DNA of 64,000 bases. Origin: Dyadobacter sandarakinus (lineage in GTDB: Bacteria; Bacteroidota; Bacteroidia; Cytophagales; Spirosomataceae). Below the pieces are notes generated by a model. That model saw only the letters and a program-made list of their open reading frames with translations, was not told the DNA's origin and did not search any database. The translations under genes and the position numbers were made by a program. How positions within the stretch are numbered: position 1 is the first letter of the stretch; every line of letters starts with the position of its first letter. Positions 1 through 64,000 of the stretch are shown here, piece after piece. Location: contig NZ_CP056775.1 of assembly GCF_016894445.1 (NCBI RefSeq), positions 4,466,001-4,530,000 of the forward strand, written 5' to 3'.

Positions 1-1
1 C

Positions 2-214
2 GTTGTGGAGGGAAGCTACAACGTAGTGCCATCCGAAAGCAACATCTTTCAAATCACAAAGTACAATCCTGAAAATGAGGAAATTACAGGTACATTCCAG
101 GTTACATTTACCACGCATTCCCCATTGCTGCTAGCCTACCTTCCTGATACGCTTCGCTTTACACACGGCATTTTTCACTCAAAGAATGTTCCTCCCCTGA
201 AAAGAAAGCGTTGA
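2..214 (+). CDS. Small lipoprotein-like protein, C-terminal part (DUF6252-like), cut by window edge
   Basis: The frame is open to the left edge, so only about the last 70 residues are seen and the true start lies outside the window. The tail (ITGTFQVTF, then PDTLRFTHGIF, then a short basic end) closely matches the end of the lipoprotein at 2226-2822 and of the fragment at 2833-2995. I infer all three belong to one paralogous family. The pattern of a beta-rich ending with ITGTF and LRFT-G-F resembles DUF6252-type lipoproteins of Bacteroidota, but that name is only a resemblance. Function is unknown. It lies 155 bases upstream of the T9SS metalloprotease on the same strand. Confidence 0.6.
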   Translation, partial: VVEGSYNVVPSESNIFQITKYNPENEEITGTFQVTFTTHSPLLLAYLPDTLRFTHGIFHSKNVPPLKRKR

Positions 215-232
215 TTTTGCAATGCAAAATCA
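212..232 (+). other. Perfect short palindrome after the first lipoprotein gene
   Basis: TGATTTTGCA and TGCAAAATCA form a 10-base inverted repeat around a single central A, overlapping the stop codon of the preceding gene. It could be a weak 3' hairpin or a protein-binding site. There is no T-run after it, so a Rho-independent terminator is not supported. A second small inverted repeat (CTATTTT/AAAATAG, 332-349) lies just upstream of the protease start. Confidence 0.35.
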
Positions 233-369
233 GAACCATCCGGCATTTACTACCTGTATTGGGACTGCTTAAAACCGATGGTTTGGAAAAACGACCGCCA
301 GATAAACGTAAAGAGAAGAGCCTATTTTATCCAAAATAGTATTGTTATAATGCAAGAAAAATACTTCGC

Positions 370-2229
370 ATGATGGCAAAACAAATACTTCGCATTAATC
401 TGCCTGTGCTGGCAATCGCACTCCTGCTCTGCCTTGTAAACGTTGCATGGGCGCAACATCAAACATTTATTCAGGCGATAAATCCACAAGACATTCCTTC
501 CACTCAGGAAGTCAGGGAATATGTAACCCGCCTGAAAAGAAACCCTGATCTGGCTGCATATTACTTTATCAAATTGAATCCGCTGGCTTCATCGCAGCAA
601 GATGGCGTGCTGCAACTGGACATTCCCGGCAGGAACAGACCCGTGCGTGCAGAAGTCAGCCATGTTGAGTACTACTCAGACACAGAATACGAGTGGATCG
701 GGAAAACAGATGAAGACAGGGGAACGGTGATAGTCATTTCCAAACGTGGTAAAGTTTCAGCTCACATTTCAACACCGGAAGGAGTTTATGAAATATTACC
801 GGCACCTTCCGGAATGCATTGCCTGCATGTGATTGATCCGCGCGTGGCGGATGATGTAGGTTGTGCAACAACATCGTCAGATGGAAAAGATCATGTGAAT
901 GAACGCATAGCTGCTGATCAGGTACCGCAATCAGGTAATCAAAATGCAAAATTATGGCCCTGTCAGGAAGTTCCCACACCGCGAATCCTGGTACTATACA
1001 CGCCGAAAGCACTGGCGCTGGTAAGTAGTCCTGCAGAATTAGCAAGTTATGCTGACTTGTCACTTGCCCAGTTTAAGTCAGCAATTTATAACAGCGGAAT
1101 TTCCAGTGTCGCAATTCCTACAATCGTCGGACTTGCCCCGATCAATTTTGTAGAAGATCATAATAGTCTTAAAGATGACATACTCAAGTTGTGCACAGAT
1201 CCCGCTGCCAAGAATCTTCGTAATCAGTATCAAGCAGACTTGGTCATAATGTATACTGACGGAATGTATGGGAACGGGCTCGCGAGAGGCGCATCTAAGA
1301 CTCAAACCTTAAAAAGTGACAGTTCTTACTCCATCGTTGAACTCTGGTGCACTACGTCACGGAAAACTTTTGCTCATGAATTAGGCCATTTATACGGCTG
1401 CAGGCATGATGAAGATGACTCTGCTCAGCCAACATATGCGAAGGGTTATAACATAAAGAATGGCCTGGGGATAGTTACGGATAGGACCTTGATGGTCGCT
1501 AAGAATATTAGTGATAATCAAGCTCAAACCCGCCTCCTAAACTTTTCTAACCCCAACATTCAGGTAAGTGGCCGGGCGACAGGAACCGCTAATGAGAATA
1601 ATGCACTGCGTGTGAGTCAAAGCGCGTCCATTATTGCAGGATTTCGACCCAATCCACCGCCTCATCCTGTTGCCTATGTAGACGGTCCTACCTACGTTAC
1701 CAGCCCCGGCATTAAAAGCTATGAAGTCTCATATAGTTGCGGAGTAGGATCTTACAGTATTGTCTGGGATTACAGCTATGACGGCGTCAACTACCTTGCT
1801 TCAAACATTACCTCGGATGTATTTACCTGGCCCTTTTACCAAAATCAGAAGATATGGCTTAGAGCCACAGTAAGCAGCGGCGGATTATCTGTATCTGCGT
1901 TTATCTCCATCACTGCTCAAATGCCAAGCCCGTATAAGACCGGAAACAAAGCTGCCATTGAGCAGGAAGGCGAAGACTTTATCATTTCACCCAATCCCTC
2001 TGCAGGAAATATCGCTATCAATTATCAGCTGAATGTTGATGCAGATGTATCACTGGAGGTGCTTGATCACTCGAGAAATGTGGCAGCGACGATTCAAAAC
2101 AGCGAAATGCAGCATAAAGGCTGGCATTCAAAGCAGTGGAACAGTGCGCAATTATCTTCAGGAACATATATCATCCGGTTGGTAAAAAGTGGCATCGCAA
2201 CTACTCAGCAAATTTTAATTGCAAGATGA
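370..2229 (+). CDS. Secreted M12B/reprolysin-like zinc metalloprotease with T9SS C-terminal sorting domain
   Basis: 619 residues. A Sec signal peptide covers about residues 1-29 (hydrophobic LPVLAIALLLCL, cleavage near AWA-Q). The metzincin zinc site HELGHLYGCRH lies at residues 336-346, with H336, H340 and H346 as ligands and E337 as catalytic base. A likely Met-turn (RTLM) follows. An Ig/PKD-like segment spans about 430-520. The last ~80 residues (ISPNPSAGN, then GTYIIRLV and a basic end) are a type A T9SS sorting domain, so export across the outer membrane and anchoring or release by T9SS is expected. The start is the first of two adjacent ATGs; the second would work equally well. Its stop overlaps the start of the next lipoprotein gene as ATGA, which suggests translational coupling. 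The substrate is unknown. Confidence 0.85.
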   Translation: MMAKQILRINLPVLAIALLLCLVNVAWAQHQTFIQAINPQDIPSTQEVREYVTRLKRNPDLAAYYFIKLNPLASSQQDGVLQLDIPGRNRPVRAEVSHVEYYSDTEYEWIGKTDEDRGTVIVISKRGKVSAHISTPEGVYEILPAPSGMHCLHVIDPRVADDVGCATTSSDGKDHVNERIAADQVPQSGNQNAKLWPCQEVPTPRILVLYTPKALALVSSPAELASYADLSLAQFKSAIYNSGISSVAIPTIVGLAPINFVEDHNSLKDDILKLCTDPAAKNLRNQYQADLVIMYTDGMYGNGLARGASKTQTLKSDSSYSIVELWCTTSRKTFAHELGHLYGCRHDEDDSAQPTYAKGYNIKNGLGIVTDRTLMVAKNISDNQAQTRLLNFSNPNIQVSGRATGTANENNALRVSQSASIIAGFRPNPPPHPVAYVDGPTYVTSPGIKSYEVSYSCGVGSYSIVWDYSYDGVNYLASNITSDVFTWPFYQNQKIWLRATVSSGGLSVSAFISITAQMPSPYKTGNKAAIEQEGEDFIISPNPSAGNIAINYQLNVDADVSLEVLDHSRNVAATIQNSEMQHKGWHSKQWNSAQLSSGTYIIRLVKSGIATTQQILIAR

Positions 2230-2822
2230 AAAGGGCGATTATTTCTTTTATGATGAAAACCCTTGTGCTGGCCTTGTGCGGAATTTTCATCACGTGCGAA
2301 CCTCTGACTTTCCCTTCATCGTCAGGCTTGTTAATAGCCAAAGTGAATAACCGCTCTTGGGAAAATACGTATTCAAATGCTTACCATACCCTCAAACTGT
2401 TTTCAAGCAAAAATGACGCTTGTCCTTCCGCAGTCAGGTACATCCTCGACAATGTACTTTATGACGAGCGCATGGTGTGGCAGGAGCAGCTGATGTTTAC
2501 CAATATTCCTCCTCAACCAGGAAGATATGCCCTGACATCCGAGATCCTGAATGAATGCGACACCTCAAACAGGATTGTCTGTCTATTATTCTCTCAAATG
2601 GAATTAGATGTCGGAGGAGACAGTTTTATCATTCTGGAAAATGAAGAAAATTACTTTGATATTCAGGAATTTAATACCAAGACCGGAGAAATAAAGGGAC
2701 AATTCAAATGCACTTTTGTGTTGAAGCCTCCCAGGCTTTTCAAAAAAGTATTCCCGGATACCCTACGGTTTACCGAAGGTCAATACTATGCTAAACTTGT
2801 ACCTCCACGCTTTCCCAAGTGA
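2226..2822 (+). CDS. Small lipoprotein coupled to the T9SS metalloprotease (DUF6252-like)
   Basis: 198 residues, starting at the ATG that overlaps the protease stop (ATGA). Alternative starts are the adjacent ATGs at 2250 and 2253. A hydrophobic leader ends at Cys24 (FITC), a plausible but non-standard lipobox with T before the Cys; Cys18 is the other candidate. The body begins IAKVNNRSW, a start common in DUF6252-like Bacteroidota lipoproteins. It ends with a conserved tail (GEIKGQF, PDTLRFTEG, YYAKLVPP) shared with the genes at 2-214 and 2833-2995. Likely site: outer-membrane or periplasmic face. Function is unknown. Coupling to the protease suggests a partner, chaperone or inhibitor role, which is inference only. 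Confidence 0.75.
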   Translation: MKRAIISFMMKTLVLALCGIFITCEPLTFPSSSGLLIAKVNNRSWENTYSNAYHTLKLFSSKNDACPSAVRYILDNVLYDERMVWQEQLMFTNIPPQPGRYALTSEILNECDTSNRIVCLLFSQMELDVGGDSFIILENEENYFDIQEFNTKTGEIKGQFKCTFVLKPPRLFKKVFPDTLRFTEGQYYAKLVPPRFPK

Positions 2823-2832
2823 TTTACAATCC

Positions 2833-2995
2833 TATGAATCATTTAACACTAAAACCAATGAAATGCGAGGGCGGTTTCAATGTACACTGGTAGCACATCG
2901 ACCGAAAGATTATTTTAAATTCTTTCCCGATACCGTGCGGTTTACGGAAGGTCGTCTTTTATGCGAAGCTGCCGCCGCCTTATTATATTCATTAA
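2833..2995 (+). pseudogene. Frameshifted C-terminal fragment of the same lipoprotein family
   Basis: Just after the stop of the preceding gene the sequence again encodes its last ~50 residues (FNTKTNEMRGRFQCTL, then PDTVRFTEG). The frame then runs into unrelated sequence (LLCEAAAA). Moving one base forward near 2954 restores the family ending: FYAKLPPPYYIH followed by TAA at 2993-2995, compared with YYAKLVPPRFPK in the intact copy. The fragment therefore looks like a tandem partial duplicate that lost its N-terminal part and took a one-base insertion. It has no leader or lipobox and is unlikely to make a functional product. Confidence 0.75.
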
Positions 2996-2996
2996 G

Positions 2997-3031
2997 AAGC
3001 CCTCAGCCGACATTGTGTCGACTGAGGGCTT
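2997..3031. terminator. Hairpin between lipoprotein fragment and ppc
   Basis: AAGCCCTCAG pairs with CTGAGGGCTT, and the inner CGACA/TGTCG extends the stem past one mismatch. It is followed by TTTCTT on the plus strand and by TTCTTAAT on the minus strand. It can serve the lipoprotein cluster (plus) and ppc (minus), which converge here. Confidence 0.7.
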
Positions 3032-3050
3032 TCTTGGAAATTTTATGTGC

Positions 3051-5636
3051 TTATGCCGAGTTCCTGGCTGCATTGATGATCCCGAACATGGCCCGTACGA
3101 TCAGCTGATTGTATGTTTCCACATCTACCGGCAGGTTTTTGGGATCTTCTGCAAGCATTTGCAGGGCATATTGCTGGATGGTAATCAGCGGCAGTACAAT
3201 GCGCTCCCTGGTTTTGATAGAAACCTTCGTTACATTATTGCTGTCGAGCAGTTCTTTCTGACCCGACACTTCCAGAAGCTGGTCGCGGGTGAGCAGGAAC
3301 TCATCGTACATTTTATCCCAAAACTCCCGGTACTCTTCCTCATCCCGCAGGTACTTGGTAGCAGGGAAAAATGCTTTGGAGAGCGACTGCATCGAGTTTT
3401 CAATCAGGGTGCGGAAAAACAACGACTTCTGGTACAGCTGTGCGATTGCATCTTTCCGGCCGGCCTCTGCCATTTGTTTGATTGCTGTACCAAAACCGTA
3501 AAAGCCCGGCACATTCTGCTTCATTTGCGCCCATGAACCTACAAAAGGTATAGCGCGCAAATCTTCAAATTTCAGTCCCTCATCGTCATTGCCGCGCTTG
3601 GTAGGCCGGCTGCCAATGTTGGTTTGACCATAAAAACGAAGCGGTGTTTTCTTGTCCAGATACTTGACAAACTTGGGATGTCTTTTCAGGTCGAGGTATG
3701 AGTTATATGCAGCTTCCGCCATTTCCTCGATCAGTTCCTTGTCTTCTGGGGCCAGTTCATCCACTACCCTGTTATCTCGGAAAAGGTGGTTTTCCAGTCC
3801 GGCAGTAAACAGCCTTTCCAGATTGTACATCGCCGTAGTGACAGTACCATAGTTGGAGCTGATTGTTTGCCCCTGCACGGTCAGCTGGATTTCCTTGTCC
3901 TCAATATCAGAGCCGAGTGATGAGTAGAAATTATGGTTGTTACCACCACCACGTGCCGGAGGCCCTCCACGACCGTCAAAAAAGGTCACTTTAATACCAA
4001 ACTCCCTTGAAACCTTGGTCAGCTCTTCCTTGGCACGGTAAATAGACCAGTTAGCACGAAGATACCCGCCATCCTTGGTACCGTCCGAGAACCCCACCAT
4101 GATCGTCTGATGGTTGTCGCGGTTTTGTACATGGGTGCGGTAGTAGTCATTCTGGTACAAACGCCGCATAATGTCAGGCGCATTGGCAAGGTCATCCACC
4201 GTTTCAAACAATGGCACTACGTCCAGCGCAAGTTTGCCATCTTCATCTGCGATCAGGTTTTTGGCCAGCGCTACTACCTGCATGACATTCAATGCAGAGG
4301 TATTATTGCTGATCACATAACGGTGGGCACCATTTTCACCGCTTTTCTCCTGAATGGTTTTGATAGCCCGGATAGATCCCAGAATGTCCTTGGTAAGTGG
4401 ATCTTCGTAGTCCTCGTCACGCAAAGGAATGTTGAGCGACAGCAGGAGATCAATCTTTTTATCCTCGTCCCATCCTTCAAAATCACTGTATTTAAGCAGT
4501 GGAATCTTCTTTTCAAGTCTTTTCAGAATGTCCTCCCAGGCTTTGGTATGCTTGCGGCTGTCCTGGCGGATGTCCAGGCTGGCAAAGAAAAACCCGAAAA
4601 GGTTTAATTTTAAAATAAAGCTATCCAGCAGCTCCACGAATAAGCCCTGGTGCTTGCTTACAAGCACTTCACGCGCTTTCAGAAGCTCATCAATAAGTTC
4701 TTCGGGATTGTTGTAACCTTCTTCATACGGACCGAAAATCGTACTGTTCATTTTCTTTTCGGCCAGTGATACAGCCTCGTCGACACCTTTGAAAGTAAGG
4801 CGGCGTTTCAATGTCCGGAGATCACGATAGTAGCCGCGCAAAACCGTTTCGCGAAGGCGGTCAGCCACCATGAGCGTAATCTCAGGATTCACAAACGGGT
4901 TACCGTCGCGATCACCGCCCGGCCAGAAGCCCAGCCTGAAAACATTCGGGTAAGGCCAGTCGTGCACGCTCATACCCAGTCCATTGATCAGCTTGACCAT
5001 GATGGACGGGATTGCGTCATAATATACATTTTCAAGAAACCAGCACAAGCTCACTGCTTCATCAAACGGCGTAGGCTTCTCGTGGTTGATAAAGGCAGTT
5101 TTACCAAGCTGCAGCAAAAGCTGGTTTACCTCTGTAAAATCATTCTTTTTGATTGCATCTTCCAGATCATTGATAATGCCCAGCACCTTGCCCGAATAAA
5201 ACTGGGTAGGATGTGCTGTAAGCACGATGCGGACACTGAAATCTTCAAGCTTGGCAAGCAGCTTCTTTTTCAGTTCAGGACTGTCGAGCCGCTCTGTAAA
5301 ATAGCTGACGGAACCTTTTCCGGCCAGATCATGGGTAAGGTCAAATGCAGCATCCTCTACCGAATCAAACAGAACTACTTGTCTTTCAATGTACTGTATG
5401 AATGCAAAAAGCAGGTCTGCCCGCTCCTTGGGCGTGGCAGTTTCCAGCAGTTCCGAAAAGAAATGTTCAATAATCTGCCTTGGGGTTTTACCCTCCTGAA
5501 ACCCGATCTCACTTTGCTGGGTCAGGATGGGAAGCAAAGAGCCTGTCTGGAAAATACCCCGGTATGGCAGGCTCAGAAAAAGGCTATTAAAAATATTGTA
5601 TTTCGTTACGACTGCGTCCTGAAAACTGTTATTCAT
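3051..5636 (-). CDS. ppc: Phosphoenolpyruvate carboxylase
   Basis: 861 residues. It carboxylates PEP to oxaloacetate to refill the TCA cycle in the cytoplasm. The catalytic His lies in LTAHPTQ (His142). Other family motifs are FWPGGDRDGNP, GFSDGTKDGGYL and the Arg/Gly loop FDGRGGPPARGGG. I chose the ATG at 5636 over a TTG at 5678 because the TTG sits inside a good -7 promoter box (5676-5683). The C-terminus is RNSA where most PEPCs end RNTG, so the final Gly is absent. It is convergent with the lipoprotein fragment and lies downstream of xerC, apparently as its own transcription unit. Confidence 0.95.
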   Translation of the reverse strand: MNNSFQDAVVTKYNIFNSLFLSLPYRGIFQTGSLLPILTQQSEIGFQEGKTPRQIIEHFFSELLETATPKERADLLFAFIQYIERQVVLFDSVEDAAFDLTHDLAGKGSVSYFTERLDSPELKKKLLAKLEDFSVRIVLTAHPTQFYSGKVLGIINDLEDAIKKNDFTEVNQLLLQLGKTAFINHEKPTPFDEAVSLCWFLENVYYDAIPSIMVKLINGLGMSVHDWPYPNVFRLGFWPGGDRDGNPFVNPEITLMVADRLRETVLRGYYRDLRTLKRRLTFKGVDEAVSLAEKKMNSTIFGPYEEGYNNPEELIDELLKAREVLVSKHQGLFVELLDSFILKLNLFGFFFASLDIRQDSRKHTKAWEDILKRLEKKIPLLKYSDFEGWDEDKKIDLLLSLNIPLRDEDYEDPLTKDILGSIRAIKTIQEKSGENGAHRYVISNNTSALNVMQVVALAKNLIADEDGKLALDVVPLFETVDDLANAPDIMRRLYQNDYYRTHVQNRDNHQTIMVGFSDGTKDGGYLRANWSIYRAKEELTKVSREFGIKVTFFDGRGGPPARGGGNNHNFYSSLGSDIEDKEIQLTVQGQTISSNYGTVTTAMYNLERLFTAGLENHLFRDNRVVDELAPEDKELIEEMAEAAYNSYLDLKRHPKFVKYLDKKTPLRFYGQTNIGSRPTKRGNDDEGLKFEDLRAIPFVGSWAQMKQNVPGFYGFGTAIKQMAEAGRKDAIAQLYQKSLFFRTLIENSMQSLSKAFFPATKYLRDEEEYREFWDKMYDEFLLTRDQLLEVSGQKELLDSNNVTKVSIKTRERIVLPLITIQQYALQMLAEDPKNLPVDVETYNQLIVRAMFGIINAARNSA

Positions 5637-5675
5637 AGGGAGCGACAATATAATATTCGGGTGTTGGAACGAGAG

Positions 5676-5683
5676 CAAATATA
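5676..5683 (-). promoter_or_regulatory. Putative -7 promoter box of ppc
   Basis: Read on the minus strand this is TATATTTG, a perfect match to the Bacteroidota -7 consensus TAnnTTTG, about 40 bases before the ppc ATG. No clear TTTG -33 box is seen at the usual spacing. Confidence 0.45.
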
Positions 5684-5699
5684 GGTTTAAAAATCGGTT

Positions 5700-6572
5700 T
5701 CAGGCTTTCGGATGTGCCTGCTCATGCGTTTTTTTGAGCTTTTCAATGGAGTTGTGGGTATATACCTGCGTGGCCGCGAGATTGGCATGTCCGAGCAATT
5801 CCTTGATTGCATTCAGGTCGGCACCCCGGTTGAGCAGGTGGGTTGCATAGGTATGCCTGAGTACGTGCGGACTTTTTTGGGGCAGCGTAGTCACTGCGGA
5901 AAGGTACTTTTTAACAATCCTTTGTACGAATACCGGGTACGCTTCCTTTCCACTGTCGGTAATAATAAGCGTATCCGTATCTTCCTCAGGCGAGCGTACT
6001 TCCAGATAACGGGTAAGTAATTGTACCAGCAATGCCGGGAGCGGAACAATGCGCTCCTTTGCCCTTTTTCCAAAAACACGAATCGTACGCGCTTTCAGGT
6101 CTACATCGCGGGTTTGCAGCTGCACCAGCTCCGAAAGCCTGATGCCCGTACCATAGAGCAGCTCCATGATCGTCCGGTCACGCACGCCTTGCCAGTCGTC
6201 GGCAAAAAGCTCCTGGCCGAACATCAGCTCCATAGACTTTTCCTCTACGAATGCCGGCAGCTTTTTACGCGTTTTCAGGGAGGACAGTATCTTGGAGGGA
6301 TCGTTCCGGAGCAGGTTTTTCTTTTTCAAAAATCGGTAATATGCGTGCAGCGTAGCGATTTTCCTGTTTACAGATGTCGGATTCATCTTTTCATCCATCA
6401 AACTGGCAATCCAGGAACGCAGCATGGGTGGAGCCGCATTTTCGGGCTCGGCACAATCGTACTGAAAAAGCAGGTACTTGCTGAATTGATCGAGGTCGGT
6501 CTGGTAGGATTTTACCGTATGAGCGCTTGACCGCTTTTCGAATTGAAGGTATTCCAGGAATGCGCCTATCAT
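5700..6572 (-). CDS. xerC: Tyrosine recombinase XerC/XerD type
   Basis: 290 residues, close to the usual Xer length. It has an N-terminal SAM-like core-binding domain (about 1-90) and a C-terminal catalytic domain with the full set R145, K169, H236, R239, H262 and nucleophile Y271 (motifs GTGIRLSEL, HVLRHTYATHLL, LGHANLAATQVYTH). Such enzymes resolve chromosome dimers at dif sites. Housekeeping length and setting (between rpsU and ppc, with no integrase cargo or att repeats) argue against a phage integrase. The start is the ATG at 6572, because the longer frame would cross the rpsU terminator. Whether it acts as XerC, as XerD or alone cannot be told here. Confidence 0.88.
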   Translation of the reverse strand: MIGAFLEYLQFEKRSSAHTVKSYQTDLDQFSKYLLFQYDCAEPENAAPPMLRSWIASLMDEKMNPTSVNRKIATLHAYYRFLKKKNLLRNDPSKILSSLKTRKKLPAFVEEKSMELMFGQELFADDWQGVRDRTIMELLYGTGIRLSELVQLQTRDVDLKARTIRVFGKRAKERIVPLPALLVQLLTRYLEVRSPEEDTDTLIITDSGKEAYPVFVQRIVKKYLSAVTTLPQKSPHVLRHTYATHLLNRGADLNAIKELLGHANLAATQVYTHNSIEKLKKTHEQAHPKA

Positions 6573-6585
6573 TGGGGCAACATAC

Positions 6586-6615
6586 AAAAAAGAGCTGTCT
6601 TTCACAAGACAGCTC
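6586..6615 (-). terminator. Rho-independent terminator of rpsU
   Basis: On the minus strand a perfect 10-base stem (GAGCTGTCTT with its complement AAGACAGCTC) and a 4-base loop are followed by six T residues. It lies 63 bases after the rpsU stop and 13 bases before the xerC start. Confidence 0.9.
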
Positions 6616-6678
6616 CATAAGGCTAACAATGGGATATGATCTTCCCGGCCAATTTCAGAAAACAAGCCTTTTCAGGAT

Positions 6679-6873
6679 CTAGTCTTCCAGGTGACCGTAG
6701 GTTTTTTCTTTGTAAACCGCACGCAAGATCTCAAAACGACGTCTTACAGAAGGTTTTTCAAAAGCAGTACGGGCACGTAGCTGACGCATAGTACCTGTTC
6801 TTTCAAATTTTTTCTTGTAACGCTTAAGAGCGCGGTCGATTGATTCGTTGTCTTTGATGTTAATGATAAGCAT
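6679..6873 (-). CDS. rpsU: 30S ribosomal protein bS21
   Basis: 64 residues, the family length. It has the typical start MLIINIKDNESIDRALKRYK and a highly basic centre (RQLRAR, VRRRFE). It is a small-subunit protein near the 3' end of 16S rRNA, in the region of the anti-Shine-Dalgarno. It is a single-gene unit with its own promoter (6920-6951) and terminator (6586-6615). The bases before the ATG (TTATAAGTTACAGC) contain no AGGAGG-like Shine-Dalgarno. Confidence 0.96.
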   Translation of the reverse strand: MLIINIKDNESIDRALKRYKKKFERTGTMRQLRARTAFEKPSVRRRFEILRAVYKEKTYGHLED

Positions 6874-6919
6874 GCTGTAACTTATAATGTTTTTTGAATT
6901 GTTCTCTGAAATCGGACTG

Positions 6920-6951
6920 CAAAGAAAATGTATATATCACGAAAAATCAAA
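6920..6951 (-). promoter_or_regulatory. Putative promoter of rpsU
   Basis: On the minus strand: TTTG (-33), 20 bases, then TTTCTTTG, close to the -7 consensus TAnnTTTG. It has the same form and spacing as the acpP promoter at 22403-22434. Confidence 0.6.
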
Positions 6952-6973
6952 AAATTAGTAATTTAAATTAGGT

Positions 6974-6981
6974 TATTTTTG
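6974..6981 (+). promoter_or_regulatory. Putative -7 box upstream of ppx/gppA
   Basis: TATTTTTG fits TAnnTTTG exactly and lies 49 bases before the ATG at 7031. No good -33 TTTG is seen. Confidence 0.45.
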
Positions 6982-7030
6982 CAACAATTGCATTGACAAG
7001 AAGGACATTAAACGCGCTGACAGCTTCGAG

Positions 7031-7966
7031 ATGAATTCGAGACTGGGGATTATTGATTTAGGAACAAACACGTTTCACCTGCTGATTGCAGACAAAAAAG
7101 ACGGGATTGTTGTACCTGTATTTCAGGAAAGCAGACCTGCACGCATCGGCCTCGGCGGGATCAACCAGCGGATGATCACCGAAGAAGCGTCCGCCAGGGC
7201 GCTGGGAGTACTCCGCTTCTTTCGCGAAAAACTTGACGAGTTCCAGGTTAGCCAGGATAACACTTTCGCATTCGGGACCAGTGCCGTCCGGAATGCGGAC
7301 AACAGCGATGCTTTCTGCGCGGAGATGCTTCACGAAACCGGCATCCGCATTACTGTGATAGACGGAAACCGCGAGGCAGAATACATCTATAAGGGCGTCC
7401 GCTCCGGTGCAGCTATCGGCCGGGAACCGGCGCTGATCATGGATATAGGGGGCGGAAGTGTCGAATTTATCATAGGCAACAATGCACAGATCTTTTGGAA
7501 GCAGAGCTTTGAAATCGGCGGGCAGCGTCTTATTGAAAAGTTTATGCGCAATGACCCTCTGTCACCCGCCGATCGCCGGAACCTTTACAACTACTTCGAA
7601 GAGTCGCTGATCCCGCTCGCCAATGCAGTACACCAGTATGCGCCACGTAAGCTTGTAGGCTCCTCAGGCACATTTGACACCCTGGTTGATATTGATTTTC
7701 AACACCGTACCCAAAACCGGGCACCCCGGGAGCAAACCGACTTTAACCTTCCGCTCGAAGAATTCTACCGCGCATTCTCCATTATTGTAAGTGGAAATCA
7801 TGATGACCGCATGCAAATTCCCGGCATGATCACACTGCGGGCAGATATGATTGTGGTAGCTGTGTGCCTGGTGGATTATGTGCTGAAAACCCACCGCATC
7901 TCCGAAATCCAGGTATCCTCCTATGCATTGAAAGAGGGCGTGCTTGCCGAACTGTTCGACCTTTAA
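7031..7966 (+). CDS. Ppx/GppA family phosphatase (exopolyphosphatase / pppGpp phosphatase)
   Basis: 311 residues, with the short two-lobed ASKHA fold only and no HD extension. The first phosphate-binding motif is GIIDLGTNTFHLLI near the N-terminus. FGTSAVRNA lies in the middle and the second phosphate loop MDIGGGSVEFII at about 137-148. The family removes terminal phosphate from polyphosphate or from pppGpp; the sequence does not decide which, so no gene symbol is given. It is followed 38 bases later by the large metalloprotease on the same strand, perhaps in one transcript. Confidence 0.88.
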   Translation: MNSRLGIIDLGTNTFHLLIADKKDGIVVPVFQESRPARIGLGGINQRMITEEASARALGVLRFFREKLDEFQVSQDNTFAFGTSAVRNADNSDAFCAEMLHETGIRITVIDGNREAEYIYKGVRSGAAIGREPALIMDIGGGSVEFIIGNNAQIFWKQSFEIGGQRLIEKFMRNDPLSPADRRNLYNYFEESLIPLANAVHQYAPRKLVGSSGTFDTLVDIDFQHRTQNRAPREQTDFNLPLEEFYRAFSIIVSGNHDDRMQIPGMITLRADMIVVAVCLVDYVLKTHRISEIQVSSYALKEGVLAELFDL

Positions 7967-8004
7967 ATTTTTACCAGATACACAAACTACATAAACATGC
8001 TGCA

Positions 8005-10581
8005 ATGAACCTAAGACGTTTTCTCCTCTTTACATTCCTCACACTATTTTTTTTCAACCACGCTTTTGCACAAAAGAAAAGGAAGCCGGAAGACAAAAAA
8101 GAAGACACCAAAATGGACAAGGTCGTAGAAGAAGTGGCTACGGCAGTAAAAGACAAGCTTAAAGACGACAGAAGGAAAGATCCCAAATCATTCAAGGATT
8201 TTTTTGACGATAATGTGGTGAGCCAGAAAGGGATGATCTCGGTTCACAAAATGAATGAAAAATGGTATTTCGAGATACCCGACACATTGATCGGCCGTGA
8301 TATTATGGCGGTCACCCGCTACTCAAAAACAGCAGCAGGTGGTGGTATATTCGGAGGTGAAGAGGTGAACAGGCAAATGATCCGGTGGGAAAAAGGCATT
8401 GATAACAACCTCCTGCTCCGGTCCGTGACGATTGTGGTATCCAGTCCTGACAGTACCAAACCAATTTACCAGGCTGTCCGGAATTCAAGTTCTGACCCCA
8501 TTATCGGCGTATTTGATATTAAGGCCGTCAAAAAGGACACCGGGCAGAAAGCATCCGTGATTGAAGTTTCAGACTTTTTTAATTCCGATAACCAGGTTTT
8601 CTCCCTCAGCTCGGTCAGCAAGCAGCTGCTCAAACTGGCTGCATTTAAAAAAGAGGCTTCTTTTATTCAAAAGATGAGCACTTTCCCGATCAATACGGAA
8701 ATCAGGACGGTGAAAACATTTGCAATAACCCCCCAGCTCCTGTCTCCTATCCCTACCCCCTCGATCGGACAATATCTGCCGCCCGGGCTGGATGCGGGCG
8801 TAGTGACCATGGAGATGAATACTTCCCTGATCCTGCTGCCCAAAATGCCGATGCGAAAACGCATTTTTGATAGTCGGGTGGGCTACTTTGCCAATCAGTA
8901 TGCCATTTTTGGTGAAGAGTCACAACGCTCGGACCTCGAAGTTTTTGCCGTACGCTGGCGACTGGAACCCAGGAATGCGGAAGATGCAAAAAGGCAGAAA
9001 CAAGGTGAGCTCATTGAACCCAAAAATCCTATTGTGTACTACATTGATCCTGCCACGCCCGAAAAATGGCGTAAATACCTGAAAGCCGGGGTGGATGACT
9101 GGCAGGTGGCATTTGAAGAAGCCGGATGGAAAAATGCAATCCGGGGTGAGTACTGGCCGGAAAACGACACCACCATGAGCTTGGAAGATGCGCGGTTCTC
9201 CGTAATCCGGTACTTCGCGGCTGACATTCAGAATGCCTATGGGCCCAATGTACATGATCCGCGCAGCGGCGAAATCCTGGAAAGCCATATCGGCTGGTAC
9301 CACAATGTGATGCGGCTGCTGCGCAACTGGTACATTATCCAGGCTGGTGCCGTGGATCCAAATGCCCGCAAGCGGAAGTTTGACGATGAACTGATGGGCC
9401 AGCTCGTGCGCTTTGTTTCGTCTCACGAGATCGGGCACACGCTGGGACTCCGGCACAATATGGGTGCAAGTGCCGCCACGCCGGTCGAGAAGCTGCGCGA
9501 CAAGGCCTGGGTGGAAGAGCACGGACATACGGCTTCCATCATGGATTATGCACGTTTCAACTATGTAGCCCAGCCGGAAGACAGCATTACCAACCTTTTT
9601 CCGCGCATCGGCGATTATGATAAATGGGCCATCAAGTGGGGTTACAGCAACTTGCAGGACAGCCCCGCAGCGGAAAAGGCCAGGCTGAATGCATGGACGA
9701 TATACGCTTACGAAAATCCGCGTTTGCATTTTGGTACAGAAATCAGCCCGTACGATCCCAGGTACCAAACCGAAGACCTGGGCGACAATGCCATGAAAGC
9801 GTCTGAATACGGGATTAAAAATTTGCAGCGCATTTTGCCGAACCTGATTGAATGGAGCCGGGAGGATGGTGAGAGCTACAAGGAGCTTGACGAGATTTAC
9901 CAGAATGTAATCGCTCAGTACCGCCGTTACCTGGGCCATACGATCAAGAATATCGGCGGGATTTATGATACGCCTGCGACTTATGATATGGAAGGCCCTG
10001 CTTTTGTGACCGTACCCAAGAGCATTCAGAAAGAAGCCGTAACGTTTCTGAACAACCAGCTTTTTAAAACGCCTGTCTGGCTGCTGGAACAGGATATTCT
10101 CAATAAGATCAAACCCGAAACCGGCGTTGAGGCTATCAAATCATTGCAGGAGTATGCGCTTACCTCGCTCTTTGCGGGCGACCGGGCTGTGAGGCTGATG
10201 GAAACCGGGCTTTCTTCCAAATATTTTACACTGGATGATTTGTTTACCGAACTGGAGTCCGGGATATGGTCGGAAACGAAAAGTGCGAAGTGTATTGACC
10301 TGTACCGCCGCAATCTTCAAAAAGTTTATACTGAAAAGCTGATTGACCTGCTGAAACCCGGACGGGCCAGCGTTCAGTCGGTTCCGGTTGGTATAACGTA
10401 TGGTTTTTCAACCAAAATGGTGGAGCTGGAAAAGACAGACCTGCCCTCCGTAGCCCGCGCCCATCTTGAAGGGCTGAAAACGACTTTACAGGCAGCCATA
10501 CTGAAAGCACCTGACAAGATCACCAAGTATCATTTACAGGATGTTTTGCAAAGGATCAAATTTGCTCTTGATCCCAGATAA
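8005..10581 (+). CDS. Large secreted zinc-dependent metalloprotease (DUF5117/DUF5118/DUF4953 type)
   Basis: 858 residues from the ATG at 8005, which gives a clean signal peptide (FLLFTFLTLFFFNHAFA-Q, about 1-24). A lysine-rich linker follows, then a DUF5117-like middle region. The zinc motif HEIGHTLGLRH is at residues 474-484, followed by SIMDYARFNY as Met-turn. The long helical C-terminal part resembles DUF4953/met-zincin proteins, a widespread Bacteroidota family of about 800-860 residues. Likely periplasmic or cell-surface; substrate unknown. There is no T9SS tail, unlike the protease at 370-2229. Confidence 0.85.
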   Translation: MNLRRFLLFTFLTLFFFNHAFAQKKRKPEDKKEDTKMDKVVEEVATAVKDKLKDDRRKDPKSFKDFFDDNVVSQKGMISVHKMNEKWYFEIPDTLIGRDIMAVTRYSKTAAGGGIFGGEEVNRQMIRWEKGIDNNLLLRSVTIVVSSPDSTKPIYQAVRNSSSDPIIGVFDIKAVKKDTGQKASVIEVSDFFNSDNQVFSLSSVSKQLLKLAAFKKEASFIQKMSTFPINTEIRTVKTFAITPQLLSPIPTPSIGQYLPPGLDAGVVTMEMNTSLILLPKMPMRKRIFDSRVGYFANQYAIFGEESQRSDLEVFAVRWRLEPRNAEDAKRQKQGELIEPKNPIVYYIDPATPEKWRKYLKAGVDDWQVAFEEAGWKNAIRGEYWPENDTTMSLEDARFSVIRYFAADIQNAYGPNVHDPRSGEILESHIGWYHNVMRLLRNWYIIQAGAVDPNARKRKFDDELMGQLVRFVSSHEIGHTLGLRHNMGASAATPVEKLRDKAWVEEHGHTASIMDYARFNYVAQPEDSITNLFPRIGDYDKWAIKWGYSNLQDSPAAEKARLNAWTIYAYENPRLHFGTEISPYDPRYQTEDLGDNAMKASEYGIKNLQRILPNLIEWSREDGESYKELDEIYQNVIAQYRRYLGHTIKNIGGIYDTPATYDMEGPAFVTVPKSIQKEAVTFLNNQLFKTPVWLLEQDILNKIKPETGVEAIKSLQEYALTSLFAGDRAVRLMETGLSSKYFTLDDLFTELESGIWSETKSAKCIDLYRRNLQKVYTEKLIDLLKPGRASVQSVPVGITYGFSTKMVELEKTDLPSVARAHLEGLKTTLQAAILKAPDKITKYHLQDVLQRIKFALDPR

Positions 10582-10595
10582 TTTTGGAACGAATA

Positions 10596-11282
10596 ATGCA
10601 GGTACTGGCAGAAAAGTTGACAGCATACTCCGGCTTTGCAAAGGTAATCGCCTCTTCAAAGCCCTACCGGAGGCTTGACTTTTCTTCCGGTAATGCTGAC
10701 CTAAGCCGGCTGGACCTTACAGAAACAGCTGTATTTGCGGAGTATGTTTCGGGTGTCATGTTAGAAAATAACCGATACCTGGGAATCGGCGGGTATGCAG
10801 AAGACCGCATTATTTACCGTACCCGCAAACATTTTCAGCAAAACACCCAACCGAGAAGCATTCACCTCGGAACAGATATCTGGACGACAGCCGGTGAGCC
10901 CGTGCATGCGCCTTTGTCCGGACAGGTTCACAGTTTTGCATTCAATAACCACTACGGTGATTATGGTCCCACGATCATTCTTGCACACGAGCTGCAAGGT
11001 GCCCGGTTTTACACGCTTTACGGACATTTATCGCTGGAATCACTGCATGGCTTATACGAAGGAAAAGAAATCAGCACCGGCGAATGCTTTGCTTCCATAG
11101 GGTTTTACCCGGAAAACGGCGACTGGCCTCCGCATCTGCATTTTCAGGTTATAGAAAATATGGGCGAATGGAAAGGCGACTATCCCGGTGTAAGCAGCTG
11201 GCAGGATCGCGATTACTATCTGGCCGCTTGCCCCGATCCTAATCTCATCCTGTGCATCCCTGAAAATACTTATTTGCGGTGA
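10596..11282 (+). CDS. M23-fold (LytM-like) metallopeptidase protein without signal peptide
   Basis: 228 residues from the ATG at 10596; a TTG at 10584 is possible but less likely. The M23 signature is present: HLGTDIW (HxxxD, first zinc ligands), a beta core, then YGHLS and HLHFQV (HxH). Most M23 enzymes are exported peptidoglycan hydrolases. This one shows no signal peptide or membrane segment, so it may be cytoplasmic or act on another substrate. It follows the metalloprotease by 14 bases and its 3' end overlaps the convergent SDR gene by 13 bases. Confidence 0.75.
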   Translation: MQVLAEKLTAYSGFAKVIASSKPYRRLDFSSGNADLSRLDLTETAVFAEYVSGVMLENNRYLGIGGYAEDRIIYRTRKHFQQNTQPRSIHLGTDIWTTAGEPVHAPLSGQVHSFAFNNHYGDYGPTIILAHELQGARFYTLYGHLSLESLHGLYEGKEISTGECFASIGFYPENGDWPPHLHFQVIENMGEWKGDYPGVSSWQDRDYYLAACPDPNLILCIPENTYLR

Positions 11283-12022
11283 ATCGTCGTAGCGGCTGAT
11301 TGCGCCCCGGCCAGAATGGTCACATCGGCAATGGTAACGCGCGAAGGTGCATTGACAGCGTATAAAACAGCATCAGCAATATCTTCCGGCTGCAATGGCT
11401 CAAATCCCTGGTATACTTTCTCAGCCCGCTCCTTGTCTCCTTTAAAACGAACCAGTGAAAAATCAGTCTCTACGGCGCCGGGAGCCACATTCGTGATCTT
11501 GATGCCATGCTGCGTCAGTTCGAGCCGCATACCTTCACTGATGGATTCAACAGCAGCTTTGGAAGCACAGTAAACCGTTCCGTTTGCATAGGTTTGCTTG
11601 CCGGCAATTGAGCTTATATTGACAATATGGCCTTTGCCTCTTTCCAGCATCAGCGGGATTACAGCCTTGGATACGTACAGCAAGCCTTTTACATTGCTGT
11701 CGATCATAGCATCCCAGTCATTGGTATCACCCTCATCAAGGGTACCCAGGCCGTGTGCATTACCTGCATTATTGACGAGTATATCAATGTTTTTCCAGGC
11801 ATCAGGCAGGGAGGCGACCATCGCCTGCACAGCTCCATTGTCTCTGACATCGAAAATCAGGCTGGTAACCTGCACTTTGGCATGCAGCGAGGCACTCAGC
11901 TCATCCAGCTTGTCCTGGCGGCGGCCACAAAGAATAAGGTCAATACCTGCGCCGGCAAATGCCAGTGCAGTTGCTTTTCCGATGCCGGAAGTAGCTCCGG
12001 TAATCAATGCAATTCGGGACAT
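11270..12022 (-). CDS. SDR-family NAD(P)-dependent oxidoreductase (YdfG-like)
   Basis: 250 residues, a classical short-chain dehydrogenase. Cofactor loop TGATSGIG (9-16) followed by CGRR suggests NADP preference. NNAG is at 84-87, catalytic Ser138, Tyr151 and Lys155 (YCASK), and the C-terminal region has PGAVETDFS. It most resembles the YdfG / 3-hydroxy-acid dehydrogenase subgroup; substrate not determined. It lies 41 bases downstream of the ctp protease gene on the same strand, probably cotranscribed. Confidence 0.85.
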   Translation of the reverse strand: MSRIALITGATSGIGKATALAFAGAGIDLILCGRRQDKLDELSASLHAKVQVTSLIFDVRDNGAVQAMVASLPDAWKNIDILVNNAGNAHGLGTLDEGDTNDWDAMIDSNVKGLLYVSKAVIPLMLERGKGHIVNISSIAGKQTYANGTVYCASKAAVESISEGMRLELTQHGIKITNVAPGAVETDFSLVRFKGDKERAEKVYQGFEPLQPEDIADAVLYAVNAPSRVTIADVTILAGAQSAATTIHRK

Positions 12023-12063
12023 TCTTAAATTTTTTACTACAAAACAAAGGAATAGATCCGGAC

Positions 12064-13761
12064 TTAATTTCTCGGTATGTTCATGCTGCTGAACTTTCCT
12101 TTTTCAAGCTGAGCGGCCTGCCCGAACATTTGTACCGCCTGCTGGTACACGTTGTCCGTAGGATTAAGCACTCTGAATACTTCATTGTTCAGACCGCTTT
12201 TCTGCTTTCTTCCCCATACATACCGGCCGATGATGGCCTTGGTCTGTGCAGCGATGACCGGTCTTGAATGGTTTAACTCCTTTTCGTTAAGCTTGATACC
12301 CGCCCGGGTTGCATCCCGGCCCAGCTCTGACAGCATGGCGTCCGTAACCTGGAAGTTGTTGACATAGTTATCAAACGATCCTTTTTCAAGCTGCTTCTGG
12401 TGTTCGTTTGCATATTTCAGTGCGTACTCGCGGATGATGTTTTTTGAATAAAGCTCAAAAAGGTACTTGCTGTTGAGCAGTGTATCTTTGGGTACAAAAA
12501 TGTCGGGAGTGATACCGCCACCGCCATAAACTATCCGGCCCCCATCGGTTTTGTACACTTTACTTTTATCAAACTTGATGCTGTCGGCATTGAAAAGCTC
12601 GCCGCTTTCATACCTGTGCGACAAATCCTGGCTGTAATCCTCTCCCTTGCCCAGCTCATACGGCTTTTGAATGCTGCGGCCACTCGGGGTATAGTACCTT
12701 GAAATAGTCAAGCGCAGCTCTGATCCATCGGACAGTTTGATCGGCATTTGTACCAATCCTTTTCCATACGACCGCCGGCCCACTACCAATGCGCGGTCAT
12801 GGTCCTGCAAGGCCCCTGCCAGGATTTCGGATGCTGACGCACTACCTTCATCAACCAGCACAATCAATGGACCCTGCTCGAATAATCCTTCGACATGCGA
12901 CCTGGTTTTACGATCAAACCGGCTATCCTTGCCCTCGGTATACACCAGCAGCTTATCGCCGGAGATAAACTCGTCGGCCATACTGGTAGCCTTTTCCATA
13001 TACCCGCCCGGATTACCGCGCAGGTCAAGAATCAGATTTTTCAAGCCTTCGGATTTCAATGCTTTCAGGGCTGTTTTAAACTCGTCGTAAGTGGTTTCTG
13101 AAAAACGGCTTACTTTAAGATATCCTGTTTCATTGTTAATCATGTAAGAAGCGTCTACGGAATAGGTAGGTATACGATCCCGGACAACGGCGACATTGAT
13201 TTTGTCAGGCATGCCCACACGCTCTATCCCCAGATCGACCTTGGTACCCCGCTTGCCGCGAAGGACTTTGTAAACCTGTGCATTGGTCACGCCCGGTCCC
13301 GAAAGATTTTCCTTGTTCACGGAAATAATCCGGTCGCCGCTCTGGATACCGGCCGTTTCGGATGGGCCGCCGCTCAGGGGAGTAACCACATACACGGTAT
13401 CATTGAAAATGTTAAACTCCACACCAATACCGTCAAAGCCCGATTCCAGTTGAGAACGGGCGGCAGTAGCTTCTTCCGAGTTGAAGTAAGCAGTATGCGG
13501 ATCAAGCTTTTCCAGCATTTTGGTGATTGAAAAATCTACCAGATCATCCGTATTCACAGAATCGACATAGTTGTTTTCAACCAGCATCAGCACTTCCCGG
13601 TACTTTGCATAACCTTTCGCAACGTCTGATAATTTTTTTCCACCGCTAAAAAAAGTACTTCCCAGCAACACACCCGCGGCAAGGGTGATGCCGATAATAA
13701 TCGGGAGCCGCACCACAGCACGTGAATTGCGGATCGGTGATTTGGATGTGTCTGAACTCAT
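12064..13761 (-). CDS. C-terminal processing peptidase, S41 family
   Basis: 565 residues. A single N-terminal membrane anchor (about 19-39, PIIIGITLAAGVLLGSTFF) places the body in the periplasm. A PDZ domain spans about 110-185 (GIGVEF, GIQSGDRIISVN). The S41 protease core has the catalytic Ser309 in EGSASASEILAG and Lys334 in SYGKG. Family members trim or degrade periplasmic proteins from their C-termini. The extra ~150 C-terminal residues are usual in Bacteroidota members. Likely first gene of a unit with the SDR gene. Confidence 0.92.
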   Translation of the reverse strand: MSSDTSKSPIRNSRAVVRLPIIIGITLAAGVLLGSTFFSGGKKLSDVAKGYAKYREVLMLVENNYVDSVNTDDLVDFSITKMLEKLDPHTAYFNSEEATAARSQLESGFDGIGVEFNIFNDTVYVVTPLSGGPSETAGIQSGDRIISVNKENLSGPGVTNAQVYKVLRGKRGTKVDLGIERVGMPDKINVAVVRDRIPTYSVDASYMINNETGYLKVSRFSETTYDEFKTALKALKSEGLKNLILDLRGNPGGYMEKATSMADEFISGDKLLVYTEGKDSRFDRKTRSHVEGLFEQGPLIVLVDEGSASASEILAGALQDHDRALVVGRRSYGKGLVQMPIKLSDGSELRLTISRYYTPSGRSIQKPYELGKGEDYSQDLSHRYESGELFNADSIKFDKSKVYKTDGGRIVYGGGGITPDIFVPKDTLLNSKYLFELYSKNIIREYALKYANEHQKQLEKGSFDNYVNNFQVTDAMLSELGRDATRAGIKLNEKELNHSRPVIAAQTKAIIGRYVWGRKQKSGLNNEVFRVLNPTDNVYQQAVQMFGQAAQLEKGKFSSMNIPRN

Positions 13762-13911
13762 GCTGGTTATAATGGGAAAGGTGTGTAAAATAGCTTTCTG
13801 CGTGAAACCTAGTTCTAACGTGAAGTAAATGATTTTGATTACCTAATGCAAATGTCTTTACCGGTCAAAAAGCCGTTAACTGTCCTGATTTTACTACTTC
13901 GTTTTAAGCGT

Positions 13912-15867
13912 TTAAACAAATGATTTGAGGGATTCCGGGTTTCGCATAATATCCGGATTAATACATTTGGCAGGGTCCTGACCCATCAGGATACGCTTAA
14001 CAGGCGTTTCCATTTTTTTACCATTGATCGTGTACGGAATGTCGGTCACCTGCTCGATCGTGTCGGGAACGTGCCGGGGACTGTACTGGGAACGCAGTGT
14101 TTCACAAATGCGGCCTTTCAGCTCATCTGTCAGTACCTTGTCTTTACTCAGCACCACAAACAACGATATGGTACCGTCACCACTCGCCTTGTCCAGGTAC
14201 ACCGCCAGGCTGTCCTTTACCTCGGGCAGACTTTCCACTGCCCGGTAAATTTCCGCAGTACCAATGCGCACGCCGCCGCGGTTCAGCGTGGCGTCGGAGC
14301 GCCCGTAGATGACGACCGACTTCCGGGATGTAATCCTGATCCAGTCGCCATGCCGCCAGGAGCCGGGGAACATGTCAAAATAGCTGCTGAAATATTGCTG
14401 GTTGCCTGCATCATTCCAGAAATAAACAGGCATGGAAGGCATGGGCTGGGTCAGTACCATTTCGCCGGTTTGCCCGATTACGGGCTTTCCGTCATCGTCA
14501 TAAGCCTCAATTCTGCAGCCGAGCATCCTGCACTGGATTTCCCCGGCATAAACCGGCAGTACCGGGCAGCCACCCACAAAGGCGCTGCAAACATCAGTAC
14601 CGCCGCTGAGGGATATCAGCCACACGTCTTTTTTAACATGCTTGTAAATCCATTCATATACTTCCGGTGGCAGGGGCGAACCCGACGAGCCGATGGTTTC
14701 GAGCGCGCTGAGCCGCTCGGAAGTTATGCTTACCCCGGCTTTCATTGAGGCTGTAAAATAAGCCGCGCCACTACCAAAATGATTGATCCTGGCTTTTTCT
14801 GCAAAAGTCCATAGTACCTGCGATGAAGGAAATGCAGGCGCCCCATCATAGAGTACCAGAGTAGCACCGCAAAGCATTGAGCCCAGGGCATAATTCCACA
14901 TCATCCAGCCGGTGGTACTGTACCAGAAATACCTGTCGCCCGGCTTCACATTCTGATGAAGTGCCAGTGCCTTGTAATGTTCCAGCAGGCAGCCGCCTAC
15001 GCTGTGTGCAATGGCCTTCGGTTTGGCCGTGGTACCGGACGAGTACAATATCCAGATGGGATGATCAAAATCTACGGGTTCAAATTCGAGCCCGAAGTTG
15101 GGCAAATGCAGGATGTCCTCCCAAGATGTAAACCGGTCGGGTTTGATGACGGAGTCAATATTGTTGATCAGCACGGTATCTTTTACCGTCTTTAATGCAG
15201 ACGAAAGCTCCTGTGCAAAGGAGGTCATATCGTATGTTTTTCCATTATAAACATAGCCATCCGCAACAAAAAGCACCTTGGGTTCTATCTGCAGAAAACG
15301 TTCGAGAATGGCTGTCTTACCAAAATCAGGAGAGCAGCACGACCATACCGCACCCACTGCATTCACCGCCAGAAATGCTGCCGTCGCCTGAGGAATGTTG
15401 GGCAAAACAGCAGCTACCCTGTCGCCGGGCCGCACACCCCGCTGTTTGAGCCAAGCTGATACAGCAGCAACTTCTTCTTCGAGCGTTTCCCAGGATATTT
15501 CCTGCATGCCCGTTTGCTCCGACTGAAAAACAATGGCAGAACGATCTTTGGTTTTGTTTCTGAAAATATGCTCGGCATAGTTGACCTTGGAGCGCGTAAA
15601 CCATCGTGTACCGATCATTCCGCTTTGCGGCCTTTGCAGTACTTCAAGGTACAGATCGTGTGATTTGATGTTGAAAAAATGCCAGAGGCTTTCCCAGAAA
15701 TCTTCCAGATCAGTCACAGACCATTCCCATAAATCATGATAGGAACGGAAGTAGAGACCCTTTTTTACGAAGAGCCAATCCATATATCGTTTCAGGCAGG
15801 ACTGTTCCAACAATGCCCGCCCGGGCTTCCAGAGCGGAGGCCCCTGCACGTCTGTAGGCGTATCCAT
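13912..15867 (-). CDS. Acetoacetate-CoA ligase
   Basis: 651 residues from the ATG at 15867, the family length; the open frame runs further upstream without family similarity. It is an ANL-superfamily adenylating enzyme: P-loop YSSGTTAKPKAIAHS, YSTTGWMMWNYAL, SGGTDVCSAF, YGRSDATLNRGGVRIGTAEIYR, and the C-terminal lysine in NGKKMETPVKRI. The N-terminal region (DLEDFWESLWHFF) is typical of acetoacetyl-CoA synthetases rather than acetyl-CoA synthetases. It activates acetoacetate with ATP and CoA, feeding ketone or leucine breakdown products into central metabolism. It is divergent from rluB. Confidence 0.9.
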   Translation of the reverse strand: MDTPTDVQGPPLWKPGRALLEQSCLKRYMDWLFVKKGLYFRSYHDLWEWSVTDLEDFWESLWHFFNIKSHDLYLEVLQRPQSGMIGTRWFTRSKVNYAEHIFRNKTKDRSAIVFQSEQTGMQEISWETLEEEVAAVSAWLKQRGVRPGDRVAAVLPNIPQATAAFLAVNAVGAVWSCCSPDFGKTAILERFLQIEPKVLFVADGYVYNGKTYDMTSFAQELSSALKTVKDTVLINNIDSVIKPDRFTSWEDILHLPNFGLEFEPVDFDHPIWILYSSGTTAKPKAIAHSVGGCLLEHYKALALHQNVKPGDRYFWYSTTGWMMWNYALGSMLCGATLVLYDGAPAFPSSQVLWTFAEKARINHFGSGAAYFTASMKAGVSITSERLSALETIGSSGSPLPPEVYEWIYKHVKKDVWLISLSGGTDVCSAFVGGCPVLPVYAGEIQCRMLGCRIEAYDDDGKPVIGQTGEMVLTQPMPSMPVYFWNDAGNQQYFSSYFDMFPGSWRHGDWIRITSRKSVVIYGRSDATLNRGGVRIGTAEIYRAVESLPEVKDSLAVYLDKASGDGTISLFVVLSKDKVLTDELKGRICETLRSQYSPRHVPDTIEQVTDIPYTINGKKMETPVKRILMGQDPAKCINPDIMRNPESLKSFV

Positions 15868-15989
15868 TTTGCTTAATGTTTGTAGCTTCCGGCGCTCTTT
15901 TGTATCCGGCGCCCTGACAGAAGTTATAAACGCCCGGTTATTTATTTTGACATAAATGAGAACGGAAATTTTTAGCCGGCAAAATAGGT

Positions 15990-15997
15990 TATCTTTG
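15990..15997 (+). promoter_or_regulatory. Putative -7 box upstream of rluB-like gene
   Basis: TATCTTTG matches TAnnTTTG. It lies about 150 bases before the rluB start, leaving a long leader (about 16005-16148) in which I recognise no riboswitch. Confidence 0.4.
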
Positions 15998-16148
15998 CAT
16001 CCTGCAATTTCAAAAAGCGCTACTGAACTGATTACTACATACGTTGTATAAATGAGGTTCGTGGCATTTTTCAATTTTAGGCAGGCTGTATAAGCTTGTA
16101 TGTTTAGTGTAAATAGGAATTCAATCCAGTAGTGATACTGCTATCCTG

Positions 16149-17615
16149 ATGAAAAAAAGAACAACCAGCCCCAAAGCGGGCAACAATGCACAATCGGCAT
16201 CCGGCGCGTCCCGGTCATTCCAGAAATCCAGCGGTGGTACAGGAGGCGATCGCCCTTTCAAGCGGGCCAAGTCCGAGGTAGAAAGCCGGTTCAGCAAACC
16301 ATCCATCAAAAAATCAAGTCTGCGTTTTTCCAAAACTGAAAATACCGGGCAAAAAGCACGTCCGGATTTCAGTCATGAAAAGCCCGAGTCGTTCAAACCA
16401 CGATCGTTCCGCGACCGTGAAGAGTTTACTTCCGAAGGCAAGAAGCCATTTTCAAAGCCTGAAAGGCCGTTTTCAAAAACAGATAAGCCTTTTTCAAAAG
16501 CAGACAGGCCTTTTTCAAAAACGGATAAACCTTTTTCAAAGTCGGACAAACCTTTCTCAAAGTCAGACAAGCCTTTTTCAAAGTCGGACAAGCCTTTTCC
16601 GAGAACCGAGGCGCCTTTCTCGAAATCTGAAAAGCCTTCTTTCCGGGAATCTGGCCGTAGTAAGGGATTTGGCAAACCAGAGCGCGAAAGCGAACGCCCC
16701 TTCGGTTTCAAGCAAAAAGAAAACTCAGGTTTTAAAAAAAAAGACGATTCTGAGCCCAGGGATCATGCAGCTCCCCAATCGGGAAGTGCGGAGCCGGAAG
16801 CGGACCAAAGCGGACTGGAAAGAAGAGTAGGACGCTACAAATCGGCTCCCGGATATGATCTCTCCGGCTATGAAAAAAGGACCGGCAAAAAGGTGAAGGA
16901 AGACCCTTCCGACATCCGCCTGAACCGCTACATTGCTAATGCAGGCATTTGTTCAAGGAGGGAAGCTGATGACCTTATTGCTTCGGGGCAAATTTCGGTA
17001 AATGGTAAAACTGTGACCGAAATGGGCTACAAAGTAAAGCTGAGCGATGTTGTCAAATATGGCAAACGTGCGCTGAACCCCGAAAAAATGGTGTATATCC
17101 TGATTAATAAACCGAAGGATTACATTACGACTACAGATGATCCGGAAGAACGCAGAACCGTACTCGACCTGATCAAAGGAGCTTGCGACGAACGTGTTTA
17201 CCCGGTTGGCCGCCTCGACCGCAATACCACGGGTCTGCTGCTGCTGACCAATGATGGCGAACTCGCCGGAAAGCTGACGCATCCATCAACTGGCATTGGC
17301 AAAATTTACCAGGCGGAGCTTGACCGACCAATTGCAACAGAGGATTTTGAAAAATTACAGCAGGGTGTGGCGCTGGAAGACGGTTTCATTCGTCCTGACG
17401 AAGTAGGTATTGTTACTCCGGATGCGATGGTCGTAGGACTTGAAATTCATAGTGGACGTAACCGGGTGGTACGCCGCATCTTCGAACATTTAGGCTATGA
17501 GGTGAAAAAGCTGGACCGTACTGTATTTGCAGGCCTCAATAAGAAGGACCTGCCAAGAGGTAAATGGCGGTTTTTGACAGAGAGGGAAGTTATTAAGCTT
17601 AAATATATGCTGTAA
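16149..17615 (+). CDS. 23S rRNA pseudouridine synthase, RluB/RsuA family, with repeat-rich N-terminal tail
   Basis: 488 residues, about twice the catalytic unit. Residues 1-255 are lysine/serine/proline rich and probably disordered, with nine tandem 7-residue units of the form PFSKSDK at 100-162. The S4 RNA-binding domain follows (RLNRYIANAGICSRREAD, about 257-305). Then comes the synthase domain with ILINKPKDYITT and the catalytic Asp357 in GRLDRNTTGLLLLTNDGEL. It isomerises a uridine in rRNA; by family RluB-like, target base not provable here. Basic N-terminal tails on this enzyme are common in Bacteroidota. A strong terminator follows. Confidence 0.88.
   Translation: MKKRTTSPKAGNNAQSASGASRSFQKSSGGTGGDRPFKRAKSEVESRFSKPSIKKSSLRFSKTENTGQKARPDFSHEKPESFKPRSFRDREEFTSEGKKPFSKPERPFSKTDKPFSKADRPFSKTDKPFSKSDKPFSKSDKPFSKSDKPFPRTEAPFSKSEKPSFRESGRSKGFGKPERESERPFGFKQKENSGFKKKDDSEPRDHAAPQSGSAEPEADQSGLERRVGRYKSAPGYDLSGYEKRTGKKVKEDPSDIRLNRYIANAGICSRREADDLIASGQISVNGKTVTEMGYKVKLSDVVKYGKRALNPEKMVYILINKPKDYITTTDDPEERRTVLDLIKGACDERVYPVGRLDRNTTGLLLLTNDGELAGKLTHPSTGIGKIYQAELDRPIATEDFEKLQQGVALEDGFIRPDEVGIVTPDAMVVGLEIHSGRNRVVRRIFEHLGYEVKKLDRTVFAGLNKKDLPRGKWRFLTEREVIKLKYML
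16446..16634 (+). repeat. Tandem 21-base repeats coding for PFSKSDK-like heptads
   Basis: Nine consecutive 21-base units in frame inside the rluB-like gene. The units read PFSKPER, PFSKTDK, PFSKADR, PFSKTDK, PFSKSDK three times, PFPRTEA and PFSKSEK. The middle units are nearly identical in DNA, so copy number may vary between strains by slippage. Confidence 0.85.
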
Positions 17616-17628
17616 CATCCGGAATAAA

Positions 17629-17664
17629 GAAAAGCGGCTGGAATGAACATTCCAGCCGCTTTTT
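17629..17664. terminator. Bidirectional terminator between rluB-like gene and degP
   Basis: A long stem, AAAAGCGGCTGGAATG with CATTCCAGCCGCTTTT, is followed by T-rich sequence on both strands. It separates two convergent genes (stops at 17615 and 17683). Confidence 0.9.
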
Positions 17665-17682
17665 CATGAACCTTAATGTATA

Positions 17683-19209
17683 TTAAAGACGGAAACCAAA
17701 GGAGTAAACGTCATAGGGAGCATCAGGATATAGTCCTTCAAACTGTACCATGGACTCTTCTTTTCCGGCGATGGCTGCCTGAAACTCTTTTACCGAGCGG
17801 ATTGCCTTACCGTTTACCTTGGTGATAATAAATCCTTCTTCTACCTGCGAGCGTGCAAATTTGCCGCCTTCGATTGACATTACTTTTACACCTCCGTCAA
17901 TTTTGTACCTGCTCAAACGTTGCTTTTCGGCATCGCTCAGGTTACCAAATTGTGCGCCAAGTGCATTCATAATAGCTGCACTTTCATCACGTTTAATGAT
18001 GTCGGAGCCTCCGGTACGGTTTCTCAGCGTAATGTTCAGCTCTTTTTCCTTGCCTTCACGGTTAACAGTCAGGTTCACCTTGTCGCCAGGCTTGTGCAAA
18101 CCGATTGCCTGCTGAAGCTCGGGAACCGAGTGAATATCCATTCCATCTACTTTCACGATTACGTCACCTTTGGCAACTCCTCCGGCTTTGGCTGCGCTGT
18201 TTTCGGTAAACTCACGTACATAGACACCATCATTCACCCTCACACCATACTCTTCAGCTTTTCTGCTGTCAAGATCATCCAGCTGAATACCCAGGTAGCC
18301 GCGCTGTACATTACCAAACTTGATCAGATCGCTGGATACTTTCTTTACAATGCTGGAAGGAACTGCAAATGCATATCCTGCAAAGCTGCCGGTAGGACTT
18401 GCAATAGCCGTATTGATACCAATCAGCTCGCCTTTCAGATTCACCAGTGCGCCACCACTATTACCGGGGTTTACCACAGCATCAGTCTGAATAAAAGATT
18501 CAAGCGGCGAGTCTCCTGCGGAAGCAGAAGTAGGCGTCATCCCATTTCTGCGGCTGGATTGTCCGATAATACCTAATCCTCGACCTTTTGCACTGATAAT
18601 ACCCGCTGTCACTGTAGATTCCAGGTTAAATGGATTACCCACAGCTACAACCCATTCACCTACCTTCACCGCGTCAGAATTACCCAATGTTACAGCGGGA
18701 AGCTCCTTGGCTTCCACTTTAATTACCGCGATATCCGTCGAAGGGTCGGTGCCGATTACCTTAGCACGGAACTTACTTTTATTATGCAACGTAACTTCCA
18801 GCTCCTGAGCACCTTCTACCACGTGATTATTGGTAACAATATACCCGTCACCAGAAATAATTACACCGGAACCTGAGGCCTCGGATGGTTGCGAACCTCT
18901 TGAACTACCCCCAAACTCATCACCAAAAAAGTCCCTGAAAATATCGGGAATCTGCTGCCCGCGGGAAGCCTGGCGTGTCATCGTGGATTTAATGTGTACT
19001 ACTGCCGGCGTAGTTGCTTCAGCTGCATAAACGAAGTCACCCGGAGCACCCACAGGAGCGCCGGTTGAGGTAAAGCGTGCGATAGGCTCGGATGCCGCTT
19101 CTTTTAAGATCACATCTTTCTCATCCGTTCCAAGCAGTTTAAAGCCGGCAAGAGTCGACGCGCTCGAGATTAACCCAACCAACACTAAACTTTTCCAATT
19201 GTTTTTCAT
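17683..19209 (-). CDS. degP: Do/DegP-family periplasmic serine protease
   Basis: 508 residues. An N-terminal hydrophobic signal or anchor spans about 6-24. The trypsin-like domain has the complete triad H129 (TNNHVV), D159 (STDIAVIK) and S251 (VNPGNSGGAL). PDZ1 lies at about 300-390 (YLGIQL, AAKAGGVAKGDVIVKVDG). A second, more diverged PDZ lies at about 410-500. It degrades or refolds misfolded envelope proteins. It has its own promoter (19298-19327). Its closest neighbour upstream is Hsp20, another stress protein, but a terminator separates them. Confidence 0.94.
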   Translation of the reverse strand: MKNNWKSLVLVGLISSASTLAGFKLLGTDEKDVILKEAASEPIARFTSTGAPVGAPGDFVYAAEATTPAVVHIKSTMTRQASRGQQIPDIFRDFFGDEFGGSSRGSQPSEASGSGVIISGDGYIVTNNHVVEGAQELEVTLHNKSKFRAKVIGTDPSTDIAVIKVEAKELPAVTLGNSDAVKVGEWVVAVGNPFNLESTVTAGIISAKGRGLGIIGQSSRRNGMTPTSASAGDSPLESFIQTDAVVNPGNSGGALVNLKGELIGINTAIASPTGSFAGYAFAVPSSIVKKVSSDLIKFGNVQRGYLGIQLDDLDSRKAEEYGVRVNDGVYVREFTENSAAKAGGVAKGDVIVKVDGMDIHSVPELQQAIGLHKPGDKVNLTVNREGKEKELNITLRNRTGGSDIIKRDESAAIMNALGAQFGNLSDAEKQRLSRYKIDGGVKVMSIEGGKFARSQVEEGFIITKVNGKAIRSVKEFQAAIAGKEESMVQFEGLYPDAPYDVYSFGFRL

Positions 19210-19297
19210 AGAAATATGCTGGGATTTATTTTACCAAATGGATAACGCAAATCAAACATTAATCATCCTCCGACAGGAACCGTTTAACATAATTTAA

Positions 19298-19327
19298 CAA
19301 AGATATTCGATTCGTAAGATTACCAAA
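19298..19327 (-). promoter_or_regulatory. Promoter of degP
   Basis: On the minus strand: TTTG, an 18-base spacer, then TATCTTTG. This is a full match to the Bacteroidota sigma-70-type promoter, about 90 bases upstream of the degP ATG. Confidence 0.7.
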
Positions 19328-19367
19328 ATACCCTGCCAGCTTCATGCTTTTTCTTCTTTGTCCGGAC

Positions 19368-19400
19368 AAAAAAAAGGCGCTACCAACAAGCAGTAGCGCC
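19368..19400 (-). terminator. Rho-independent terminator of hsp20
   Basis: On the minus strand GGCGCTAC and GTAGCGCC form an 8-base stem with a 9-base loop, followed by eight T residues. It starts 18 bases after the Hsp20 stop. Confidence 0.92.
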
Positions 19401-19417
19401 CTAAAAGCCTTGGCCGG

Positions 19418-19849
19418 TTAGATTACCGAAATTTCACGGGCAGGTTTTTCTTTGGCTTCTTCCCTTTTCGGTAGGGCAATGCTCAGCACGCCGTCAACAT
19501 AGTTGGCTTCAATCCTGTCACCGTCAATGGATGTTGGCAATGTGAATGTTCTCTGGAAAGAAGTGTACTTGAACTCCCTGCGGCTGTACGTTTCATTTTG
19601 TTGCTCTTCGCTTTGTTCTTTATGAGCGGAGATGGTCAGCTGATTTTTATCAAGATTAAGCTTGAAATCACTTTTCTGAAGGCCCGGGGCAGCTACTTCA
19701 ATGCGGAAACCATCTTTGTTTTCAACTACATTCACAGCAGGTACGCTGCCAGAAAATGCAGGAGTGTTGAACTCGCTGAACAGATCTTTACCGAAAAAGC
19801 TGTTCATGTAAGCTGGTGTTGCAAAGTGAGATTTAACTAAAGTGCTCAT
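19418..19849 (-). CDS. Hsp20/alpha-crystallin small heat-shock protein
   Basis: 143 residues. The alpha-crystallin domain spans about 35-130: PAVNVVENKDGFRIEVAAPGL, then the conserved FQRTFTLP and the GVLSIALPK end strand. A short C-terminal tail with ISVI provides the I-x-I-like oligomer contact. It is an ATP-independent holdase chaperone in the cytoplasm. It is a single-gene unit with a terminator. The 230 bases upstream show no clear standard promoter, which could mean a stress-specific one. Confidence 0.93.
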   Translation of the reverse strand: MSTLVKSHFATPAYMNSFFGKDLFSEFNTPAFSGSVPAVNVVENKDGFRIEVAAPGLQKSDFKLNLDKNQLTISAHKEQSEEQQNETYSRREFKYTSFQRTFTLPTSIDGDRIEANYVDGVLSIALPKREEAKEKPAREISVI

Positions 19850-20079
19850 GGTTATAAGTGTTTAAAGTTTTTGTTTCAGGTTTTCCCTTGCGGGTATGTC
19901 CTGTAATAAAAAACTTTTGTTCCATGAGGTAAAAAGGAAACTATATGTGTCAATGTGGCAGCATTTGCATTAAATGTGCACCAAAGTACGCCACAATGTC
20001 ACTTTCTTTAAATAAAAAATGACAAAATGTAACTTATCCTGCATTGCAGGACACGAGGATGCCGTAAAGTTGCGGGGGA

Positions 20080-20826
20080 TTATTTAAGTTCGAGGATAGC
20101 GCAGGCTTGCTCGGAGGCGGATTGTTCGGCTTTCTTTTTTGTAAAACCATTACCAACCGCAAAGGGCTCATCATTGACGAGGATCTGTGAGATAAATTCG
20201 CGATGATGGCGGGTACCACGCTCTTCAAGAATCTCAAAGCGGATTTCCTTGCCTTCACGTTGTGCCCATTCAATGATCATGCTCTTAAAATTGGCATTAT
20301 TCTGGATAATGCTTTCAAGGTCATAATGCGTAATCAGCTTGTTGATCACGAAAGTCCTGGTAAAACGGAAACCTTTATCCAGGTAAATGGCCCCGACAAA
20401 AGCTTCCAGCGCATCCCCGTACATGGAGGAACGCGGTGACATTCCGCGGCGGTTGCCATCATATTCGATCAGCCGATCAAGACCAAGCTTGCGTGAAATC
20501 TGGTTGAGCGACTCGCGGTTTACGATGCGGGAGCGAATTTCGGTGAGGAAGCCCTCGTCTTTGTAGGGGTATTTTGTAAAAAGAAATTCTGCGACGATCA
20601 TGCCCAGTACGGCATCGCCGAGATATTCGAGGCGCTCGTTGGATTCACGAAAGCCTTTAATTGCAGTTTCTTTGGAAGCAGATGTATGCCTGAAAGCCAG
20701 CTGATACACCCCCAGATTGGAAGGACGGTCGCCTATCACGTGGGCAATGGACTCCTTAAATCTCTTATCCTCGGCCGTTCCGGTCCGAAAAAGAGATAGT
20801 ATCGGTATAAGAATTCGCTTTGCCAA
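20080..20826 (-). CDS. rnc: Ribonuclease III
   Basis: 248 residues. The RNase III domain (about 20-160) contains the signature NERLEYLGDAVLG (63-75) with the Mg-binding acidic residues, and a second acidic site near GDALEAFVGAIYLD. The double-stranded-RNA-binding domain covers about 180-247 and ends KKKAEQSASEQACAIL. It cuts dsRNA in rRNA and mRNA maturation. It is the last gene of acpP-fabF-rnc, 14 bases after fabF, an order seen in many bacteria. Confidence 0.95.
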   Translation of the reverse strand: MAKRILIPILSLFRTGTAEDKRFKESIAHVIGDRPSNLGVYQLAFRHTSASKETAIKGFRESNERLEYLGDAVLGMIVAEFLFTKYPYKDEGFLTEIRSRIVNRESLNQISRKLGLDRLIEYDGNRRGMSPRSSMYGDALEAFVGAIYLDKGFRFTRTFVINKLITHYDLESIIQNNANFKSMIIEWAQREGKEIRFEILEERGTRHHREFISQILVNDEPFAVGNGFTKKKAEQSASEQACAILELK

Positions 20827-20840
20827 TGCGTAAGGTTTAA

Positions 20841-22094
20841 TCAGCCCTCATATTTTTTGAAAATAACTGATGCATTATGACCTCCAAAACCAAAAGTATT
20901 GCTCAGTGCAACATTGACTTTGCGCTCCTGGGCTTTGTTGAAGGTCAGGTTCAGTCTGGGATTAATGTCCGGATCGTCTGTGAAATGGTTGATGGTTGGC
21001 GGAACCACCTGGTCGCAGATAGCAAGGATGCACGCAGCAGATTCCAATGCACCGGCTCCACCCAGCAGGTGTCCGGTCATGGACTTGGTGGAGCTGATAT
21101 TCATGCTATAGGAATGCTCCCCAAAATACTTTTCAATTGCTTTGACCTCCTGAGGATCACCAATTGGAGTAGATGTCCCGTGGGTGTTGATGTAGTCGAT
21201 ATCCTCTGGTGCCAGTCCGGCATTTTCCACGGCATTTTTCATAACCATGAAAGCGCCCAATCCTTCCGGATGCGGGGCAGTAATATGGTATGCGTCCGAG
21301 GAAAGACCTGCTCCGATCATCTCGGCATAGATTTTCGCGCCACGCGCCTTGGCATGCTCCAGCTCTTCCAGAATGATGGCCACACTACCTTCTCCGAGGA
21401 CAAATCCATCACGGTCTTTGTCATAAGGGCGGGAGGCCGTCTCAGGAGAGTCATTACGCTCTGAAAGCGCCTTTAAAGCATTAAATCCCCCCACACCTGC
21501 CACAGTTACCGCAGCCTCTGAACCTCCCGAAATACATACGTCCATCATACCCAGACGAATGTAGTTGAAAGCATCAATCAGTGCATTGGTTGCCGATGCA
21601 CAAGCTGAAACGGTAATAAAGTTAGGTCCGCGGAAACCGTAGCGGATGGAAAGTACCCCTGAGGCACTGTCCACAATCATTTTAGGAATAAAGAATGGAT
21701 TGAACCTGGGCGTATTTCCATTGGTAGCAAAGTTCATTACTTCTTCCTCGAATGACTTAAGACCACCAATTCCTGAGCCCCAGATTACACCGGCTTTGTC
21801 GAGATCTGGTTTTTGCTCGCCAAAGCCGGCGTCCTTCATTGCCTCATCGGCAGCAATTACGGCATATTGGACGAAAGGATCCATTTTACGGGCTTCCTGA
21901 CGAGGGATGTAATTTTGAATGTCCAGGCCTTTTACTTCACAGGCAAAACGGGTCCGAAATTTCTCAGCATCAAAATGCGTGATCGGTGCTGCGCCACTTA
22001 CCCCTTCAACCAAATTCTTCCAAAAGGTGGAAACGTCGTTTCCAATGGGTGTTAAGGCACCCAGTCCTGTAATTACAACTCTCTTAAAACTCAT
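20841..22094 (-). CDS. fabF: 3-oxoacyl-ACP synthase II
   Basis: 417 residues. It is a condensing enzyme of type II fatty acid synthesis, extending acyl-ACP with malonyl-ACP. The active-site Cys165 lies in VSACASATNA. The two catalytic histidines lie in NTHGTSTPIGD and MTGHLLGGAGA. The C-terminal NTFGFGGHNAS strand is intact. It sits 41 bases downstream of its partner acpP. Confidence 0.97.
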   Translation of the reverse strand: MSFKRVVITGLGALTPIGNDVSTFWKNLVEGVSGAAPITHFDAEKFRTRFACEVKGLDIQNYIPRQEARKMDPFVQYAVIAADEAMKDAGFGEQKPDLDKAGVIWGSGIGGLKSFEEEVMNFATNGNTPRFNPFFIPKMIVDSASGVLSIRYGFRGPNFITVSACASATNALIDAFNYIRLGMMDVCISGGSEAAVTVAGVGGFNALKALSERNDSPETASRPYDKDRDGFVLGEGSVAIILEELEHAKARGAKIYAEMIGAGLSSDAYHITAPHPEGLGAFMVMKNAVENAGLAPEDIDYINTHGTSTPIGDPQEVKAIEKYFGEHSYSMNISSTKSMTGHLLGGAGALESAACILAICDQVVPPTINHFTDDPDINPRLNLTFNKAQERKVNVALSNTFGFGGHNASVIFKKYEG

Positions 22095-22135
22095 AAAATG
22101 GGACAGAATAGAAGATGACTGGTGTGAAAAACGGA

Positions 22136-22372
22136 TTATTTTACGTTTTCTTCCAGATATGCAACAGCCTGACCAACTGTACCGATGTTCTCTGCCTGAT
22201 CGTCAGGGATAGAAAGATTGAATTCTTTTTCGAATTCCATAATCAATTCAACGGTGTCTAGAGAGTCCGCTCCCAAGTCGTTCTGGAAGTTTGCTTCCGG
22301 TGTAACCTCCGACTCTTCTACGCCGAGTTTCTCGACGATAATTTGCTTAACTCTTTCTGCAATTGCTGACAT
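22136..22372 (-). CDS. acpP: Acyl carrier protein
   Basis: 78 residues, acidic. The phosphopantetheine attachment site is Ser37 in [15 protein letters not shown]. It carries growing acyl chains for fabF, encoded immediately downstream. It is the first gene of the operon, with a promoter at 22403-22434. Confidence 0.97.
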
Positions 22373-22402
22373 TTTATAATCACTTTTTGGTTAAAATCGC
22401 AA

Positions 22403-22434
22403 CAAAGAAAGATATTTCAGTTCACTTTTTCAAA
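22403..22434 (-). promoter_or_regulatory. Putative promoter of the acpP-fabF-rnc operon
   Basis: On the minus strand: TTTG, a 20-base spacer, then TTTCTTTG, about 30 bases before the acpP ATG. It matches the rpsU promoter in boxes and spacing. Confidence 0.6.
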
Positions 22435-22600
22435 ATTTTTTTAACCGGTTTGTTTTAATGCAGCAAAGCTCTAAATGTGAAAAAATGCACTAAATCAAAC
22501 GTTTATCACATACATTACCTTTCCCGGATCGCTTACTTCCGGTGGTTACCGGCACGATCCGGCACGTTAAAACATTTGACTTTACCTGAAAACTACTTTT

Positions 22601-23413
22601 ATGATCACAATACCGCGTCTGAAAAACACCGACTCCTCCATGTTTTTGCTCATGGCCGGCCCATGTGCTATTGAGGGCCGTGACATGGCAATGCGCATTG
22701 CCGAGACCATCACCACACTCACTGACAAGCTTAGAATCCCATACATTTTTAAAGGCTCCTACCGTAAGGCCAACAGAACCAAAATCGACTCTTTTACAGG
22801 AATCGGAGATGAAAAAGCATTGAAAATCCTGAAAGAAATCGGCGACACATTCCAGGTACCCACCGTCACGGACATTCATGAATCGCACGAAGCCGCCCTG
22901 GCTGCGGAGTATGTGGATGTTTTGCAAATCCCGGCTTTTCTGTGCCGGCAGACCGAGCTTATTGCAGCGGCAGCACGCACCGGCAAGGCTGTAAATGTTA
23001 AAAAAGGCCAGTTTCTTTCGGGTGCTTCCATGAAGTTTGCAGTGGAAAAAGTGAGAGATACCAATCCTGCAAGCCCCGTACTGCTCACCGACCGCGGCAA
23101 CAGTTTCGGATATGGTGACCTGGTAGTGGACTTCCGAAATATTCCCGAAATGGCAGCATTTGATGTACCCGTAATAATGGATTGTACGCATTCACTTCAG
23201 CAGCCAAACCAGTCGTCCGGGGTAACTGGCGGCAAACCCCGCCTGATCGAAACCATCGCAAAAGGAGCGATTGCAGTAGGTGCTGACGGACTTTTTATTG
23301 AAACGCATTTTAATCCTGCCGAAGCCAAGTCTGACGGCGCCAATATGCTGCCCCTGGATCAGCTGGAAGATTTGCTTAAAAAACTCGTCCGCGTAAGAGA
23401 AGCCATCCTATGA
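22601..23413 (+). CDS. kdsA: 3-deoxy-8-phosphooctulonate synthase
   Basis: 270 residues, the family length. Motifs are MAGPCAIEGRDMA, FKGSYRKANRTK, the PEP/arabinose-5-phosphate site ending LTDRGNSFGYGDLVVDFR, and the C-terminal IETHFNPAEAKSDG. It makes Kdo-8-phosphate, the first step of Kdo for LPS core, in the cytoplasm. The Asn in KANRTK and the lack of a metal-binding Cys near the N-terminus suggest the metal-independent class (inference). Its stop overlaps the PAP2 start as ATGA. Confidence 0.95.
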   Translation: MITIPRLKNTDSSMFLLMAGPCAIEGRDMAMRIAETITTLTDKLRIPYIFKGSYRKANRTKIDSFTGIGDEKALKILKEIGDTFQVPTVTDIHESHEAALAAEYVDVLQIPAFLCRQTELIAAAARTGKAVNVKKGQFLSGASMKFAVEKVRDTNPASPVLLTDRGNSFGYGDLVVDFRNIPEMAAFDVPVIMDCTHSLQQPNQSSGVTGGKPRLIETIAKGAIAVGADGLFIETHFNPAEAKSDGANMLPLDQLEDLLKKLVRVREAIL

Positions 23414-24084
23414 TAGCACGATCCCTCAGAGCGCCAGTGCTTTGCCTTATTTATTGTGTTTCGCTGTGGATGCCACCGGCGGCTCTTGCCCAGCAGGATA
23501 CCACCCTCAGGCATATCCAGGCTGCTGACGTGGTGCCGCCTGTTTCGCTAGCGCTTGCGGGGCTGATCACACAAGGCAGGATCAGCCGTGCGCTGCACGA
23601 GCGGGTAAGGGCAGAGTTTCCTAATTTTCGCACGCATGCAGACGACTACCTGCTGTATGCGCCCGGAGTTGTGAGTCTCGGCCTTGCCGCATCGGGAGTG
23701 AAGGGAAAACACGGGCTGAAAGATCAGATCATACTGGCGATTATCTCAAACCTGGCTGTACAGGGTGTAACACAAGGTATGAAACGCATTATAGCCTATC
23801 CGCGCCCGAATGGTGAGGACTACCGCTCATTTCCTTCAGGACATAGCAGTACCGCATTTACCAATGCTACCCTGTTACACGAAGAGTATGGCGACCGGAG
23901 CATATGGTATACTGTAGGCGGGTACGGAACTGCCACTACGGTAGGTGCCTTACGCATGCTCAACAACAAGCATTGGCTTGCCGATGTGCTGATGGGCGCT
24001 GGTGTCGGTATCGGCGCGACCAAGGCGATTTACATCAGCTATCCCTGGGTGCAGCGGCAGGTCAGGCGGGTAAAAAACAGGTGA
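23410..24084 (+). CDS. PAP2-family membrane or periplasmic phosphatase
   Basis: 224 residues. A signal peptide (PVLCLIYCVSLWMPPAALA) is followed by a PAP2 domain with the three phosphatase motifs: KRIIAYPRP, PSGHSS and LRMLNNKHWLADV. The usual Ser before Arg in the third motif is Leu. The family dephosphorylates lipid pyrophosphates, undecaprenyl pyrophosphate or lipid A. Translational overlap with kdsA suggests a role in LPS or lipid carrier metabolism, which is inference. Confidence 0.85.
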   Translation: MIARSLRAPVLCLIYCVSLWMPPAALAQQDTTLRHIQAADVVPPVSLALAGLITQGRISRALHERVRAEFPNFRTHADDYLLYAPGVVSLGLAASGVKGKHGLKDQIILAIISNLAVQGVTQGMKRIIAYPRPNGEDYRSFPSGHSSTAFTNATLLHEEYGDRSIWYTVGGYGTATTVGALRMLNNKHWLADVLMGAGVGIGATKAIYISYPWVQRQVRRVKNR

Positions 24085-24166
24085 TTTTTTATTTGAAAAA
24101 AGCTGCTGACATACTGCTGTCATCCGGAGGCTTGTTCTTTGCAGCAACATCTGTCAGCTATGGATG

Positions 24167-24202
24167 ATCCTGCCTCGGCAAAGCGATTGTTTGAGGCAGG
24201 AT
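24167..24202 (+). terminator. Hairpin after kdsA-PAP2, possible terminator
   Basis: ATCCTGCCTC pairs with GAGGCAGGAT around a 16-base loop. The T-run after it is short (TTTACG), so it is a moderate terminator at best. It lies 35 bases before the tag start. Confidence 0.5.
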
Positions 24203-24236
24203 TTACGTAAAAAGAATATTAATCCAATACATCCGA

Positions 24237-24770
24237 ATGTCTTACTGCACCTATGTAAACAGCAATCCTTCTGACCAAGCTGATTATCTGCTGCATAAAT
24301 ATTACCACGATAACCAGTACGGGTTTCCGATCGACGATGATGACGAGCTTTTTGGAAGGTTGCTGCTGGAAATCAATCAGGCTGGCCTGAGCTGGACACT
24401 GATGCTGCGAAAGCAGGATAGTTTTCGCGCAGCATATGATAATTTTTCAATCGCCAGAGTGGCTGCCTACGATGAGACCGACAGGGAACGACTACTCTCC
24501 GATCCGGGCATTGTGCGCAACCGCCTTAAAGTGAATGCAGCGATTGTAAATGCGCAAAAGATCCTTGAATTGCAGAAGGAATACGGGTCTTTCAAAGGTT
24601 GGATTGATGCGCACCATCCATTGCCCAAGGAGCAGTGGGTCAGATTGTTTAAGAAGACTTTTAAGTTTACCGGCGGCGAAATTGTAAATGAGTTTCTGAT
24701 GAGTACCGGGTACCTGCCGGGAGCGCATGATGCGGATTGCCCGGTGTACCGGATTATTCAACCTGCCTAA
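24237..24770 (+). CDS. tag: DNA-3-methyladenine glycosylase I
   Basis: 177 residues. It excises 3-methyladenine from alkylated DNA. The N-terminal CTYVN and the C-terminal HDADC supply the zinc-binding Cys/His set of Tag enzymes. The family motifs LLLEINQAGLSW and FKFTGGEIVNEFLMSTGYL are intact. Its stop shares bases with the stop of the convergent lipoprotein gene (CTAA, 24767-24770). Confidence 0.93.
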   Translation: MSYCTYVNSNPSDQADYLLHKYYHDNQYGFPIDDDDELFGRLLLEINQAGLSWTLMLRKQDSFRAAYDNFSIARVAAYDETDRERLLSDPGIVRNRLKVNAAIVNAQKILELQKEYGSFKGWIDAHHPLPKEQWVRLFKKTFKFTGGEIVNEFLMSTGYLPGAHDADCPVYRIIQPA

Positions 24771-25303
24771 TAGTCGATTTGATCGGGAGATAGTATGTCA
24801 ATTTGATCTTTGATCTGCTGAAAAAGAGCTGCACTCATCTCTCCGGCACGTGCTTCCTTTTCCATCTCATCAAAGTGCCTGCATAAAATATGCCTGTTAC
24901 TGCGATGGTGCCAGATAATCAGCCAGGCAGTTTCCGCTGCCTCTTCTCCGAGTGAGCTCTTCTTTGGCCACCCATATTTTTTAATGACCCTGTTGAGAAT
25001 TTTCAGGTTAACCTCATCATTTGCATGCATCTTTTGCAGGAACAACTTCTCATTTTCCGACTTTCCCGAATGCAGACTATCGCGCCACTTCTGATCCGCA
25101 TGATGCATTTTACCAAAAAGTCCAATGAGCTGATTGCTTGTCATGCCGTCAATCTGAACAAACGGATCCAGGTCCGTATACATCCAGGCTGAAGAAGTTG
25201 CCGGCTGCACAGGCTGCTCGATCTCGCCGACTACGGTATGTGTAGGATTGGGAGCATTGCAGCCTGCGAGCAGCAATACGCTGTGCATGATGACGTATTT
25301 CAT
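24767..25303 (-). CDS. Lipoprotein with DUF6624-like region
   Basis: 178 residues. Lipobox LLAGC gives a lipidated Cys15. The body has the pattern KYGWPKKSSLGEEAAETAWLIIWHH, then RHFDEMEKEARAGEM, which resembles the DUF6624 family (YG-P, G--A--AAWLI-QH). No function is known for that family. It is downstream of the GDPD gene by 18 bases on the same strand, so probably cotranscribed. Confidence 0.7.
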   Translation of the reverse strand: MKYVIMHSVLLLAGCNAPNPTHTVVGEIEQPVQPATSSAWMYTDLDPFVQIDGMTSNQLIGLFGKMHHADQKWRDSLHSGKSENEKLFLQKMHANDEVNLKILNRVIKKYGWPKKSSLGEEAAETAWLIIWHHRSNRHILCRHFDEMEKEARAGEMSAALFQQIKDQIDILSPDQIDY

Positions 25304-25321
25304 AATTCATTCAGCACAATG

Positions 25322-26137
25322 TTATTGAACATGCGCTTTCAGATACGTCACCATTTCAGCCGGCTTGTCGGTTTGCAGTCCCTGTACTCCTTTGTGCAAA
25401 GCTTCATTCCAGCTTGCAGGGCCCTCATCCGGACTTTGCACGTCAAGCCAAACGGACACGCCATGTTCGTGAGCCGCTTTCAGCAGCTCAGGATCCGTCA
25501 TATTGTCAAGTACCTGGATGTGCATGTGACCGAGAAAAGCATCCAGTTGCGCTTTATTGGTTACCTCTTTGGGCAGGCTGGTCATCAGCGGCATGTCGGG
25601 AGCAGCTTCCTTCCATTTTTTATATTGCTCTTCCTTATTCAGGTATACTACTATCTGATGTTCCATGCCGGCAGCTTTAATCTCCTTCCAGGCTTCGGCT
25701 ACATCGGCTTCCTTGAAATCCAGGTAAATGTTGATCTTTCCTTTACACAATGCCAGTATGTCCCTGAACTGAGGAATGCGGTGGGTCCTTTTATTACGGT
25801 TAAAAACCTGAAGACTTTCCAGCTCCTGCCAGGTCAGGTCGGCTACTTTGCCTGTACCATTGGTAGTGCGGTCAACTTTGCCATCGTGCATGGCGATTAA
25901 GTGCCCGTCTTTACTGGTCCTTAAATCAACTTCCACATAATCCGCTCCGCAGCTGATCGCTTCCCGGGTCGAAGCCAGCGTGTTCTCGGGTGCATTTACG
26001 TGATTGCCACGGTGAGCAATCACCACCGTTTTATGCCTGGAATGCGGCAGAGCCGGATGCGACTGGTGCTGTGCCAGCAAAGTTGCCGGATCAACAAATA
26101 GCATCAGCAGGCAGATGGTTGTAACAAACAGCTTCAT
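25322..26137 (-). CDS. Glycerophosphodiester phosphodiesterase family protein
   Basis: 271 residues. A signal peptide (LFVTTICLLMLFVDPATLLA-Q) marks it as exported. The GDPD TIM barrel shows the catalytic HRGN and APENT at the N-terminus, the metal-binding YVEVDLRTSKDG, and MHDGKVDRTTNGTG. These enzymes release sn-glycerol-3-phosphate from glycerophosphodiesters. Likely periplasmic, scavenging phospholipid headgroups. Forms a unit with the lipoprotein downstream. Confidence 0.92.
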   Translation of the reverse strand: MKLFVTTICLLMLFVDPATLLAQHQSHPALPHSRHKTVVIAHRGNHVNAPENTLASTREAISCGADYVEVDLRTSKDGHLIAMHDGKVDRTTNGTGKVADLTWQELESLQVFNRNKRTHRIPQFRDILALCKGKINIYLDFKEADVAEAWKEIKAAGMEHQIVVYLNKEEQYKKWKEAAPDMPLMTSLPKEVTNKAQLDAFLGHMHIQVLDNMTDPELLKAAHEHGVSVWLDVQSPDEGPASWNEALHKGVQGLQTDKPAEMVTYLKAHVQ

Positions 26138-26187
26138 GGGAAATCTCAGGTTATGGAAGAGTGATTGTTTTTAATTAAAAAAACCAC

Positions 26188-26229
26188 AAAAAAGGGTCTG
26201 CAAGCAGAGAACTTCCGACTCACAGACCC
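26188..26229 (-). terminator. Rho-independent terminator of the PfkB kinase gene
   Basis: On the minus strand GGGTCTG and CAGACCC enclose a 22-base loop and are followed by six T residues. It begins 22 bases after the kinase stop. Confidence 0.85.
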
Positions 26230-26250
26230 AATCTTGTATATCCTTAATTG

Positions 26251-27168
26251 TTAATTTATTTCAAAGCTCGACAGCTTTACAAATTCCTGTACACGCTCAT
26301 CAATTTCCTCCTTTGCAAGATTGACCAGGCGCTCGGTACCGAATTTTTCCACGCAGAAAGATGCCATAGCTGAGCCATAAATAATAGCGCGTTTCATGTT
26401 TTCAAACGAAATATCATCGGTACTTGCGAGGTAGCCGATAAAGCCGCCCGCAAATGTGTCGCCTGCTCCTGTTGGGTCAAAAACCTCTTCCAGCGGGAGT
26501 GCAGGGGCAAAGAATATACGCTCGTCCTGGAACAACAGCGCGCCATGCTCTCCTTTTTTAATGATAAGCGTCTTCGGACCCATAGCCATGATCTTTTTGG
26601 CAGCCTTACGCAGGGAATACTCGCCCGAAAGCTGCCGGGCCTCCTCATCATTAATGGTGATCAGGTCCACAAGTTTCAGTACTTCCTTAAGATCATCCAT
26701 TGCGATGTTCATCCAAAGGTTCATCGTATCGAGCATGATCAGCTTCGGCCTTCCCGACATCCGCTCGATGACCAGCTTTTGCGTGGCTGGTACTGTATTG
26801 CCGAGCATCAGGAACTCGGTTCCCTGGTACGATTGCGGGATAGTGGGATCAAAATGTTCCATGACATTCAGTTCGGTTACGAGCGTGTCACGGGTATTCA
26901 TATCTTCATGGTATTTGCCCGACCAGAAGAAAGTCTTACCCTCGCTTACGATTTCCAAACCTTCGGTATTTACGCCGTGATCTTCCAGAAGATCAATCAT
27001 TTCCTTTGGAAAATCACCGCCTACTACCGCTACAAGATTGTTTTGTTTGGTAAAATAAGATGCAGCTAGTGTGATGTAAGTGGCAGCACCACCGATAATT
27101 TTATCTGTTTTTCCAAACGGGGTTTCGAGCGCGTCGAAAGCAACAGATCCTACGGTTAATAGACTCAT
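26251..27168 (-). CDS. PfkB-family sugar/nucleoside kinase
   Basis: 305 residues. The ribokinase-like fold is shown by the N-terminal GGAATYITLAASYF, the LITINDEEARQLSG stretch, and the signature DPTGAGDTFAGGFIGYL with the catalytic Asp of GAGD. Substrate is not decided by sequence; ribokinase, adenosine kinase and fructokinase types are all possible. Stands alone, with a terminator downstream. Confidence 0.85.
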   Translation of the reverse strand: MSLLTVGSVAFDALETPFGKTDKIIGGAATYITLAASYFTKQNNLVAVVGGDFPKEMIDLLEDHGVNTEGLEIVSEGKTFFWSGKYHEDMNTRDTLVTELNVMEHFDPTIPQSYQGTEFLMLGNTVPATQKLVIERMSGRPKLIMLDTMNLWMNIAMDDLKEVLKLVDLITINDEEARQLSGEYSLRKAAKKIMAMGPKTLIIKKGEHGALLFQDERIFFAPALPLEEVFDPTGAGDTFAGGFIGYLASTDDISFENMKRAIIYGSAMASFCVEKFGTERLVNLAKEEIDERVQEFVKLSSFEIN

Positions 27169-27314
27169 AAATATGTACTGTGTTGAATTTAAGTTAGTTT
27201 GAAACCTTTTACATTTTGTTCAAAACGCTGCGAAGATAATCAAAACAGTGAAATAGCATTTGCCGGCTCTTCTTCCTAGGAAAAACGCCGGCTTTTAACT
27301 GAACGGTTATTTGC

Positions 27315-27322
27315 TATTTTTG
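27315..27322 (+). promoter_or_regulatory. Putative -7 box of the DUF5618-cysS-M28 unit
   Basis: TATTTTTG matches TAnnTTTG, 36 bases before the ATG at 27358. A TTTT lies 18 bases upstream in the -33 position. Confidence 0.5.
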
Positions 27323-27357
27323 CTGCATATCAGACACTCATCAAACACACTTGAAAA

Positions 27358-27753
27358 ATGGAGGCTATCAGCGAAGCCAGAAGGCACATTGCCAATGCAA
27401 AAGATTTCCTCAGTAACAATGCTAAAAAACAGGACGGTCTTTATCAGGACAAAAAGTATGTCAAGATTGCAGGACATACGGCTTACACCGGTATTCTGTT
27501 GGTGTTGAATGCACTTTTAGGCGAGAAAAATAAAAAAACACCTAACAGTGTCGAGTGGTACCAGTCGGAATTGAGCCGTGTCGACAAAACCCTGCTTGCT
27601 AAATTTACGACAGCATACCAAGTCCTTCACCTCGATATGGGATATCAGGGTACCAAAAGTGCCAAGTTAGCTTCAGTAGGCCTTAAATCCGCCGAACAAA
27701 TCATCGACTGGGTGGAAACCCGACTTGCTAAAACGCAGTTAAGGAATCAGTAA
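27358..27753 (+). CDS. DUF5618-like small helical protein
   Basis: 131 residues, mostly alpha-helical by composition, with no signal or membrane segment. The pattern EARRHIANAKDFL, then KKYVKIAGHTAYTGILLVLNALL, then WYQSELSRVDKTLL, matches my recollection of the Bacteroidota family DUF5618. The fold looks HEPN-like, which is inference. Function unknown. It precedes cysS by 17 bases and likely shares its transcript. Confidence 0.7.
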   Translation: MEAISEARRHIANAKDFLSNNAKKQDGLYQDKKYVKIAGHTAYTGILLVLNALLGEKNKKTPNSVEWYQSELSRVDKTLLAKFTTAYQVLHLDMGYQGTKSAKLASVGLKSAEQIIDWVETRLAKTQLRNQ

Positions 27754-27770
27754 TCAAGTACCAGAAATAA

Positions 27771-29273
27771 ATGGCCGCTCAAACTTTCCAGCCTCTTCGC
27801 ATTTTTAATACTCTTACCCGGCATAAAGATGTATTTGTCCCGATAGCACCTCCTTATGTCGGCATGTACGTGTGCGGACCTACGGTTTATAACAATGTGC
27901 ACCTGGGCAACATTCGTACATTTCTTTCATTTGACATCCTTTACCGCTACCTGACGTACATCGGGTACAAGGTCCGGTATGTTCGTAATATTACCGACGT
28001 AGGCCACCTCGTGGGTGATGGCGAGGAAGGTGAGGATAAGATCGGCAAAATGGCCAAGCTGCAAAAGCTGGAACCGATGGAGATCGTGCAGCGGTACACC
28101 AATGATTTTCATGATGTATCGGCTACATTCAACCTGCTTCCGCCCAGCATCGAACCTACTGCAACCGGGCACCTCATTGAGCAGATTCAGGCTGTGGAAA
28201 GCCTGATTGAGAAGGGTGTTGCCTATGAATCCAATGGTTCCGTGTACTTCGACATCAACCAATACCAGGCAGACGGAAATGACTATGGCAAGCTTTCGGG
28301 CCGGGTCATCGAAGACCTGCTCAATGAAACCCGCGAGCTCGACGGCCAGGCAGAAAAACGAAATCCGCTGGACTTTGCATTGTGGAAAAAAGCCAGTCCT
28401 GAGCACATCATGCAGTGGGACTCACCATGGAGCCGCGGCTTTCCGGGCTGGCACCTTGAATGTACCTGCATGAGCGCCAAGTACCTCGGCAAGCAGTTTG
28501 ATATCCACGGCGGGGGAATGGATCTTAAGTTTCCTCACCACGAATGTGAAATTGCACAGGGCAAATCACTGACCGGCGAAGAACCTGTCCGGTACTGGAT
28601 GCATACCAATATGCTTACGGTTAACGGACAAAAAATGTCCAAGTCGCTGAACAATTCCTTCCTTCCCGCGCAGCTTTTTACCGGTAACCACGCCCTGCTC
28701 GAACAGGCTTACAGCCCTATGACTGTGCGCTTTTTCATGCTGCAAAGCCAGTACCGCAGTACACTCGACTTTTCAAATGATGCTTTAAAAGCCGCACAAA
28801 AAGGTTATAAACGTCTTGCAAATGGTATCCGGAATGCCAAAGTAATGGTATTTGAGGAAGAGGAAGGGGTAGCACCTGACGCTGCCAAAATTGCAGATAT
28901 AGAAAAGGCTGTCGAGGGGTTTTATGCCGCTATGAACGATGACCTGAACACCGCGGTAGCTTTTGCAAATTTGTTCAATCTCCTGAAGTACATTAACATG
29001 ATTACCATGGGCCAGCTGAAAACAGCTGCTTTGGGAGAGCATGCATTCAACTCGCTGCGGCACAACTTCATTACTTTTTTTGAAGATGTACTCGGATTGA
29101 AAGAAGAACTGGCCGAAGGATACGCTGTGCTCGAAGGCATGCTGGCGCTTTACCGGGAATTTAAAACAGCCCGCAACTACGAAAAAGTAGATGAAATCCG
29201 TTCTTACTTCAAAAATCAGGGTCTGGTGATCCGGGATACCAAGATAAAGGTAGACTGGGCCTACGAGGAATAA
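27771..29273 (+). CDS. cysS: Cysteinyl-tRNA synthetase
   Basis: 500 residues. Zinc/active-site Cys35 in VCGPTVY; the class I HIGH motif appears as HLGN (44-47). GWHLECTCM and the HGGGMDLKFPHHECEIAQ region form the rest of the zinc and cysteine pocket. KMSKS lies in GQKMSKSLNN. It charges tRNA-Cys. It lies between the DUF5618 gene and the M28 gene (40 bases) on the same strand. Confidence 0.96.
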   Translation: MAAQTFQPLRIFNTLTRHKDVFVPIAPPYVGMYVCGPTVYNNVHLGNIRTFLSFDILYRYLTYIGYKVRYVRNITDVGHLVGDGEEGEDKIGKMAKLQKLEPMEIVQRYTNDFHDVSATFNLLPPSIEPTATGHLIEQIQAVESLIEKGVAYESNGSVYFDINQYQADGNDYGKLSGRVIEDLLNETRELDGQAEKRNPLDFALWKKASPEHIMQWDSPWSRGFPGWHLECTCMSAKYLGKQFDIHGGGMDLKFPHHECEIAQGKSLTGEEPVRYWMHTNMLTVNGQKMSKSLNNSFLPAQLFTGNHALLEQAYSPMTVRFFMLQSQYRSTLDFSNDALKAAQKGYKRLANGIRNAKVMVFEEEEGVAPDAAKIADIEKAVEGFYAAMNDDLNTAVAFANLFNLLKYINMITMGQLKTAALGEHAFNSLRHNFITFFEDVLGLKEELAEGYAVLEGMLALYREFKTARNYEKVDEIRSYFKNQGLVIRDTKIKVDWAYEE

Positions 29274-29313
29274 GAAAGCCGGCAGACAAACTATAACCAA
29301 CTCAATCAAGAAC

Positions 29314-30339
29314 ATGCAACTCATTCCCGGCTCGTTTTCCAGGAAAATACTGTCTTCCGTTTTTATCCTGACGATCGTCCTCACAGGCTGCAACAATCAG
29401 GAAAGTTCTGAAAAAACAGCTGAGCAGGCTCCTGCACTCGTCAAAGCTCCGGCCTTCAATGCCGATTCGGCTTATGCTTTTGTTCAGAAACAGGTTGACT
29501 TTGGTCCCCGGGTACCTAATACCCCGGCCCACAAAGCCACTGGTGACTACCTGGCGGCAAAGCTGAAAGCATTGGGTATGCAGGTAACCGAGCAAAATTT
29601 TGTCGCAACCACTTACGACGGCAAAAAGCTTAATGCCCGCAACATCATCGGATCGTATAACCCCGGTGCACAAAAACGCATTCTTCTGGCCTCCCACTGG
29701 GATTCCCGCCCGTTTGCAGACCAGGATTCTGTGGCCAAAACCAAGCCTGTACTGGCCGCTAATGACGGTGCGAGCGGCGTAGGGATTATCCTTGAAGTCG
29801 CACGTGTGATCTCTTTACAGGCAAGTAAGCCTGACATTGGAGTAGACGTGATTTTCTTTGATGCCGAAGACTGGGGTAATTCAGACGAAGCTACCGGCGA
29901 GTACGGCGGGTATTGCCTGGGTTCGCAGTATTGGGCCAAAAACAAGCATGTTCCCGGCTACACTGCCTACTTTGGCGTACTGCTGGACATGGCCGGGGCC
30001 AAAGGCGCTACCTTCCTCAAAGAAGGTTATTCTGTACAATTAGCGGATAATGTGGTAAGACAGGTCTGGAATACGGCAAGCCGGCTGGGCTACAGTAACT
30101 TCTTTATCGATCAGCGGGGATCTTCCATTACCGACGATCACCTGCCGGTAAACCGCGATGCACATATTCCGATGATCGATATCATTCACACGCAGCAGAA
30201 TAACCTGGCACATACTTTCTTCGACCAGTGGCACACTGCAGACGATACCATGGAGCATATCGACCCTAAAACATTGCATGCCGTGGGCCAAACGCTGATC
30301 CAGGTTATCTATCAGGAGGCGCAGGATCAGCCTTTGTAA
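29314..30339 (+). CDS. M28-family lipoprotein, glutaminyl-peptide cyclotransferase-like
   Basis: 341 residues. Lipobox VLTGC gives a lipidated Cys26. The M28 fold has zinc-site motifs LASHWDSRP, ANDGASGVGIILE, FFDAEDWG and IDIIHTQ. The overall pattern (FGPRVPNTPAHKATGDYL near the N-terminus) is that of bacterial QC-like M28 proteins, which convert N-terminal Gln to pyroglutamate. Simple aminopeptidase activity cannot be excluded. Likely at the periplasmic membrane face. Ends 3 bases from the convergent pbpC stop. Confidence 0.85.
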   Translation: MQLIPGSFSRKILSSVFILTIVLTGCNNQESSEKTAEQAPALVKAPAFNADSAYAFVQKQVDFGPRVPNTPAHKATGDYLAAKLKALGMQVTEQNFVATTYDGKKLNARNIIGSYNPGAQKRILLASHWDSRPFADQDSVAKTKPVLAANDGASGVGIILEVARVISLQASKPDIGVDVIFFDAEDWGNSDEATGEYGGYCLGSQYWAKNKHVPGYTAYFGVLLDMAGAKGATFLKEGYSVQLADNVVRQVWNTASRLGYSNFFIDQRGSSITDDHLPVNRDAHIPMIDIIHTQQNNLAHTFFDQWHTADDTMEHIDPKTLHAVGQTLIQVIYQEAQDQPL

Positions 30340-30342
30340 GTA

Positions 30343-32637
30343 CTAGTTCCTGCGTACTGTAATGTGAATGTCTGCATTGCGGCCTTTGTCATCACTGCAT
30401 GATATTTTCACTCTTCCCTGTGGTGGCGTCACAAACAAGCCTTTTCCGGGCGGGGTACGGCCGGCGAGCTGATCATTAACATACCAGAAAATTTCCTGCG
30501 CATCATTCGCAGGCTGGCAGGCCAGTTCGAGCTGCTGGGCATTCTGGCTGTCCAGGTAATATTCACTTCCGTCATTAGGACTGACAATTAATGGTGCCCC
30601 GCTGTCAAATACACGTTCGCAAGCCGGGTTGTGCGGCGGAATTTTACGATATGGAATACCTTGCGCTTCATAAAATGCAATCAGTTCCGGAACGAGCTGC
30701 GGATAGAGGGTTTTCCTGAAAGCGGATTCGGGCAGGCAGTAGGTACAGTAGGATATTTTTTCCGGAATATCCGTGAAAACAGGCCTGAGGTGCGCACATC
30801 GTTCATTTTTTGAAACTCCTGTAATGTACTGGTCAAGAACCGGGTGCTCGCAAAACTCCGAGGGAACATCGCCGCTTACCGGGCAGACTTTCCGCAATGC
30901 AAGATTGGCCGGCGACCGGTACCAGCCCTTGGGTGAATTGTAATCCAGCACATTGAAAATTGAAAACAGCAAAGGTGTGGCCGTATTTGCTCCGCTGAGC
31001 TCAGGTACTCCTGTACCGGAAAAGTTGCCGACCCACACGCCTACCGTATACCTTTTATTATAACCTATACTCCAGGCATCGCGTTTGCCGTAGGAAGTAC
31101 CCGTTTTCCACGCAATGCGCGGCAAATGGTAGGTGTTGCCAAAGTTGCTGGGAAGGTCAGGCCGGGTAACCTGGGACAGGATCTGCGTGATCATAAATGC
31201 GGCTTCTTTGGAGATCACAGGCGTACCCTGATCTTTTTCCAAACTATGGCTGTAACGCAGCTGATGTACAATGCCCTGGTTGGCAAATCCTGCGAAAAGT
31301 CTTGTGAGCTCCTCCAGCGTAACTCCGCACCCGCCAAGGATCATGGATAATCCCAGATTTCCCGCCTGTTTTTCAATCGTTTTAAACCCTGCTTTCCGTA
31401 ACTGTGCGATCAATGCAGGGGTACTCACATCCTTTAATGTTTTGACCGCCGGAATATTAAGTGAATTGGCCAGTGCAAATTCGGCCGTGACGGGTCCGTT
31501 AAACCTACCGTCGAAGTTCTCGGGCTCATATCCATTGTAACTTCCCGGAACATCATTGATAACCGATTTGGGTGTGAGTGTTCCTTTGTCAAAAGCCGAA
31601 GCATACAGCAGTGGTTTGAGCGTACTTCCCGGCGAGCGTACTGAGCGGATACCGTCCACTTGTCCCCCATCGAATGGATTGGCAAAGCTGGCCGATCCTA
31701 CATAGGCCTCTACCTTCATTGACTCATTGTTCACCACCAGCACAGCTGCATTGTGTATGCCAATGTTTTTGAGACGGTTTATATAAGCACTTACCTGCTC
31801 CTCCACCTGCATTTGCAGCCGCATGTCAATGAAAGTACGGATCACTGCGGGACCGGCACTCTCCGGTTTCATCCTTTGGGCCAGGTGCGGTGCAAAGGCC
31901 GGTGCGCTCAGCCGCCTGACTTTGAGCGGTTCGTTCATGGCACTTTCAATGGTTGCCTGATCAAAGAGCCCATCTTCCGCAAACCTTTTCAACCAGGTAT
32001 TCCGGGCGGCGGCAAGTTCGTCATTTCTTGTACCCGGTCGCAGACCGGAGGGGCGGTTGGGAACGATCGTCAGTGCCGTAATCTCGGCCAGGCTGAGCAG
32101 CTGGGGCGGTTTTCCGAAGTACAATAATGAAGCAGCTTTGATCCCCTCAATGTTACCTCCATAGGGAACCAGGTTGAGGTACATCTGCAATATTTCTTTT
32201 TTGGTAAAATGCATTTCAAGCTGCAAAGCCCGCCACACTTCCACCAGCTTGCTGCCGTAAGTCCTTGGCCGCGGCTCTATCAGGCGCACTACCTGCATGG
32301 TAATTGTGGAAGCACCCGAGCTCCTTTTACCCGAAATTACATTGCCTGCAACTGCCCGCACAACTGCCAGGGGATTGACTCCGGGATGCAGGTAAAAGTA
32401 CCGGTCTTCTTTATAAACGAGTGTTTTTTGCAAAACAGGGGTAATATCCGCTGCATCAGCATACAACCTCCATTTATCTGATTGGTTCAGAAAAGCATGG
32501 ATAACATTGCCCTTGTTATCCAGGATCTGGGTAGCGTAACTGATTTGAGGACGGAAAGGGGAAAGCCAGTCAACAAGCAACATCAATGCTATGACAATCA
32601 GCAAAGTAGCTCCTGCTTTCCGAAGTTTGTTTCTCAT
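30343..32637 (-). CDS. pbpC: Penicillin-binding protein 1C
   Basis: 764 residues from the ATG at 32637. An N-terminal membrane anchor (TLLIVIALMLLVDWL) is followed by the GT51 transglycosylase domain (KEDRYFYLHPGVNP, RSSGASTITMQVVR). The transpeptidase domain has the SxxK serine in GSTLKPLLYASAF and the KTGTS motif. The C-terminal ~90 residues form a BiPBP_C-like domain. It polymerises and crosslinks peptidoglycan in the periplasm. PBP1C genes often sit next to an alpha-2-macroglobulin gene; none is seen here. Confidence 0.93.
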   Translation of the reverse strand: MRNKLRKAGATLLIVIALMLLVDWLSPFRPQISYATQILDNKGNVIHAFLNQSDKWRLYADAADITPVLQKTLVYKEDRYFYLHPGVNPLAVVRAVAGNVISGKRSSGASTITMQVVRLIEPRPRTYGSKLVEVWRALQLEMHFTKKEILQMYLNLVPYGGNIEGIKAASLLYFGKPPQLLSLAEITALTIVPNRPSGLRPGTRNDELAAARNTWLKRFAEDGLFDQATIESAMNEPLKVRRLSAPAFAPHLAQRMKPESAGPAVIRTFIDMRLQMQVEEQVSAYINRLKNIGIHNAAVLVVNNESMKVEAYVGSASFANPFDGGQVDGIRSVRSPGSTLKPLLYASAFDKGTLTPKSVINDVPGSYNGYEPENFDGRFNGPVTAEFALANSLNIPAVKTLKDVSTPALIAQLRKAGFKTIEKQAGNLGLSMILGGCGVTLEELTRLFAGFANQGIVHQLRYSHSLEKDQGTPVISKEAAFMITQILSQVTRPDLPSNFGNTYHLPRIAWKTGTSYGKRDAWSIGYNKRYTVGVWVGNFSGTGVPELSGANTATPLLFSIFNVLDYNSPKGWYRSPANLALRKVCPVSGDVPSEFCEHPVLDQYITGVSKNERCAHLRPVFTDIPEKISYCTYCLPESAFRKTLYPQLVPELIAFYEAQGIPYRKIPPHNPACERVFDSGAPLIVSPNDGSEYYLDSQNAQQLELACQPANDAQEIFWYVNDQLAGRTPPGKGLFVTPPQGRVKISCSDDKGRNADIHITVRRN

Positions 32638-32719
32638 TTCAGGTGTGTATAGAACATTCAGGAGGTTATTTTTTACTAAATAATGGCTTATTACAATCAA
32701 TAGCCAATTTAATCACTCT

Positions 32720-34216
32720 ATGTCCAAATACATCGCCGCCATTGACCAGGGTACCACCAGTACCCGCTGCATTCTTTTCAATCATCAGGGACAGATCGTC
32801 TCCGTAGGTCAGAAAGAGCATTCCCAGATTTACCCGAACCCGGGCTGGGTGGAACACAATCCGGTTGAAATTTGGAAAAATACGCTTGAAGTCATTGCTC
32901 TGGCCCGGATTCAGGCGTCGGCAACTTCGGCGGATATTGCTGCCATAGGGATCACTAACCAGCGTGAAACCACCGTAGTCTGGAATAAACGTACCGGCAG
33001 GCCGTACTATAATGCACTGGTTTGGCAGGATACACGTACTTCCGACCTGGTGACGCAATTTGAAAAAGAAGGCGGGCTGAACCGCTTCCGTGAAAAAACC
33101 GGACTGCCTCTTTCCACTTACTTCAGCGGATTAAAGCTGAAATGGCTGCTGGAAAATGTTACAAACCTGAGGGAAGACGCTGAAAAAGGCGAGGCGCTTT
33201 TCGGCAATATGGACACCTTCCTGATCTGGCATCTCACAGGCGGCGTGCAGGGCGGCATTCACGTGACCGATGTTTCCAATGCAAGCCGCACGCAGCTCAT
33301 GAATCTTCGGTCACTGCAGTGGGATGCGGATATGCTGGCAGCGTATGATATTCCGGCGCAAATGCTCCCGGAAATCCGTTCCAGCAGTGAGGTATACGGA
33401 CATGTTACCAATGAAATCCTGCCTGGCGTGCCCGTAGCGGGCGATCTGGGCGACCAGCATGCGGCATTGGTGGGACAAACCTGCTTTACGCCGGGTATGG
33501 CCAAAAATACCTATGGTACCGGGTGCTTTCTGGTGATGAATACAGGCGGGGAACTTAAAACATCGGAAAATGGCCTGTTGTCAACCATCGCCTACCAGTT
33601 TGCAGGACAGCCTGTACAATATGCTCTGGAAGGAAGTGTGGCCGTGACAGGCGCGCTGGTTCAGTGGGTCCGCGACAACCTTGGTTTGATCGACAAAAGC
33701 AGTGATATTGAAACCCTCGCCAGAACCGTTCAGGACAATGGAGGTGCGTATTTCGTACCCGCATTTTCAGGATTGTACGCACCTTACTGGCGTAATGATG
33801 CCCGGGGCGTTATTGCGGGCCTGACGCGCTACGTCAACAAAGGTCACATTGCCAGGGCAGTACTCGAAGCAACTGCCTACCAGACCCTCGATGTGGTACG
33901 GGCCATGGAACAAGATTCCGGCATTACGCTTGCCTCCCTGCGTGTGGATGGCGGTATGGTACAAAACCAGCTGCTCATGCAATTTCAGGCGGATATCCTG
34001 AACACCCAGGTTGTGGCGCCTACCATTGCCGAAACTACTGCCTTGGGCGCAGCCTACGCAGCGGGTCTGGCCGTAGGCTACTGGCAAAACATCGACGAGC
34101 TCAAACAAAACTGGTCTGTAGCCCACACCTGGAACCCGCAAATGGAAGAGCCCCAACGCACAAACCTGCACAAAGGCTGGCAAAAGGCGGTTACGAAATC
34201 TTATGATTGGGTTTAA
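32720..34216 (+). CDS. glpK: Glycerol kinase
   Basis: 498 residues, the family length. FGGY kinase with ATP site [12 protein letters not shown] (9-20), the substrate region [12 protein letters not shown], and the second domain [14 protein letters not shown] and [20 protein letters not shown]. It phosphorylates glycerol to glycerol-3-phosphate. No glpF or glpD is adjacent. A decamer repeat tract begins 9 bases after the stop. Confidence 0.95.
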
Positions 34217-34224
34217 GGAATGTG

Positions 34225-34264
34225 AGGTATGGTCAGGTATGGTCAGGTGTGGTCAGGTGTGGTC
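34225..34264 (+). repeat. Four tandem copies of a 10-base unit
   Basis: AGGTATGGTC occurs twice, then AGGTGTGGTC twice, without spacers. Related sequence occurs inverted at 34290-34314 and 35072-35103, on both sides of the outer-membrane gene. Confidence 0.9.
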
Positions 34265-34289
34265 ATTGTTGCAATATGGATTTTATAAA

Positions 34290-34307
34290 ACAATACCTGA
34301 CTACACC
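34290..34307 (+). repeat. 18-base direct repeat, left copy
   Basis: ACAATACCTGACTACACC, identical to 35086-35103. It is also the approximate reverse complement of the decamer tract (CAGGTGTAGTCAGGT). It lies just past the 3' end of the outer-membrane gene. Confidence 0.85.
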
Positions 34308-34335
34308 TGACTATAAAATTACCACGACTATTCTC

Positions 34336-34941
34336 CTATTTACCAAACCAGTAACTCGCCGACAACTGCAAGTTCCTATTATAAAAGTCATGGACATTCT
34401 TAATGTTGCCGTTGTTTTCGGCGATTGAAAATAGACCAAGGGGTGCTATGCCTTGTACGAACCGAAGGCCAATATCCAATGAAGACGACGCCTGAATGCG
34501 GCAGCCGATTACGGCAGAAAGGTCAAAGTCAGTATTTATAAACAACACCGATTTTTTTGACTTGTAAATAAAACTTCCCTGCGGCCCAACTTCTAAAACA
34601 AGCCATTTTGCAGGCCGAATATTCAATACTATAGGGATGGACAGGAAATGCGCGTAGGATTTCGAGAATTGAAGATTGCTCCCGTTAATTGTATACAATA
34701 CCTCGCCTTGAAGCCCTAGTAAGGTACTAAACCTTTTCTCTGCAGCAACGCCTATATTAGAAAGTACCAGTGGCTTCCAGACATTCTTTAAAGCACCATT
34801 GTACGCATTCGTCCTGACATAAAAATCAGAAACATTCACTCCACCTTTGACTCCAAACCTTACGCCCTGACCCATCGCTGAACAACCCGCCAAAACAAAC
34901 AAAATCACAGCCTGAATCCAAAAAGATGTAATTCCCTTCAT
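34336..34941 (-). CDS. Outer-membrane beta-barrel protein
   Basis: 201 residues. A signal peptide ends near LAGCSAMGQ; Cys20 is a possible lipobox (LAGC), otherwise signal peptidase I cleaves after SAMG. The rest alternates short beta-strands typical of PF13568-like 8-stranded barrels (GVKGGVNVSDF at the start; LSASYWFGK as terminal strand with an aromatic residue). Likely in the outer membrane, function unknown. Its coding region is visibly more AT-rich than glpK or the exonuclease next door and it is bracketed by repeats, which suggests acquisition. Confidence 0.75.
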   Translation of the reverse strand: MKGITSFWIQAVILFVLAGCSAMGQGVRFGVKGGVNVSDFYVRTNAYNGALKNVWKPLVLSNIGVAAEKRFSTLLGLQGEVLYTINGSNLQFSKSYAHFLSIPIVLNIRPAKWLVLEVGPQGSFIYKSKKSVLFINTDFDLSAVIGCRIQASSSLDIGLRFVQGIAPLGLFSIAENNGNIKNVHDFYNRNLQLSASYWFGK

Positions 34942-35071
34942 ACCGATTTATATTTTGATGAATAAAAATGATCGCATCAAGCTAGAACACATCAACAACT
35001 TCCATCAAAATCATTATCCTCCGGCTCGCCCCGCCTACCCACCGGCAAATTCAACACACTACAAAACAACA

Positions 35072-35103
35072 AATGACCACACCTGACAATACCTGACTAC
35101 ACC
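35072..35103 (+). repeat. Right-hand repeat block: inverted decamers and 18-base direct repeat
   Basis: AATGACCACACCTGAC (35072-35087) is the reverse complement of GTCAGGTGTGGTCATT at the end of the left decamer tract. It runs directly into the second copy of the 18-base repeat (35086-35103). Together with 34225-34307 it brackets the outer-membrane gene. Confidence 0.85.
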
Positions 35104-35159
35104 AGCCCCTCCTGCCCCGCGTTTTTGGAATGAGTATAAACTATGACTAGCCTTGCGCC

Positions 35160-35167
35160 TACGTTTG
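35160..35167 (+). promoter_or_regulatory. Putative -7 box upstream of the exonuclease gene
   Basis: TACGTTTG fits TAnnTTTG, 46 bases before the ATG at 35214. No -33 box is seen at normal spacing. Apart from the repeat block, I see no other feature in 34942-35213. Confidence 0.35.
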
Positions 35168-35213
35168 TTTCACCTTAACTTCGCGACGTGAATTTGATAA
35201 TCAGCGTACGTCT

Positions 35214-36023
35214 ATGCATACCCTCCGCCTGAAAAAGCCACTGGCTTTTTTTGACCTGGAAACTACCGGCACCAATATTGTCCGGGACCGTATTGTAGAG
35301 ATATCCGTTGTAAAAGCACTGCCCAACGGAGAAAGCGAGATCCGTACCCGCCGCATTAATCCCGAAATGCCCATTCCGCTGGAAACCAGTCTGATCCACG
35401 GCATTTACGACGAGGATGTAAAGGATGCCCCCACATTTAAGAGCATTGCCAAAAATCTCACCCAGTTTCTTGAAGGCTGTGACCTGGCCGGTTTTAACAG
35501 CAACCGTTTTGATATTCCCATGCTCGTAGAGGAATTCCTGCGGGCAGGTGTTGAATTTGACCTGAAAAACAGGAAAACTGTTGATACCCAGCGTATCTAC
35601 CACATGATGGAGCCCCGGAACCTGGCAGCAGCCTATAAATTCTACTGCGGGAAAACACTTGAAAATGCGCACAGTGCTGAGGCTGATACCATTGCCACCT
35701 TCGAGGTTTTACAGGGACAGATTGCCCGGTACGAGGGTATGGTCATGATCGATGGTCACGGCAAAGAGATCGAACCGGTCAAAAATGACGTTGCTGCGCT
35801 GCATGAGCTCACGGCATCCAAGGTGGTTGATTTTGCGGGCAGAATGGCCTATAACGACAAGGGTGAGGAGGTTTTTAATTTTGGAAAACACAATGGAAAA
35901 CGCGTGGTGGATATCCTGAAAAGCGAACCCTCGTTTTTTGACTGGATGATGAAGGGAGAGTTTCCACTGGATACCAAAAGAAAGCTTACGGAAATCAAAT
36001 TGAGGACATTGACGCAGCGCTGA
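35214..36023 (+). CDS. DEDDh 3'-5' exonuclease (DNA polymerase III epsilon-like) with C-terminal DUF3820-like domain
   Basis: 269 residues. ExoI has D14 and E16 in FFDLETTG, ExoII is FNSNRFDIPML, and ExoIII is HSAEADTIAT with the catalytic His (DEDDh type). The last ~70 residues (FNFGKHNGKRVVDIL, FFDWMMKGEF) resemble the DUF3820 domain found on other stand-alone exonucleases. It could be a proofreading subunit or a repair/RNA exonuclease. No polymerase gene is nearby. Confidence 0.85.
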   Translation: MHTLRLKKPLAFFDLETTGTNIVRDRIVEISVVKALPNGESEIRTRRINPEMPIPLETSLIHGIYDEDVKDAPTFKSIAKNLTQFLEGCDLAGFNSNRFDIPMLVEEFLRAGVEFDLKNRKTVDTQRIYHMMEPRNLAAAYKFYCGKTLENAHSAEADTIATFEVLQGQIARYEGMVMIDGHGKEIEPVKNDVAALHELTASKVVDFAGRMAYNDKGEEVFNFGKHNGKRVVDILKSEPSFFDWMMKGEFPLDTKRKLTEIKLRTLTQR

Positions 36024-36041
36024 GAGAAAGTACGGGGCAGA

Positions 36042-36072
36042 TTTGAGCAAGCGGTATTTATATCTATTTTTG
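36042..36072 (+). promoter_or_regulatory. Promoter of the nuoKLMN operon
   Basis: TTTG (36042-36045), a 19-base spacer, then TATTTTTG (36065-36072), a full consensus Bacteroidota promoter 55 bases before the nuoK ATG. Confidence 0.75.
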
Positions 36073-36126
36073 CCAAAAATCAATTTTTGACTATTTTAAC
36101 CGAATATCCAACAAGGTAACCCTGCT

Positions 36127-36480
36127 ATGATTCCTAATCCTAATATCCCGGAAGTCGACATACCCGCGGTTATTCAGAATATTCCCCTTCAAAGCTATCT
36201 CATCCTTAGTACCCTGCTTTTTGTGATTGGTATCATTGGTGTACTTACCCGCCGCAATGCCATCATTATATTTATGTCCGTGGAGCTGATGCTCAATGCG
36301 GCCAACTTACTCCTGATTGCTTTTTCTTCTTACCGATCTGATCCCTCCGGTCAGGTTTTCGTGTTTTTTATTATGGCAGTAGCTGCGGCAGAAGTGGCTG
36401 TGGGCCTGGCGATTATTGTAATGATTTACCGCAATACCCGTAATACGGACGTCGGCTTCCTCAACAAGCTGAAGTGGTAG
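36127..36480 (+). CDS. nuoK: NADH-quinone oxidoreductase subunit K
   Basis: 117 residues with three membrane helices. Conserved membrane glutamates are E53 ([12 protein letters not shown]) and E89 ([11 protein letters not shown]), part of the proton path of complex I. The N-terminus is ~17 residues longer than the E. coli protein. First gene of a K-L-M-N operon with its own promoter; the gene upstream is an exonuclease, not nuoJ. Confidence 0.95.
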
Positions 36481-36538
36481 GAACTATCCTGCCTGCACAA
36501 CGCTCCGACCGATTTGAAATTAAAGATTACAATCTGAT

Positions 36539-38455
36539 ATGTCTCCATCATTACTTATCCTGATTCCGCTCCTGCCGCTTGCCGGCTTTCTGATCAACGG
36601 ACTCGGGTTCCCCAATATCCCGAAAGGTGCGGTGGGTGTGATCGGCACGCTGGCGGTTGTGGCCAGTTTTGCACTTTCGCTCATTACCTTTAATGCATTT
36701 GTAGCATCGGGCAGCGAGCCTGTTATCGTGCCCCTTTTTGACTGGATTACGGTAGGTGACCTGCACATTCCCTTTTCCTTCCAGGTCGACCAGCTTTCGC
36801 TGCTGATGTTGATGATCATTACGGGGGTCGGGTCGCTGATTCACGTTTATTCTATCGGATATATGCACCATGATGCAGGTTTTGGTAAATTCTTCGCTTA
36901 CCTCAACCTGTTTTTGTTTTTCATGCTGCTGCTGGTACTCGGGTCCAACTATGTGATCATGTTCATCGGCTGGGAAGGTGTGGGACTTTGCTCCTATCTT
37001 CTGATCGGATTCTGGAATAAAAACACAAATTACAACAATGCTGCACGGAAGGCATTCATTATGAACCGTGTAGGTGACCTGGGTTTTCTGCTCGGCATCT
37101 TCATGATCATCGGTACATTCGGCTCGGTGGAGTATAGTGAGGTGTTCAGCAAGGCAGGGAGCTTCCAGGTGGGCGATCCCCTGATTGTTGGCATTACACT
37201 GCTTCTTTTTGTAGGAGCCATGGGAAAATCTGCCCAGATTCCCCTGTATACCTGGCTGCCGGACGCGATGGCAGGTCCTACTCCGGTATCTGCCCTGATC
37301 CACGCAGCAACCATGGTGACTGCGGGTATTTATATGGTGATCCGCTCCAACATCCTGTACTCGCTCGCGCCTGAAACGCTCGAAATCGTGGGCATTATCG
37401 GCGGAGCTACTGCATTGTTTGCGGCCTCGATCGGTCTTTTGCAGAATGACATTAAAAAAGTGCTGGCTTACTCGACAGTTAGTCAGTTGGGCTACATGTT
37501 TATGGGTCTGGGTGCCATGGCGTACTCGGCTTCCATGTTTCACGTGATCACCCACGCATTTTTCAAAGCCCTGCTTTTCCTTGGTGCAGGTAGTGTGATC
37601 CACGCCATGTCCGACGAGCAGGATATCCGCTTTATGGGTGGGCTGCGTAAAAAACTGCCGGTCACTTTCATTACTTTCTTCATTGGGACCTGGGCCATTG
37701 CAGGGTTACCGCCTTTTGCAGGGTTTTTCTCCAAAGACGAAATTCTTGCCCACGTTTTTGAACACAACAAAATCCTGTGGGTGATTGGAGTAGCAGGCTC
37801 CCTGATGACCTCATTCTATATGTTCAGGCTTCTTTTCCTGACTTTCTTTGGCACTTTCCGGGGTACTCATGAACAGGAACATCACCTGCACGAATCACCG
37901 GTTAGCATGACACTCCCGCTGGTCGTACTTGCTATACTGTCCGCAATAGGAGGCTTTATCGGGGTACCCGAAGCCCTGCATGGTACGCATCGCCTGGCCG
38001 AGTTCATGAGTCCGCTGTACGACGGTGCGCGTCAGGTTAATCCTGCTGCGTTCGAAGCCACGGCTCTTTCCCATTCCGAAGAATACCTGCTGATGGGCAT
38101 TTCGGTTGCCGTGGCGCTGGTCGCAGCAGTCGCTGCCTATGTCATGTATGTTTCGAAAAGTGCGGTACCCGCTCCCGACAGTGCAGGAAAATCCGGCTTG
38201 CAGAAGCTGGTTTATAACAAATACTATGTGGATGAGCTGTACGATACGATTTTTGTAAAATCAATCAAAAGCCTGTCCAATATCCTGTACAGCTTCGGAG
38301 AATTCTTTGTAGACCTGTTTGTTCAGATGGGCGTGCGGCTCATTCAGCTGCTTTCGGGCTGGCTTAAAAAGTCGCAGACGGGCTCTACCAGCGACTATGT
38401 ATTCGCTATGGTAATCGGCATTGTCCTGATTCTTTTCTGGAAACTTTTGCTTTAA
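36539..38455 (+). CDS. nuoL: NADH-quinone oxidoreductase subunit L
   Basis: 638 residues and many membrane helices. It is an antiporter-like proton-pumping subunit. The Mrp-antiporter core is shown by GWEGVGLCSYLLIGFW, GKSAQIPLYTWLPDAMAGPTP, SALIHAATMVTAG and the later HAFFKALLFLGAGSVIH. The C-terminal region contains the lateral amphipathic helix and a last TM (FAMVIGIVLILFWKLLL). It is 58 bases after nuoK. Confidence 0.96.
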   Translation: MSPSLLILIPLLPLAGFLINGLGFPNIPKGAVGVIGTLAVVASFALSLITFNAFVASGSEPVIVPLFDWITVGDLHIPFSFQVDQLSLLMLMIITGVGSLIHVYSIGYMHHDAGFGKFFAYLNLFLFFMLLLVLGSNYVIMFIGWEGVGLCSYLLIGFWNKNTNYNNAARKAFIMNRVGDLGFLLGIFMIIGTFGSVEYSEVFSKAGSFQVGDPLIVGITLLLFVGAMGKSAQIPLYTWLPDAMAGPTPVSALIHAATMVTAGIYMVIRSNILYSLAPETLEIVGIIGGATALFAASIGLLQNDIKKVLAYSTVSQLGYMFMGLGAMAYSASMFHVITHAFFKALLFLGAGSVIHAMSDEQDIRFMGGLRKKLPVTFITFFIGTWAIAGLPPFAGFFSKDEILAHVFEHNKILWVIGVAGSLMTSFYMFRLLFLTFFGTFRGTHEQEHHLHESPVSMTLPLVVLAILSAIGGFIGVPEALHGTHRLAEFMSPLYDGARQVNPAAFEATALSHSEEYLLMGISVAVALVAAVAAYVMYVSKSAVPAPDSAGKSGLQKLVYNKYYVDELYDTIFVKSIKSLSNILYSFGEFFVDLFVQMGVRLIQLLSGWLKKSQTGSTSDYVFAMVIGIVLILFWKLLL

Positions 38456-38506
38456 GCATTATTATAAACCCCGTCATTACTGATCGCGGACTGTTGACCC
38501 CAAATT

Positions 38507-39955
38507 ATGCTCACTCTCATTCTGATACTTTTACCGATTGCAGCAGGAATTGTCACTTTGATGGCAGGCGAACGCATGGCACGGCAGCTTGCCCTGGTGG
38601 GTAGCCTGGCTGCCTTGGGCGCTGCTGTGGCTGTCTGGCTGCAATTTGATCCGGCCGCCGGGACACAGTTCGCATATAAATATGCCTGGATCCGATCACT
38701 GGGGATCAATTTTGCAGGAGGCATAGATGGTATCAGCCTGATCCTTGTGCTGCTTACCACTTTTCTGACACCCCTGATCATGCTTTCGGCTTTCCGTCAC
38801 GATTACCGCAAACCAGGCTCTTTTTACTCGCTGATCCTGTTTATGGAAGCCGCATTGATCGGTGTTTTTACAGCAACTGATGCATTCCTGTTTTACCTGT
38901 TTTTTGAAGCCGCACTCATTCCCGTCTACTTCCTGGCCGCAGTATGGGGTGGAGAAAACAGGCTGAAAGTGACTCTGAAGTTCTTTATCTATACCATCTT
39001 TGGTAGTCTCTTCATGCTCGTGGCACTGGTTTACCTTTACTACCAGACGCCGGGTACCCACACGTCCGACATCACTGCATTTTACAACCTTAATCTTTCT
39101 GCAGGTCAGCAGGGGTTCATCTTCTGGGCATTCTTTATTGCATTTGCGATTAAAATGCCCTTGTTTCCTTTTCATACCTGGCAACCCGATACTTACACCG
39201 AGTCGCCTACTCCGGCAACTATGCTGCTATCCGGTATTATGCTGAAAATGGGGGTATACGGACTTATCAGACTGCTTCTTCCCATTGTTCCGCTTGGAAT
39301 GCAAAACTGGGGTATGCTTGCGATGATACTGTCCATCATCGGGATTATCTATGGTTCCATTATCGCTATCCAGCAGAATGATATGAAGCGTCTGATCGCC
39401 TATTCATCTTTTGCTCACGTAGGATTGATGGCCGCCGGCGTATTTTCCACCTCATTGAACGGCTTGCAGGGAGCATTGATTCAGATGCTGGCGCATGGTA
39501 TCAACGTGATCGGGCTCTTTTATATCTCTGACCTGATTTACTCCCGCACCAAAACCCGCTACCTTGACCAGCTCGGCGGTATATCACAAACCAGCCCGCA
39601 TCTGAGCGTATACTTTATGATCCTGCTGCTGGGCAGCGTGGCACTGCCGCTGACCAACGGCTTTGTAGGTGAATTCCTGTTGCTCTCGGGTGTTTTTGAA
39701 TTCAATGGAAAACTGGCTGCGATCGCTGGGCTCACGATTATTCTCGGCTCTGTGTATATGCTCAGGTTGTTCCAAAAATCGATGTTCGGTCCGAAAGGCA
39801 AGCTGGTAGAAGGTTTTCATGACCTGACAGCAGGCGAGCGGGCGGTATTACTGCCTTTGATCATCATGGTTTTCTGGATCGGAATTTACCCGAATACCTT
39901 TCTCAAACTGACAGAGCCCGCAGTAAATCAGCTTTTGCAGATTGTTACCAACTGA
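38507..39955 (+). CDS. nuoM: NADH-quinone oxidoreductase subunit M
   Basis: 482 residues, with about 14 membrane helices. Motifs are FFEAALIPVYFLAAVWGGENR (conserved Glu in TM5), AIKMPLFPFHTWQPDTYTESPTP, MLKMGVYGLIRL and KRLIAYSSFAHVGL. It is the second antiporter-like proton channel of complex I. It is 51 bases after nuoL. Confidence 0.96.
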   Translation: MLTLILILLPIAAGIVTLMAGERMARQLALVGSLAALGAAVAVWLQFDPAAGTQFAYKYAWIRSLGINFAGGIDGISLILVLLTTFLTPLIMLSAFRHDYRKPGSFYSLILFMEAALIGVFTATDAFLFYLFFEAALIPVYFLAAVWGGENRLKVTLKFFIYTIFGSLFMLVALVYLYYQTPGTHTSDITAFYNLNLSAGQQGFIFWAFFIAFAIKMPLFPFHTWQPDTYTESPTPATMLLSGIMLKMGVYGLIRLLLPIVPLGMQNWGMLAMILSIIGIIYGSIIAIQQNDMKRLIAYSSFAHVGLMAAGVFSTSLNGLQGALIQMLAHGINVIGLFYISDLIYSRTKTRYLDQLGGISQTSPHLSVYFMILLLGSVALPLTNGFVGEFLLLSGVFEFNGKLAAIAGLTIILGSVYMLRLFQKSMFGPKGKLVEGFHDLTAGERAVLLPLIIMVFWIGIYPNTFLKLTEPAVNQLLQIVTN

Positions 39956-40003
39956 GATCAGGCACAAGCCGGGTTGACCAACGACAAACATTAATATAAG
40001 TAT

Positions 40004-41401
40004 ATGTATCCCATTATCCTGCTGTCCGTTCTTGGCGTCGCGACCCTCTTTCTGGGTTTTTCGAAATCCCGGAACATCCTCCTTCCTGCCACTTTGCTGT
40101 TTCTGGTTATTTCACTGGCCAGCAACTTTGTTGAGTGGAACAAGGGCCCGCTCCTGTACTTTTACGACATGCTGCGGGTAGACAACCTGACACTCGCTTT
40201 CAATGGTATTATCCTACTTTCTGCATTCATGATCGTGGCCATTTCGGGAGGCTTTCAGGACAATGCGGAATCAGAGCCGGCGGAATATTATGCGCTCATG
40301 CTGTTTTCGCTGGTAGGTGCATTGATGATGGTCGGTTTTGAACACCTGATCATGCTTTTTATCGGGGTGGAAATTCTCTCGGTGGCCATGTACATTCTCA
40401 CGGGCAGCAACAAGCGTAATCTCAGGTCCAATGAGGCAGCACTCAAATATTTTCTCATGGGTGCATTTGCGACGGGTATCATGCTTTTTGGAATGACCCT
40501 GCTTTATGGTGCTACGGGTACCTTTAAGGTTAGTCAGATCCAGGGTTTCGTTTCCAATATGCCTGGCGGTACGCAATCGTACCTGCTTTATGCAGGCATG
40601 CTGCTGCTGCTGATCGGTATGCTTTTCAAAGTTTCGGCAGCTCCCTTTCACTTCTGGACACCGGACGTGTACGAAGGCGCCCCGACCATCTTTACAGCTT
40701 TCATGTCCACGGTAGTTAAAACGGCAGGATTTGCTACTTTACTCCGCCTGCTGAGCTCGTCGTTTGCCAATGCTTATGGATTCTGGTGGATTGTGATTGC
40801 GATCATTGCGGTACTTACGCTGCTTGTCGGCAACATTGGTGCGAGCAGCCAGGATAGCTTCAAAAGGATGCTGGCCTACTCCGGTATCTCTCATGCCGGG
40901 TACCTGCTGATTGCACTTACGGCACTGACAAAACCTTCTGCCAATGCTGTTATCTTTTACTCACTGGCCTATTCACTTTCTACCATCTGCGCCTTTGCGG
41001 TACTGATGCTCGTATCAAAGGAAAAAGCATCCGGAGGTTTGCCCAACGAACGTTACGAGGCGTTTAATGGTCTGGCCAAACAAAACCCGCTGCTTGCCTT
41101 TGTACTGACCGTGTCCATGCTTTCACTCGCAGGAATCCCGCTTACTGCCGGTTTCTGGGGTAAATTCTTCATTTTTACCAGCGCTGCCGAACGTGGAATT
41201 GTCTGGATTACGGTGATTGCGGTATTAATGTCGACCGTCGGTATTTATTATTACTTCCGGGTAATTGTTTCTTCCTACCTGAAAGAAGGTGATCTGATCA
41301 AAATCCGCATTGCGCCTTTTTACCAGGTTATCCTGCTCCTGGCAACCTTCCTGACCATTCTTTTTGGTCTGGCACCAGGTATATTTGACGGGTTGATATG
41401 A
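40004..41401 (+). CDS. nuoN: NADH-quinone oxidoreductase subunit N
   Basis: 465 residues, polytopic. Motifs are FIGVEILSVAMYILTGSNKRN with the conserved membrane Glu, KVSAAPFHFWTPDVYEGAPT, and KRMLAYSGISHAGYLL. It is the third antiporter-like subunit and last gene of the operon, followed 20 bases later by a strong terminator. Confidence 0.95.
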   Translation: MYPIILLSVLGVATLFLGFSKSRNILLPATLLFLVISLASNFVEWNKGPLLYFYDMLRVDNLTLAFNGIILLSAFMIVAISGGFQDNAESEPAEYYALMLFSLVGALMMVGFEHLIMLFIGVEILSVAMYILTGSNKRNLRSNEAALKYFLMGAFATGIMLFGMTLLYGATGTFKVSQIQGFVSNMPGGTQSYLLYAGMLLLLIGMLFKVSAAPFHFWTPDVYEGAPTIFTAFMSTVVKTAGFATLLRLLSSSFANAYGFWWIVIAIIAVLTLLVGNIGASSQDSFKRMLAYSGISHAGYLLIALTALTKPSANAVIFYSLAYSLSTICAFAVLMLVSKEKASGGLPNERYEAFNGLAKQNPLLAFVLTVSMLSLAGIPLTAGFWGKFFIFTSAAERGIVWITVIAVLMSTVGIYYYFRVIVSSYLKEGDLIKIRIAPFYQVILLLATFLTILFGLAPGIFDGLI

Positions 41402-41420
41402 GCTGATATTTCATAATAAA

Positions 41421-41451
41421 GAAGGAGCTGCAAAAACGGCTCCTTTTTTTT
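41421..41451 (+). terminator. Terminator of the nuo operon
   Basis: AAGGAGC and GCTCCTT form a stem with a 10-base loop and are followed by a run of eight T on the plus strand. Confidence 0.92.
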
Positions 41452-41503
41452 GTGACCAATGAATGGATGTGCCGTCTTAATCAGGAACGCACGGACATTT
41501 TCA

Positions 41504-42580
41504 ATGCAGCATAACTTATATCCTGATCCTGAAAAGCTGCTCGGACGCCAGGAGCAGCAGTACGACCTCACACATGCATACCATGCAATTTCAGGCAAAA
41601 CGATCCTGCTGACAGGTGCCGCAGGCTCCATCGGGCAGGAACTCGTGAAGCATATTCTTGACTTATGCCCGAAGATGCTCATTCTGGTCGATCAGGCGGA
41701 AACTGCATTATGTGAGCTCATCCAAAAGCCTCATGTGCAGGTTTCGCTAACGTCAATCCTCCACTTTGTAGCCGACATTACCGATCTGACAGGTATGCGG
41801 CGTATTTTTCAGCAGCAGGTGCCGGACATTATTTTTCATGCTGCGGCTTACAAGCATGTGACGATGATGCAAAATCAGCCCTATGAAGCCCTGCGCACCA
41901 ATGTGCTCGGCACTCACGTGCTGGTGCAGGTTTCATTACAATTCAGGGTGGGTAAATTTGTTTTTATATCGACGGACAAAGCAGTAAATCCGTCCGGCAT
42001 AATGGGCAGTACCAAGCGGCTGGCGGAGCTGTACCTGCTGGCAGTCAGCAGGGAAAATCCTGAAACAATATTTGTGATTACGCGCTTCGGCAACGTACTG
42101 GGTTCGGCTGGATCGTGTATTCCAAGATTCCTGCAGCAAATTCGGGAAGGCCGGCCTATGACCATCACCCACCCGGAAGTATGCAGGTATTTTATGACTT
42201 TTCATGAAGCCTTTCAAACTGTGCTGGAAGCGGCAGGTATAGGTAAAACCGGAGAAATACTTATAGCAGAAATGGGTGCCCCGGTCCGCATCAGAGATCT
42301 CGCTGCAAAGTTTGCAGTCCTTTGCGGCATCAAACCAGCAGATATTTCAATGCATTACTTTGGCCTGCAACCCGGTGAAAAACTGCGCGAAGACCTGTGG
42401 CATATATTTGAACAAAGGAAAACCGCAAATTCCGGTGAAGTAAGCGTATTCACAAGTCCTGCTCCCGCAGCCGGCGCAACTGTGATTGCAAGGCAAGTGG
42501 AACAAGCCTTGCAGACCTTAACCGATCAGGAACTTATCTTTTTCGTAAAAACCCTGATCAAAAAATTACAGCTCAGCTAG
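41504..42580 (+). CDS. CapD/FlaA1-like NAD-dependent nucleotide-sugar dehydratase/epimerase, soluble short form
   Basis: 358 residues from the ATG at 41504. An ATG at 41459 is possible but lies 8 bases after the nuo terminator T-run. Extended-SDR motifs: TGAAGSIGQELVKHIL (NAD), HAAAYKHVTMM, STDKAVNPSGIMGSTKR with Met in the place of the usual catalytic Tyr as in FlaA1-type 4,6-dehydratases, and RFGNVLGSAGS. It lacks the N-terminal membrane domain of long CapD/WbpM proteins. It probably acts on UDP-GlcNAc-type sugars for surface polysaccharide. Its TAG stop shares CTAG with the convergent esterase stop. Confidence 0.85.
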   Translation: MQHNLYPDPEKLLGRQEQQYDLTHAYHAISGKTILLTGAAGSIGQELVKHILDLCPKMLILVDQAETALCELIQKPHVQVSLTSILHFVADITDLTGMRRIFQQQVPDIIFHAAAYKHVTMMQNQPYEALRTNVLGTHVLVQVSLQFRVGKFVFISTDKAVNPSGIMGSTKRLAELYLLAVSRENPETIFVITRFGNVLGSAGSCIPRFLQQIREGRPMTITHPEVCRYFMTFHEAFQTVLEAAGIGKTGEILIAEMGAPVRIRDLAAKFAVLCGIKPADISMHYFGLQPGEKLREDLWHIFEQRKTANSGEVSVFTSPAPAAGATVIARQVEQALQTLTDQELIFFVKTLIKKLQLS

Positions 42581-43491
42581 CGCGCCAGCAAATCGTTGGT
42601 AATCATCCAAAGCCGGCATTGCTCAAACCACTCGCCAAACTGAGGGGTTTTCAGGTAACCATGCTCGCCTTTGGAATAAATGTGCAGGTCGGCGGGGACA
42701 TTATTTTTTTGCAAAGCATCATAAAATCCGAGACTGTTGGATACAGGAACAACCGTATCGTCACCTGCATGCGTAAGAAAGGCCGTCGGAGTGCGGGTAT
42801 TTACCTGCAACTCATTCGAAAAGTACTGCACAAGCTTCTCTGCCGGTGCATTGCCCAGCAGATTAGCCGCTGACCCCTTGTGTCCCATTGAGCCACCCAT
42901 ACTGATCACGGGATAAACCAGGATCATAAAATCGGGACGCAGGCTGGTTTTTTGAGGATTGTCAATGAATGTACTGTCAAAGTGAGTGCCGGCGGTAGCG
43001 GCAAGATGCCCGCCTGCAGAAAAACCCATGATACCGATCTTCTGCGGATCAATTTTCCATTCTGCTGCGCGCTCTCGCACTGTTTTTATAGCCTGCTGGG
43101 CATCCTGAAGAGGCCCTACCGATTTATTCTTCATGATCTTATCCTCAGGAAGCCGGTATTTGAGGACAAAAGCAGCAATGCCCAGGGCATTGAGCTGCCT
43201 GGCAACCTGGTAACCTTCACGGTCCATGACAAGAACCCCATAGCCCCCCCCAGGACAAACAATTACGGCTGTCCGGGTAGCATTGGGTTTTTCGGGAAGA
43301 AAAACTGTCAGGGTAGGCCTGGAAACATTGCGGGCTATCTGGTCTTTGTTGGTCTCCTGGTTGTCAGCAGCGATGGAATTGGGGATTGCGCCAGGATAGA
43401 GTGCTATTGCCTGCTGCGCAAGGGTTTTGTGAAAGCCTGTACTTAGAATAGCCGCCAGAAACAGCAGTACCGAACCGGATTTGATTTTCAT
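42577..43491 (-). CDS. Secreted alpha/beta hydrolase, esterase (BD-FAE-like)
   Basis: 304 residues. A signal peptide ends near TLAQ-Q (about 1-26). The oxyanion motif PGGGYGVLVMDREGY is typical of acetylxylan/feruloyl esterase-like hydrolases. The nucleophile lies in GFSAGGHLAA, the acid in THAGDDTVVP and the His in KGEHGYL. Likely periplasmic or secreted and active on acetylated glycans, which is family inference. It is not near other carbohydrate genes. Confidence 0.85.
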   Translation of the reverse strand: MKIKSGSVLLFLAAILSTGFHKTLAQQAIALYPGAIPNSIAADNQETNKDQIARNVSRPTLTVFLPEKPNATRTAVIVCPGGGYGVLVMDREGYQVARQLNALGIAAFVLKYRLPEDKIMKNKSVGPLQDAQQAIKTVRERAAEWKIDPQKIGIMGFSAGGHLAATAGTHFDSTFIDNPQKTSLRPDFMILVYPVISMGGSMGHKGSAANLLGNAPAEKLVQYFSNELQVNTRTPTAFLTHAGDDTVVPVSNSLGFYDALQKNNVPADLHIYSKGEHGYLKTPQFGEWFEQCRLWMITNDLLAR

Positions 43492-43903
43492 CAGAAGGAA
43501 TGTTTTAATATTTTTCTAATCAACAGATGGTAAATTCCATGTAAATTTCACTTAGACTTGAACTTGAGAAAATACTGCCGGAACGCAGAGCGTGTACAAT
43601 ACCGACAGCCGGTTTACTAAGTATATTACCTGAAACTTTTACCCCCTCCCAGCGCAGGCAAGTCAGGCCACGCACGTCAGGCGAATTGAATGATTCAATG
43701 TTTAAGTTCGTTTTCCGGCATTATTAATATAATATTTACAAGAAAATAAAACCAGGTTTGTTATTTTACAGCCACAAGCCAAGGAAAAAATAGCTAGTTT
43801 TGTATCATATGCGAATCTTGCAGTAGTTTCTTTAATCCGTTATATGTAATAAGTATATCAGCGATCAGACTGCTGTTGAACGCAATTAAATCCACATCTA
43901 CGA
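43492..43903. other. Intergenic region, 412 bases, divergent promoters
   Basis: AT-rich gap between two divergent hydrolase genes. No ORF, tRNA or recognised riboswitch is seen. TAGTTTTG at 43795-43802 fits the -7 consensus for the plus-strand hydrolase about 100 bases downstream. A small GTCAGGC direct repeat lies near 43665-43682. The gap is long enough for a small RNA, but I see no hairpin/T-run pair that would support one. Confidence 0.4.
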
Positions 43904-44677
43904 ATGAAGTATACAGTCCGTGCAGAAGGGCAGTTTCAGTTTATCGACGAGGGAAAAGGCGAAACATTGCTGCTATTGCATGGCCTTTTCGGAGCATTGA
44001 GCAACTGGGACGGCATCATCGAACATTTCTCAGGTCGTTTCAGAACCATTATTCCGCTTTTACCGATCTACGAACTTCCAGCCAGGCAAGCCAACCTGGA
44101 AGCACTACTGCAGTTTGTGGAGGATTTTGTCGTTTTTAAAAATCTGACACATGTTACCGTGATTGGTAACTCACTTGGCGGACATATCGGCTTACTGTAC
44201 ACCTTGAAAAACCAGGATAATGTCAACCGCCTGGTACTTACAGGCAGCTCGGGCCTTTTCGAAAACTCGATGGGTGGCTCATTTCCCAAGCGCGGCAGCT
44301 ACGATTACATTCGCGAGCGCGTGGCATACACTTTCTACGATCCGGCAGTAGCAACCAAAGATCTGGTGGACGAGGTTTTTGAAACCACATCCAGCATTCC
44401 CAAGTGCATGAGCATTGTGGGTATAGCCAAGTCGGCCCAGCGCCATAATCTGGCGAAAGAGCTGCACAAAATTAACGTACCTACCCTGCTGGTGTGGGGA
44501 TTGAACGATACCATTACCCCACCTCATGTCGGGTACGAGTTCAACCGGCTCATTTCAGGCTCGGAACTGCATTTTATTGATAAATGCTGCCATGCCCCGA
44601 TGATGGAACACCCCGGGGAATTTAATGCTGTGCTGGAAAGTTTCCTTGAAAAACACATTTCTGTACCGGCTGTTTAA
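43904..44677 (+). CDS. Alpha/beta-fold hydrolase, cytoplasmic
   Basis: 257 residues without a signal peptide. Oxyanion motif LLLLHGLFGALSNWD; nucleophile Ser in GNSLGGHIGLL; acid in VWGLNDTITPP; His in DKCCHAPMMEHP. This is the general pattern of MhpC/carboxylesterase-like hydrolases, and the substrate is unknown. It is followed by the CBS gene after 103 bases. Confidence 0.85.
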   Translation: MKYTVRAEGQFQFIDEGKGETLLLLHGLFGALSNWDGIIEHFSGRFRTIIPLLPIYELPARQANLEALLQFVEDFVVFKNLTHVTVIGNSLGGHIGLLYTLKNQDNVNRLVLTGSSGLFENSMGGSFPKRGSYDYIRERVAYTFYDPAVATKDLVDEVFETTSSIPKCMSIVGIAKSAQRHNLAKELHKINVPTLLVWGLNDTITPPHVGYEFNRLISGSELHFIDKCCHAPMMEHPGEFNAVLESFLEKHISVPAV

Positions 44678-44780
44678 ACCGTTAAGCCGGTTTGATGTTC
44701 CATTTGTATTATTTCTTTTGGAACGAAAGTTGAATGATAAACGGTTTTTTAATAGATTCGAAAAAATGACCTTCTGATTA

Positions 44781-45452
44781 ATGCTCGCTGCTTCCCTGAT
44801 AAATCCCATGGTACCCATACTGAAACTTACCGATACGGTAAGTACGGCATTGGACTGGATGGACGAATTTGGCGTGAAACAGCTGGCAGTGGCCAATGCA
44901 GGTGCTTATCAGGGTATTGTTTCGGAAGACATCTTGTTTGATGTACCCGATAATTCCGAGCCGCTGTCGAGGATTATCATTCAGCATCACGACATTTTTG
45001 CGACGGAAGACCAGCATCCGTATGAGTTGCTTCGGCTCGTCAACCAGTTTGGATTGCTGGTGATCCCGGTTGTTCGCGATGACCGGACTTTTGCAGGCAG
45101 CATTCTGGTTGCCGATCTGATCGAGCATTTTGTCAATCAGCTGGGAGTTCAGGAAAAAGGCGCGGTGATTGTACTGAAAATTGCAGAACGCAATTATTCA
45201 TTATCAGAAATCAGCCGGCTTATCGAATCCAATGGAATTAAGGTCCTGAGCAGTTACTACTCTTCCGGCGAAAGCTATGATCCTGCCAATGAGGCACGGC
45301 TGACGCTCAAACTTAATCGTACGCATATAACGCCTACCATCGCAACCCTCGAACGGTTTGGTTACGAGATCATCGAAGCGCATGCTAATGATCCCATCGA
45401 GAGTGTGGATCAGGAGCGCCTTGATATGCTTTTGCGATACCTTGCCACATAG
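44781..45452 (+). CDS. CBS-domain protein
   Basis: 223 residues. A pair of CBS motifs occupies about residues 1-120 (LKLTDTVSTALDWMDEFGVKQLAV and PYELLRLVNQFGLLVIPVVRDD). The C-terminal ~90 residues (VIVLKIAERNYSLSEISRLIESNGI) look ACT-like. Such proteins bind adenine nucleotides as regulators. The target is unknown. It precedes nadK by 92 bases on the same strand. Confidence 0.85.
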   Translation: MLAASLINPMVPILKLTDTVSTALDWMDEFGVKQLAVANAGAYQGIVSEDILFDVPDNSEPLSRIIIQHHDIFATEDQHPYELLRLVNQFGLLVIPVVRDDRTFAGSILVADLIEHFVNQLGVQEKGAVIVLKIAERNYSLSEISRLIESNGIKVLSSYYSSGESYDPANEARLTLKLNRTHITPTIATLERFGYEIIEAHANDPIESVDQERLDMLLRYLAT

Positions 45453-45544
45453 ATTTTCCTTTCTGGCCTTCTCTTTTCTGTTTTTTAAACCGGCACATTT
45501 GTCCTTATATTTCGGGAGAAACCGCTTGACATACTTTTTCTTCC

Positions 45545-46420
45545 ATGAAAATAGCCATTCACGGACGCAACTTTAATGAGTCCGCCCGTCCGTTCATTGA
45601 AAACATGTTCAATGAGCTGCTGCGGCGCAACATTGAAGTACAACTCTCCAAACCCTTCCGGGATTTTCTGGATAAAAATGGCATCCCTCATTACTCTAAT
45701 CTGGTGTACGGCTCGCCCGAAGAACTTTTTGAGGCACGCCTGATGGTGAGTATGGGGGGCGATGGTACCCTGCTCGAAACAATTTCACATGTGGGTAGGC
45801 GCCGTATTCCAGCAATCGGGATCAACGTAGGGCGACTTGGTTTTCTGGCCACGGTACCTCCGGAGCGCATTTCAGATATGATCATAGCGCTTGAAAATGA
45901 CGAGTTCCGCATTGATGAACGGACGCTTGTCGCAGTTGAGTCTAATATTGACCTTTTCGACGGGCTCAACTTCGGACTTAATGACTTTACCATCACCAAA
46001 ACAGACACTTCTTCCATGATCACAGTACACACGTACCTGAATCAGGAATTCCTGAACTCCTACTGGGCCGACGGCCTGATTGTGTCCACTCCTACCGGCT
46101 CTACCGGCTACTCGCTCAGCTGTGGCGGGCCGGTACTGGTACCGCACTCTCAAAATTTTATTGTAACCCCCATCAGTCCGCATAACCTCAATGTGCGGCC
46201 GCTGGTAGTAGAAGATACCGCGGTGATCAGGCTGGAAGTAAAGAGCCGCAGCAGCAACTTCCTGGTATCCCTGGATGCCCGGTCACGGATTGTAGACGAA
46301 AACACGCATCTGACCGTCAAAAAGGCAGGGTTTACTGCCCGGCTCATTAAGATGCTGGACGATAGTTTTCTCAATACATTAAGGTCAAAACTTTCCTGGG
46401 GGCTTGATATGCGTAACTAA
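45545..46420 (+). CDS. nadK: NAD kinase
   Basis: 291 residues. It phosphorylates NAD to NADP. The signature GGDGT (71-75) in MVSMGGDGTLLET, INVGRLGFLATV, and the conserved TPTGSTGYSLSCGGP are all present. It lies 8 bases before the dipeptide epimerase gene. Confidence 0.96.
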   Translation: MKIAIHGRNFNESARPFIENMFNELLRRNIEVQLSKPFRDFLDKNGIPHYSNLVYGSPEELFEARLMVSMGGDGTLLETISHVGRRRIPAIGINVGRLGFLATVPPERISDMIIALENDEFRIDERTLVAVESNIDLFDGLNFGLNDFTITKTDTSSMITVHTYLNQEFLNSYWADGLIVSTPTGSTGYSLSCGGPVLVPHSQNFIVTPISPHNLNVRPLVVEDTAVIRLEVKSRSSNFLVSLDARSRIVDENTHLTVKKAGFTARLIKMLDDSFLNTLRSKLSWGLDMRN

Positions 46421-46428
46421 TTGTTCCT

Positions 46429-47454
46429 ATGCAGCTGATCATACACACCTTTAACCTTGAACTGAAACATACCTTTACCATCGCGCACGACTCCCGTGAT
46501 GTGCAGCAAACGCTTATTGTAGAGCTTACCGATGGTACTTTGAGTGGTTTGGGCGAGGCAACTTCCAATCCATACTACGGCATGACCATTGCCAATATGG
46601 AAGCTGCGCTCACAGCAGTAAAACCTGTGGTTGAAAGTGGAGCGTATCATTCTGCGAAAGAATTATGGTTTAAAGTGCATGATGCGCTTGGTTCCAATCC
46701 TTTTGCACAATGCGCGCTTGATGAAGCTGCTCACGATTATTTTGCAAGAAAAAAACAGGAAAAGCTATACCAGAGCTGGAATCTCGATATCTCCCGCAAC
46801 CCGCTCACTAACTTTACTATCGGTATTGATACCGTAGATAAGATGGTTTTGAAGATGCAGGAGCTGCCCTGGCCCATCTATAAAATCAAACTGGGCACCA
46901 ACGAAGATCTTCGTATTGTTCGTGAGCTGCGCCGGCATACGGATGCAGTGTTCAGAGTGGATGCAAATTGTGCCTGGACAGCCGAGCAGACAATCCAATA
47001 TTCACATGAGCTGGCCAAATTAAACGTCGCTTTTATAGAGCAGCCGCTTCCTGCAAATGACGTTGATGGCATGAAGCAGGTATATCTTAAAAGTGCCCTG
47101 CCGGTCATTACCGATGAGAGCTGCATTACAGAGGAAGATGTTGCCAGCTGCCACAAGCTTTTTCATGGCGTTAATATAAAGCTTACCAAATGTGGTGGCA
47201 TCACTCCTGCTTTACGCATGATTGAGAAAGCAAAAGCATTGGGGATGAAAACAATGGTAGGATGTATGACTGAGTCAAGCGTTGGGATATCGGCGATTGC
47301 ACACTTACTTCCATTGCTGGACTATGTTGATATGGACGGCTCACTCCTGATTCGGAATGATCCGGCTACGGGCGTCACCTTTGATTATGGAAAAGTTATC
47401 TACGCCTCTGAAAATGGTACAGGTGCCCGCCTCAAAGATCATCATATTCTTTGA
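46429..47454 (+). CDS. Dipeptide epimerase (L-Ala-D/L-Glu type), enolase superfamily
   Basis: 341 residues. Catalytic KxK is at 152-154 (YKIKLG), metal ligands D178 (RVDANCAW), E204 (FIEQPLP) and D229 (ITDESC), and the opposite-face Lys254 in KLTKCGG. This is the muconate-lactonising/dipeptide-epimerase branch. It typically epimerises L-Ala-D-Glu from murein to L-Ala-L-Glu. Substrate specificity is inferred. Its stop overlaps the next start as ATGA. Confidence 0.9.
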   Translation: MQLIIHTFNLELKHTFTIAHDSRDVQQTLIVELTDGTLSGLGEATSNPYYGMTIANMEAALTAVKPVVESGAYHSAKELWFKVHDALGSNPFAQCALDEAAHDYFARKKQEKLYQSWNLDISRNPLTNFTIGIDTVDKMVLKMQELPWPIYKIKLGTNEDLRIVRELRRHTDAVFRVDANCAWTAEQTIQYSHELAKLNVAFIEQPLPANDVDGMKQVYLKSALPVITDESCITEEDVASCHKLFHGVNIKLTKCGGITPALRMIEKAKALGMKTMVGCMTESSVGISAIAHLLPLLDYVDMDGSLLIRNDPATGVTFDYGKVIYASENGTGARLKDHHIL

Positions 47455-48551
47455 TAACTTCACGAACATTTTCACTCCCCGGCCGTAACCTGATAACCGA
47501 TGACGGGCAGCAATTTCTGTGGTTCAGTGGAACAGATTATTTGGGAGCAGGACACAACGAAGCGCTTCGTAGGTTTATTTTAAAGGGTATTGAACAGTAT
47601 GGAACACATTACGGAAGCTCCCGGAACAGCAGTCTGCAGCTAGGTGTATACCAGGAAGCAGAAGAACGCCTGGCTGGCTTCATGGGCGTGTCTGGCACAT
47701 TACTCGTATCGTCAGGAATGTGGGCCGGACAACTGGTGATGAAAGAAATAAAGCATCTGGCGAGGTTGAACAATCACAGTGCTGAACTCAGATACTATTA
47801 TGCACCCGGTGCTCATCCGGCGATTCAGGGTGAAGACTATACTCCCGTACTTATTTCCTGGCGGGATTGGGCTGCCCAAAGCATCTTGCAGATTAATGAT
47901 GCAGAGGATGATAATACCATGCATATTGTGTGTACAGATGCAATAGGCTCTCCATTTGTCCAGACTTTCGACTTCTCGGTTTTTTCACAAATAAAAGATC
48001 CTTCCAGAGTGATTCTGATCATTGACGAGTCACATAGCCTGGGGGTATTGGGAGCGGGTGGAAAGGGAATTTACCGGGATATTCCGGAGGCATTGCAATC
48101 CAATGCACTCATTGTGTCCTCTCTGAACAAGGCGATGGGCATACCGGCAGGTGTAATCTCGGGCAGCAGATTAATGATCCAGGCACTCCGTCATTCACCT
48201 TTTTTTGCAGGTGCATCACCCGCTGCTCCTGCATTTATTTTCGCATTGGAAAAAATGCTTTCCCATGATCTGTACAGCACGATGCACAACCAGCTGCTCG
48301 AAAATGTCGCTTACTTTCACAGCATCTTCAGCGTAGCAGGGCTTTTTACATCGGCCAGCAATTATCCTGTCCTCTGCAGCACCGACTCCCGGCTTTTCGG
48401 CTTTTTACTTTCACAGGGTATCATGGCGTCGTGTTTTCCGTACCCCAAACCTGATGACCTGCCGGTTACCCGCATTGTCATCACCGCTTTGCACCAAAAA
48501 GAAGACCTCAGCCGGCTGGCTGAGGTCTGTACGCTTTATCTTAAAAACTGA
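47451..48551 (+). CDS. PLP-dependent alpha-oxoamine-synthase-like aminotransferase (BioF/KBL family)
   Basis: 366 residues, fold-type I. The PLP lysine is K227 in SSLNKAMGIPAG, with the cofactor Asp192 and His195 in DESHSLGVLG. The N-terminal SGTDYLGAGHNEAL resembles the BioF entry motif. GTHYGSSRNSS replaces the usual GSGGSR-type loop, so substrate probably differs from pimeloyl-CoA; I do not call it bioF. Translationally coupled to the dipeptide epimerase. Its 3' end contains the tatC terminator hairpin on the other strand. Confidence 0.8.
   Translation: MITSRTFSLPGRNLITDDGQQFLWFSGTDYLGAGHNEALRRFILKGIEQYGTHYGSSRNSSLQLGVYQEAEERLAGFMGVSGTLLVSSGMWAGQLVMKEIKHLARLNNHSAELRYYYAPGAHPAIQGEDYTPVLISWRDWAAQSILQINDAEDDNTMHIVCTDAIGSPFVQTFDFSVFSQIKDPSRVILIIDESHSLGVLGAGGKGIYRDIPEALQSNALIVSSLNKAMGIPAGVISGSRLMIQALRHSPFFAGASPAAPAFIFALEKMLSHDLYSTMHNQLLENVAYFHSIFSVAGLFTSASNYPVLCSTDSRLFGFLLSQGIMASCFPYPKPDDLPVTRIVITALHQKEDLSRLAEVCTLYLKN
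48496..48528 (-). terminator. Terminator of tatC, located inside the convergent PLP-enzyme gene
   Basis: AGACCTCAGCC and GGCTGAGGTCT form a perfect 11-base stem with a 4-base loop. Read on the minus strand it is followed by TCTTTTT. It lies 27 bases past the tatC stop, within the last codons of the opposite gene. Confidence 0.8.
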
Positions 48552-48554
48552 CCC

Positions 48555-49424
48555 TTACTCGTCGTCGCCCAGTTTGGCAAGTCTCCGCTCTTCGGCCAGC
48601 TTTTCGCGCTCTACTTTACCTGCCACAAGGATACTGACCTCGTACAGCATAAACAATGGAATGGCCACGATAATCTGGCTGTATATATCGGGAGATGGTG
48701 TAATTACCGCAGCAATAATCAGAATGACGATCATGGCATGCTTGCGGTATTCCCTCATGAAGCTCGGAGTAAGGAAGCCGACTTTTGCCAGTACAAATAC
48801 AACAATAGGAAGCTGGAATGCGACCCCGCATGCGAGGGTAAGGGTTGCCACAAGCGAAATGTACGATGTAAGGCTAAACTCGTTGATGATCGAAGGATCG
48901 AGCGTGTAGTTGGCCAGAAAGTTGATGGCCAGCGGAGTAACCACATAATACCCGAAAAGTACACCCGTAAAAAACAGGAAGGTTACGTAAAACACTGCGC
49001 CCCGCGCTGACTTACGCTCAGCTTCGCGCAAACCTGGTTTTATAAACCGCCATATTTCCCAGAACGCATACGGAAAAGCAAAGATCAGACCTGCTATGAC
49101 AGATGATGTCATACTCATCGTAAACTGATCGCCTACCCCGATTGTCTGCAACTTGAAATTCAATGCTTTAATGCAAAGCTCTTCATACCCTACCTTATCA
49201 GCCAGCTTGCACAGCATCTGGTAAGTCCAGAAGTCGGGACGGGAGGGAGCGATAATGACATAATGGTAAATTTCCTCGATGTAGACAAAAGCCAGGATCG
49301 CAAATACCAGAATCGATGACACTGCTCTGATAATATGCCATCTTAATTCTTCCAAATGCCCGATAAAGGACATTTCGGTACCATCATCCTCTTCTTGATT
49401 GTCAAAGTCCTGATCCAAAGACAT
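48555..49424 (-). CDS. tatC: Sec-independent protein translocase TatC
   Basis: 289 residues with six membrane helices. The N-terminal MSFIGHLEELRWHIIRA is the conserved twin-arginine signal contact (HLEELR). FAFPYAFWEIWRFIKPGL, the central FVTFLFF-type helix and the late TPSPDIYSQIIVAIPLFMLYE are typical. It recognises folded Tat substrates with TatA, which is not in this window. Stops 3 bases from the convergent PLP-enzyme stop. Confidence 0.95.
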   Translation of the reverse strand: MSLDQDFDNQEEDDGTEMSFIGHLEELRWHIIRAVSSILVFAILAFVYIEEIYHYVIIAPSRPDFWTYQMLCKLADKVGYEELCIKALNFKLQTIGVGDQFTMSMTSSVIAGLIFAFPYAFWEIWRFIKPGLREAERKSARGAVFYVTFLFFTGVLFGYYVVTPLAINFLANYTLDPSIINEFSLTSYISLVATLTLACGVAFQLPIVVFVLAKVGFLTPSFMREYRKHAMIVILIIAAVITPSPDIYSQIIVAIPLFMLYEVSILVAGKVEREKLAEERRLAKLGDDE

Positions 49425-49502
49425 ATTGATTTTTAATGACTAAAACTTCTGTTGTTTGCCCGCAGAACGGAAATCGCGATCTCGCCAGGGTCGAATTTAC
49501 TT

Positions 49503-49533
49503 AAAAAACCCGTCGAAATACTCCGGCGGGTTT
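49503..49533 (-). terminator. Terminator of pdhA
   Basis: On the minus strand AAACCCG and CGGGTTT enclose a 14-base loop and are followed by more T (TTTAA). It begins 23 bases after the pdhA stop. Confidence 0.8.
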
Positions 49534-49555
49534 CTTGAAAAAGGTTCTTTTATTT

Positions 49556-50587
49556 TTAATCCATTACAAAAGGATAGTCGCTCTCCGCATAAACGTCGGT
49601 GTAGGCTTCTTTTGGATCCGGAAATTCCGACTCTTCAGCAAACTGCACTGACTGAGCCACAATATCCTTTATTTTTTTGTCAATACTATCAAGTTCCTCC
49701 TCAGTCGCAAGCTTATTATCAAGAATCACCGCACGAACTTGTTCAATCGGGTCGCGGTGCTTGTATTCTTCTACTTCTTCTTTGGAGCGGTACTTCTGAG
49801 GATCAGACATGGAATGTCCGCGATACCGGTACGTTCTGAATTCGAGGAAAGTAGGTCCCTCGCCTTTCCGGGCGCGCTCCGCTGCACGGGATACTGCTTC
49901 GTGAATGGCTTCCACGCTCATGCCGTCAACCGGCTCGGAAGGAATATCATAAGCCTCACCCAAAGTGTAAAGGTCCGTCACATTGGAAGTACGGGCTACC
50001 GAAGTACCCATGGCATAACCGTTGTTCTCAACCACGAAAATAACCGGCAGCTTCCAGCTCATGGCCATGTTCAGTGTTTCGTGGAACGATCCCTGACGGA
50101 TCGCACCGTCACCGAAGTAGCAGATACACAGGTTGTCGGTTTTGTTGTATTTCTCAGCGAAAGCAATACCAGCTCCCAGTGGAATCTGGCCGCCTACGAT
50201 ACCGTGGCCGCCCACAAATCCTTTTTCTTTATCAAAAATGTGCATCGAACCGCCTTTCCCCTTGGTGGTACCCGTCTTTTTGCCATAGAGCTCCGCCATG
50301 ATCGCATTGGGAGAAGTACCCAGTGCCAGGGGAATGCCGTGGTCCCGGTAAGCGGTAATATACTTGTCACCCTCTTTCAGGGCAGTTACAGCACCCGATG
50401 AACACGCCTCCTGGCCAATGTACAGGTGGCAGAATCCCCGGATTTTCTGCTGACCATAAAGCTGGCCTGCTTTTTCCTCAAAACGCCTTTGCAGCAGCAT
50501 GTTCTCGAACCAGAACAGATAGCGTTCCTTATCGTGCTGCAATGGATTGGGTGCGGAATTTTCCTTTTTTTCAGTAACGGTAGCCAT
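49556..50587 (-). CDS. pdhA: Pyruvate dehydrogenase E1 component, alpha subunit
   Basis: 343 residues. It is the TPP-dependent decarboxylating subunit. GDGAIRQGSFHETLNMA and ENNGYAMGTS form the TPP/Mg motif, and the phosphorylation-loop region YRGHSMSDPQKYR is intact. GHGIVGGQIPLGAGIA is typical of the E1-alpha family. The E1-beta and E2 genes are not adjacent, so the complex is encoded elsewhere. Pyruvate rather than branched-chain specificity follows overall similarity. Confidence 0.93.
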   Translation of the reverse strand: MATVTEKKENSAPNPLQHDKERYLFWFENMLLQRRFEEKAGQLYGQQKIRGFCHLYIGQEACSSGAVTALKEGDKYITAYRDHGIPLALGTSPNAIMAELYGKKTGTTKGKGGSMHIFDKEKGFVGGHGIVGGQIPLGAGIAFAEKYNKTDNLCICYFGDGAIRQGSFHETLNMAMSWKLPVIFVVENNGYAMGTSVARTSNVTDLYTLGEAYDIPSEPVDGMSVEAIHEAVSRAAERARKGEGPTFLEFRTYRYRGHSMSDPQKYRSKEEVEEYKHRDPIEQVRAVILDNKLATEEELDSIDKKIKDIVAQSVQFAEESEFPDPKEAYTDVYAESDYPFVMD

Positions 50588-50712
50588 CTATTGGGTTCTC
50601 GTTTATAAAGACAGAACTTTGTCTTAAAGTTAGCGGTTTGAAGAAAGTCCGTTTGTTGCCGAACTTGCATTGATCTGCGAAAATAAGCATAAAGTAAATA
50701 ACAAAGAAGTTC

Positions 50713-51807
50713 ATGTGGCTAGAAAAGCTCCATCTCACATACTTTAAAAGCTATGAAGAGAAAGCCCTCAATTTCGGAAAACATGTGAACTGCCTGGTCG
50801 GTGAAAACGGCAGTGGCAAGACCAACCTGCTCGACGCAATTTACTTCCTGACACTTACAAAAAGTGCTTTTCACAACCAGGATGCGCTCGGTATCCGGCA
50901 TTCCAATGACTTTTTTGTCATCGACGGGGTATTTAACGAAGAGGGGCGGCATACGCAGGTGACTTGCAGCCTGCAGCGCGGGCAGCGCAAGATCTTCATG
51001 GCCGACAAAAAGCCCTACGAGCGCCTGAGTGACCATATCGGCTTGTTTCCGCTCGTCCTGATCGAGCCCAATGATACGGATATTATCCGCGAAGGCAGCG
51101 AGGAACGCAGGCGGTTTTTTGATGGGGTGCTTGCCCAGGCTGTTTCGGGCTACCTGACTGATTTACTTCATTATAACAAGATACTCAACCAGCGGAATGG
51201 TCTTCTTAAACATTTTGCTGAGCGCAACTACCTGGACGAAGACCTGCTCGAAACCTACAATGATCCGCTGATCATTTTATCCCTTCGCATCCATGCCCAC
51301 CGGACTGCCTTTATGGGCCGGTTTTTGCCTTTATTTCAAAAATTTTACCGCTTTCTGAGTAATGGGCGGGAAGATGTGGAGGTAATTTATGAGAGTGAGG
51401 TAGCATCTGAAAGTTTCCCCGCCGACTTTCGTAAAAACCGCAGTCGTGACCTCCATGCGCAGCGTACCGGAAAAGGCGTGCACAAGGATGAATTTATTTT
51501 TGAGATTGATGGGGTGACCCTCAGAAAATTCGGGTCGCAGGGGCAGCAGAAGTCCTTTTTGATTGCTTTAAAACTGGCACAGTTTGAACTGCTGAAAGAG
51601 GAAACTGAAAAAACGCCTATGCTTTTGCTGGATGATATTTTTGACAAGCTTGACGACCGGCGCATTCAGAAGCTGATCGAGCTCATTGATACCGGATTTT
51701 TAGGACAGGTTTTTATCACAGACGCCCGCCCCGAGCGCTCCCGTAAAATCCTGGAACACGTCAAGGCGGACGTTCGTTTTTTTGATATTGAAAAAAAGAT
51801 AGGCTGA
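50713..51807 (+). CDS. recF: DNA replication and repair protein RecF
   Basis: 364 residues. Walker A is GENGSGKT (30-37). The SMC-like signature lies in FGSQGQQKSFLIALKLAQ, and Walker B in MLLLDDIFDKLDDRR. It loads RecA at gaps with RecO and RecR. It is not next to dnaA/dnaN here, as is common in Bacteroidota. Its stop codon directly abuts the convergent toxin stop. Confidence 0.95.
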   Translation: MWLEKLHLTYFKSYEEKALNFGKHVNCLVGENGSGKTNLLDAIYFLTLTKSAFHNQDALGIRHSNDFFVIDGVFNEEGRHTQVTCSLQRGQRKIFMADKKPYERLSDHIGLFPLVLIEPNDTDIIREGSEERRRFFDGVLAQAVSGYLTDLLHYNKILNQRNGLLKHFAERNYLDEDLLETYNDPLIILSLRIHAHRTAFMGRFLPLFQKFYRFLSNGREDVEVIYESEVASESFPADFRKNRSRDLHAQRTGKGVHKDEFIFEIDGVTLRKFGSQGQQKSFLIALKLAQFELLKEETEKTPMLLLDDIFDKLDDRRIQKLIELIDTGFLGQVFITDARPERSRKILEHVKADVRFFDIEKKIG

Positions 51808-52089
51808 TTATCTTTTCCGACTGGTATTAAGCAGGTTCAAAATGATGATGTCGGCATCTACCACAGTATAAAACAGCACTTGTTTTTTCCTCACTACCAG
51901 CTGCCTTACAGCCGGAAGTGAGGAATGTTGCCTTCCCAGATATGGAAATTTAACGAGCACCTCTATTTTAGCTTCAAGTTCTTCTGTAAAACGTTCTGCT
52001 ACCTGCCCGCCCCATTCATCGTAAATGTATGATAATGCCTCCCTGTAATTTTCCTTTGCTATGGCAGTCCATTTTACTTTGAAAGCCAC
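51808..52089 (-). CDS. RelE/ParE-family toxin
   Basis: 93 residues, basic. The ParE-like fold shows FKVKWTAIAKENYREALSYI, then FTEELEAKIEVLVKFPYLGRQ, then VVRKKQVLFYTVVDADIIIL. Members inhibit gyrase (ParE) or cut mRNA (RelE); which one is not decided. It overlaps the antitoxin gene upstream by 16 bases, the usual antitoxin-first order. Confidence 0.88.
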   Translation of the reverse strand: MAFKVKWTAIAKENYREALSYIYDEWGGQVAERFTEELEAKIEVLVKFPYLGRQHSSLPAVRQLVVRKKQVLFYTVVDADIIILNLLNTSRKR

Positions 52090-52316
52090 TCCCGCGATTC
52101 TTTAATTACATCCTTATTGGAAAACAGTTCTCCTTTTGAAACCTGACGCAGCGATTCATTTAGTGCTGCCCTGATTTCAGGAGTATCGGTTTGAAGATCG
52201 TGGCCTTGCTCTTCTGCAACAAATGCCCTGATGGAGGAAAGCAAATCCTCTATTCTATCCGCATCCACTTCATTGACGAGCCGAAGCACTTCCGTTCTTA
52301 ATTCCAGCGTAGACAT
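52074..52316 (-). CDS. Antitoxin of the ParE-like toxin
   Basis: 80 residues, acidic first half (TEVLRLVNEVDADRIEDLLSSI), then a flexible C-terminal half rich in polar residues that probably wraps the toxin. No clear ribbon-helix-helix motif is visible. Identified mainly by position, overlap and size. It has its own promoter at 52348-52377. Confidence 0.8.
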   Translation of the reverse strand: MSTLELRTEVLRLVNEVDADRIEDLLSSIRAFVAEEQGHDLQTDTPEIRAALNESLRQVSKGELFSNKDVIKESREWLSK

Positions 52317-52347
52317 AGTTGAATTTTAAATTAAGCGCGTGATCAAA

Positions 52348-52377
52348 CAAATTTATCAAATCTAAACGTATTTCAAA
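52348..52377 (-). promoter_or_regulatory. Promoter of the toxin-antitoxin operon
   Basis: On the minus strand: TTTG, an 18-base spacer, then TAAATTTG. It overlaps the 3' end of manC and lies 32 bases before the antitoxin ATG. Confidence 0.65.
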
Positions 52378-53429
52378 TTCACCTCTTTAGCCTCTGCAAC
52401 GAACTCTTTTACTTTTTGTTCATCTTCTTTCTTGCAAATCATCAATACCCCGTCGTACTCTGCGACAATGAAGCCGTCGAGCCCATTGACAACCACGAGC
52501 TTGTCTTTGGGAGTTTTGATGATTGAGTTGGTAGTATTGTACAGCAGCAAGTTGCCGTCTGTGACATTCTGATGCTCATCTTTTTCCGAAACCTCGTACA
52601 GCGACTTCCAGGTACCGAGGTCTGACCATCCGAAGTTACTCAGCACAACGTGTACGTTATCGGCTTTTTCCATAATACCATTGTCAATGGAAATGCTGCC
52701 GCAATGCTGGTACGCGCGCTGCACAAACTGCTCTTCGGTATGCAGGTAATAATGTCCGTCACCTTCCTGGAAAATCTCGGCGATATCCGGCTGGAATAAA
52801 CCCAGTGCTTTTTTAAATGCATGAATGTTCCATACAAAAATCCCCGCATTCCAAACGAAATCGCCACTTTCAAGAAACTGTATGGCCAGCGAGAGTTCTG
52901 GTTTTTCAGTAAATGATTTTACTTTTTTGACTGTCAGCTTATCCGGAATGTACTGGATATAACCATAGCCGGTATCGGGCCTGGTTGGCTGAATGCCGAG
53001 CGTAATCAGGATGTCTTCGTTGCGGGTAGCACCCAGCGCCACCTTGATCGTATCCCTGAAAACGTCCTCTTTAAGAATAATATGATCGGCGGGCGCCACC
53101 ACTACATTGGCATCCGGATTCCGGGAAGCGATTTTGTAGCAGGCATATGCAATGCAGGGAGCCGTATTCCGGCGGTGCGGTTCCAGAAGGATCTGCTCGT
53201 CGGCGAGTGCAGGTACCTGCTGTTTCACCAGGTCTTTGTACTCTGCACTGGTAACAATGTAAATATTTTCAATGGGGCAAACGCCTTCGAACCTTTCCAC
53301 AGTTTGCTGCAAAAGGGTTTTGCCGGTACCCAGCACGTCATGAAACTGCTTTGGAAAGTCGGTCCTGCTGAATGGCCAAAATCGTGTTCCTACACCCCCG
53401 GCCATGATAATCACGTATGTATCCTGCAT
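52362..53429 (-). CDS. manC: Mannose-1-phosphate guanylyltransferase
   Basis: 355 residues from the ATG at 53429; the open frame continues upstream without similarity. N-terminal MAGGVGTRFWPFSR and FPKQF bind GTP and phosphate. EPHRRNTAPCIAYA, VVAPADHII, FTEKPE and FVWNAGIFVW are family motifs. It lacks the C-terminal isomerase domain of bifunctional enzymes. It makes GDP-mannose for surface glycans. Confidence 0.93.
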   Translation of the reverse strand: MQDTYVIIMAGGVGTRFWPFSRTDFPKQFHDVLGTGKTLLQQTVERFEGVCPIENIYIVTSAEYKDLVKQQVPALADEQILLEPHRRNTAPCIAYACYKIASRNPDANVVVAPADHIILKEDVFRDTIKVALGATRNEDILITLGIQPTRPDTGYGYIQYIPDKLTVKKVKSFTEKPELSLAIQFLESGDFVWNAGIFVWNIHAFKKALGLFQPDIAEIFQEGDGHYYLHTEEQFVQRAYQHCGSISIDNGIMEKADNVHVVLSNFGWSDLGTWKSLYEVSEKDEHQNVTDGNLLLYNTTNSIIKTPKDKLVVVNGLDGFIVAEYDGVLMICKKEDEQKVKEFVAEAKEVNLKYV

Positions 53430-53470
53430 TACTTCAAGGCAATTGATTAATAATCCAATATAAAATTGCC

Positions 53471-53503
53471 CAAAGCTAAGCATAAAGAATTACTTCTGCC
53501 CAA
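53471..53503 (-). promoter_or_regulatory. Putative promoter of manC
   Basis: On the minus strand: TTG, a 22-base spacer, then TAGCTTTG, which fits TAnnTTTG. The spacing is slightly long. It is 41 bases before the manC ATG. Confidence 0.4.
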
Positions 53504-53506
53504 GCC

Positions 53507-54151
53507 CTACTTTTCACCAAATGCAAGATCACCCGCATCCCCGATACCCGGCACAATGTAGTACTGCTCATTCAGGCGGGTATCCACAGACCCGAGCCAC
53601 AGGCGGCATTGCGGTATTCTTTTCTGTAAAAATGCAACTCCCTCCGGACTGGCGATCACTGCGGCAATATGCGTTTGGGCGGGAATGCCGAAGCGCAGCA
53701 ATGCATGGTAGACTTTTTCGAGAGAACGTCCGGTGGCCAGCATAGGGTCGATGAGGATCAGGATCTTGCCGGTGAGGTCCGGGCTGGTGATGTAATCCAT
53801 TTCTACCTCAAACTCATCCTCATCATTGATGTGGTGCCCGCGGTATGCGCCTATAAAAGCATTGTCAGCCTTGTCGAACATATTCAGAAATCCTTCGTGC
53901 AATGGAAGGCCCGCGCGCAGGATGGTTGCCAGTACAACAGGCTGCAGGAGCTGGCGGGAAGTTGCCTGGCCGAGGGGTGTTTCTGTTTGTTCTGTACGGT
54001 AGGTGAGCGTTTTTGAAAGCTCATAAGCCAGCAGTTCCCCGATCCGCTCCATATTCCGCCTGAACCTTAGCCTGTCTTTCTGGATATTTACGTCCCTCAG
54101 CTCGGCAATATAATGGTCTGCAATGGAGGGTTTCTGCGACAGTAAAAACAT
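53507..54151 (-). CDS. upp: Uracil phosphoribosyltransferase
   Basis: 214 residues. The PRPP-binding loop is LILIDPMLATGRSLEKVYHAL, with TILRAGLPLHEGFL and a C-terminal uracil-binding VPGIGDAGDLAFG. It salvages uracil to UMP. It is upstream of manC on the same strand with a 77-base gap that holds a separate promoter. Confidence 0.95.
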   Translation of the reverse strand: MFLLSQKPSIADHYIAELRDVNIQKDRLRFRRNMERIGELLAYELSKTLTYRTEQTETPLGQATSRQLLQPVVLATILRAGLPLHEGFLNMFDKADNAFIGAYRGHHINDEDEFEVEMDYITSPDLTGKILILIDPMLATGRSLEKVYHALLRFGIPAQTHIAAVIASPEGVAFLQKRIPQCRLWLGSVDTRLNEQYYIVPGIGDAGDLAFGEK

Positions 54152-54277
54152 AGGTCAGACAGTTTTTTAGACTACTTCATGCAAGATAATACAAATTCAT
54201 TGACGTAATTTGGAACACTTATACGAAAAATTGCCCGCAAAAGATCAACTGGTGTGAACGATAGATTTTTCCCGTCT

Positions 54278-56032
54278 ATGTACCAAGGAATTGTCCTGCC
54301 ATGTAAAATCTGGGTTCTCTTGCTGGTTGCTTTGTCGTCCGTACATGCGCAAAGCTCATTTGTCCCCTTCAACGACGACTATTATCACCTGATCGACAGG
54401 CTCGAAATAAAGCGCGGGAAACTTACCGAAGGATTTCATTCCAATGTCAAACCTTTTGAGAGAAAGGCCATTGTTGCTTTGACAGACTCTATCCTTAAAG
54501 AAGGGACAGTGAACCTGACGAGCCGCGACTGGGAAACCATTGATTACCTCCGGGAAGACAGCTGGGAATGGACGAGCAATATGGTTTCGACCGACTCGGC
54601 ACAATATAACAGGCTTGCGAGGCTCGGCTGGTTTAAGGATCCGCCTGCGGGCAGGCGCAGGAAGTTCTTCGGACATGCGGCGGACCTGTACAGCATTCAC
54701 AACAAAGACTTTGATCTTCACTTCAACTTTGTCACAACCAATTTCATCGGACAGGACGACAGTTCCGGTACCGCCTCAAACCTGTGGTTTACCAGCCGTG
54801 GCGTCGAAATCCGTGGAATGATCAATGAAAAACTGGGTTTTTATACCTATGTAACAGATAGTCAGGGACGTTTTCCAGGTTATGTCAATAATTTTAAAGA
54901 AACATACAGCTTTCCCGGAGAAGGTCTCGCCAAGAACACCCGGAATCAAGGCGTAGACTTTCTTACTGCCAGAGGCTACATTACTTTCCGGCCTATGAAA
55001 GCCATCAATGTTCGCTTCGGGCACGATTACAATGTTTTCGGCAGCGGGTATCGCTCGCTGATTTTGTCTAACAATAGCAGTCCGTACCTTTTCTTGAGGG
55101 CTGACACCCAGCTAGGCCGCTTCCACTACACCAACCTTTGGACCAGCATGATCAATTCTGCTGATAATGCATGGCGGGAAGGTTTACGGGGGAAAAAGTT
55201 TGCAGCCATCCACCATTTGAGCGTCAATATCACGGACAAGCTTAACCTGGGTATTTTCGAAGCCGAAGTTTTTAACCGGGACTCAGTAGGCGGCGGCTAC
55301 GATCTGAATTATCTGAACCCTATTATTTTTTACAGATACGTAGAATCCTATATCGGCAGTCAGGACAATGCATTGCTGGGTTTTGACATGCGCTGGCTGC
55401 CGGTCCGGAATGTTGCTGTGTATGGCCAGTTTATGCTCGACGAATTTCTGTCCAAAGATCTTTTTAACGGAAGCAAGTCGTGGCGAAACAAGTACAGCGC
55501 GCAGATAGGAGCCAAATATGTGGATGCATTTGGCATTCCAAATCTGGATTTGCAGGCGGAATACAATATGGTCAGGCCATATACCTACTCGCATAAGGAC
55601 AGTGGCCGGAATTATGAGCATTACGGGCAGGCGCTGGCGCATCCACTGGGTGCCAATTTTCGTGAATACCTGGGAATTGTGCGTTACAAATTTTCGTCCC
55701 GCTTCTCTTTTTACGGAACGATCATGATGGCTGACCAGGGTAAAGATCCCTTCAACTCCAACCTGAACTTTGGAGGGGATATTTCAAAAAGCTATGAAAC
55801 GCGCAACATTGGGCGGGATGGCGAGATCAACCAGAAAACCGGACAGGGTACCAAAGCCTCCACGGCCTTTTACGACCTGCGGCTCTCCTATTCACTGGCA
55901 CATAATTTGTTCCTCGATGCCCGCTACCTGAACAGGAAGGTCACTTCTCCCGATGTGAAACTCGCAACCCAGTCGAATATTTTTTCTTTTGCAATCCGGT
56001 ACAATATGGCCTTCCGGCAGCAGACGTACTGA
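54278..56032 (+). CDS. Wzi/RemB-like outer-membrane beta-barrel protein
   Basis: 584 residues from the ATG at 54278, which gives a clean signal peptide (CKIWVLLLVALSSVHA-Q); a GTG at 54254 is possible. The body has long alternating beta-strand runs (FFGHAADLYSIHNKDFDLHFN, FRPMKAINVRFGHDYNVFGSG, FSFAIRYNMAF at the end) typical of the capsule-assembly Wzi barrel family. In Bacteroidota these include the gliding protein RemB. Function in gliding or surface polysaccharide attachment is inference. Confidence 0.7.
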   Translation: MYQGIVLPCKIWVLLLVALSSVHAQSSFVPFNDDYYHLIDRLEIKRGKLTEGFHSNVKPFERKAIVALTDSILKEGTVNLTSRDWETIDYLREDSWEWTSNMVSTDSAQYNRLARLGWFKDPPAGRRRKFFGHAADLYSIHNKDFDLHFNFVTTNFIGQDDSSGTASNLWFTSRGVEIRGMINEKLGFYTYVTDSQGRFPGYVNNFKETYSFPGEGLAKNTRNQGVDFLTARGYITFRPMKAINVRFGHDYNVFGSGYRSLILSNNSSPYLFLRADTQLGRFHYTNLWTSMINSADNAWREGLRGKKFAAIHHLSVNITDKLNLGIFEAEVFNRDSVGGGYDLNYLNPIIFYRYVESYIGSQDNALLGFDMRWLPVRNVAVYGQFMLDEFLSKDLFNGSKSWRNKYSAQIGAKYVDAFGIPNLDLQAEYNMVRPYTYSHKDSGRNYEHYGQALAHPLGANFREYLGIVRYKFSSRFSFYGTIMMADQGKDPFNSNLNFGGDISKSYETRNIGRDGEINQKTGQGTKASTAFYDLRLSYSLAHNLFLDARYLNRKVTSPDVKLATQSNIFSFAIRYNMAFRQQTY

Positions 56033-56060
56033 TCAATCAACACGAAGTCCCTGGAATTTT

Positions 56061-56924
56061 ATGGAAACCGATCCGCATGACCTTCATGACCTCATTCGCC
56101 TTGCCTTGCAGGAAGATATAGGCGATGGCGACCATTCTTCACTGTCGGCGGTGCCCGAAAATGCCACCAAACGTGCGCGGCTCCTTGTCAAGCAGGACGG
56201 GATACTGGCCGGCGTGCAGGTAGCACGGACGATCTTCGAAGAAACCGCCGCGTTTTACGATGATCCCCCTTTGAAAATCGATTTGTTACTTTCTGACGGT
56301 ACGCCCGTCAAAACTGGTGACGTGGTACTTACCGTGGAAGGAAGCGCAAGGCTGATCCTGAAATCGGAGCGGCTTGTACTGAACATTATGCAGCGTATGA
56401 GCGGCATTGCAACTTATACAAGGCAAATGGTCAACCTGATCAGCGACTTGCCCGTAAAGCTGCTCGATACCCGGAAAACAACACCGAATTTCAGGGTGTT
56501 TGAAAAAATGGCGGTAAAAATCGGGGGAGCTGTGAACCATCGCATGGGGCTGTATGATATGATCATGCTCAAAGACAACCATGTGGATTACGCAGGGGGC
56601 ATTGCCCAGGCGATCAGCAGCGCACGGGCGTACCTGCAGACAACAGGCAAGCCGCTGAAAATTGAGATTGAAACGCGGAACCTGGGCGAGGTGGACCAGG
56701 TACTCGCCATAGGGAATGTGGACATCATTATGCTGGACAACTTCTCGCTGGACGACATGCGCGAAGCGGTACGCAGGATCAATGGACGATACGAAACCGA
56801 AGCGTCAGGGAATATTACTGAGAAAACATTGCGGGCCGTGGCCGAGACCGGCGTGTCAGGCATTTCCAGCGGGGCACTTACCCACCAGGCGCGCAGCCTG
56901 GACCTGAGTCTGAAAGCCTTTTAA
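56061..56924 (+). CDS. nadC: Nicotinate-nucleotide pyrophosphorylase (carboxylating)
   Basis: 287 residues from the ATG at 56061. Quinolinate phosphoribosyltransferase of NAD synthesis. Motifs are EDIGDGDHSS, NIMQRMSGIATYTRQM, DTRKTTPNFRVFEKMAVKIGG and MLKDNHVDYAGG, with C-terminal EVDQVLAIGNVDIIMLDN and SGNITEKTLRAVAETGVSGIS. It lies 28 bases after the Wzi-like gene and 24 before the next gene. Confidence 0.95.
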   Translation: METDPHDLHDLIRLALQEDIGDGDHSSLSAVPENATKRARLLVKQDGILAGVQVARTIFEETAAFYDDPPLKIDLLLSDGTPVKTGDVVLTVEGSARLILKSERLVLNIMQRMSGIATYTRQMVNLISDLPVKLLDTRKTTPNFRVFEKMAVKIGGAVNHRMGLYDMIMLKDNHVDYAGGIAQAISSARAYLQTTGKPLKIEIETRNLGEVDQVLAIGNVDIIMLDNFSLDDMREAVRRINGRYETEASGNITEKTLRAVAETGVSGISSGALTHQARSLDLSLKAF

Positions 56925-56948
56925 ACTTTAAACAAAAACCAGGAGCAT

Positions 56949-59045
56949 ATGCCAGAAACATACCCACCCGCATATGCTCCGAAACACTATCTGTTCGCAG
57001 GCCTGCTTTGCATTGCAGGGTGGCTCTCCGGCCTGCATTGCCACGGTCAGGAGCCGCCATGCCGGGAGCTGGATATAAACCGTTTTTTGCAGGACATCCT
57101 GCCTGCCCCCTCCGAGGACACCGACTACTCCGCTCTTTATGAGTCGCTGGTACAGCTTTATGGCAGCCCTCTCGACCTGAATACCGCCAGCCGCGACGAG
57201 CTCGCTGCCACATTCATCCTTTCCGAGGCGCAGCTCAATGCGTTTTTCGATTACAAACTGACCGCCGGGCCCCTGCTTTCGCTTTACGAATTGCAGGCTG
57301 TTCCCGGTTTTAGCCTGACCACTATTTACCGGCTGCTTCCATTTGTAACGGTTTCTTCCAGGCAGATGCCTTTTCGGGAATCCCTGGCAAAGCCTACCCA
57401 GCACTTTCTGATGGTCCGGGGTTCACGGGATATTGAAAAAGCCAAAGGATTTATGCCTCCGACTGCCCAGTCGAAGTCGCGATATGCGGGCCCGCCTGCG
57501 GGTGCATTCCTCAGGTACCGGTATGCGCGGTCGGGAGCTTACAGCCTGGGATTTACAATGGATAAGGATCCGGGTGAAAAGTGGATGTACTGGAATGCAC
57601 GCCGCCAGATCTTTGTTTTTGACTTTACTTCCTTTCACTTTCAGCTGCAAAATCGAAAGTGGCTCAAAAATCTTATCCTGGGCGACTTCCAGGTGCAGGC
57701 CGGACAGGGAATGGTGCTGGCAGCGGGTTTTTCATTGGGCAAAGGAACAGAGGTGATCCGCACTACCTACCGCAGCACGCTGGGGCTCAAACCCTATACC
57801 TCGGGCATGGAAAGTAACTTTTTCAGAGGAATAGCAGCAACAATAGCTTTGGGCAAAAAAGCACAGGTCACTACTTTTTACTCCGCATTACACCGCGATG
57901 GCACCGAAGACGAAGCGCCTGACGATGCAGGAAAAAAGGTAATTACTTCCCTGCCCGTAACAGGTTACCATCGTACCCCTACCGAACTTGCCAAACATAA
58001 TAACCTGACCGAATACAACGCTGGTGTGCATTTGCTCCATCCGCTCGGGCAGCATGGACAGCTGGGAATGACCCTGCTGCATACTGCTTACGGGCTTCCG
58101 CTTCAAAAGAAGCAAACGCTTTACAATCAGTATGAATTTACAGGCAAGCGCAACCTGACTGCAGGCATACATGGCGATTACCGGTACCGGAACCTGCATT
58201 TCTCGGGTGAGGCAGGGTGGTCGGGCAGTGGTGGCCTGGGCTTGCTGGCCGGAGTCATTGCGAGCATTGGCCGCATGGTGGACGTTACTTTGCTGTTGAG
58301 GCATTATGACAAAGACTTTCATTCTTTTTACGGGAATTCATTTGCTGAAGGTTCACGTCCGGTAAATGAATCCGGCGGGTACGCAGCATTGCGGTACATG
58401 CCGGCACGACAGTGGCAGCTGAGCCTTTTCTTCGACCAGTTTCGCTTTCCTTCGCCCCGCTTCCAGGCCGATGCACCTTCGTGCGGCCATGACTACATGG
58501 TGCATGCACTATGGAAACCCAGCAAGCGATTTAATGCATTTGCATCTTTTCACAGGAAAACCAAAATGCAGAACCCGCCGGACAAAGCACCTGAAAACCA
58601 CCTCCTGGCTGCCGTGCGAAATACATTTACCTGCAACATGGAATATGAGGTACCTATGAAAGTGGCTTTCCGCACCAGGGTTCAGGCTGGCAGTGTTCGA
58701 TTGGCCGGAAAGTCAGAAGGCTTTGCAGCAGCACAGGATATTGGTTTGCACCTGCATGCAACAGAGCTCAGCCTAAGAATGGCCTACTTTCATACGGACA
58801 ACTATGACAGCCGCCAGTACATGTATGAAAAAGATGTGCTGTATGCATTTGCGATTCCGGCATACTATGACAAAGGATTTCGTTATTACCTGATGGCGCG
58901 TTATAACCTGACAAAAAATGTAAAATGCTGGCTCCGCTGGTCACAAACACGGTTTGCTCACCTCGACAAGATCAGTTCAGGTCTGAATGAAATAATCGGA
59001 AAGAGGAAGAGCGAGATCAAAGCACAGATTATCTATCAACTATGA
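56949..59045 (+). CDS. Helix-hairpin-helix plus beta-barrel outer-membrane protein
   Basis: 698 residues. A hydrophobic signal spans about 13-34 (FAGLLCIAGWLSGLHCHGQ). A ComEA-like helix-hairpin-helix lies at about 70-135 (PLDLNTASRDELAAT, LQAVPGF). The C-terminal ~500 residues alternate aromatic and glycine-rich strands typical of a barrel. This arrangement is common and uncharacterised in Bacteroidota. A DNA-uptake or surface-sensing role is possible from the HHH, but unproven. Confidence 0.75.
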   Translation: MPETYPPAYAPKHYLFAGLLCIAGWLSGLHCHGQEPPCRELDINRFLQDILPAPSEDTDYSALYESLVQLYGSPLDLNTASRDELAATFILSEAQLNAFFDYKLTAGPLLSLYELQAVPGFSLTTIYRLLPFVTVSSRQMPFRESLAKPTQHFLMVRGSRDIEKAKGFMPPTAQSKSRYAGPPAGAFLRYRYARSGAYSLGFTMDKDPGEKWMYWNARRQIFVFDFTSFHFQLQNRKWLKNLILGDFQVQAGQGMVLAAGFSLGKGTEVIRTTYRSTLGLKPYTSGMESNFFRGIAATIALGKKAQVTTFYSALHRDGTEDEAPDDAGKKVITSLPVTGYHRTPTELAKHNNLTEYNAGVHLLHPLGQHGQLGMTLLHTAYGLPLQKKQTLYNQYEFTGKRNLTAGIHGDYRYRNLHFSGEAGWSGSGGLGLLAGVIASIGRMVDVTLLLRHYDKDFHSFYGNSFAEGSRPVNESGGYAALRYMPARQWQLSLFFDQFRFPSPRFQADAPSCGHDYMVHALWKPSKRFNAFASFHRKTKMQNPPDKAPENHLLAAVRNTFTCNMEYEVPMKVAFRTRVQAGSVRLAGKSEGFAAAQDIGLHLHATELSLRMAYFHTDNYDSRQYMYEKDVLYAFAIPAYYDKGFRYYLMARYNLTKNVKCWLRWSQTRFAHLDKISSGLNEIIGKRKSEIKAQIIYQL

Positions 59046-59093
59046 ACTGCTATTTTTGCAGGCTGCTTATTCAGCAAATTTATTTTTTATAAA

Positions 59094-61247
59094 ATGCCCG
59101 ATCAGAAATTAAAAGCTTTAAAGCAATACTTCGGCTATGATCACTTCCGGCCCTTACAGGCTGAGATCATCGATACCGTGATGGCCAACCAGGATTGCCT
59201 GGTACTCATGCCTACGGGTGGCGGGAAGTCGGTATGCTATCAGATCCCGGCAGTCATCCGGAAAGGGCTTACGATTGTCATTTCGCCTTTGATTGCGCTC
59301 ATGAAAGACCAGGTGGAGGCACTTACTTCCAATGGTATCAGTGCGGCTTACCTCAACTCCACACTGACCGGGGCCGAGCAGGACAGTATCATGTGGCGGG
59401 CTAAAATGGGTGAGCTGAAACTACTCTATATTGCTCCCGAGCGTCTTTTTTCAGGCAATACTTTTGATTTTTTAAGAGAATGGGATGTTAGTCTGTTTGC
59501 GGTGGATGAGTCGCACTGTATTTCGTCCTGGGGTCACGACTTCAGACCTGAGTACCGGCAGCTGAATCATCTGAAAACACGTTTTCCAAACGTACCCATC
59601 ATTGCGCTCACTGCCACTGCTGACATGGTCACCCGCCGTGATATCCTGCGCCAATTGCAGCTGGGCGATGCCGAAACGTTCATTTCCAGCTTCGACAGGC
59701 CGAATCTTACATTGACCGTACTCCCCGGAAGAAAACGCGTACAGCAGATCCAGAGCTTTCTGGGCAAGCACCCCGACGAGCCTGGTATTATTTATTGCCT
59801 CAGCAGAAAGGGAACCGAAACCGTAGCCGCAAGCCTGAAAGCGGCGGGCTTTAAGGCGGAATGTTACCATGCCGGACTACCCGCAGAAACACGTTCGCGG
59901 ATCCAGGAGCAGTTTCAGGCAGACAATATCCAGATCATCGTCGCCACCATTGCATTTGGGATGGGGATTGATAAATCCAATGTGCGCTGGGTAATCCATT
60001 ATAACCTGCCGTCCAATGTGGAGAGCTTTTACCAGGAGATCGGGCGGGCGGGCCGCGATGGTGAACCTGCCGATACCCTGCTTTTTTACAGCTATACCGA
60101 TATTATTACGCGGCAGGACATGATCAACAATTCCGACCAGTCCGATACGCAGAAGGAGCTGCTGCATGCCAAGCTGAAACGGATGAAACAATATGCTGAG
60201 GCGGATATTTGTCGGCGCAGGATCCTGCTGAGCTACTTTAATGAGGCCGTAGACCGCGATTGCGGGAATTGTGACGTTTGCCATAATCCGCGTACCCGGT
60301 TTGATGCAACGATCCTCGCACAAAAGGCACTTTCAGCCATCACACGCACCGACCAGAAAATTGCCATGGGAATGCTGATCGATATACTGCGCGGCAGCCG
60401 TAACCGTAATGTCATCCAGCATGGCTATGACCGTCTGCCTACTTTCGGAGTAGGGCATGATCTCAAAGGAGAAGAATGGGCCGAGTACATCAGCCAGCTT
60501 TTGAACAGCGGATTTATGGACATTGCCTACGACGAGGCCCATACCTTTAAGCTCAATGCCGTCAGCAGGCAGGTGCTCAAAGGGGAGCGAAAGGTGGAGC
60601 TGGTCCGTTTTATCCCGCTGGAAGAGCGCAAGGCCCGGGAAGAAGCATTGCTGCCGAAAGAAAAACCCAAGACGGAGATCATCCGTGATGCGTTGTTTGA
60701 ACAGCTGCGTATCCTGCGCAAGCAACTTGCCGACTCGCTGGGCATACCACCCTATGCGGTATTCAGTGATGCAACACTTTCCGAAATGGCACAGAAAAAG
60801 CCGATTTCCGAATCACAGATGAAAGCCATTTCGGGCGTAGGTGCGGAGAAATTCAGAAGGTACGGAGAGACTTTTATCAATGAGATCCTGTCATTTGCAA
60901 GAACAAACACACAACCCGGTACCCGCATTGTGAAAGGACTTACTTACTCCGACACCTGGGAGCTGTATGAGCAGGGCTACGACTTACAGGAAATTGCAGA
61001 AAGGCGCAAACTAAGTCCGGTAACGATTATCTCGCATTTGATTAAGCTAAAAGAAGAAGGAAAGGCAATCAATCTGCAAAATCTGATGCTTAAAAGTGAT
61101 TACAAGCAGATTATTGATGCGGCAGAGGAGTTGCAAATGGGCCCAAATGATCCTATGAAGCCGCTCTTCGAAACTCTGGATGGGAAGTATGACTATGGAC
61201 AGATCAGGCTGGCGATGGCGATCAGGGAGGAGAGGGCGAGGTTTTAA
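59094..61247 (+). CDS. recQ: ATP-dependent DNA helicase RecQ
   Basis: 717 residues. Walker [13 protein letters not shown] (Lys45), DESH at 138-141 with [14 protein letters not shown], motif [12 protein letters not shown]. Four zinc cysteines lie in C-RRR...CGNCDVC. RQC and HRDC (about 510-610) domains follow, then a C-terminal helix-turn-helix ([20 protein letters not shown]). It unwinds DNA 3' to 5' in recombination repair. A large palindromic repeat starts right after its stop. Confidence 0.95.
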
Positions 61248-61504
61248 TGATTGAATGACCGAATGACCGAATGATTGAATTTTGAGTTAGTGAATGAGTG
61301 AGTTAGTTAGTGAATGTTATAATTTGCCTGGTGGGAGTTTAACCTCCTTTGTCACCCTGAGCGGAGTCGAAGGGGTTTCCGGCGACCTCGCCCTTCGACT
61401 CCGCTCGGGGTGACAAAGGTTGGTGAGCTTAGGCTAACAAATAAACCCTTGGTCCACCAGCATTCACTAATTCATTCAATCATTCAGTCATTCAAAATTC
61501 TTTA
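61248..61504. repeat. Large nested palindromic repeat filling the recQ / glycogen synthase gap
   Basis: The inner arms 61346-61374 and 61391-61419 are 29 bases each, reverse complementary with a single difference that still forms a G-U pair in RNA, and enclose a 16-base spacer. The arms contain GTCACCCTGAGCGGAGTCGA, a motif I recall as a dispersed bacterial intergenic repeat. Outside, CTGGTGG/CCACCAG and 4-8-base GAATGA-type tandem repeats (61248-61313 and 61471-61499) are also arranged inverted. No ORF or T-run terminator is seen. Confidence 0.85.
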
Positions 61505-63319
61505 CTACGGCTTTCTTCTTTTCGCTGCCAAATCGTGGGCGGTGTCGTAGTAGGATCGCAGGTTCATCCAGTCGAAAACATCGGAAATGTTTTCGACCCG
61601 GTTGCGCTGCATGATACGGTCACGGCGCTGCATTTTTACGAATTTGAACAGGATGTCTGCCAGCTGGTCAGCAGCCTGTGAGAAAGTCTGTGACTTGCGG
61701 TTGATTACATAAATGCCCCGGTTTTCATAATCGCGCATGATCTGCATGATGTAGTCCCCAAAACCTGAAAGATCGCTGGTGACCGTAGGCACGCCTCTTA
61801 CCACACATTCAAGCGGCGTGTAACCCCAGGGCTCGTAGTAACTTGGAAAAACACCCAAATGGCAGCCCCGAACAAACTGGCCATAGTCAAGCCCGAAGAG
61901 CGGATTGGTAGATGCGATAAAATCGGGATGGTATACAATCTTGACGCGGTCACGCTCATTGTTCATGAGGTTGGCACGTTTACAAAAATCGGTGATACCG
62001 TCTTCCTGCTTCAGATCGTGGGTTACAAAAGCGGGCAGCTTATCCGTTTTCCAGCTTTGTATAGTCCTCCGCAGCCTCAGCCGCCAGTATTCATCCACAA
62101 AGTCATTAAGATCGGGCATTTTATGGTCTGCTCCGGACGCAGCAGCCAGGAACAGCTTTTCACCCACTTCCTTTTCAATGGCGCGGGTAGTTTCCTGCAG
62201 CTCATTGAGCACGGCCCGGGATTGCAGTACCTCCGGGTTTACGGAAGTGTAAGGCTGCTTGGTTACAATGAACATCACAACCGTCATGTCCATATTGGCC
62301 TGCACCATTTTCCAGTTGAGCCTTGCAAGCGCTTCGAGCGTCAGGTCGTAACCTTTGTTGATATACTCATAACGCCCCGAAGTGAAGAAATAAAGTGTTT
62401 TATCAAGATCAAAAGAGTAGCTGGGAAAAAAGTGCCCAAGCACAAACTCGTGAATGCGTTCCTTATGTTTTAAATGCAGGTTCTGGAATTCGTGCACTGC
62501 CTGAAAACGTACCACATTAAGTCCGTTGGGTGTCACCAGGTCTGGCATCCGTCCCAGGAAAACCTCACATTCACGGGCCGTAACATCGCTCACGGTAGTG
62601 AGCACATGCGCGTTGAGTGCCGCCTGCCTTTCAATGGAGCACTGGGCAATGATCCCGTAATTTTTGGCTTCCTGTTCCCAGTCGAAAAACGGCAGTTTGC
62701 TGTAAAACCCGGTAACATTCTGCGCCAGGTAGCGCCCCAGCATGGTAGCATGGGTGGTGAATGTCATGGCGATCTTCACATTTTCCCTTTTCAGGTCGGG
62801 AACCCCGCTGCTGGCCATCCATTCGTGGAACTGGGCATATATTTCTTCTCTGCGGGCATTTTCTTCTGCATACTCTTTCAGGAAGATCCGTACCATTTCG
62901 CCGAAGCATAAAGTCTGGTTGACAAGATGCTCCACGTTGATGGTCGGGATGCGGCTGCGTTCCCAGAGGTTGTACTTGATCACATCCAGCTCCGGCATAA
63001 TGCTGTCCACATCAAACAGAATCACGCGGGGCTTACCTGTTACAAGCCAGTAGCCGTAATAAACATGGTAACCCATCTCCCGCATCCTTTTGACAACGCG
63101 CCCGGAAGGGGTATCATCGAGGTCATGGATCACCTCAAATTCGGATGATGCTTTTTTCTCGAAATATGGTCCCAGCAGAAAGTAATTTTCATCCCACTTT
63201 TCGACCATAGCGGGAACCTTGGTCCTGATAACAGTATAAATTCCTCCAACCTGATTACAAACTTCCCACGCAACTTCAAACAGGACGTTCTTCTTTGTGG
63301 TTTTTACGAAAGGTTCCAA
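61505..63319 (-). CDS. Glycogen synthase, GT3 (eukaryote-like) type
   Basis: 604 residues. VLFEVAWEVCNQVGGIYTVIRTK at the N-terminus and FPSYYEPWGYTPLECVVRGVPTVTSDLSGFGDY near the C-terminus mark the GT3 family, the type also found in yeast and animals, rather than bacterial GT5 GlgA. TFTTHATMLGRYLA, TVSDVTARECE and TPNGLNV are further family stretches. It extends alpha-1,4-glucan from a nucleotide-sugar. No other glycogen gene is adjacent. Confidence 0.92.
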   Translation of the reverse strand: MEPFVKTTKKNVLFEVAWEVCNQVGGIYTVIRTKVPAMVEKWDENYFLLGPYFEKKASSEFEVIHDLDDTPSGRVVKRMREMGYHVYYGYWLVTGKPRVILFDVDSIMPELDVIKYNLWERSRIPTINVEHLVNQTLCFGEMVRIFLKEYAEENARREEIYAQFHEWMASSGVPDLKRENVKIAMTFTTHATMLGRYLAQNVTGFYSKLPFFDWEQEAKNYGIIAQCSIERQAALNAHVLTTVSDVTARECEVFLGRMPDLVTPNGLNVVRFQAVHEFQNLHLKHKERIHEFVLGHFFPSYSFDLDKTLYFFTSGRYEYINKGYDLTLEALARLNWKMVQANMDMTVVMFIVTKQPYTSVNPEVLQSRAVLNELQETTRAIEKEVGEKLFLAAASGADHKMPDLNDFVDEYWRLRLRRTIQSWKTDKLPAFVTHDLKQEDGITDFCKRANLMNNERDRVKIVYHPDFIASTNPLFGLDYGQFVRGCHLGVFPSYYEPWGYTPLECVVRGVPTVTSDLSGFGDYIMQIMRDYENRGIYVINRKSQTFSQAADQLADILFKFVKMQRRDRIMQRNRVENISDVFDWMNLRSYYDTAHDLAAKRRKP

Positions 63320-63643
63320 TACGGGATACAGTTTTAAACGTTAAGCAATAATTATCAGGGATAAACTGGCACTTTCAGTCCCAAATTTCCTTGTAATTAC
63401 ACAATAAATATGCAGAAATATATTTCACAATAAATACAACTCCAAATGCCATTTTCAGCACGCAGGACCATTTTCCTGATCCTGTAAAACAGAAATATAA
63501 GAAAGTCAAGAAGTGCTCCTGCGGATGTATTTTCGGGATAAAAGGTAAACTACTTCTGTTCCGCGATTTTACGGGGGTTCTCGGCTAACTTTGTTCCAAA
63601 TTACGTTACTTTGATTGGATTAACATTTTGCATTGGTCAGATA
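63320..63643. other. Intergenic region, 324 bases, divergent promoters
   Basis: AT-rich gap between glycogen synthase (minus) and the GHL10 gene (plus). TAACTTTG at 63586-63593 fits the -7 consensus for the plus gene, 50 bases before its start. The direct repeat CACAATAAATA occurs at 63400-63410 and 63426-63436. I see no RNA gene. Confidence 0.4.
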
Positions 63644-64000
63644 GTGAAAAAATTTAAATTACTTGTGCTTTCCATAATGTTCATCACGTTCGTTATGGAA
63701 AGTTGCATTGCTCAAGATGCGGAACCCGAACCCGATTTTCCCCCAAAACGAGAATTCAGGGCTGTATGGATAGCCACAGTTGACAACATTGATTGGCCAA
63801 GCAGTAAAAATCTTATACCCGGAGAGCAGCAGCAGGAATTTTCAAACCTGCTGGATTTTCATAAAAAAGTAGGTATGAATGCCGTCTTCGTGCAGGTGCG
63901 CGCGGCAGGCGATGCATTTTATGCCAAAAGCCCCGAACCCTGGTCGGAGTGGCTTACCGGCAGGCAGGGAAAGCAGCCTGAACCCATGTGGGATCCGCTC
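63644..64000 (+). CDS. GHL10-type glycoside hydrolase-like lipoprotein or secreted protein, 5' part, cut by window edge
   Basis: 119 codons to the window edge, starting at a GTG (an ATG at 63677 is the alternative). The leader KKFKLLVLSIMFITFVMES gives a signal peptide, probably cleaved near CIA-Q; Cys near the end could instead be lipidated. REFRAVWIATVDNIDWPSS and GMNAVFVQVRAAGDAFY are the start of the GHL10/DUF187 TIM barrel of FenI-like glycosidases. Likely acts on cell-wall or other glycans outside the cytoplasm; substrate unknown. Confidence 0.85.
   Translation, partial: MKKFKLLVLSIMFITFVMESCIAQDAEPEPDFPPKREFRAVWIATVDNIDWPSSKNLIPGEQQQEFSNLLDFHKKVGMNAVFVQVRAAGDAFYAKSPEPWSEWLTGRQGKQPEPMWDPL

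Follow-up and report, generated by a model that had tools for sequence, protein, structure and literature searches.

Short tandem repeats that face each other across an accessory outer-membrane gene raise the question of whether the repeats carry the gene or serve a function of their own. The case lies between glpK and an exonuclease gene in the window, the whole stretch of 64,000 nt analysed here, which covers positions 4466001–4530000 of a 6.07-Mb single-contig Dyadobacter genome (G000). On the left, glpK (glycerol kinase, a core gene; 32720–34216, plus strand; FGGY_N and FGGY_C domains) is followed, 8 nt past its stop codon, by a left arm of about four decamers (34225–34265, plus strand; 4.1 copies in a tandem-repeat search of the window), with full TCAnnnnTnG units at 34233, 34243 and 34253. 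A short spacer, read from the sequence as a loop (34266–34290, no strand), separates it from a first right arm of two reverse decamers (34291–34310, minus strand), which adjoins the left arm and is predicted to form a strong hairpin with it. Then comes the gene for a 201-aa outer-membrane beta-barrel protein (34336–34941, minus strand; PF13568, E 7.8e-9 in a profile search), which is enclosed by the older array pair. A second right arm of three reverse decamers plus an edge (35067–35103, minus strand; full reverse units at 35067–35096) is located just upstream of the leader of the 3'-5' exonuclease gene, the right flank and also a core gene (35214–36023, plus strand; RNase_T family, PF00929). 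The earlier note on this DNA had placed four tandem decamers on one side of the barrel gene and their reverse complement on the other. The arrays are real, but one reverse arm already stands on the glpK side, 28 nt past the last full forward unit.

The window contains 12 matches to AGGTRTGGTC with at most one mismatch where 4.58 are expected, and 12 or more were reached in 0 of 100 shuffles. The barrel gene is AT-richer than its surroundings, as had been noticed: its GC content of 0.424 is the lowest among the 44 window ORFs of at least 150 aa, while that of the window is 0.481. Since glpK and the barrel gene are convergent, the stretch at 34225–34310 lies between two 3' ends, and its hairpin has a minimum free energy of -48.6 kcal/mol (z -6.0; 0 of 200 shuffles as strong). 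Canonical terminators were absent from 34000–35400, and Rfam gave no match at gathering score in the window or in four further loci (L041, L044, L089, L090). Elsewhere in the window, at 16443–16643, tandem repeats of 21 nt (AAGCCTTTTTCAAAGTCAGAC), imperfect and with a period divisible by three, are probably a low-complexity coding repeat.

The identical 18-mer reported on both sides of the barrel gene is exact, at 34290–34307 and 35086–35103. It is made of decamer units common to both reverse arms, and an exact stretch of 18 nt or longer was shared by 3.8% of 4595 random pairs of same-sized arm pieces taken from other sites in the same genome. The 18-mer is therefore no evidence of a target-site duplication, an explanation that we rejected at P of about 0.04 for unrelated arms.

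Comparison across the genus separates the repeats from the gene. glpK and the exonuclease gene adjoin each other in all 46 Dyadobacter genomes, and the barrel gene, an accessory gene, is found in only two of them, at the same place (G000 and G007), so that the segment is indeed missing in relatives that have the two core genes joined, as the earlier note had anticipated. The two barrel proteins are 46–47% identical, and the exonucleases 89%. In-register arrays occupy the gap in 19 of the 46 genomes, that is, in 18 of the 45 others and in our own, and in 16 genomes they do so without any gene; G007 and G033 have a gene in the gap without in-register arrays. In a midpoint-rooted tree from 1287 columns of glpK and exonuclease DNA, arrays at this gap are confined to one clade (support 98/96), where 19 of the 31 species have them; 0 of the 15 species outside it do, though a few of these carry arrays elsewhere. 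TTCG-type units are also present in the gaps of G011 and G013, and no hairpin that replaces the arrays was visible by eye at this gap in array-less species. Also by eye, a 13-nt loop stretch (TTTCTCCTCTC side) lies in opposite orientation in G017 (L090) and G003 (L088), which looks like a flip of the spacer inside its pair of arms.

Because arrays occur here without the gene and the barrel gene without arrays, the two are independent. The comparison also shows the age of the glpK-gap copy. A recombinogenic cassette, whose repeats move the barrel gene between sites, is thus very improbable. The arrays do flank the barrel gene on both sides; moreover, the gap is a gene-turnover spot, occupied in 5 of the 46 genomes by a gene that is always convergent with glpK (L216, L217, L218, L234), namely the barrel gene in G000 and G007, an RNA-ligase-like gene (PF17720) in G008 and G063, and a VanW-domain gene in G033. 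Array spacers have also been entered by a different repeat, at 10 of 25 places (see below). However, gene-free arrays and an array-free barrel gene at the same gap speak against repeats that bound or move a cassette, the 18-mer is within chance for a decamer family, and repeats and cargo that come and go together, as in a cassette, an insertion sequence or a MITE, were not seen at the glpK gap. Nor was the idea that the repeat family moves the barrel gene between sites borne out within the genome, where the two weak barrel paralogues (4117459 and 4731375) lie more than 29 kb from the array sites listed.

By its position, which is that seen in relatives, the second right arm (35067–35103) is probably the original right arm of the glpK gap. 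The barrel gene most likely entered an existing pair, since the outer arms correspond to the two arms of relatives and enclose both the barrel gene and the inner reverse arm. It probably came between the arms separately, perhaps by recombination that used glpK and the exonuclease gene as homologous flanks, and it looks like a separate, later guest rather than a cargo of the repeats.

A genome-wide search, which the earlier note had proposed, revealed a dispersed family. Two adjacent TCADDDDTDG units match 151 times in the same genome, and the reversed control pattern 0 times; the matches listed include at least 17 named intergenic array places. Three adjacent units are present in 33 of the 46 Dyadobacter genomes, with 2–497 matches each and a patchy distribution (control 0 in all 46), and a stricter decamer pattern matched 20 of 59 relatives. 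Array density was 5 sites per 464 kb in a tract of our own genome and 1 per 400 kb in a tract of G017 (D. jiangsuensis), with 0 in shuffles. A scan with one pattern gave 48 stretches, 43 of them in Dyadobacter, and among the other five (Bacillus, Oligoflexia, Verrucomicrobia, Gammaproteobacteria and Spirosoma), with 2–3 units and no reverse partner, no paired arrays were seen; 2 of 22 other-genus genomes had a single match with one mismatch. The open-access literature searched held nothing on decamer arrays in Dyadobacter.

For architecture and placement we tabulated 60 sites, from the window, 14 other loci of the same genome and 43 named Dyadobacter loci; these loci were chosen by array patterns, with TCAGG-rich ones over-represented. 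Sites with fewer than three units, or with a flanking ORF missing on either side, were dropped, and gene calls were longest ORFs, not annotations. The family unit is the 10-nt TCAnnnnTnG, arranged as a forward array, a spacer and a reverse array: forward-then-reverse order was found at 42 sites, a single arm at 18 and reverse-then-forward order at 0. Unit-to-unit intervals were multiples of 10 in 665 of 691 cases, where the cluster definition itself required at least one such interval. The 804 consensus units reduce to 106 distinct ones, with GG at positions 4–5 in 472. Among 102 in-register units that depart from the consensus, T1 is kept in 90, C2 in 74, A3 in 85, T8 in 85 and G10 in 93, and position 9 is G in 35, A in 32, T in 30 and C in 5. 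Spacers of the 44 paired sites measure 6–265 nt and are mostly unrelated, with a RAYT-linked different repeat and one orthologous pair as exceptions.

Other units were met beside the family. Decamers of the form TTCGnnnTnG, in the same 10-nt register, occur in G005, G008, G011, G013, G020 and G059 (L236–L247) and share some arrays with TCA-type units. At one locus of our own genome (L039, G000:C1:2369000-2386000; about 4600–5550 and 10814–11380), decamer arrays alternate with CCCTGAGCGGAGTCGAAGGG palindromes close to repeated TldD/PmbA-like genes.

Functionless products of neutral slippage, tolerated only where they hit no promoter or gene, could have left such a record, and indeed the arrays are lineage-patchy, the number of units is free to vary, and a nested clade of six species (G007, G014, G016, G019, G035, G067) has lost them totally. 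Position-specific constraint, fixed polarity and arrays that have persisted at the glpK gap in a clade of 31 species make this explanation quite unlikely.

The arrays are placed with respect to genes. After exclusion of four sites with an inner ORF, convergent gaps held 18 of the remaining 56 where intergenic length predicts 10.2, tandem gaps 33 (29.4 predicted) and divergent gaps 5 (16.5 predicted), a distribution with p 7e-4. Within tandem gaps the upstream stop codon was nearer than the downstream start at 26 of 33 sites (p 0.0013), with medians of 19 and 54 nt. One-arm sites in tandem gaps showed no preference of direction (5 versus 4). Decamer arrays of Dyadobacter are, in short, facing arrays positioned behind stop codons.

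Our first choice, to which we give nearly but not quite even weight, is that the paired arrays are REP-like long stem-loops, which would serve behind genes both as an mRNA-end structure and as a barrier or terminator that works in two directions. We count for it the order and register of the arrays, their placement relative to genes and their distribution at the glpK gap. Through the common consensus each forward unit would be able to pair with each reverse unit, and since all units share this consensus, a long stem-loop could form on whichever strand is transcribed. Such a structure would work at 3' ends as a barrier or terminator in the manner of REP/BIME elements, its units may be gained and lost in 10-nt steps through slippage or recombination, and the family would spread and die out lineage by lineage. 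When both arms were folded, all 43 paired sites gave lower energies than any of their 20 shuffles (median z -5.0; one more site, longer than 600 nt, was skipped); three other stretches that ended before their reverse arm (z of -1.8, -0.4 and +0.6) carry no information on this. This strong folding is not independent proof, because it follows automatically from inverted arrays.

Several observations tell against the stem-loop reading or qualify it. One-arm sites make up 18 of the 60, and strong inverted repeats are limited to 8 of 30 convergent gaps in the D. jiangsuensis tract. Within a site, the fit between the two arms is barely better than between arms of different sites (top 5% at 2 of 44 sites; unit-shuffle p ≤ 0.05 at 12 of 44), so pairing itself is not visibly selected, and little selection for unit-by-unit complementarity was seen at the 44 paired sites. 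Wobble pairs at tandem sites showed no asymmetry along transcription (73 sense, 91 antisense), and selection on RNA through such pairs was rejected on this ground. A T-tract, taken as five T in the 8 nt after the hairpin, followed at only 1 of 26 tandem sites, and the absence of a canonical terminator from 34000–35400 and of a replacement hairpin from the glpK gap of array-less species points the same way. A Rho rut site, with a C-rich, G-poor arm and regular spacing, is not favoured, because one-arm tandem-gap sites face both ways. We also set aside the idea that TGA in all frames of the reverse arm supplies backup stop codons; the forward arm comes before the reverse one, and no TGA is present in TTCG-type units.

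The main rival to stem-loops, possible though doubtful, is that the decamers are binding sites for a DNA-binding protein, one monomer per helical turn on TCA and T.G, in which case two facing filaments would act as a roadblock, an insulator or a nucleoid anchor. We keep it in this place because a factor that acts in trans and recognises sequence accounts better for position-specific constraint combined with helical phase: the 10-nt phase is exact, constraint falls on the same five positions at all sites and in both arms, the arms share a consensus rather than compensate each other, strand asymmetry is absent, and one-arm sites in tandem gaps face either way. However, no candidate protein was identified, the core is not fixed, as TTCG-type units stand in the same arrays of some species, and three-unit arrays are missing from 13 of the 46 genomes.

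How the same junction is closed in different species was followed behind kbl, at 30 loci from 46 genomes, of which one (G031) was left unplaced. The convergent 3' junction of kbl has an inverted repeat beyond all of 20 shuffles in 26 of the 29 placed genomes, and these repeats are unrelated in sequence between species. They are decamer arrays in G000, G003, G017 and G027, purine arrays of GGAGGAAR units that face a pyrimidine-rich partner in G005, G011, G020, G036 and G066 (L297, L291, L296, L287, L284), CCTGAGCGG palindromes in G016, G067 and their relatives, an AT-rich array in G014 and simple hairpins in the others. That the role would be kept while the sequence changes we count for the stem-loop reading. 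Strong inverted repeats were found in 20 of 26 convergent gaps (shuffled, 0 of 26), 20 of 131 tandem gaps and 6 of 51 divergent gaps of the 464-kb tract of our own genome; for the 400-kb D. jiangsuensis tract the 8 of 30 convergent gaps compare with 2 when shuffled. In D. jiangsuensis the kbl array precedes a canonical terminator, and it is not needed there, because sister species keep the terminator alone. GGAGGAAR arrays are dispersed and often forward-then-reverse, in a low-complexity pattern whose reversed control also matches; as a second inverted-array family they occur also in the tract of our own genome and in G017.

A more specific form of the protein-binding idea, and a somewhat more doubtful one, would join these observations. 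A sequence-specific factor of Dyadobacter might read one TCA....T.G word per helical turn on facing 3'-end arrays and make them a protein-based two-way insulator of transcription or of the chromosome; array pairs and rival inverted-array families such as GGAGGAAR would then swap at the same junctions, with the role kept and the sequence not.

Dispersed copies with a single polarity also recall MITE- or REPIN-like mobile repeats, which are not autonomous and rely on a transposase acting in trans, as does the presence of arrays directly behind the kbl stop codon in G017, the JDP9-like G027 and G003 but not in G062, G065 and G032. We consider this unlikely. The spacers of paired sites are mostly unrelated, and Y1 transposases are present in 45 of the 46 genomes, with or without decamer arrays. 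Of eight Y1 loci in G000, G017 and G027, three were read, and no decamer array lies within 8–12 kb of them; the 12 kb read at the only Y1 match of our own genome (4023811) contain other repeats but no arrays. Mobilisation of the decamers by a RAYT was rejected on these grounds, as unlinked at the three loci and uncorrelated in presence, and no transposase tied to the arrays was found.

A Y1 (RAYT-like) transposase gene does have a different repeat, GCATGCCTGACGGCATTT, beside it in both G017 and G027. In 30 loci from five genomes, 10 of the 25 independent places of GCATGCCTGACGGCATTT are within 500 nt of decamer arrays; 7 of these are array-flanked on both sides, and at 9 every array points at the insert. 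Since GCATGCCTGACGGCATTT sits among inward-pointing arrays, array spacers do receive inserts, and the barrel gene may be another such insert. Further repeats lie beside Y1 genes. A RAYT-like Y1 gene next to fmt, with several palindromic TGCCTGACGGCA copies beside it, is at the same place in L343 (G027:C9:951000-960000) and L344 (G017:C6:465000-473000), and TGCCTGACGGCA is dispersed in array-rich Dyadobacter. Upstream of the Y1 match of our own genome (L342, G000:C1:4018000-4030000; about 5505–5750) there are AAAGGTGCAGCGCACCGC repeats, unrelated to the decamers.

Across this genus, inverted repeats of unrelated sequence, be they decamer arrays, purine arrays, palindromes or simple hairpins, close one and the same convergent gene pair at its 3' end. 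The kbl case allows a test of whether interspersed repeats are recruited to block transcription or merely tolerated. With array-rich and array-free close relatives, Dyadobacter is well suited to deciding whether paired G-rich arrays, those of Xanthomonas included, work at the level of DNA, of RNA or of protein binding.

Among published repeats, the GGGAATC heptamers of Xanthomonas come closest. In the parts of Rehm et al. (2015, PMC4692102) used here, Xanthomonas and Nostoc have G-rich tandem heptamers (GGGAATC and GGGGA(C/T)T) in variable number in intergenic regions, rare between divergent ORFs and often less than 50 bp from a stop codon, and Xanthomonas has 70–75 cases of two close arrays in convergent orientation. 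As far as that account goes, the decamers are likewise short, G-rich, tandem, variable in number, intergenic, depleted in divergent gaps, near stop codons and found in convergent pairs. However, the Dyadobacter unit is a degenerate 10-mer rather than a 7-mer, pairing is the rule (42 of 60 sites), and the phylum is another. The decamers also differ from these heptamers in that G-tracts are not kept (GG at positions 4–5 in 472 of 804 units; G at position 9 in about one third), and because of this we rejected G-quadruplex formation as the common denominator.

REP, BIME and REPIN elements, as described in the portions of PMC3733652 and PMC2817692 drawn on, are interspersed, extragenic and species-specific, lie by 3' ends mostly in convergent and unidirectional gaps, form inverted pairs and have been proposed to act in termination. 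Decamer arrays resemble this picture in being interspersed, extragenic, species-specific, near 3' ends, mainly in convergent or unidirectional gaps and in inverted pairs. Unlike these elements as so described, the decamer is not palindromic and has no GTAG- or CGTC-tagged palindrome of 20–40 bp, its symmetry exists only between arrays, the arrays are tandem and variable in length, and a linked RAYT was not found at the three Y1 loci read. With intrinsic bidirectional terminators the arrays share an inverted repeat at a convergent 3' junction, and at kbl they replace or accompany ordinary hairpins, but their arms reach about 200 nt, are mismatched and usually have no T-tract. Unit, G-tracts, palindrome and transposase set the Dyadobacter family apart from these repeats, and what it shares with them is placement and convergent pairing.
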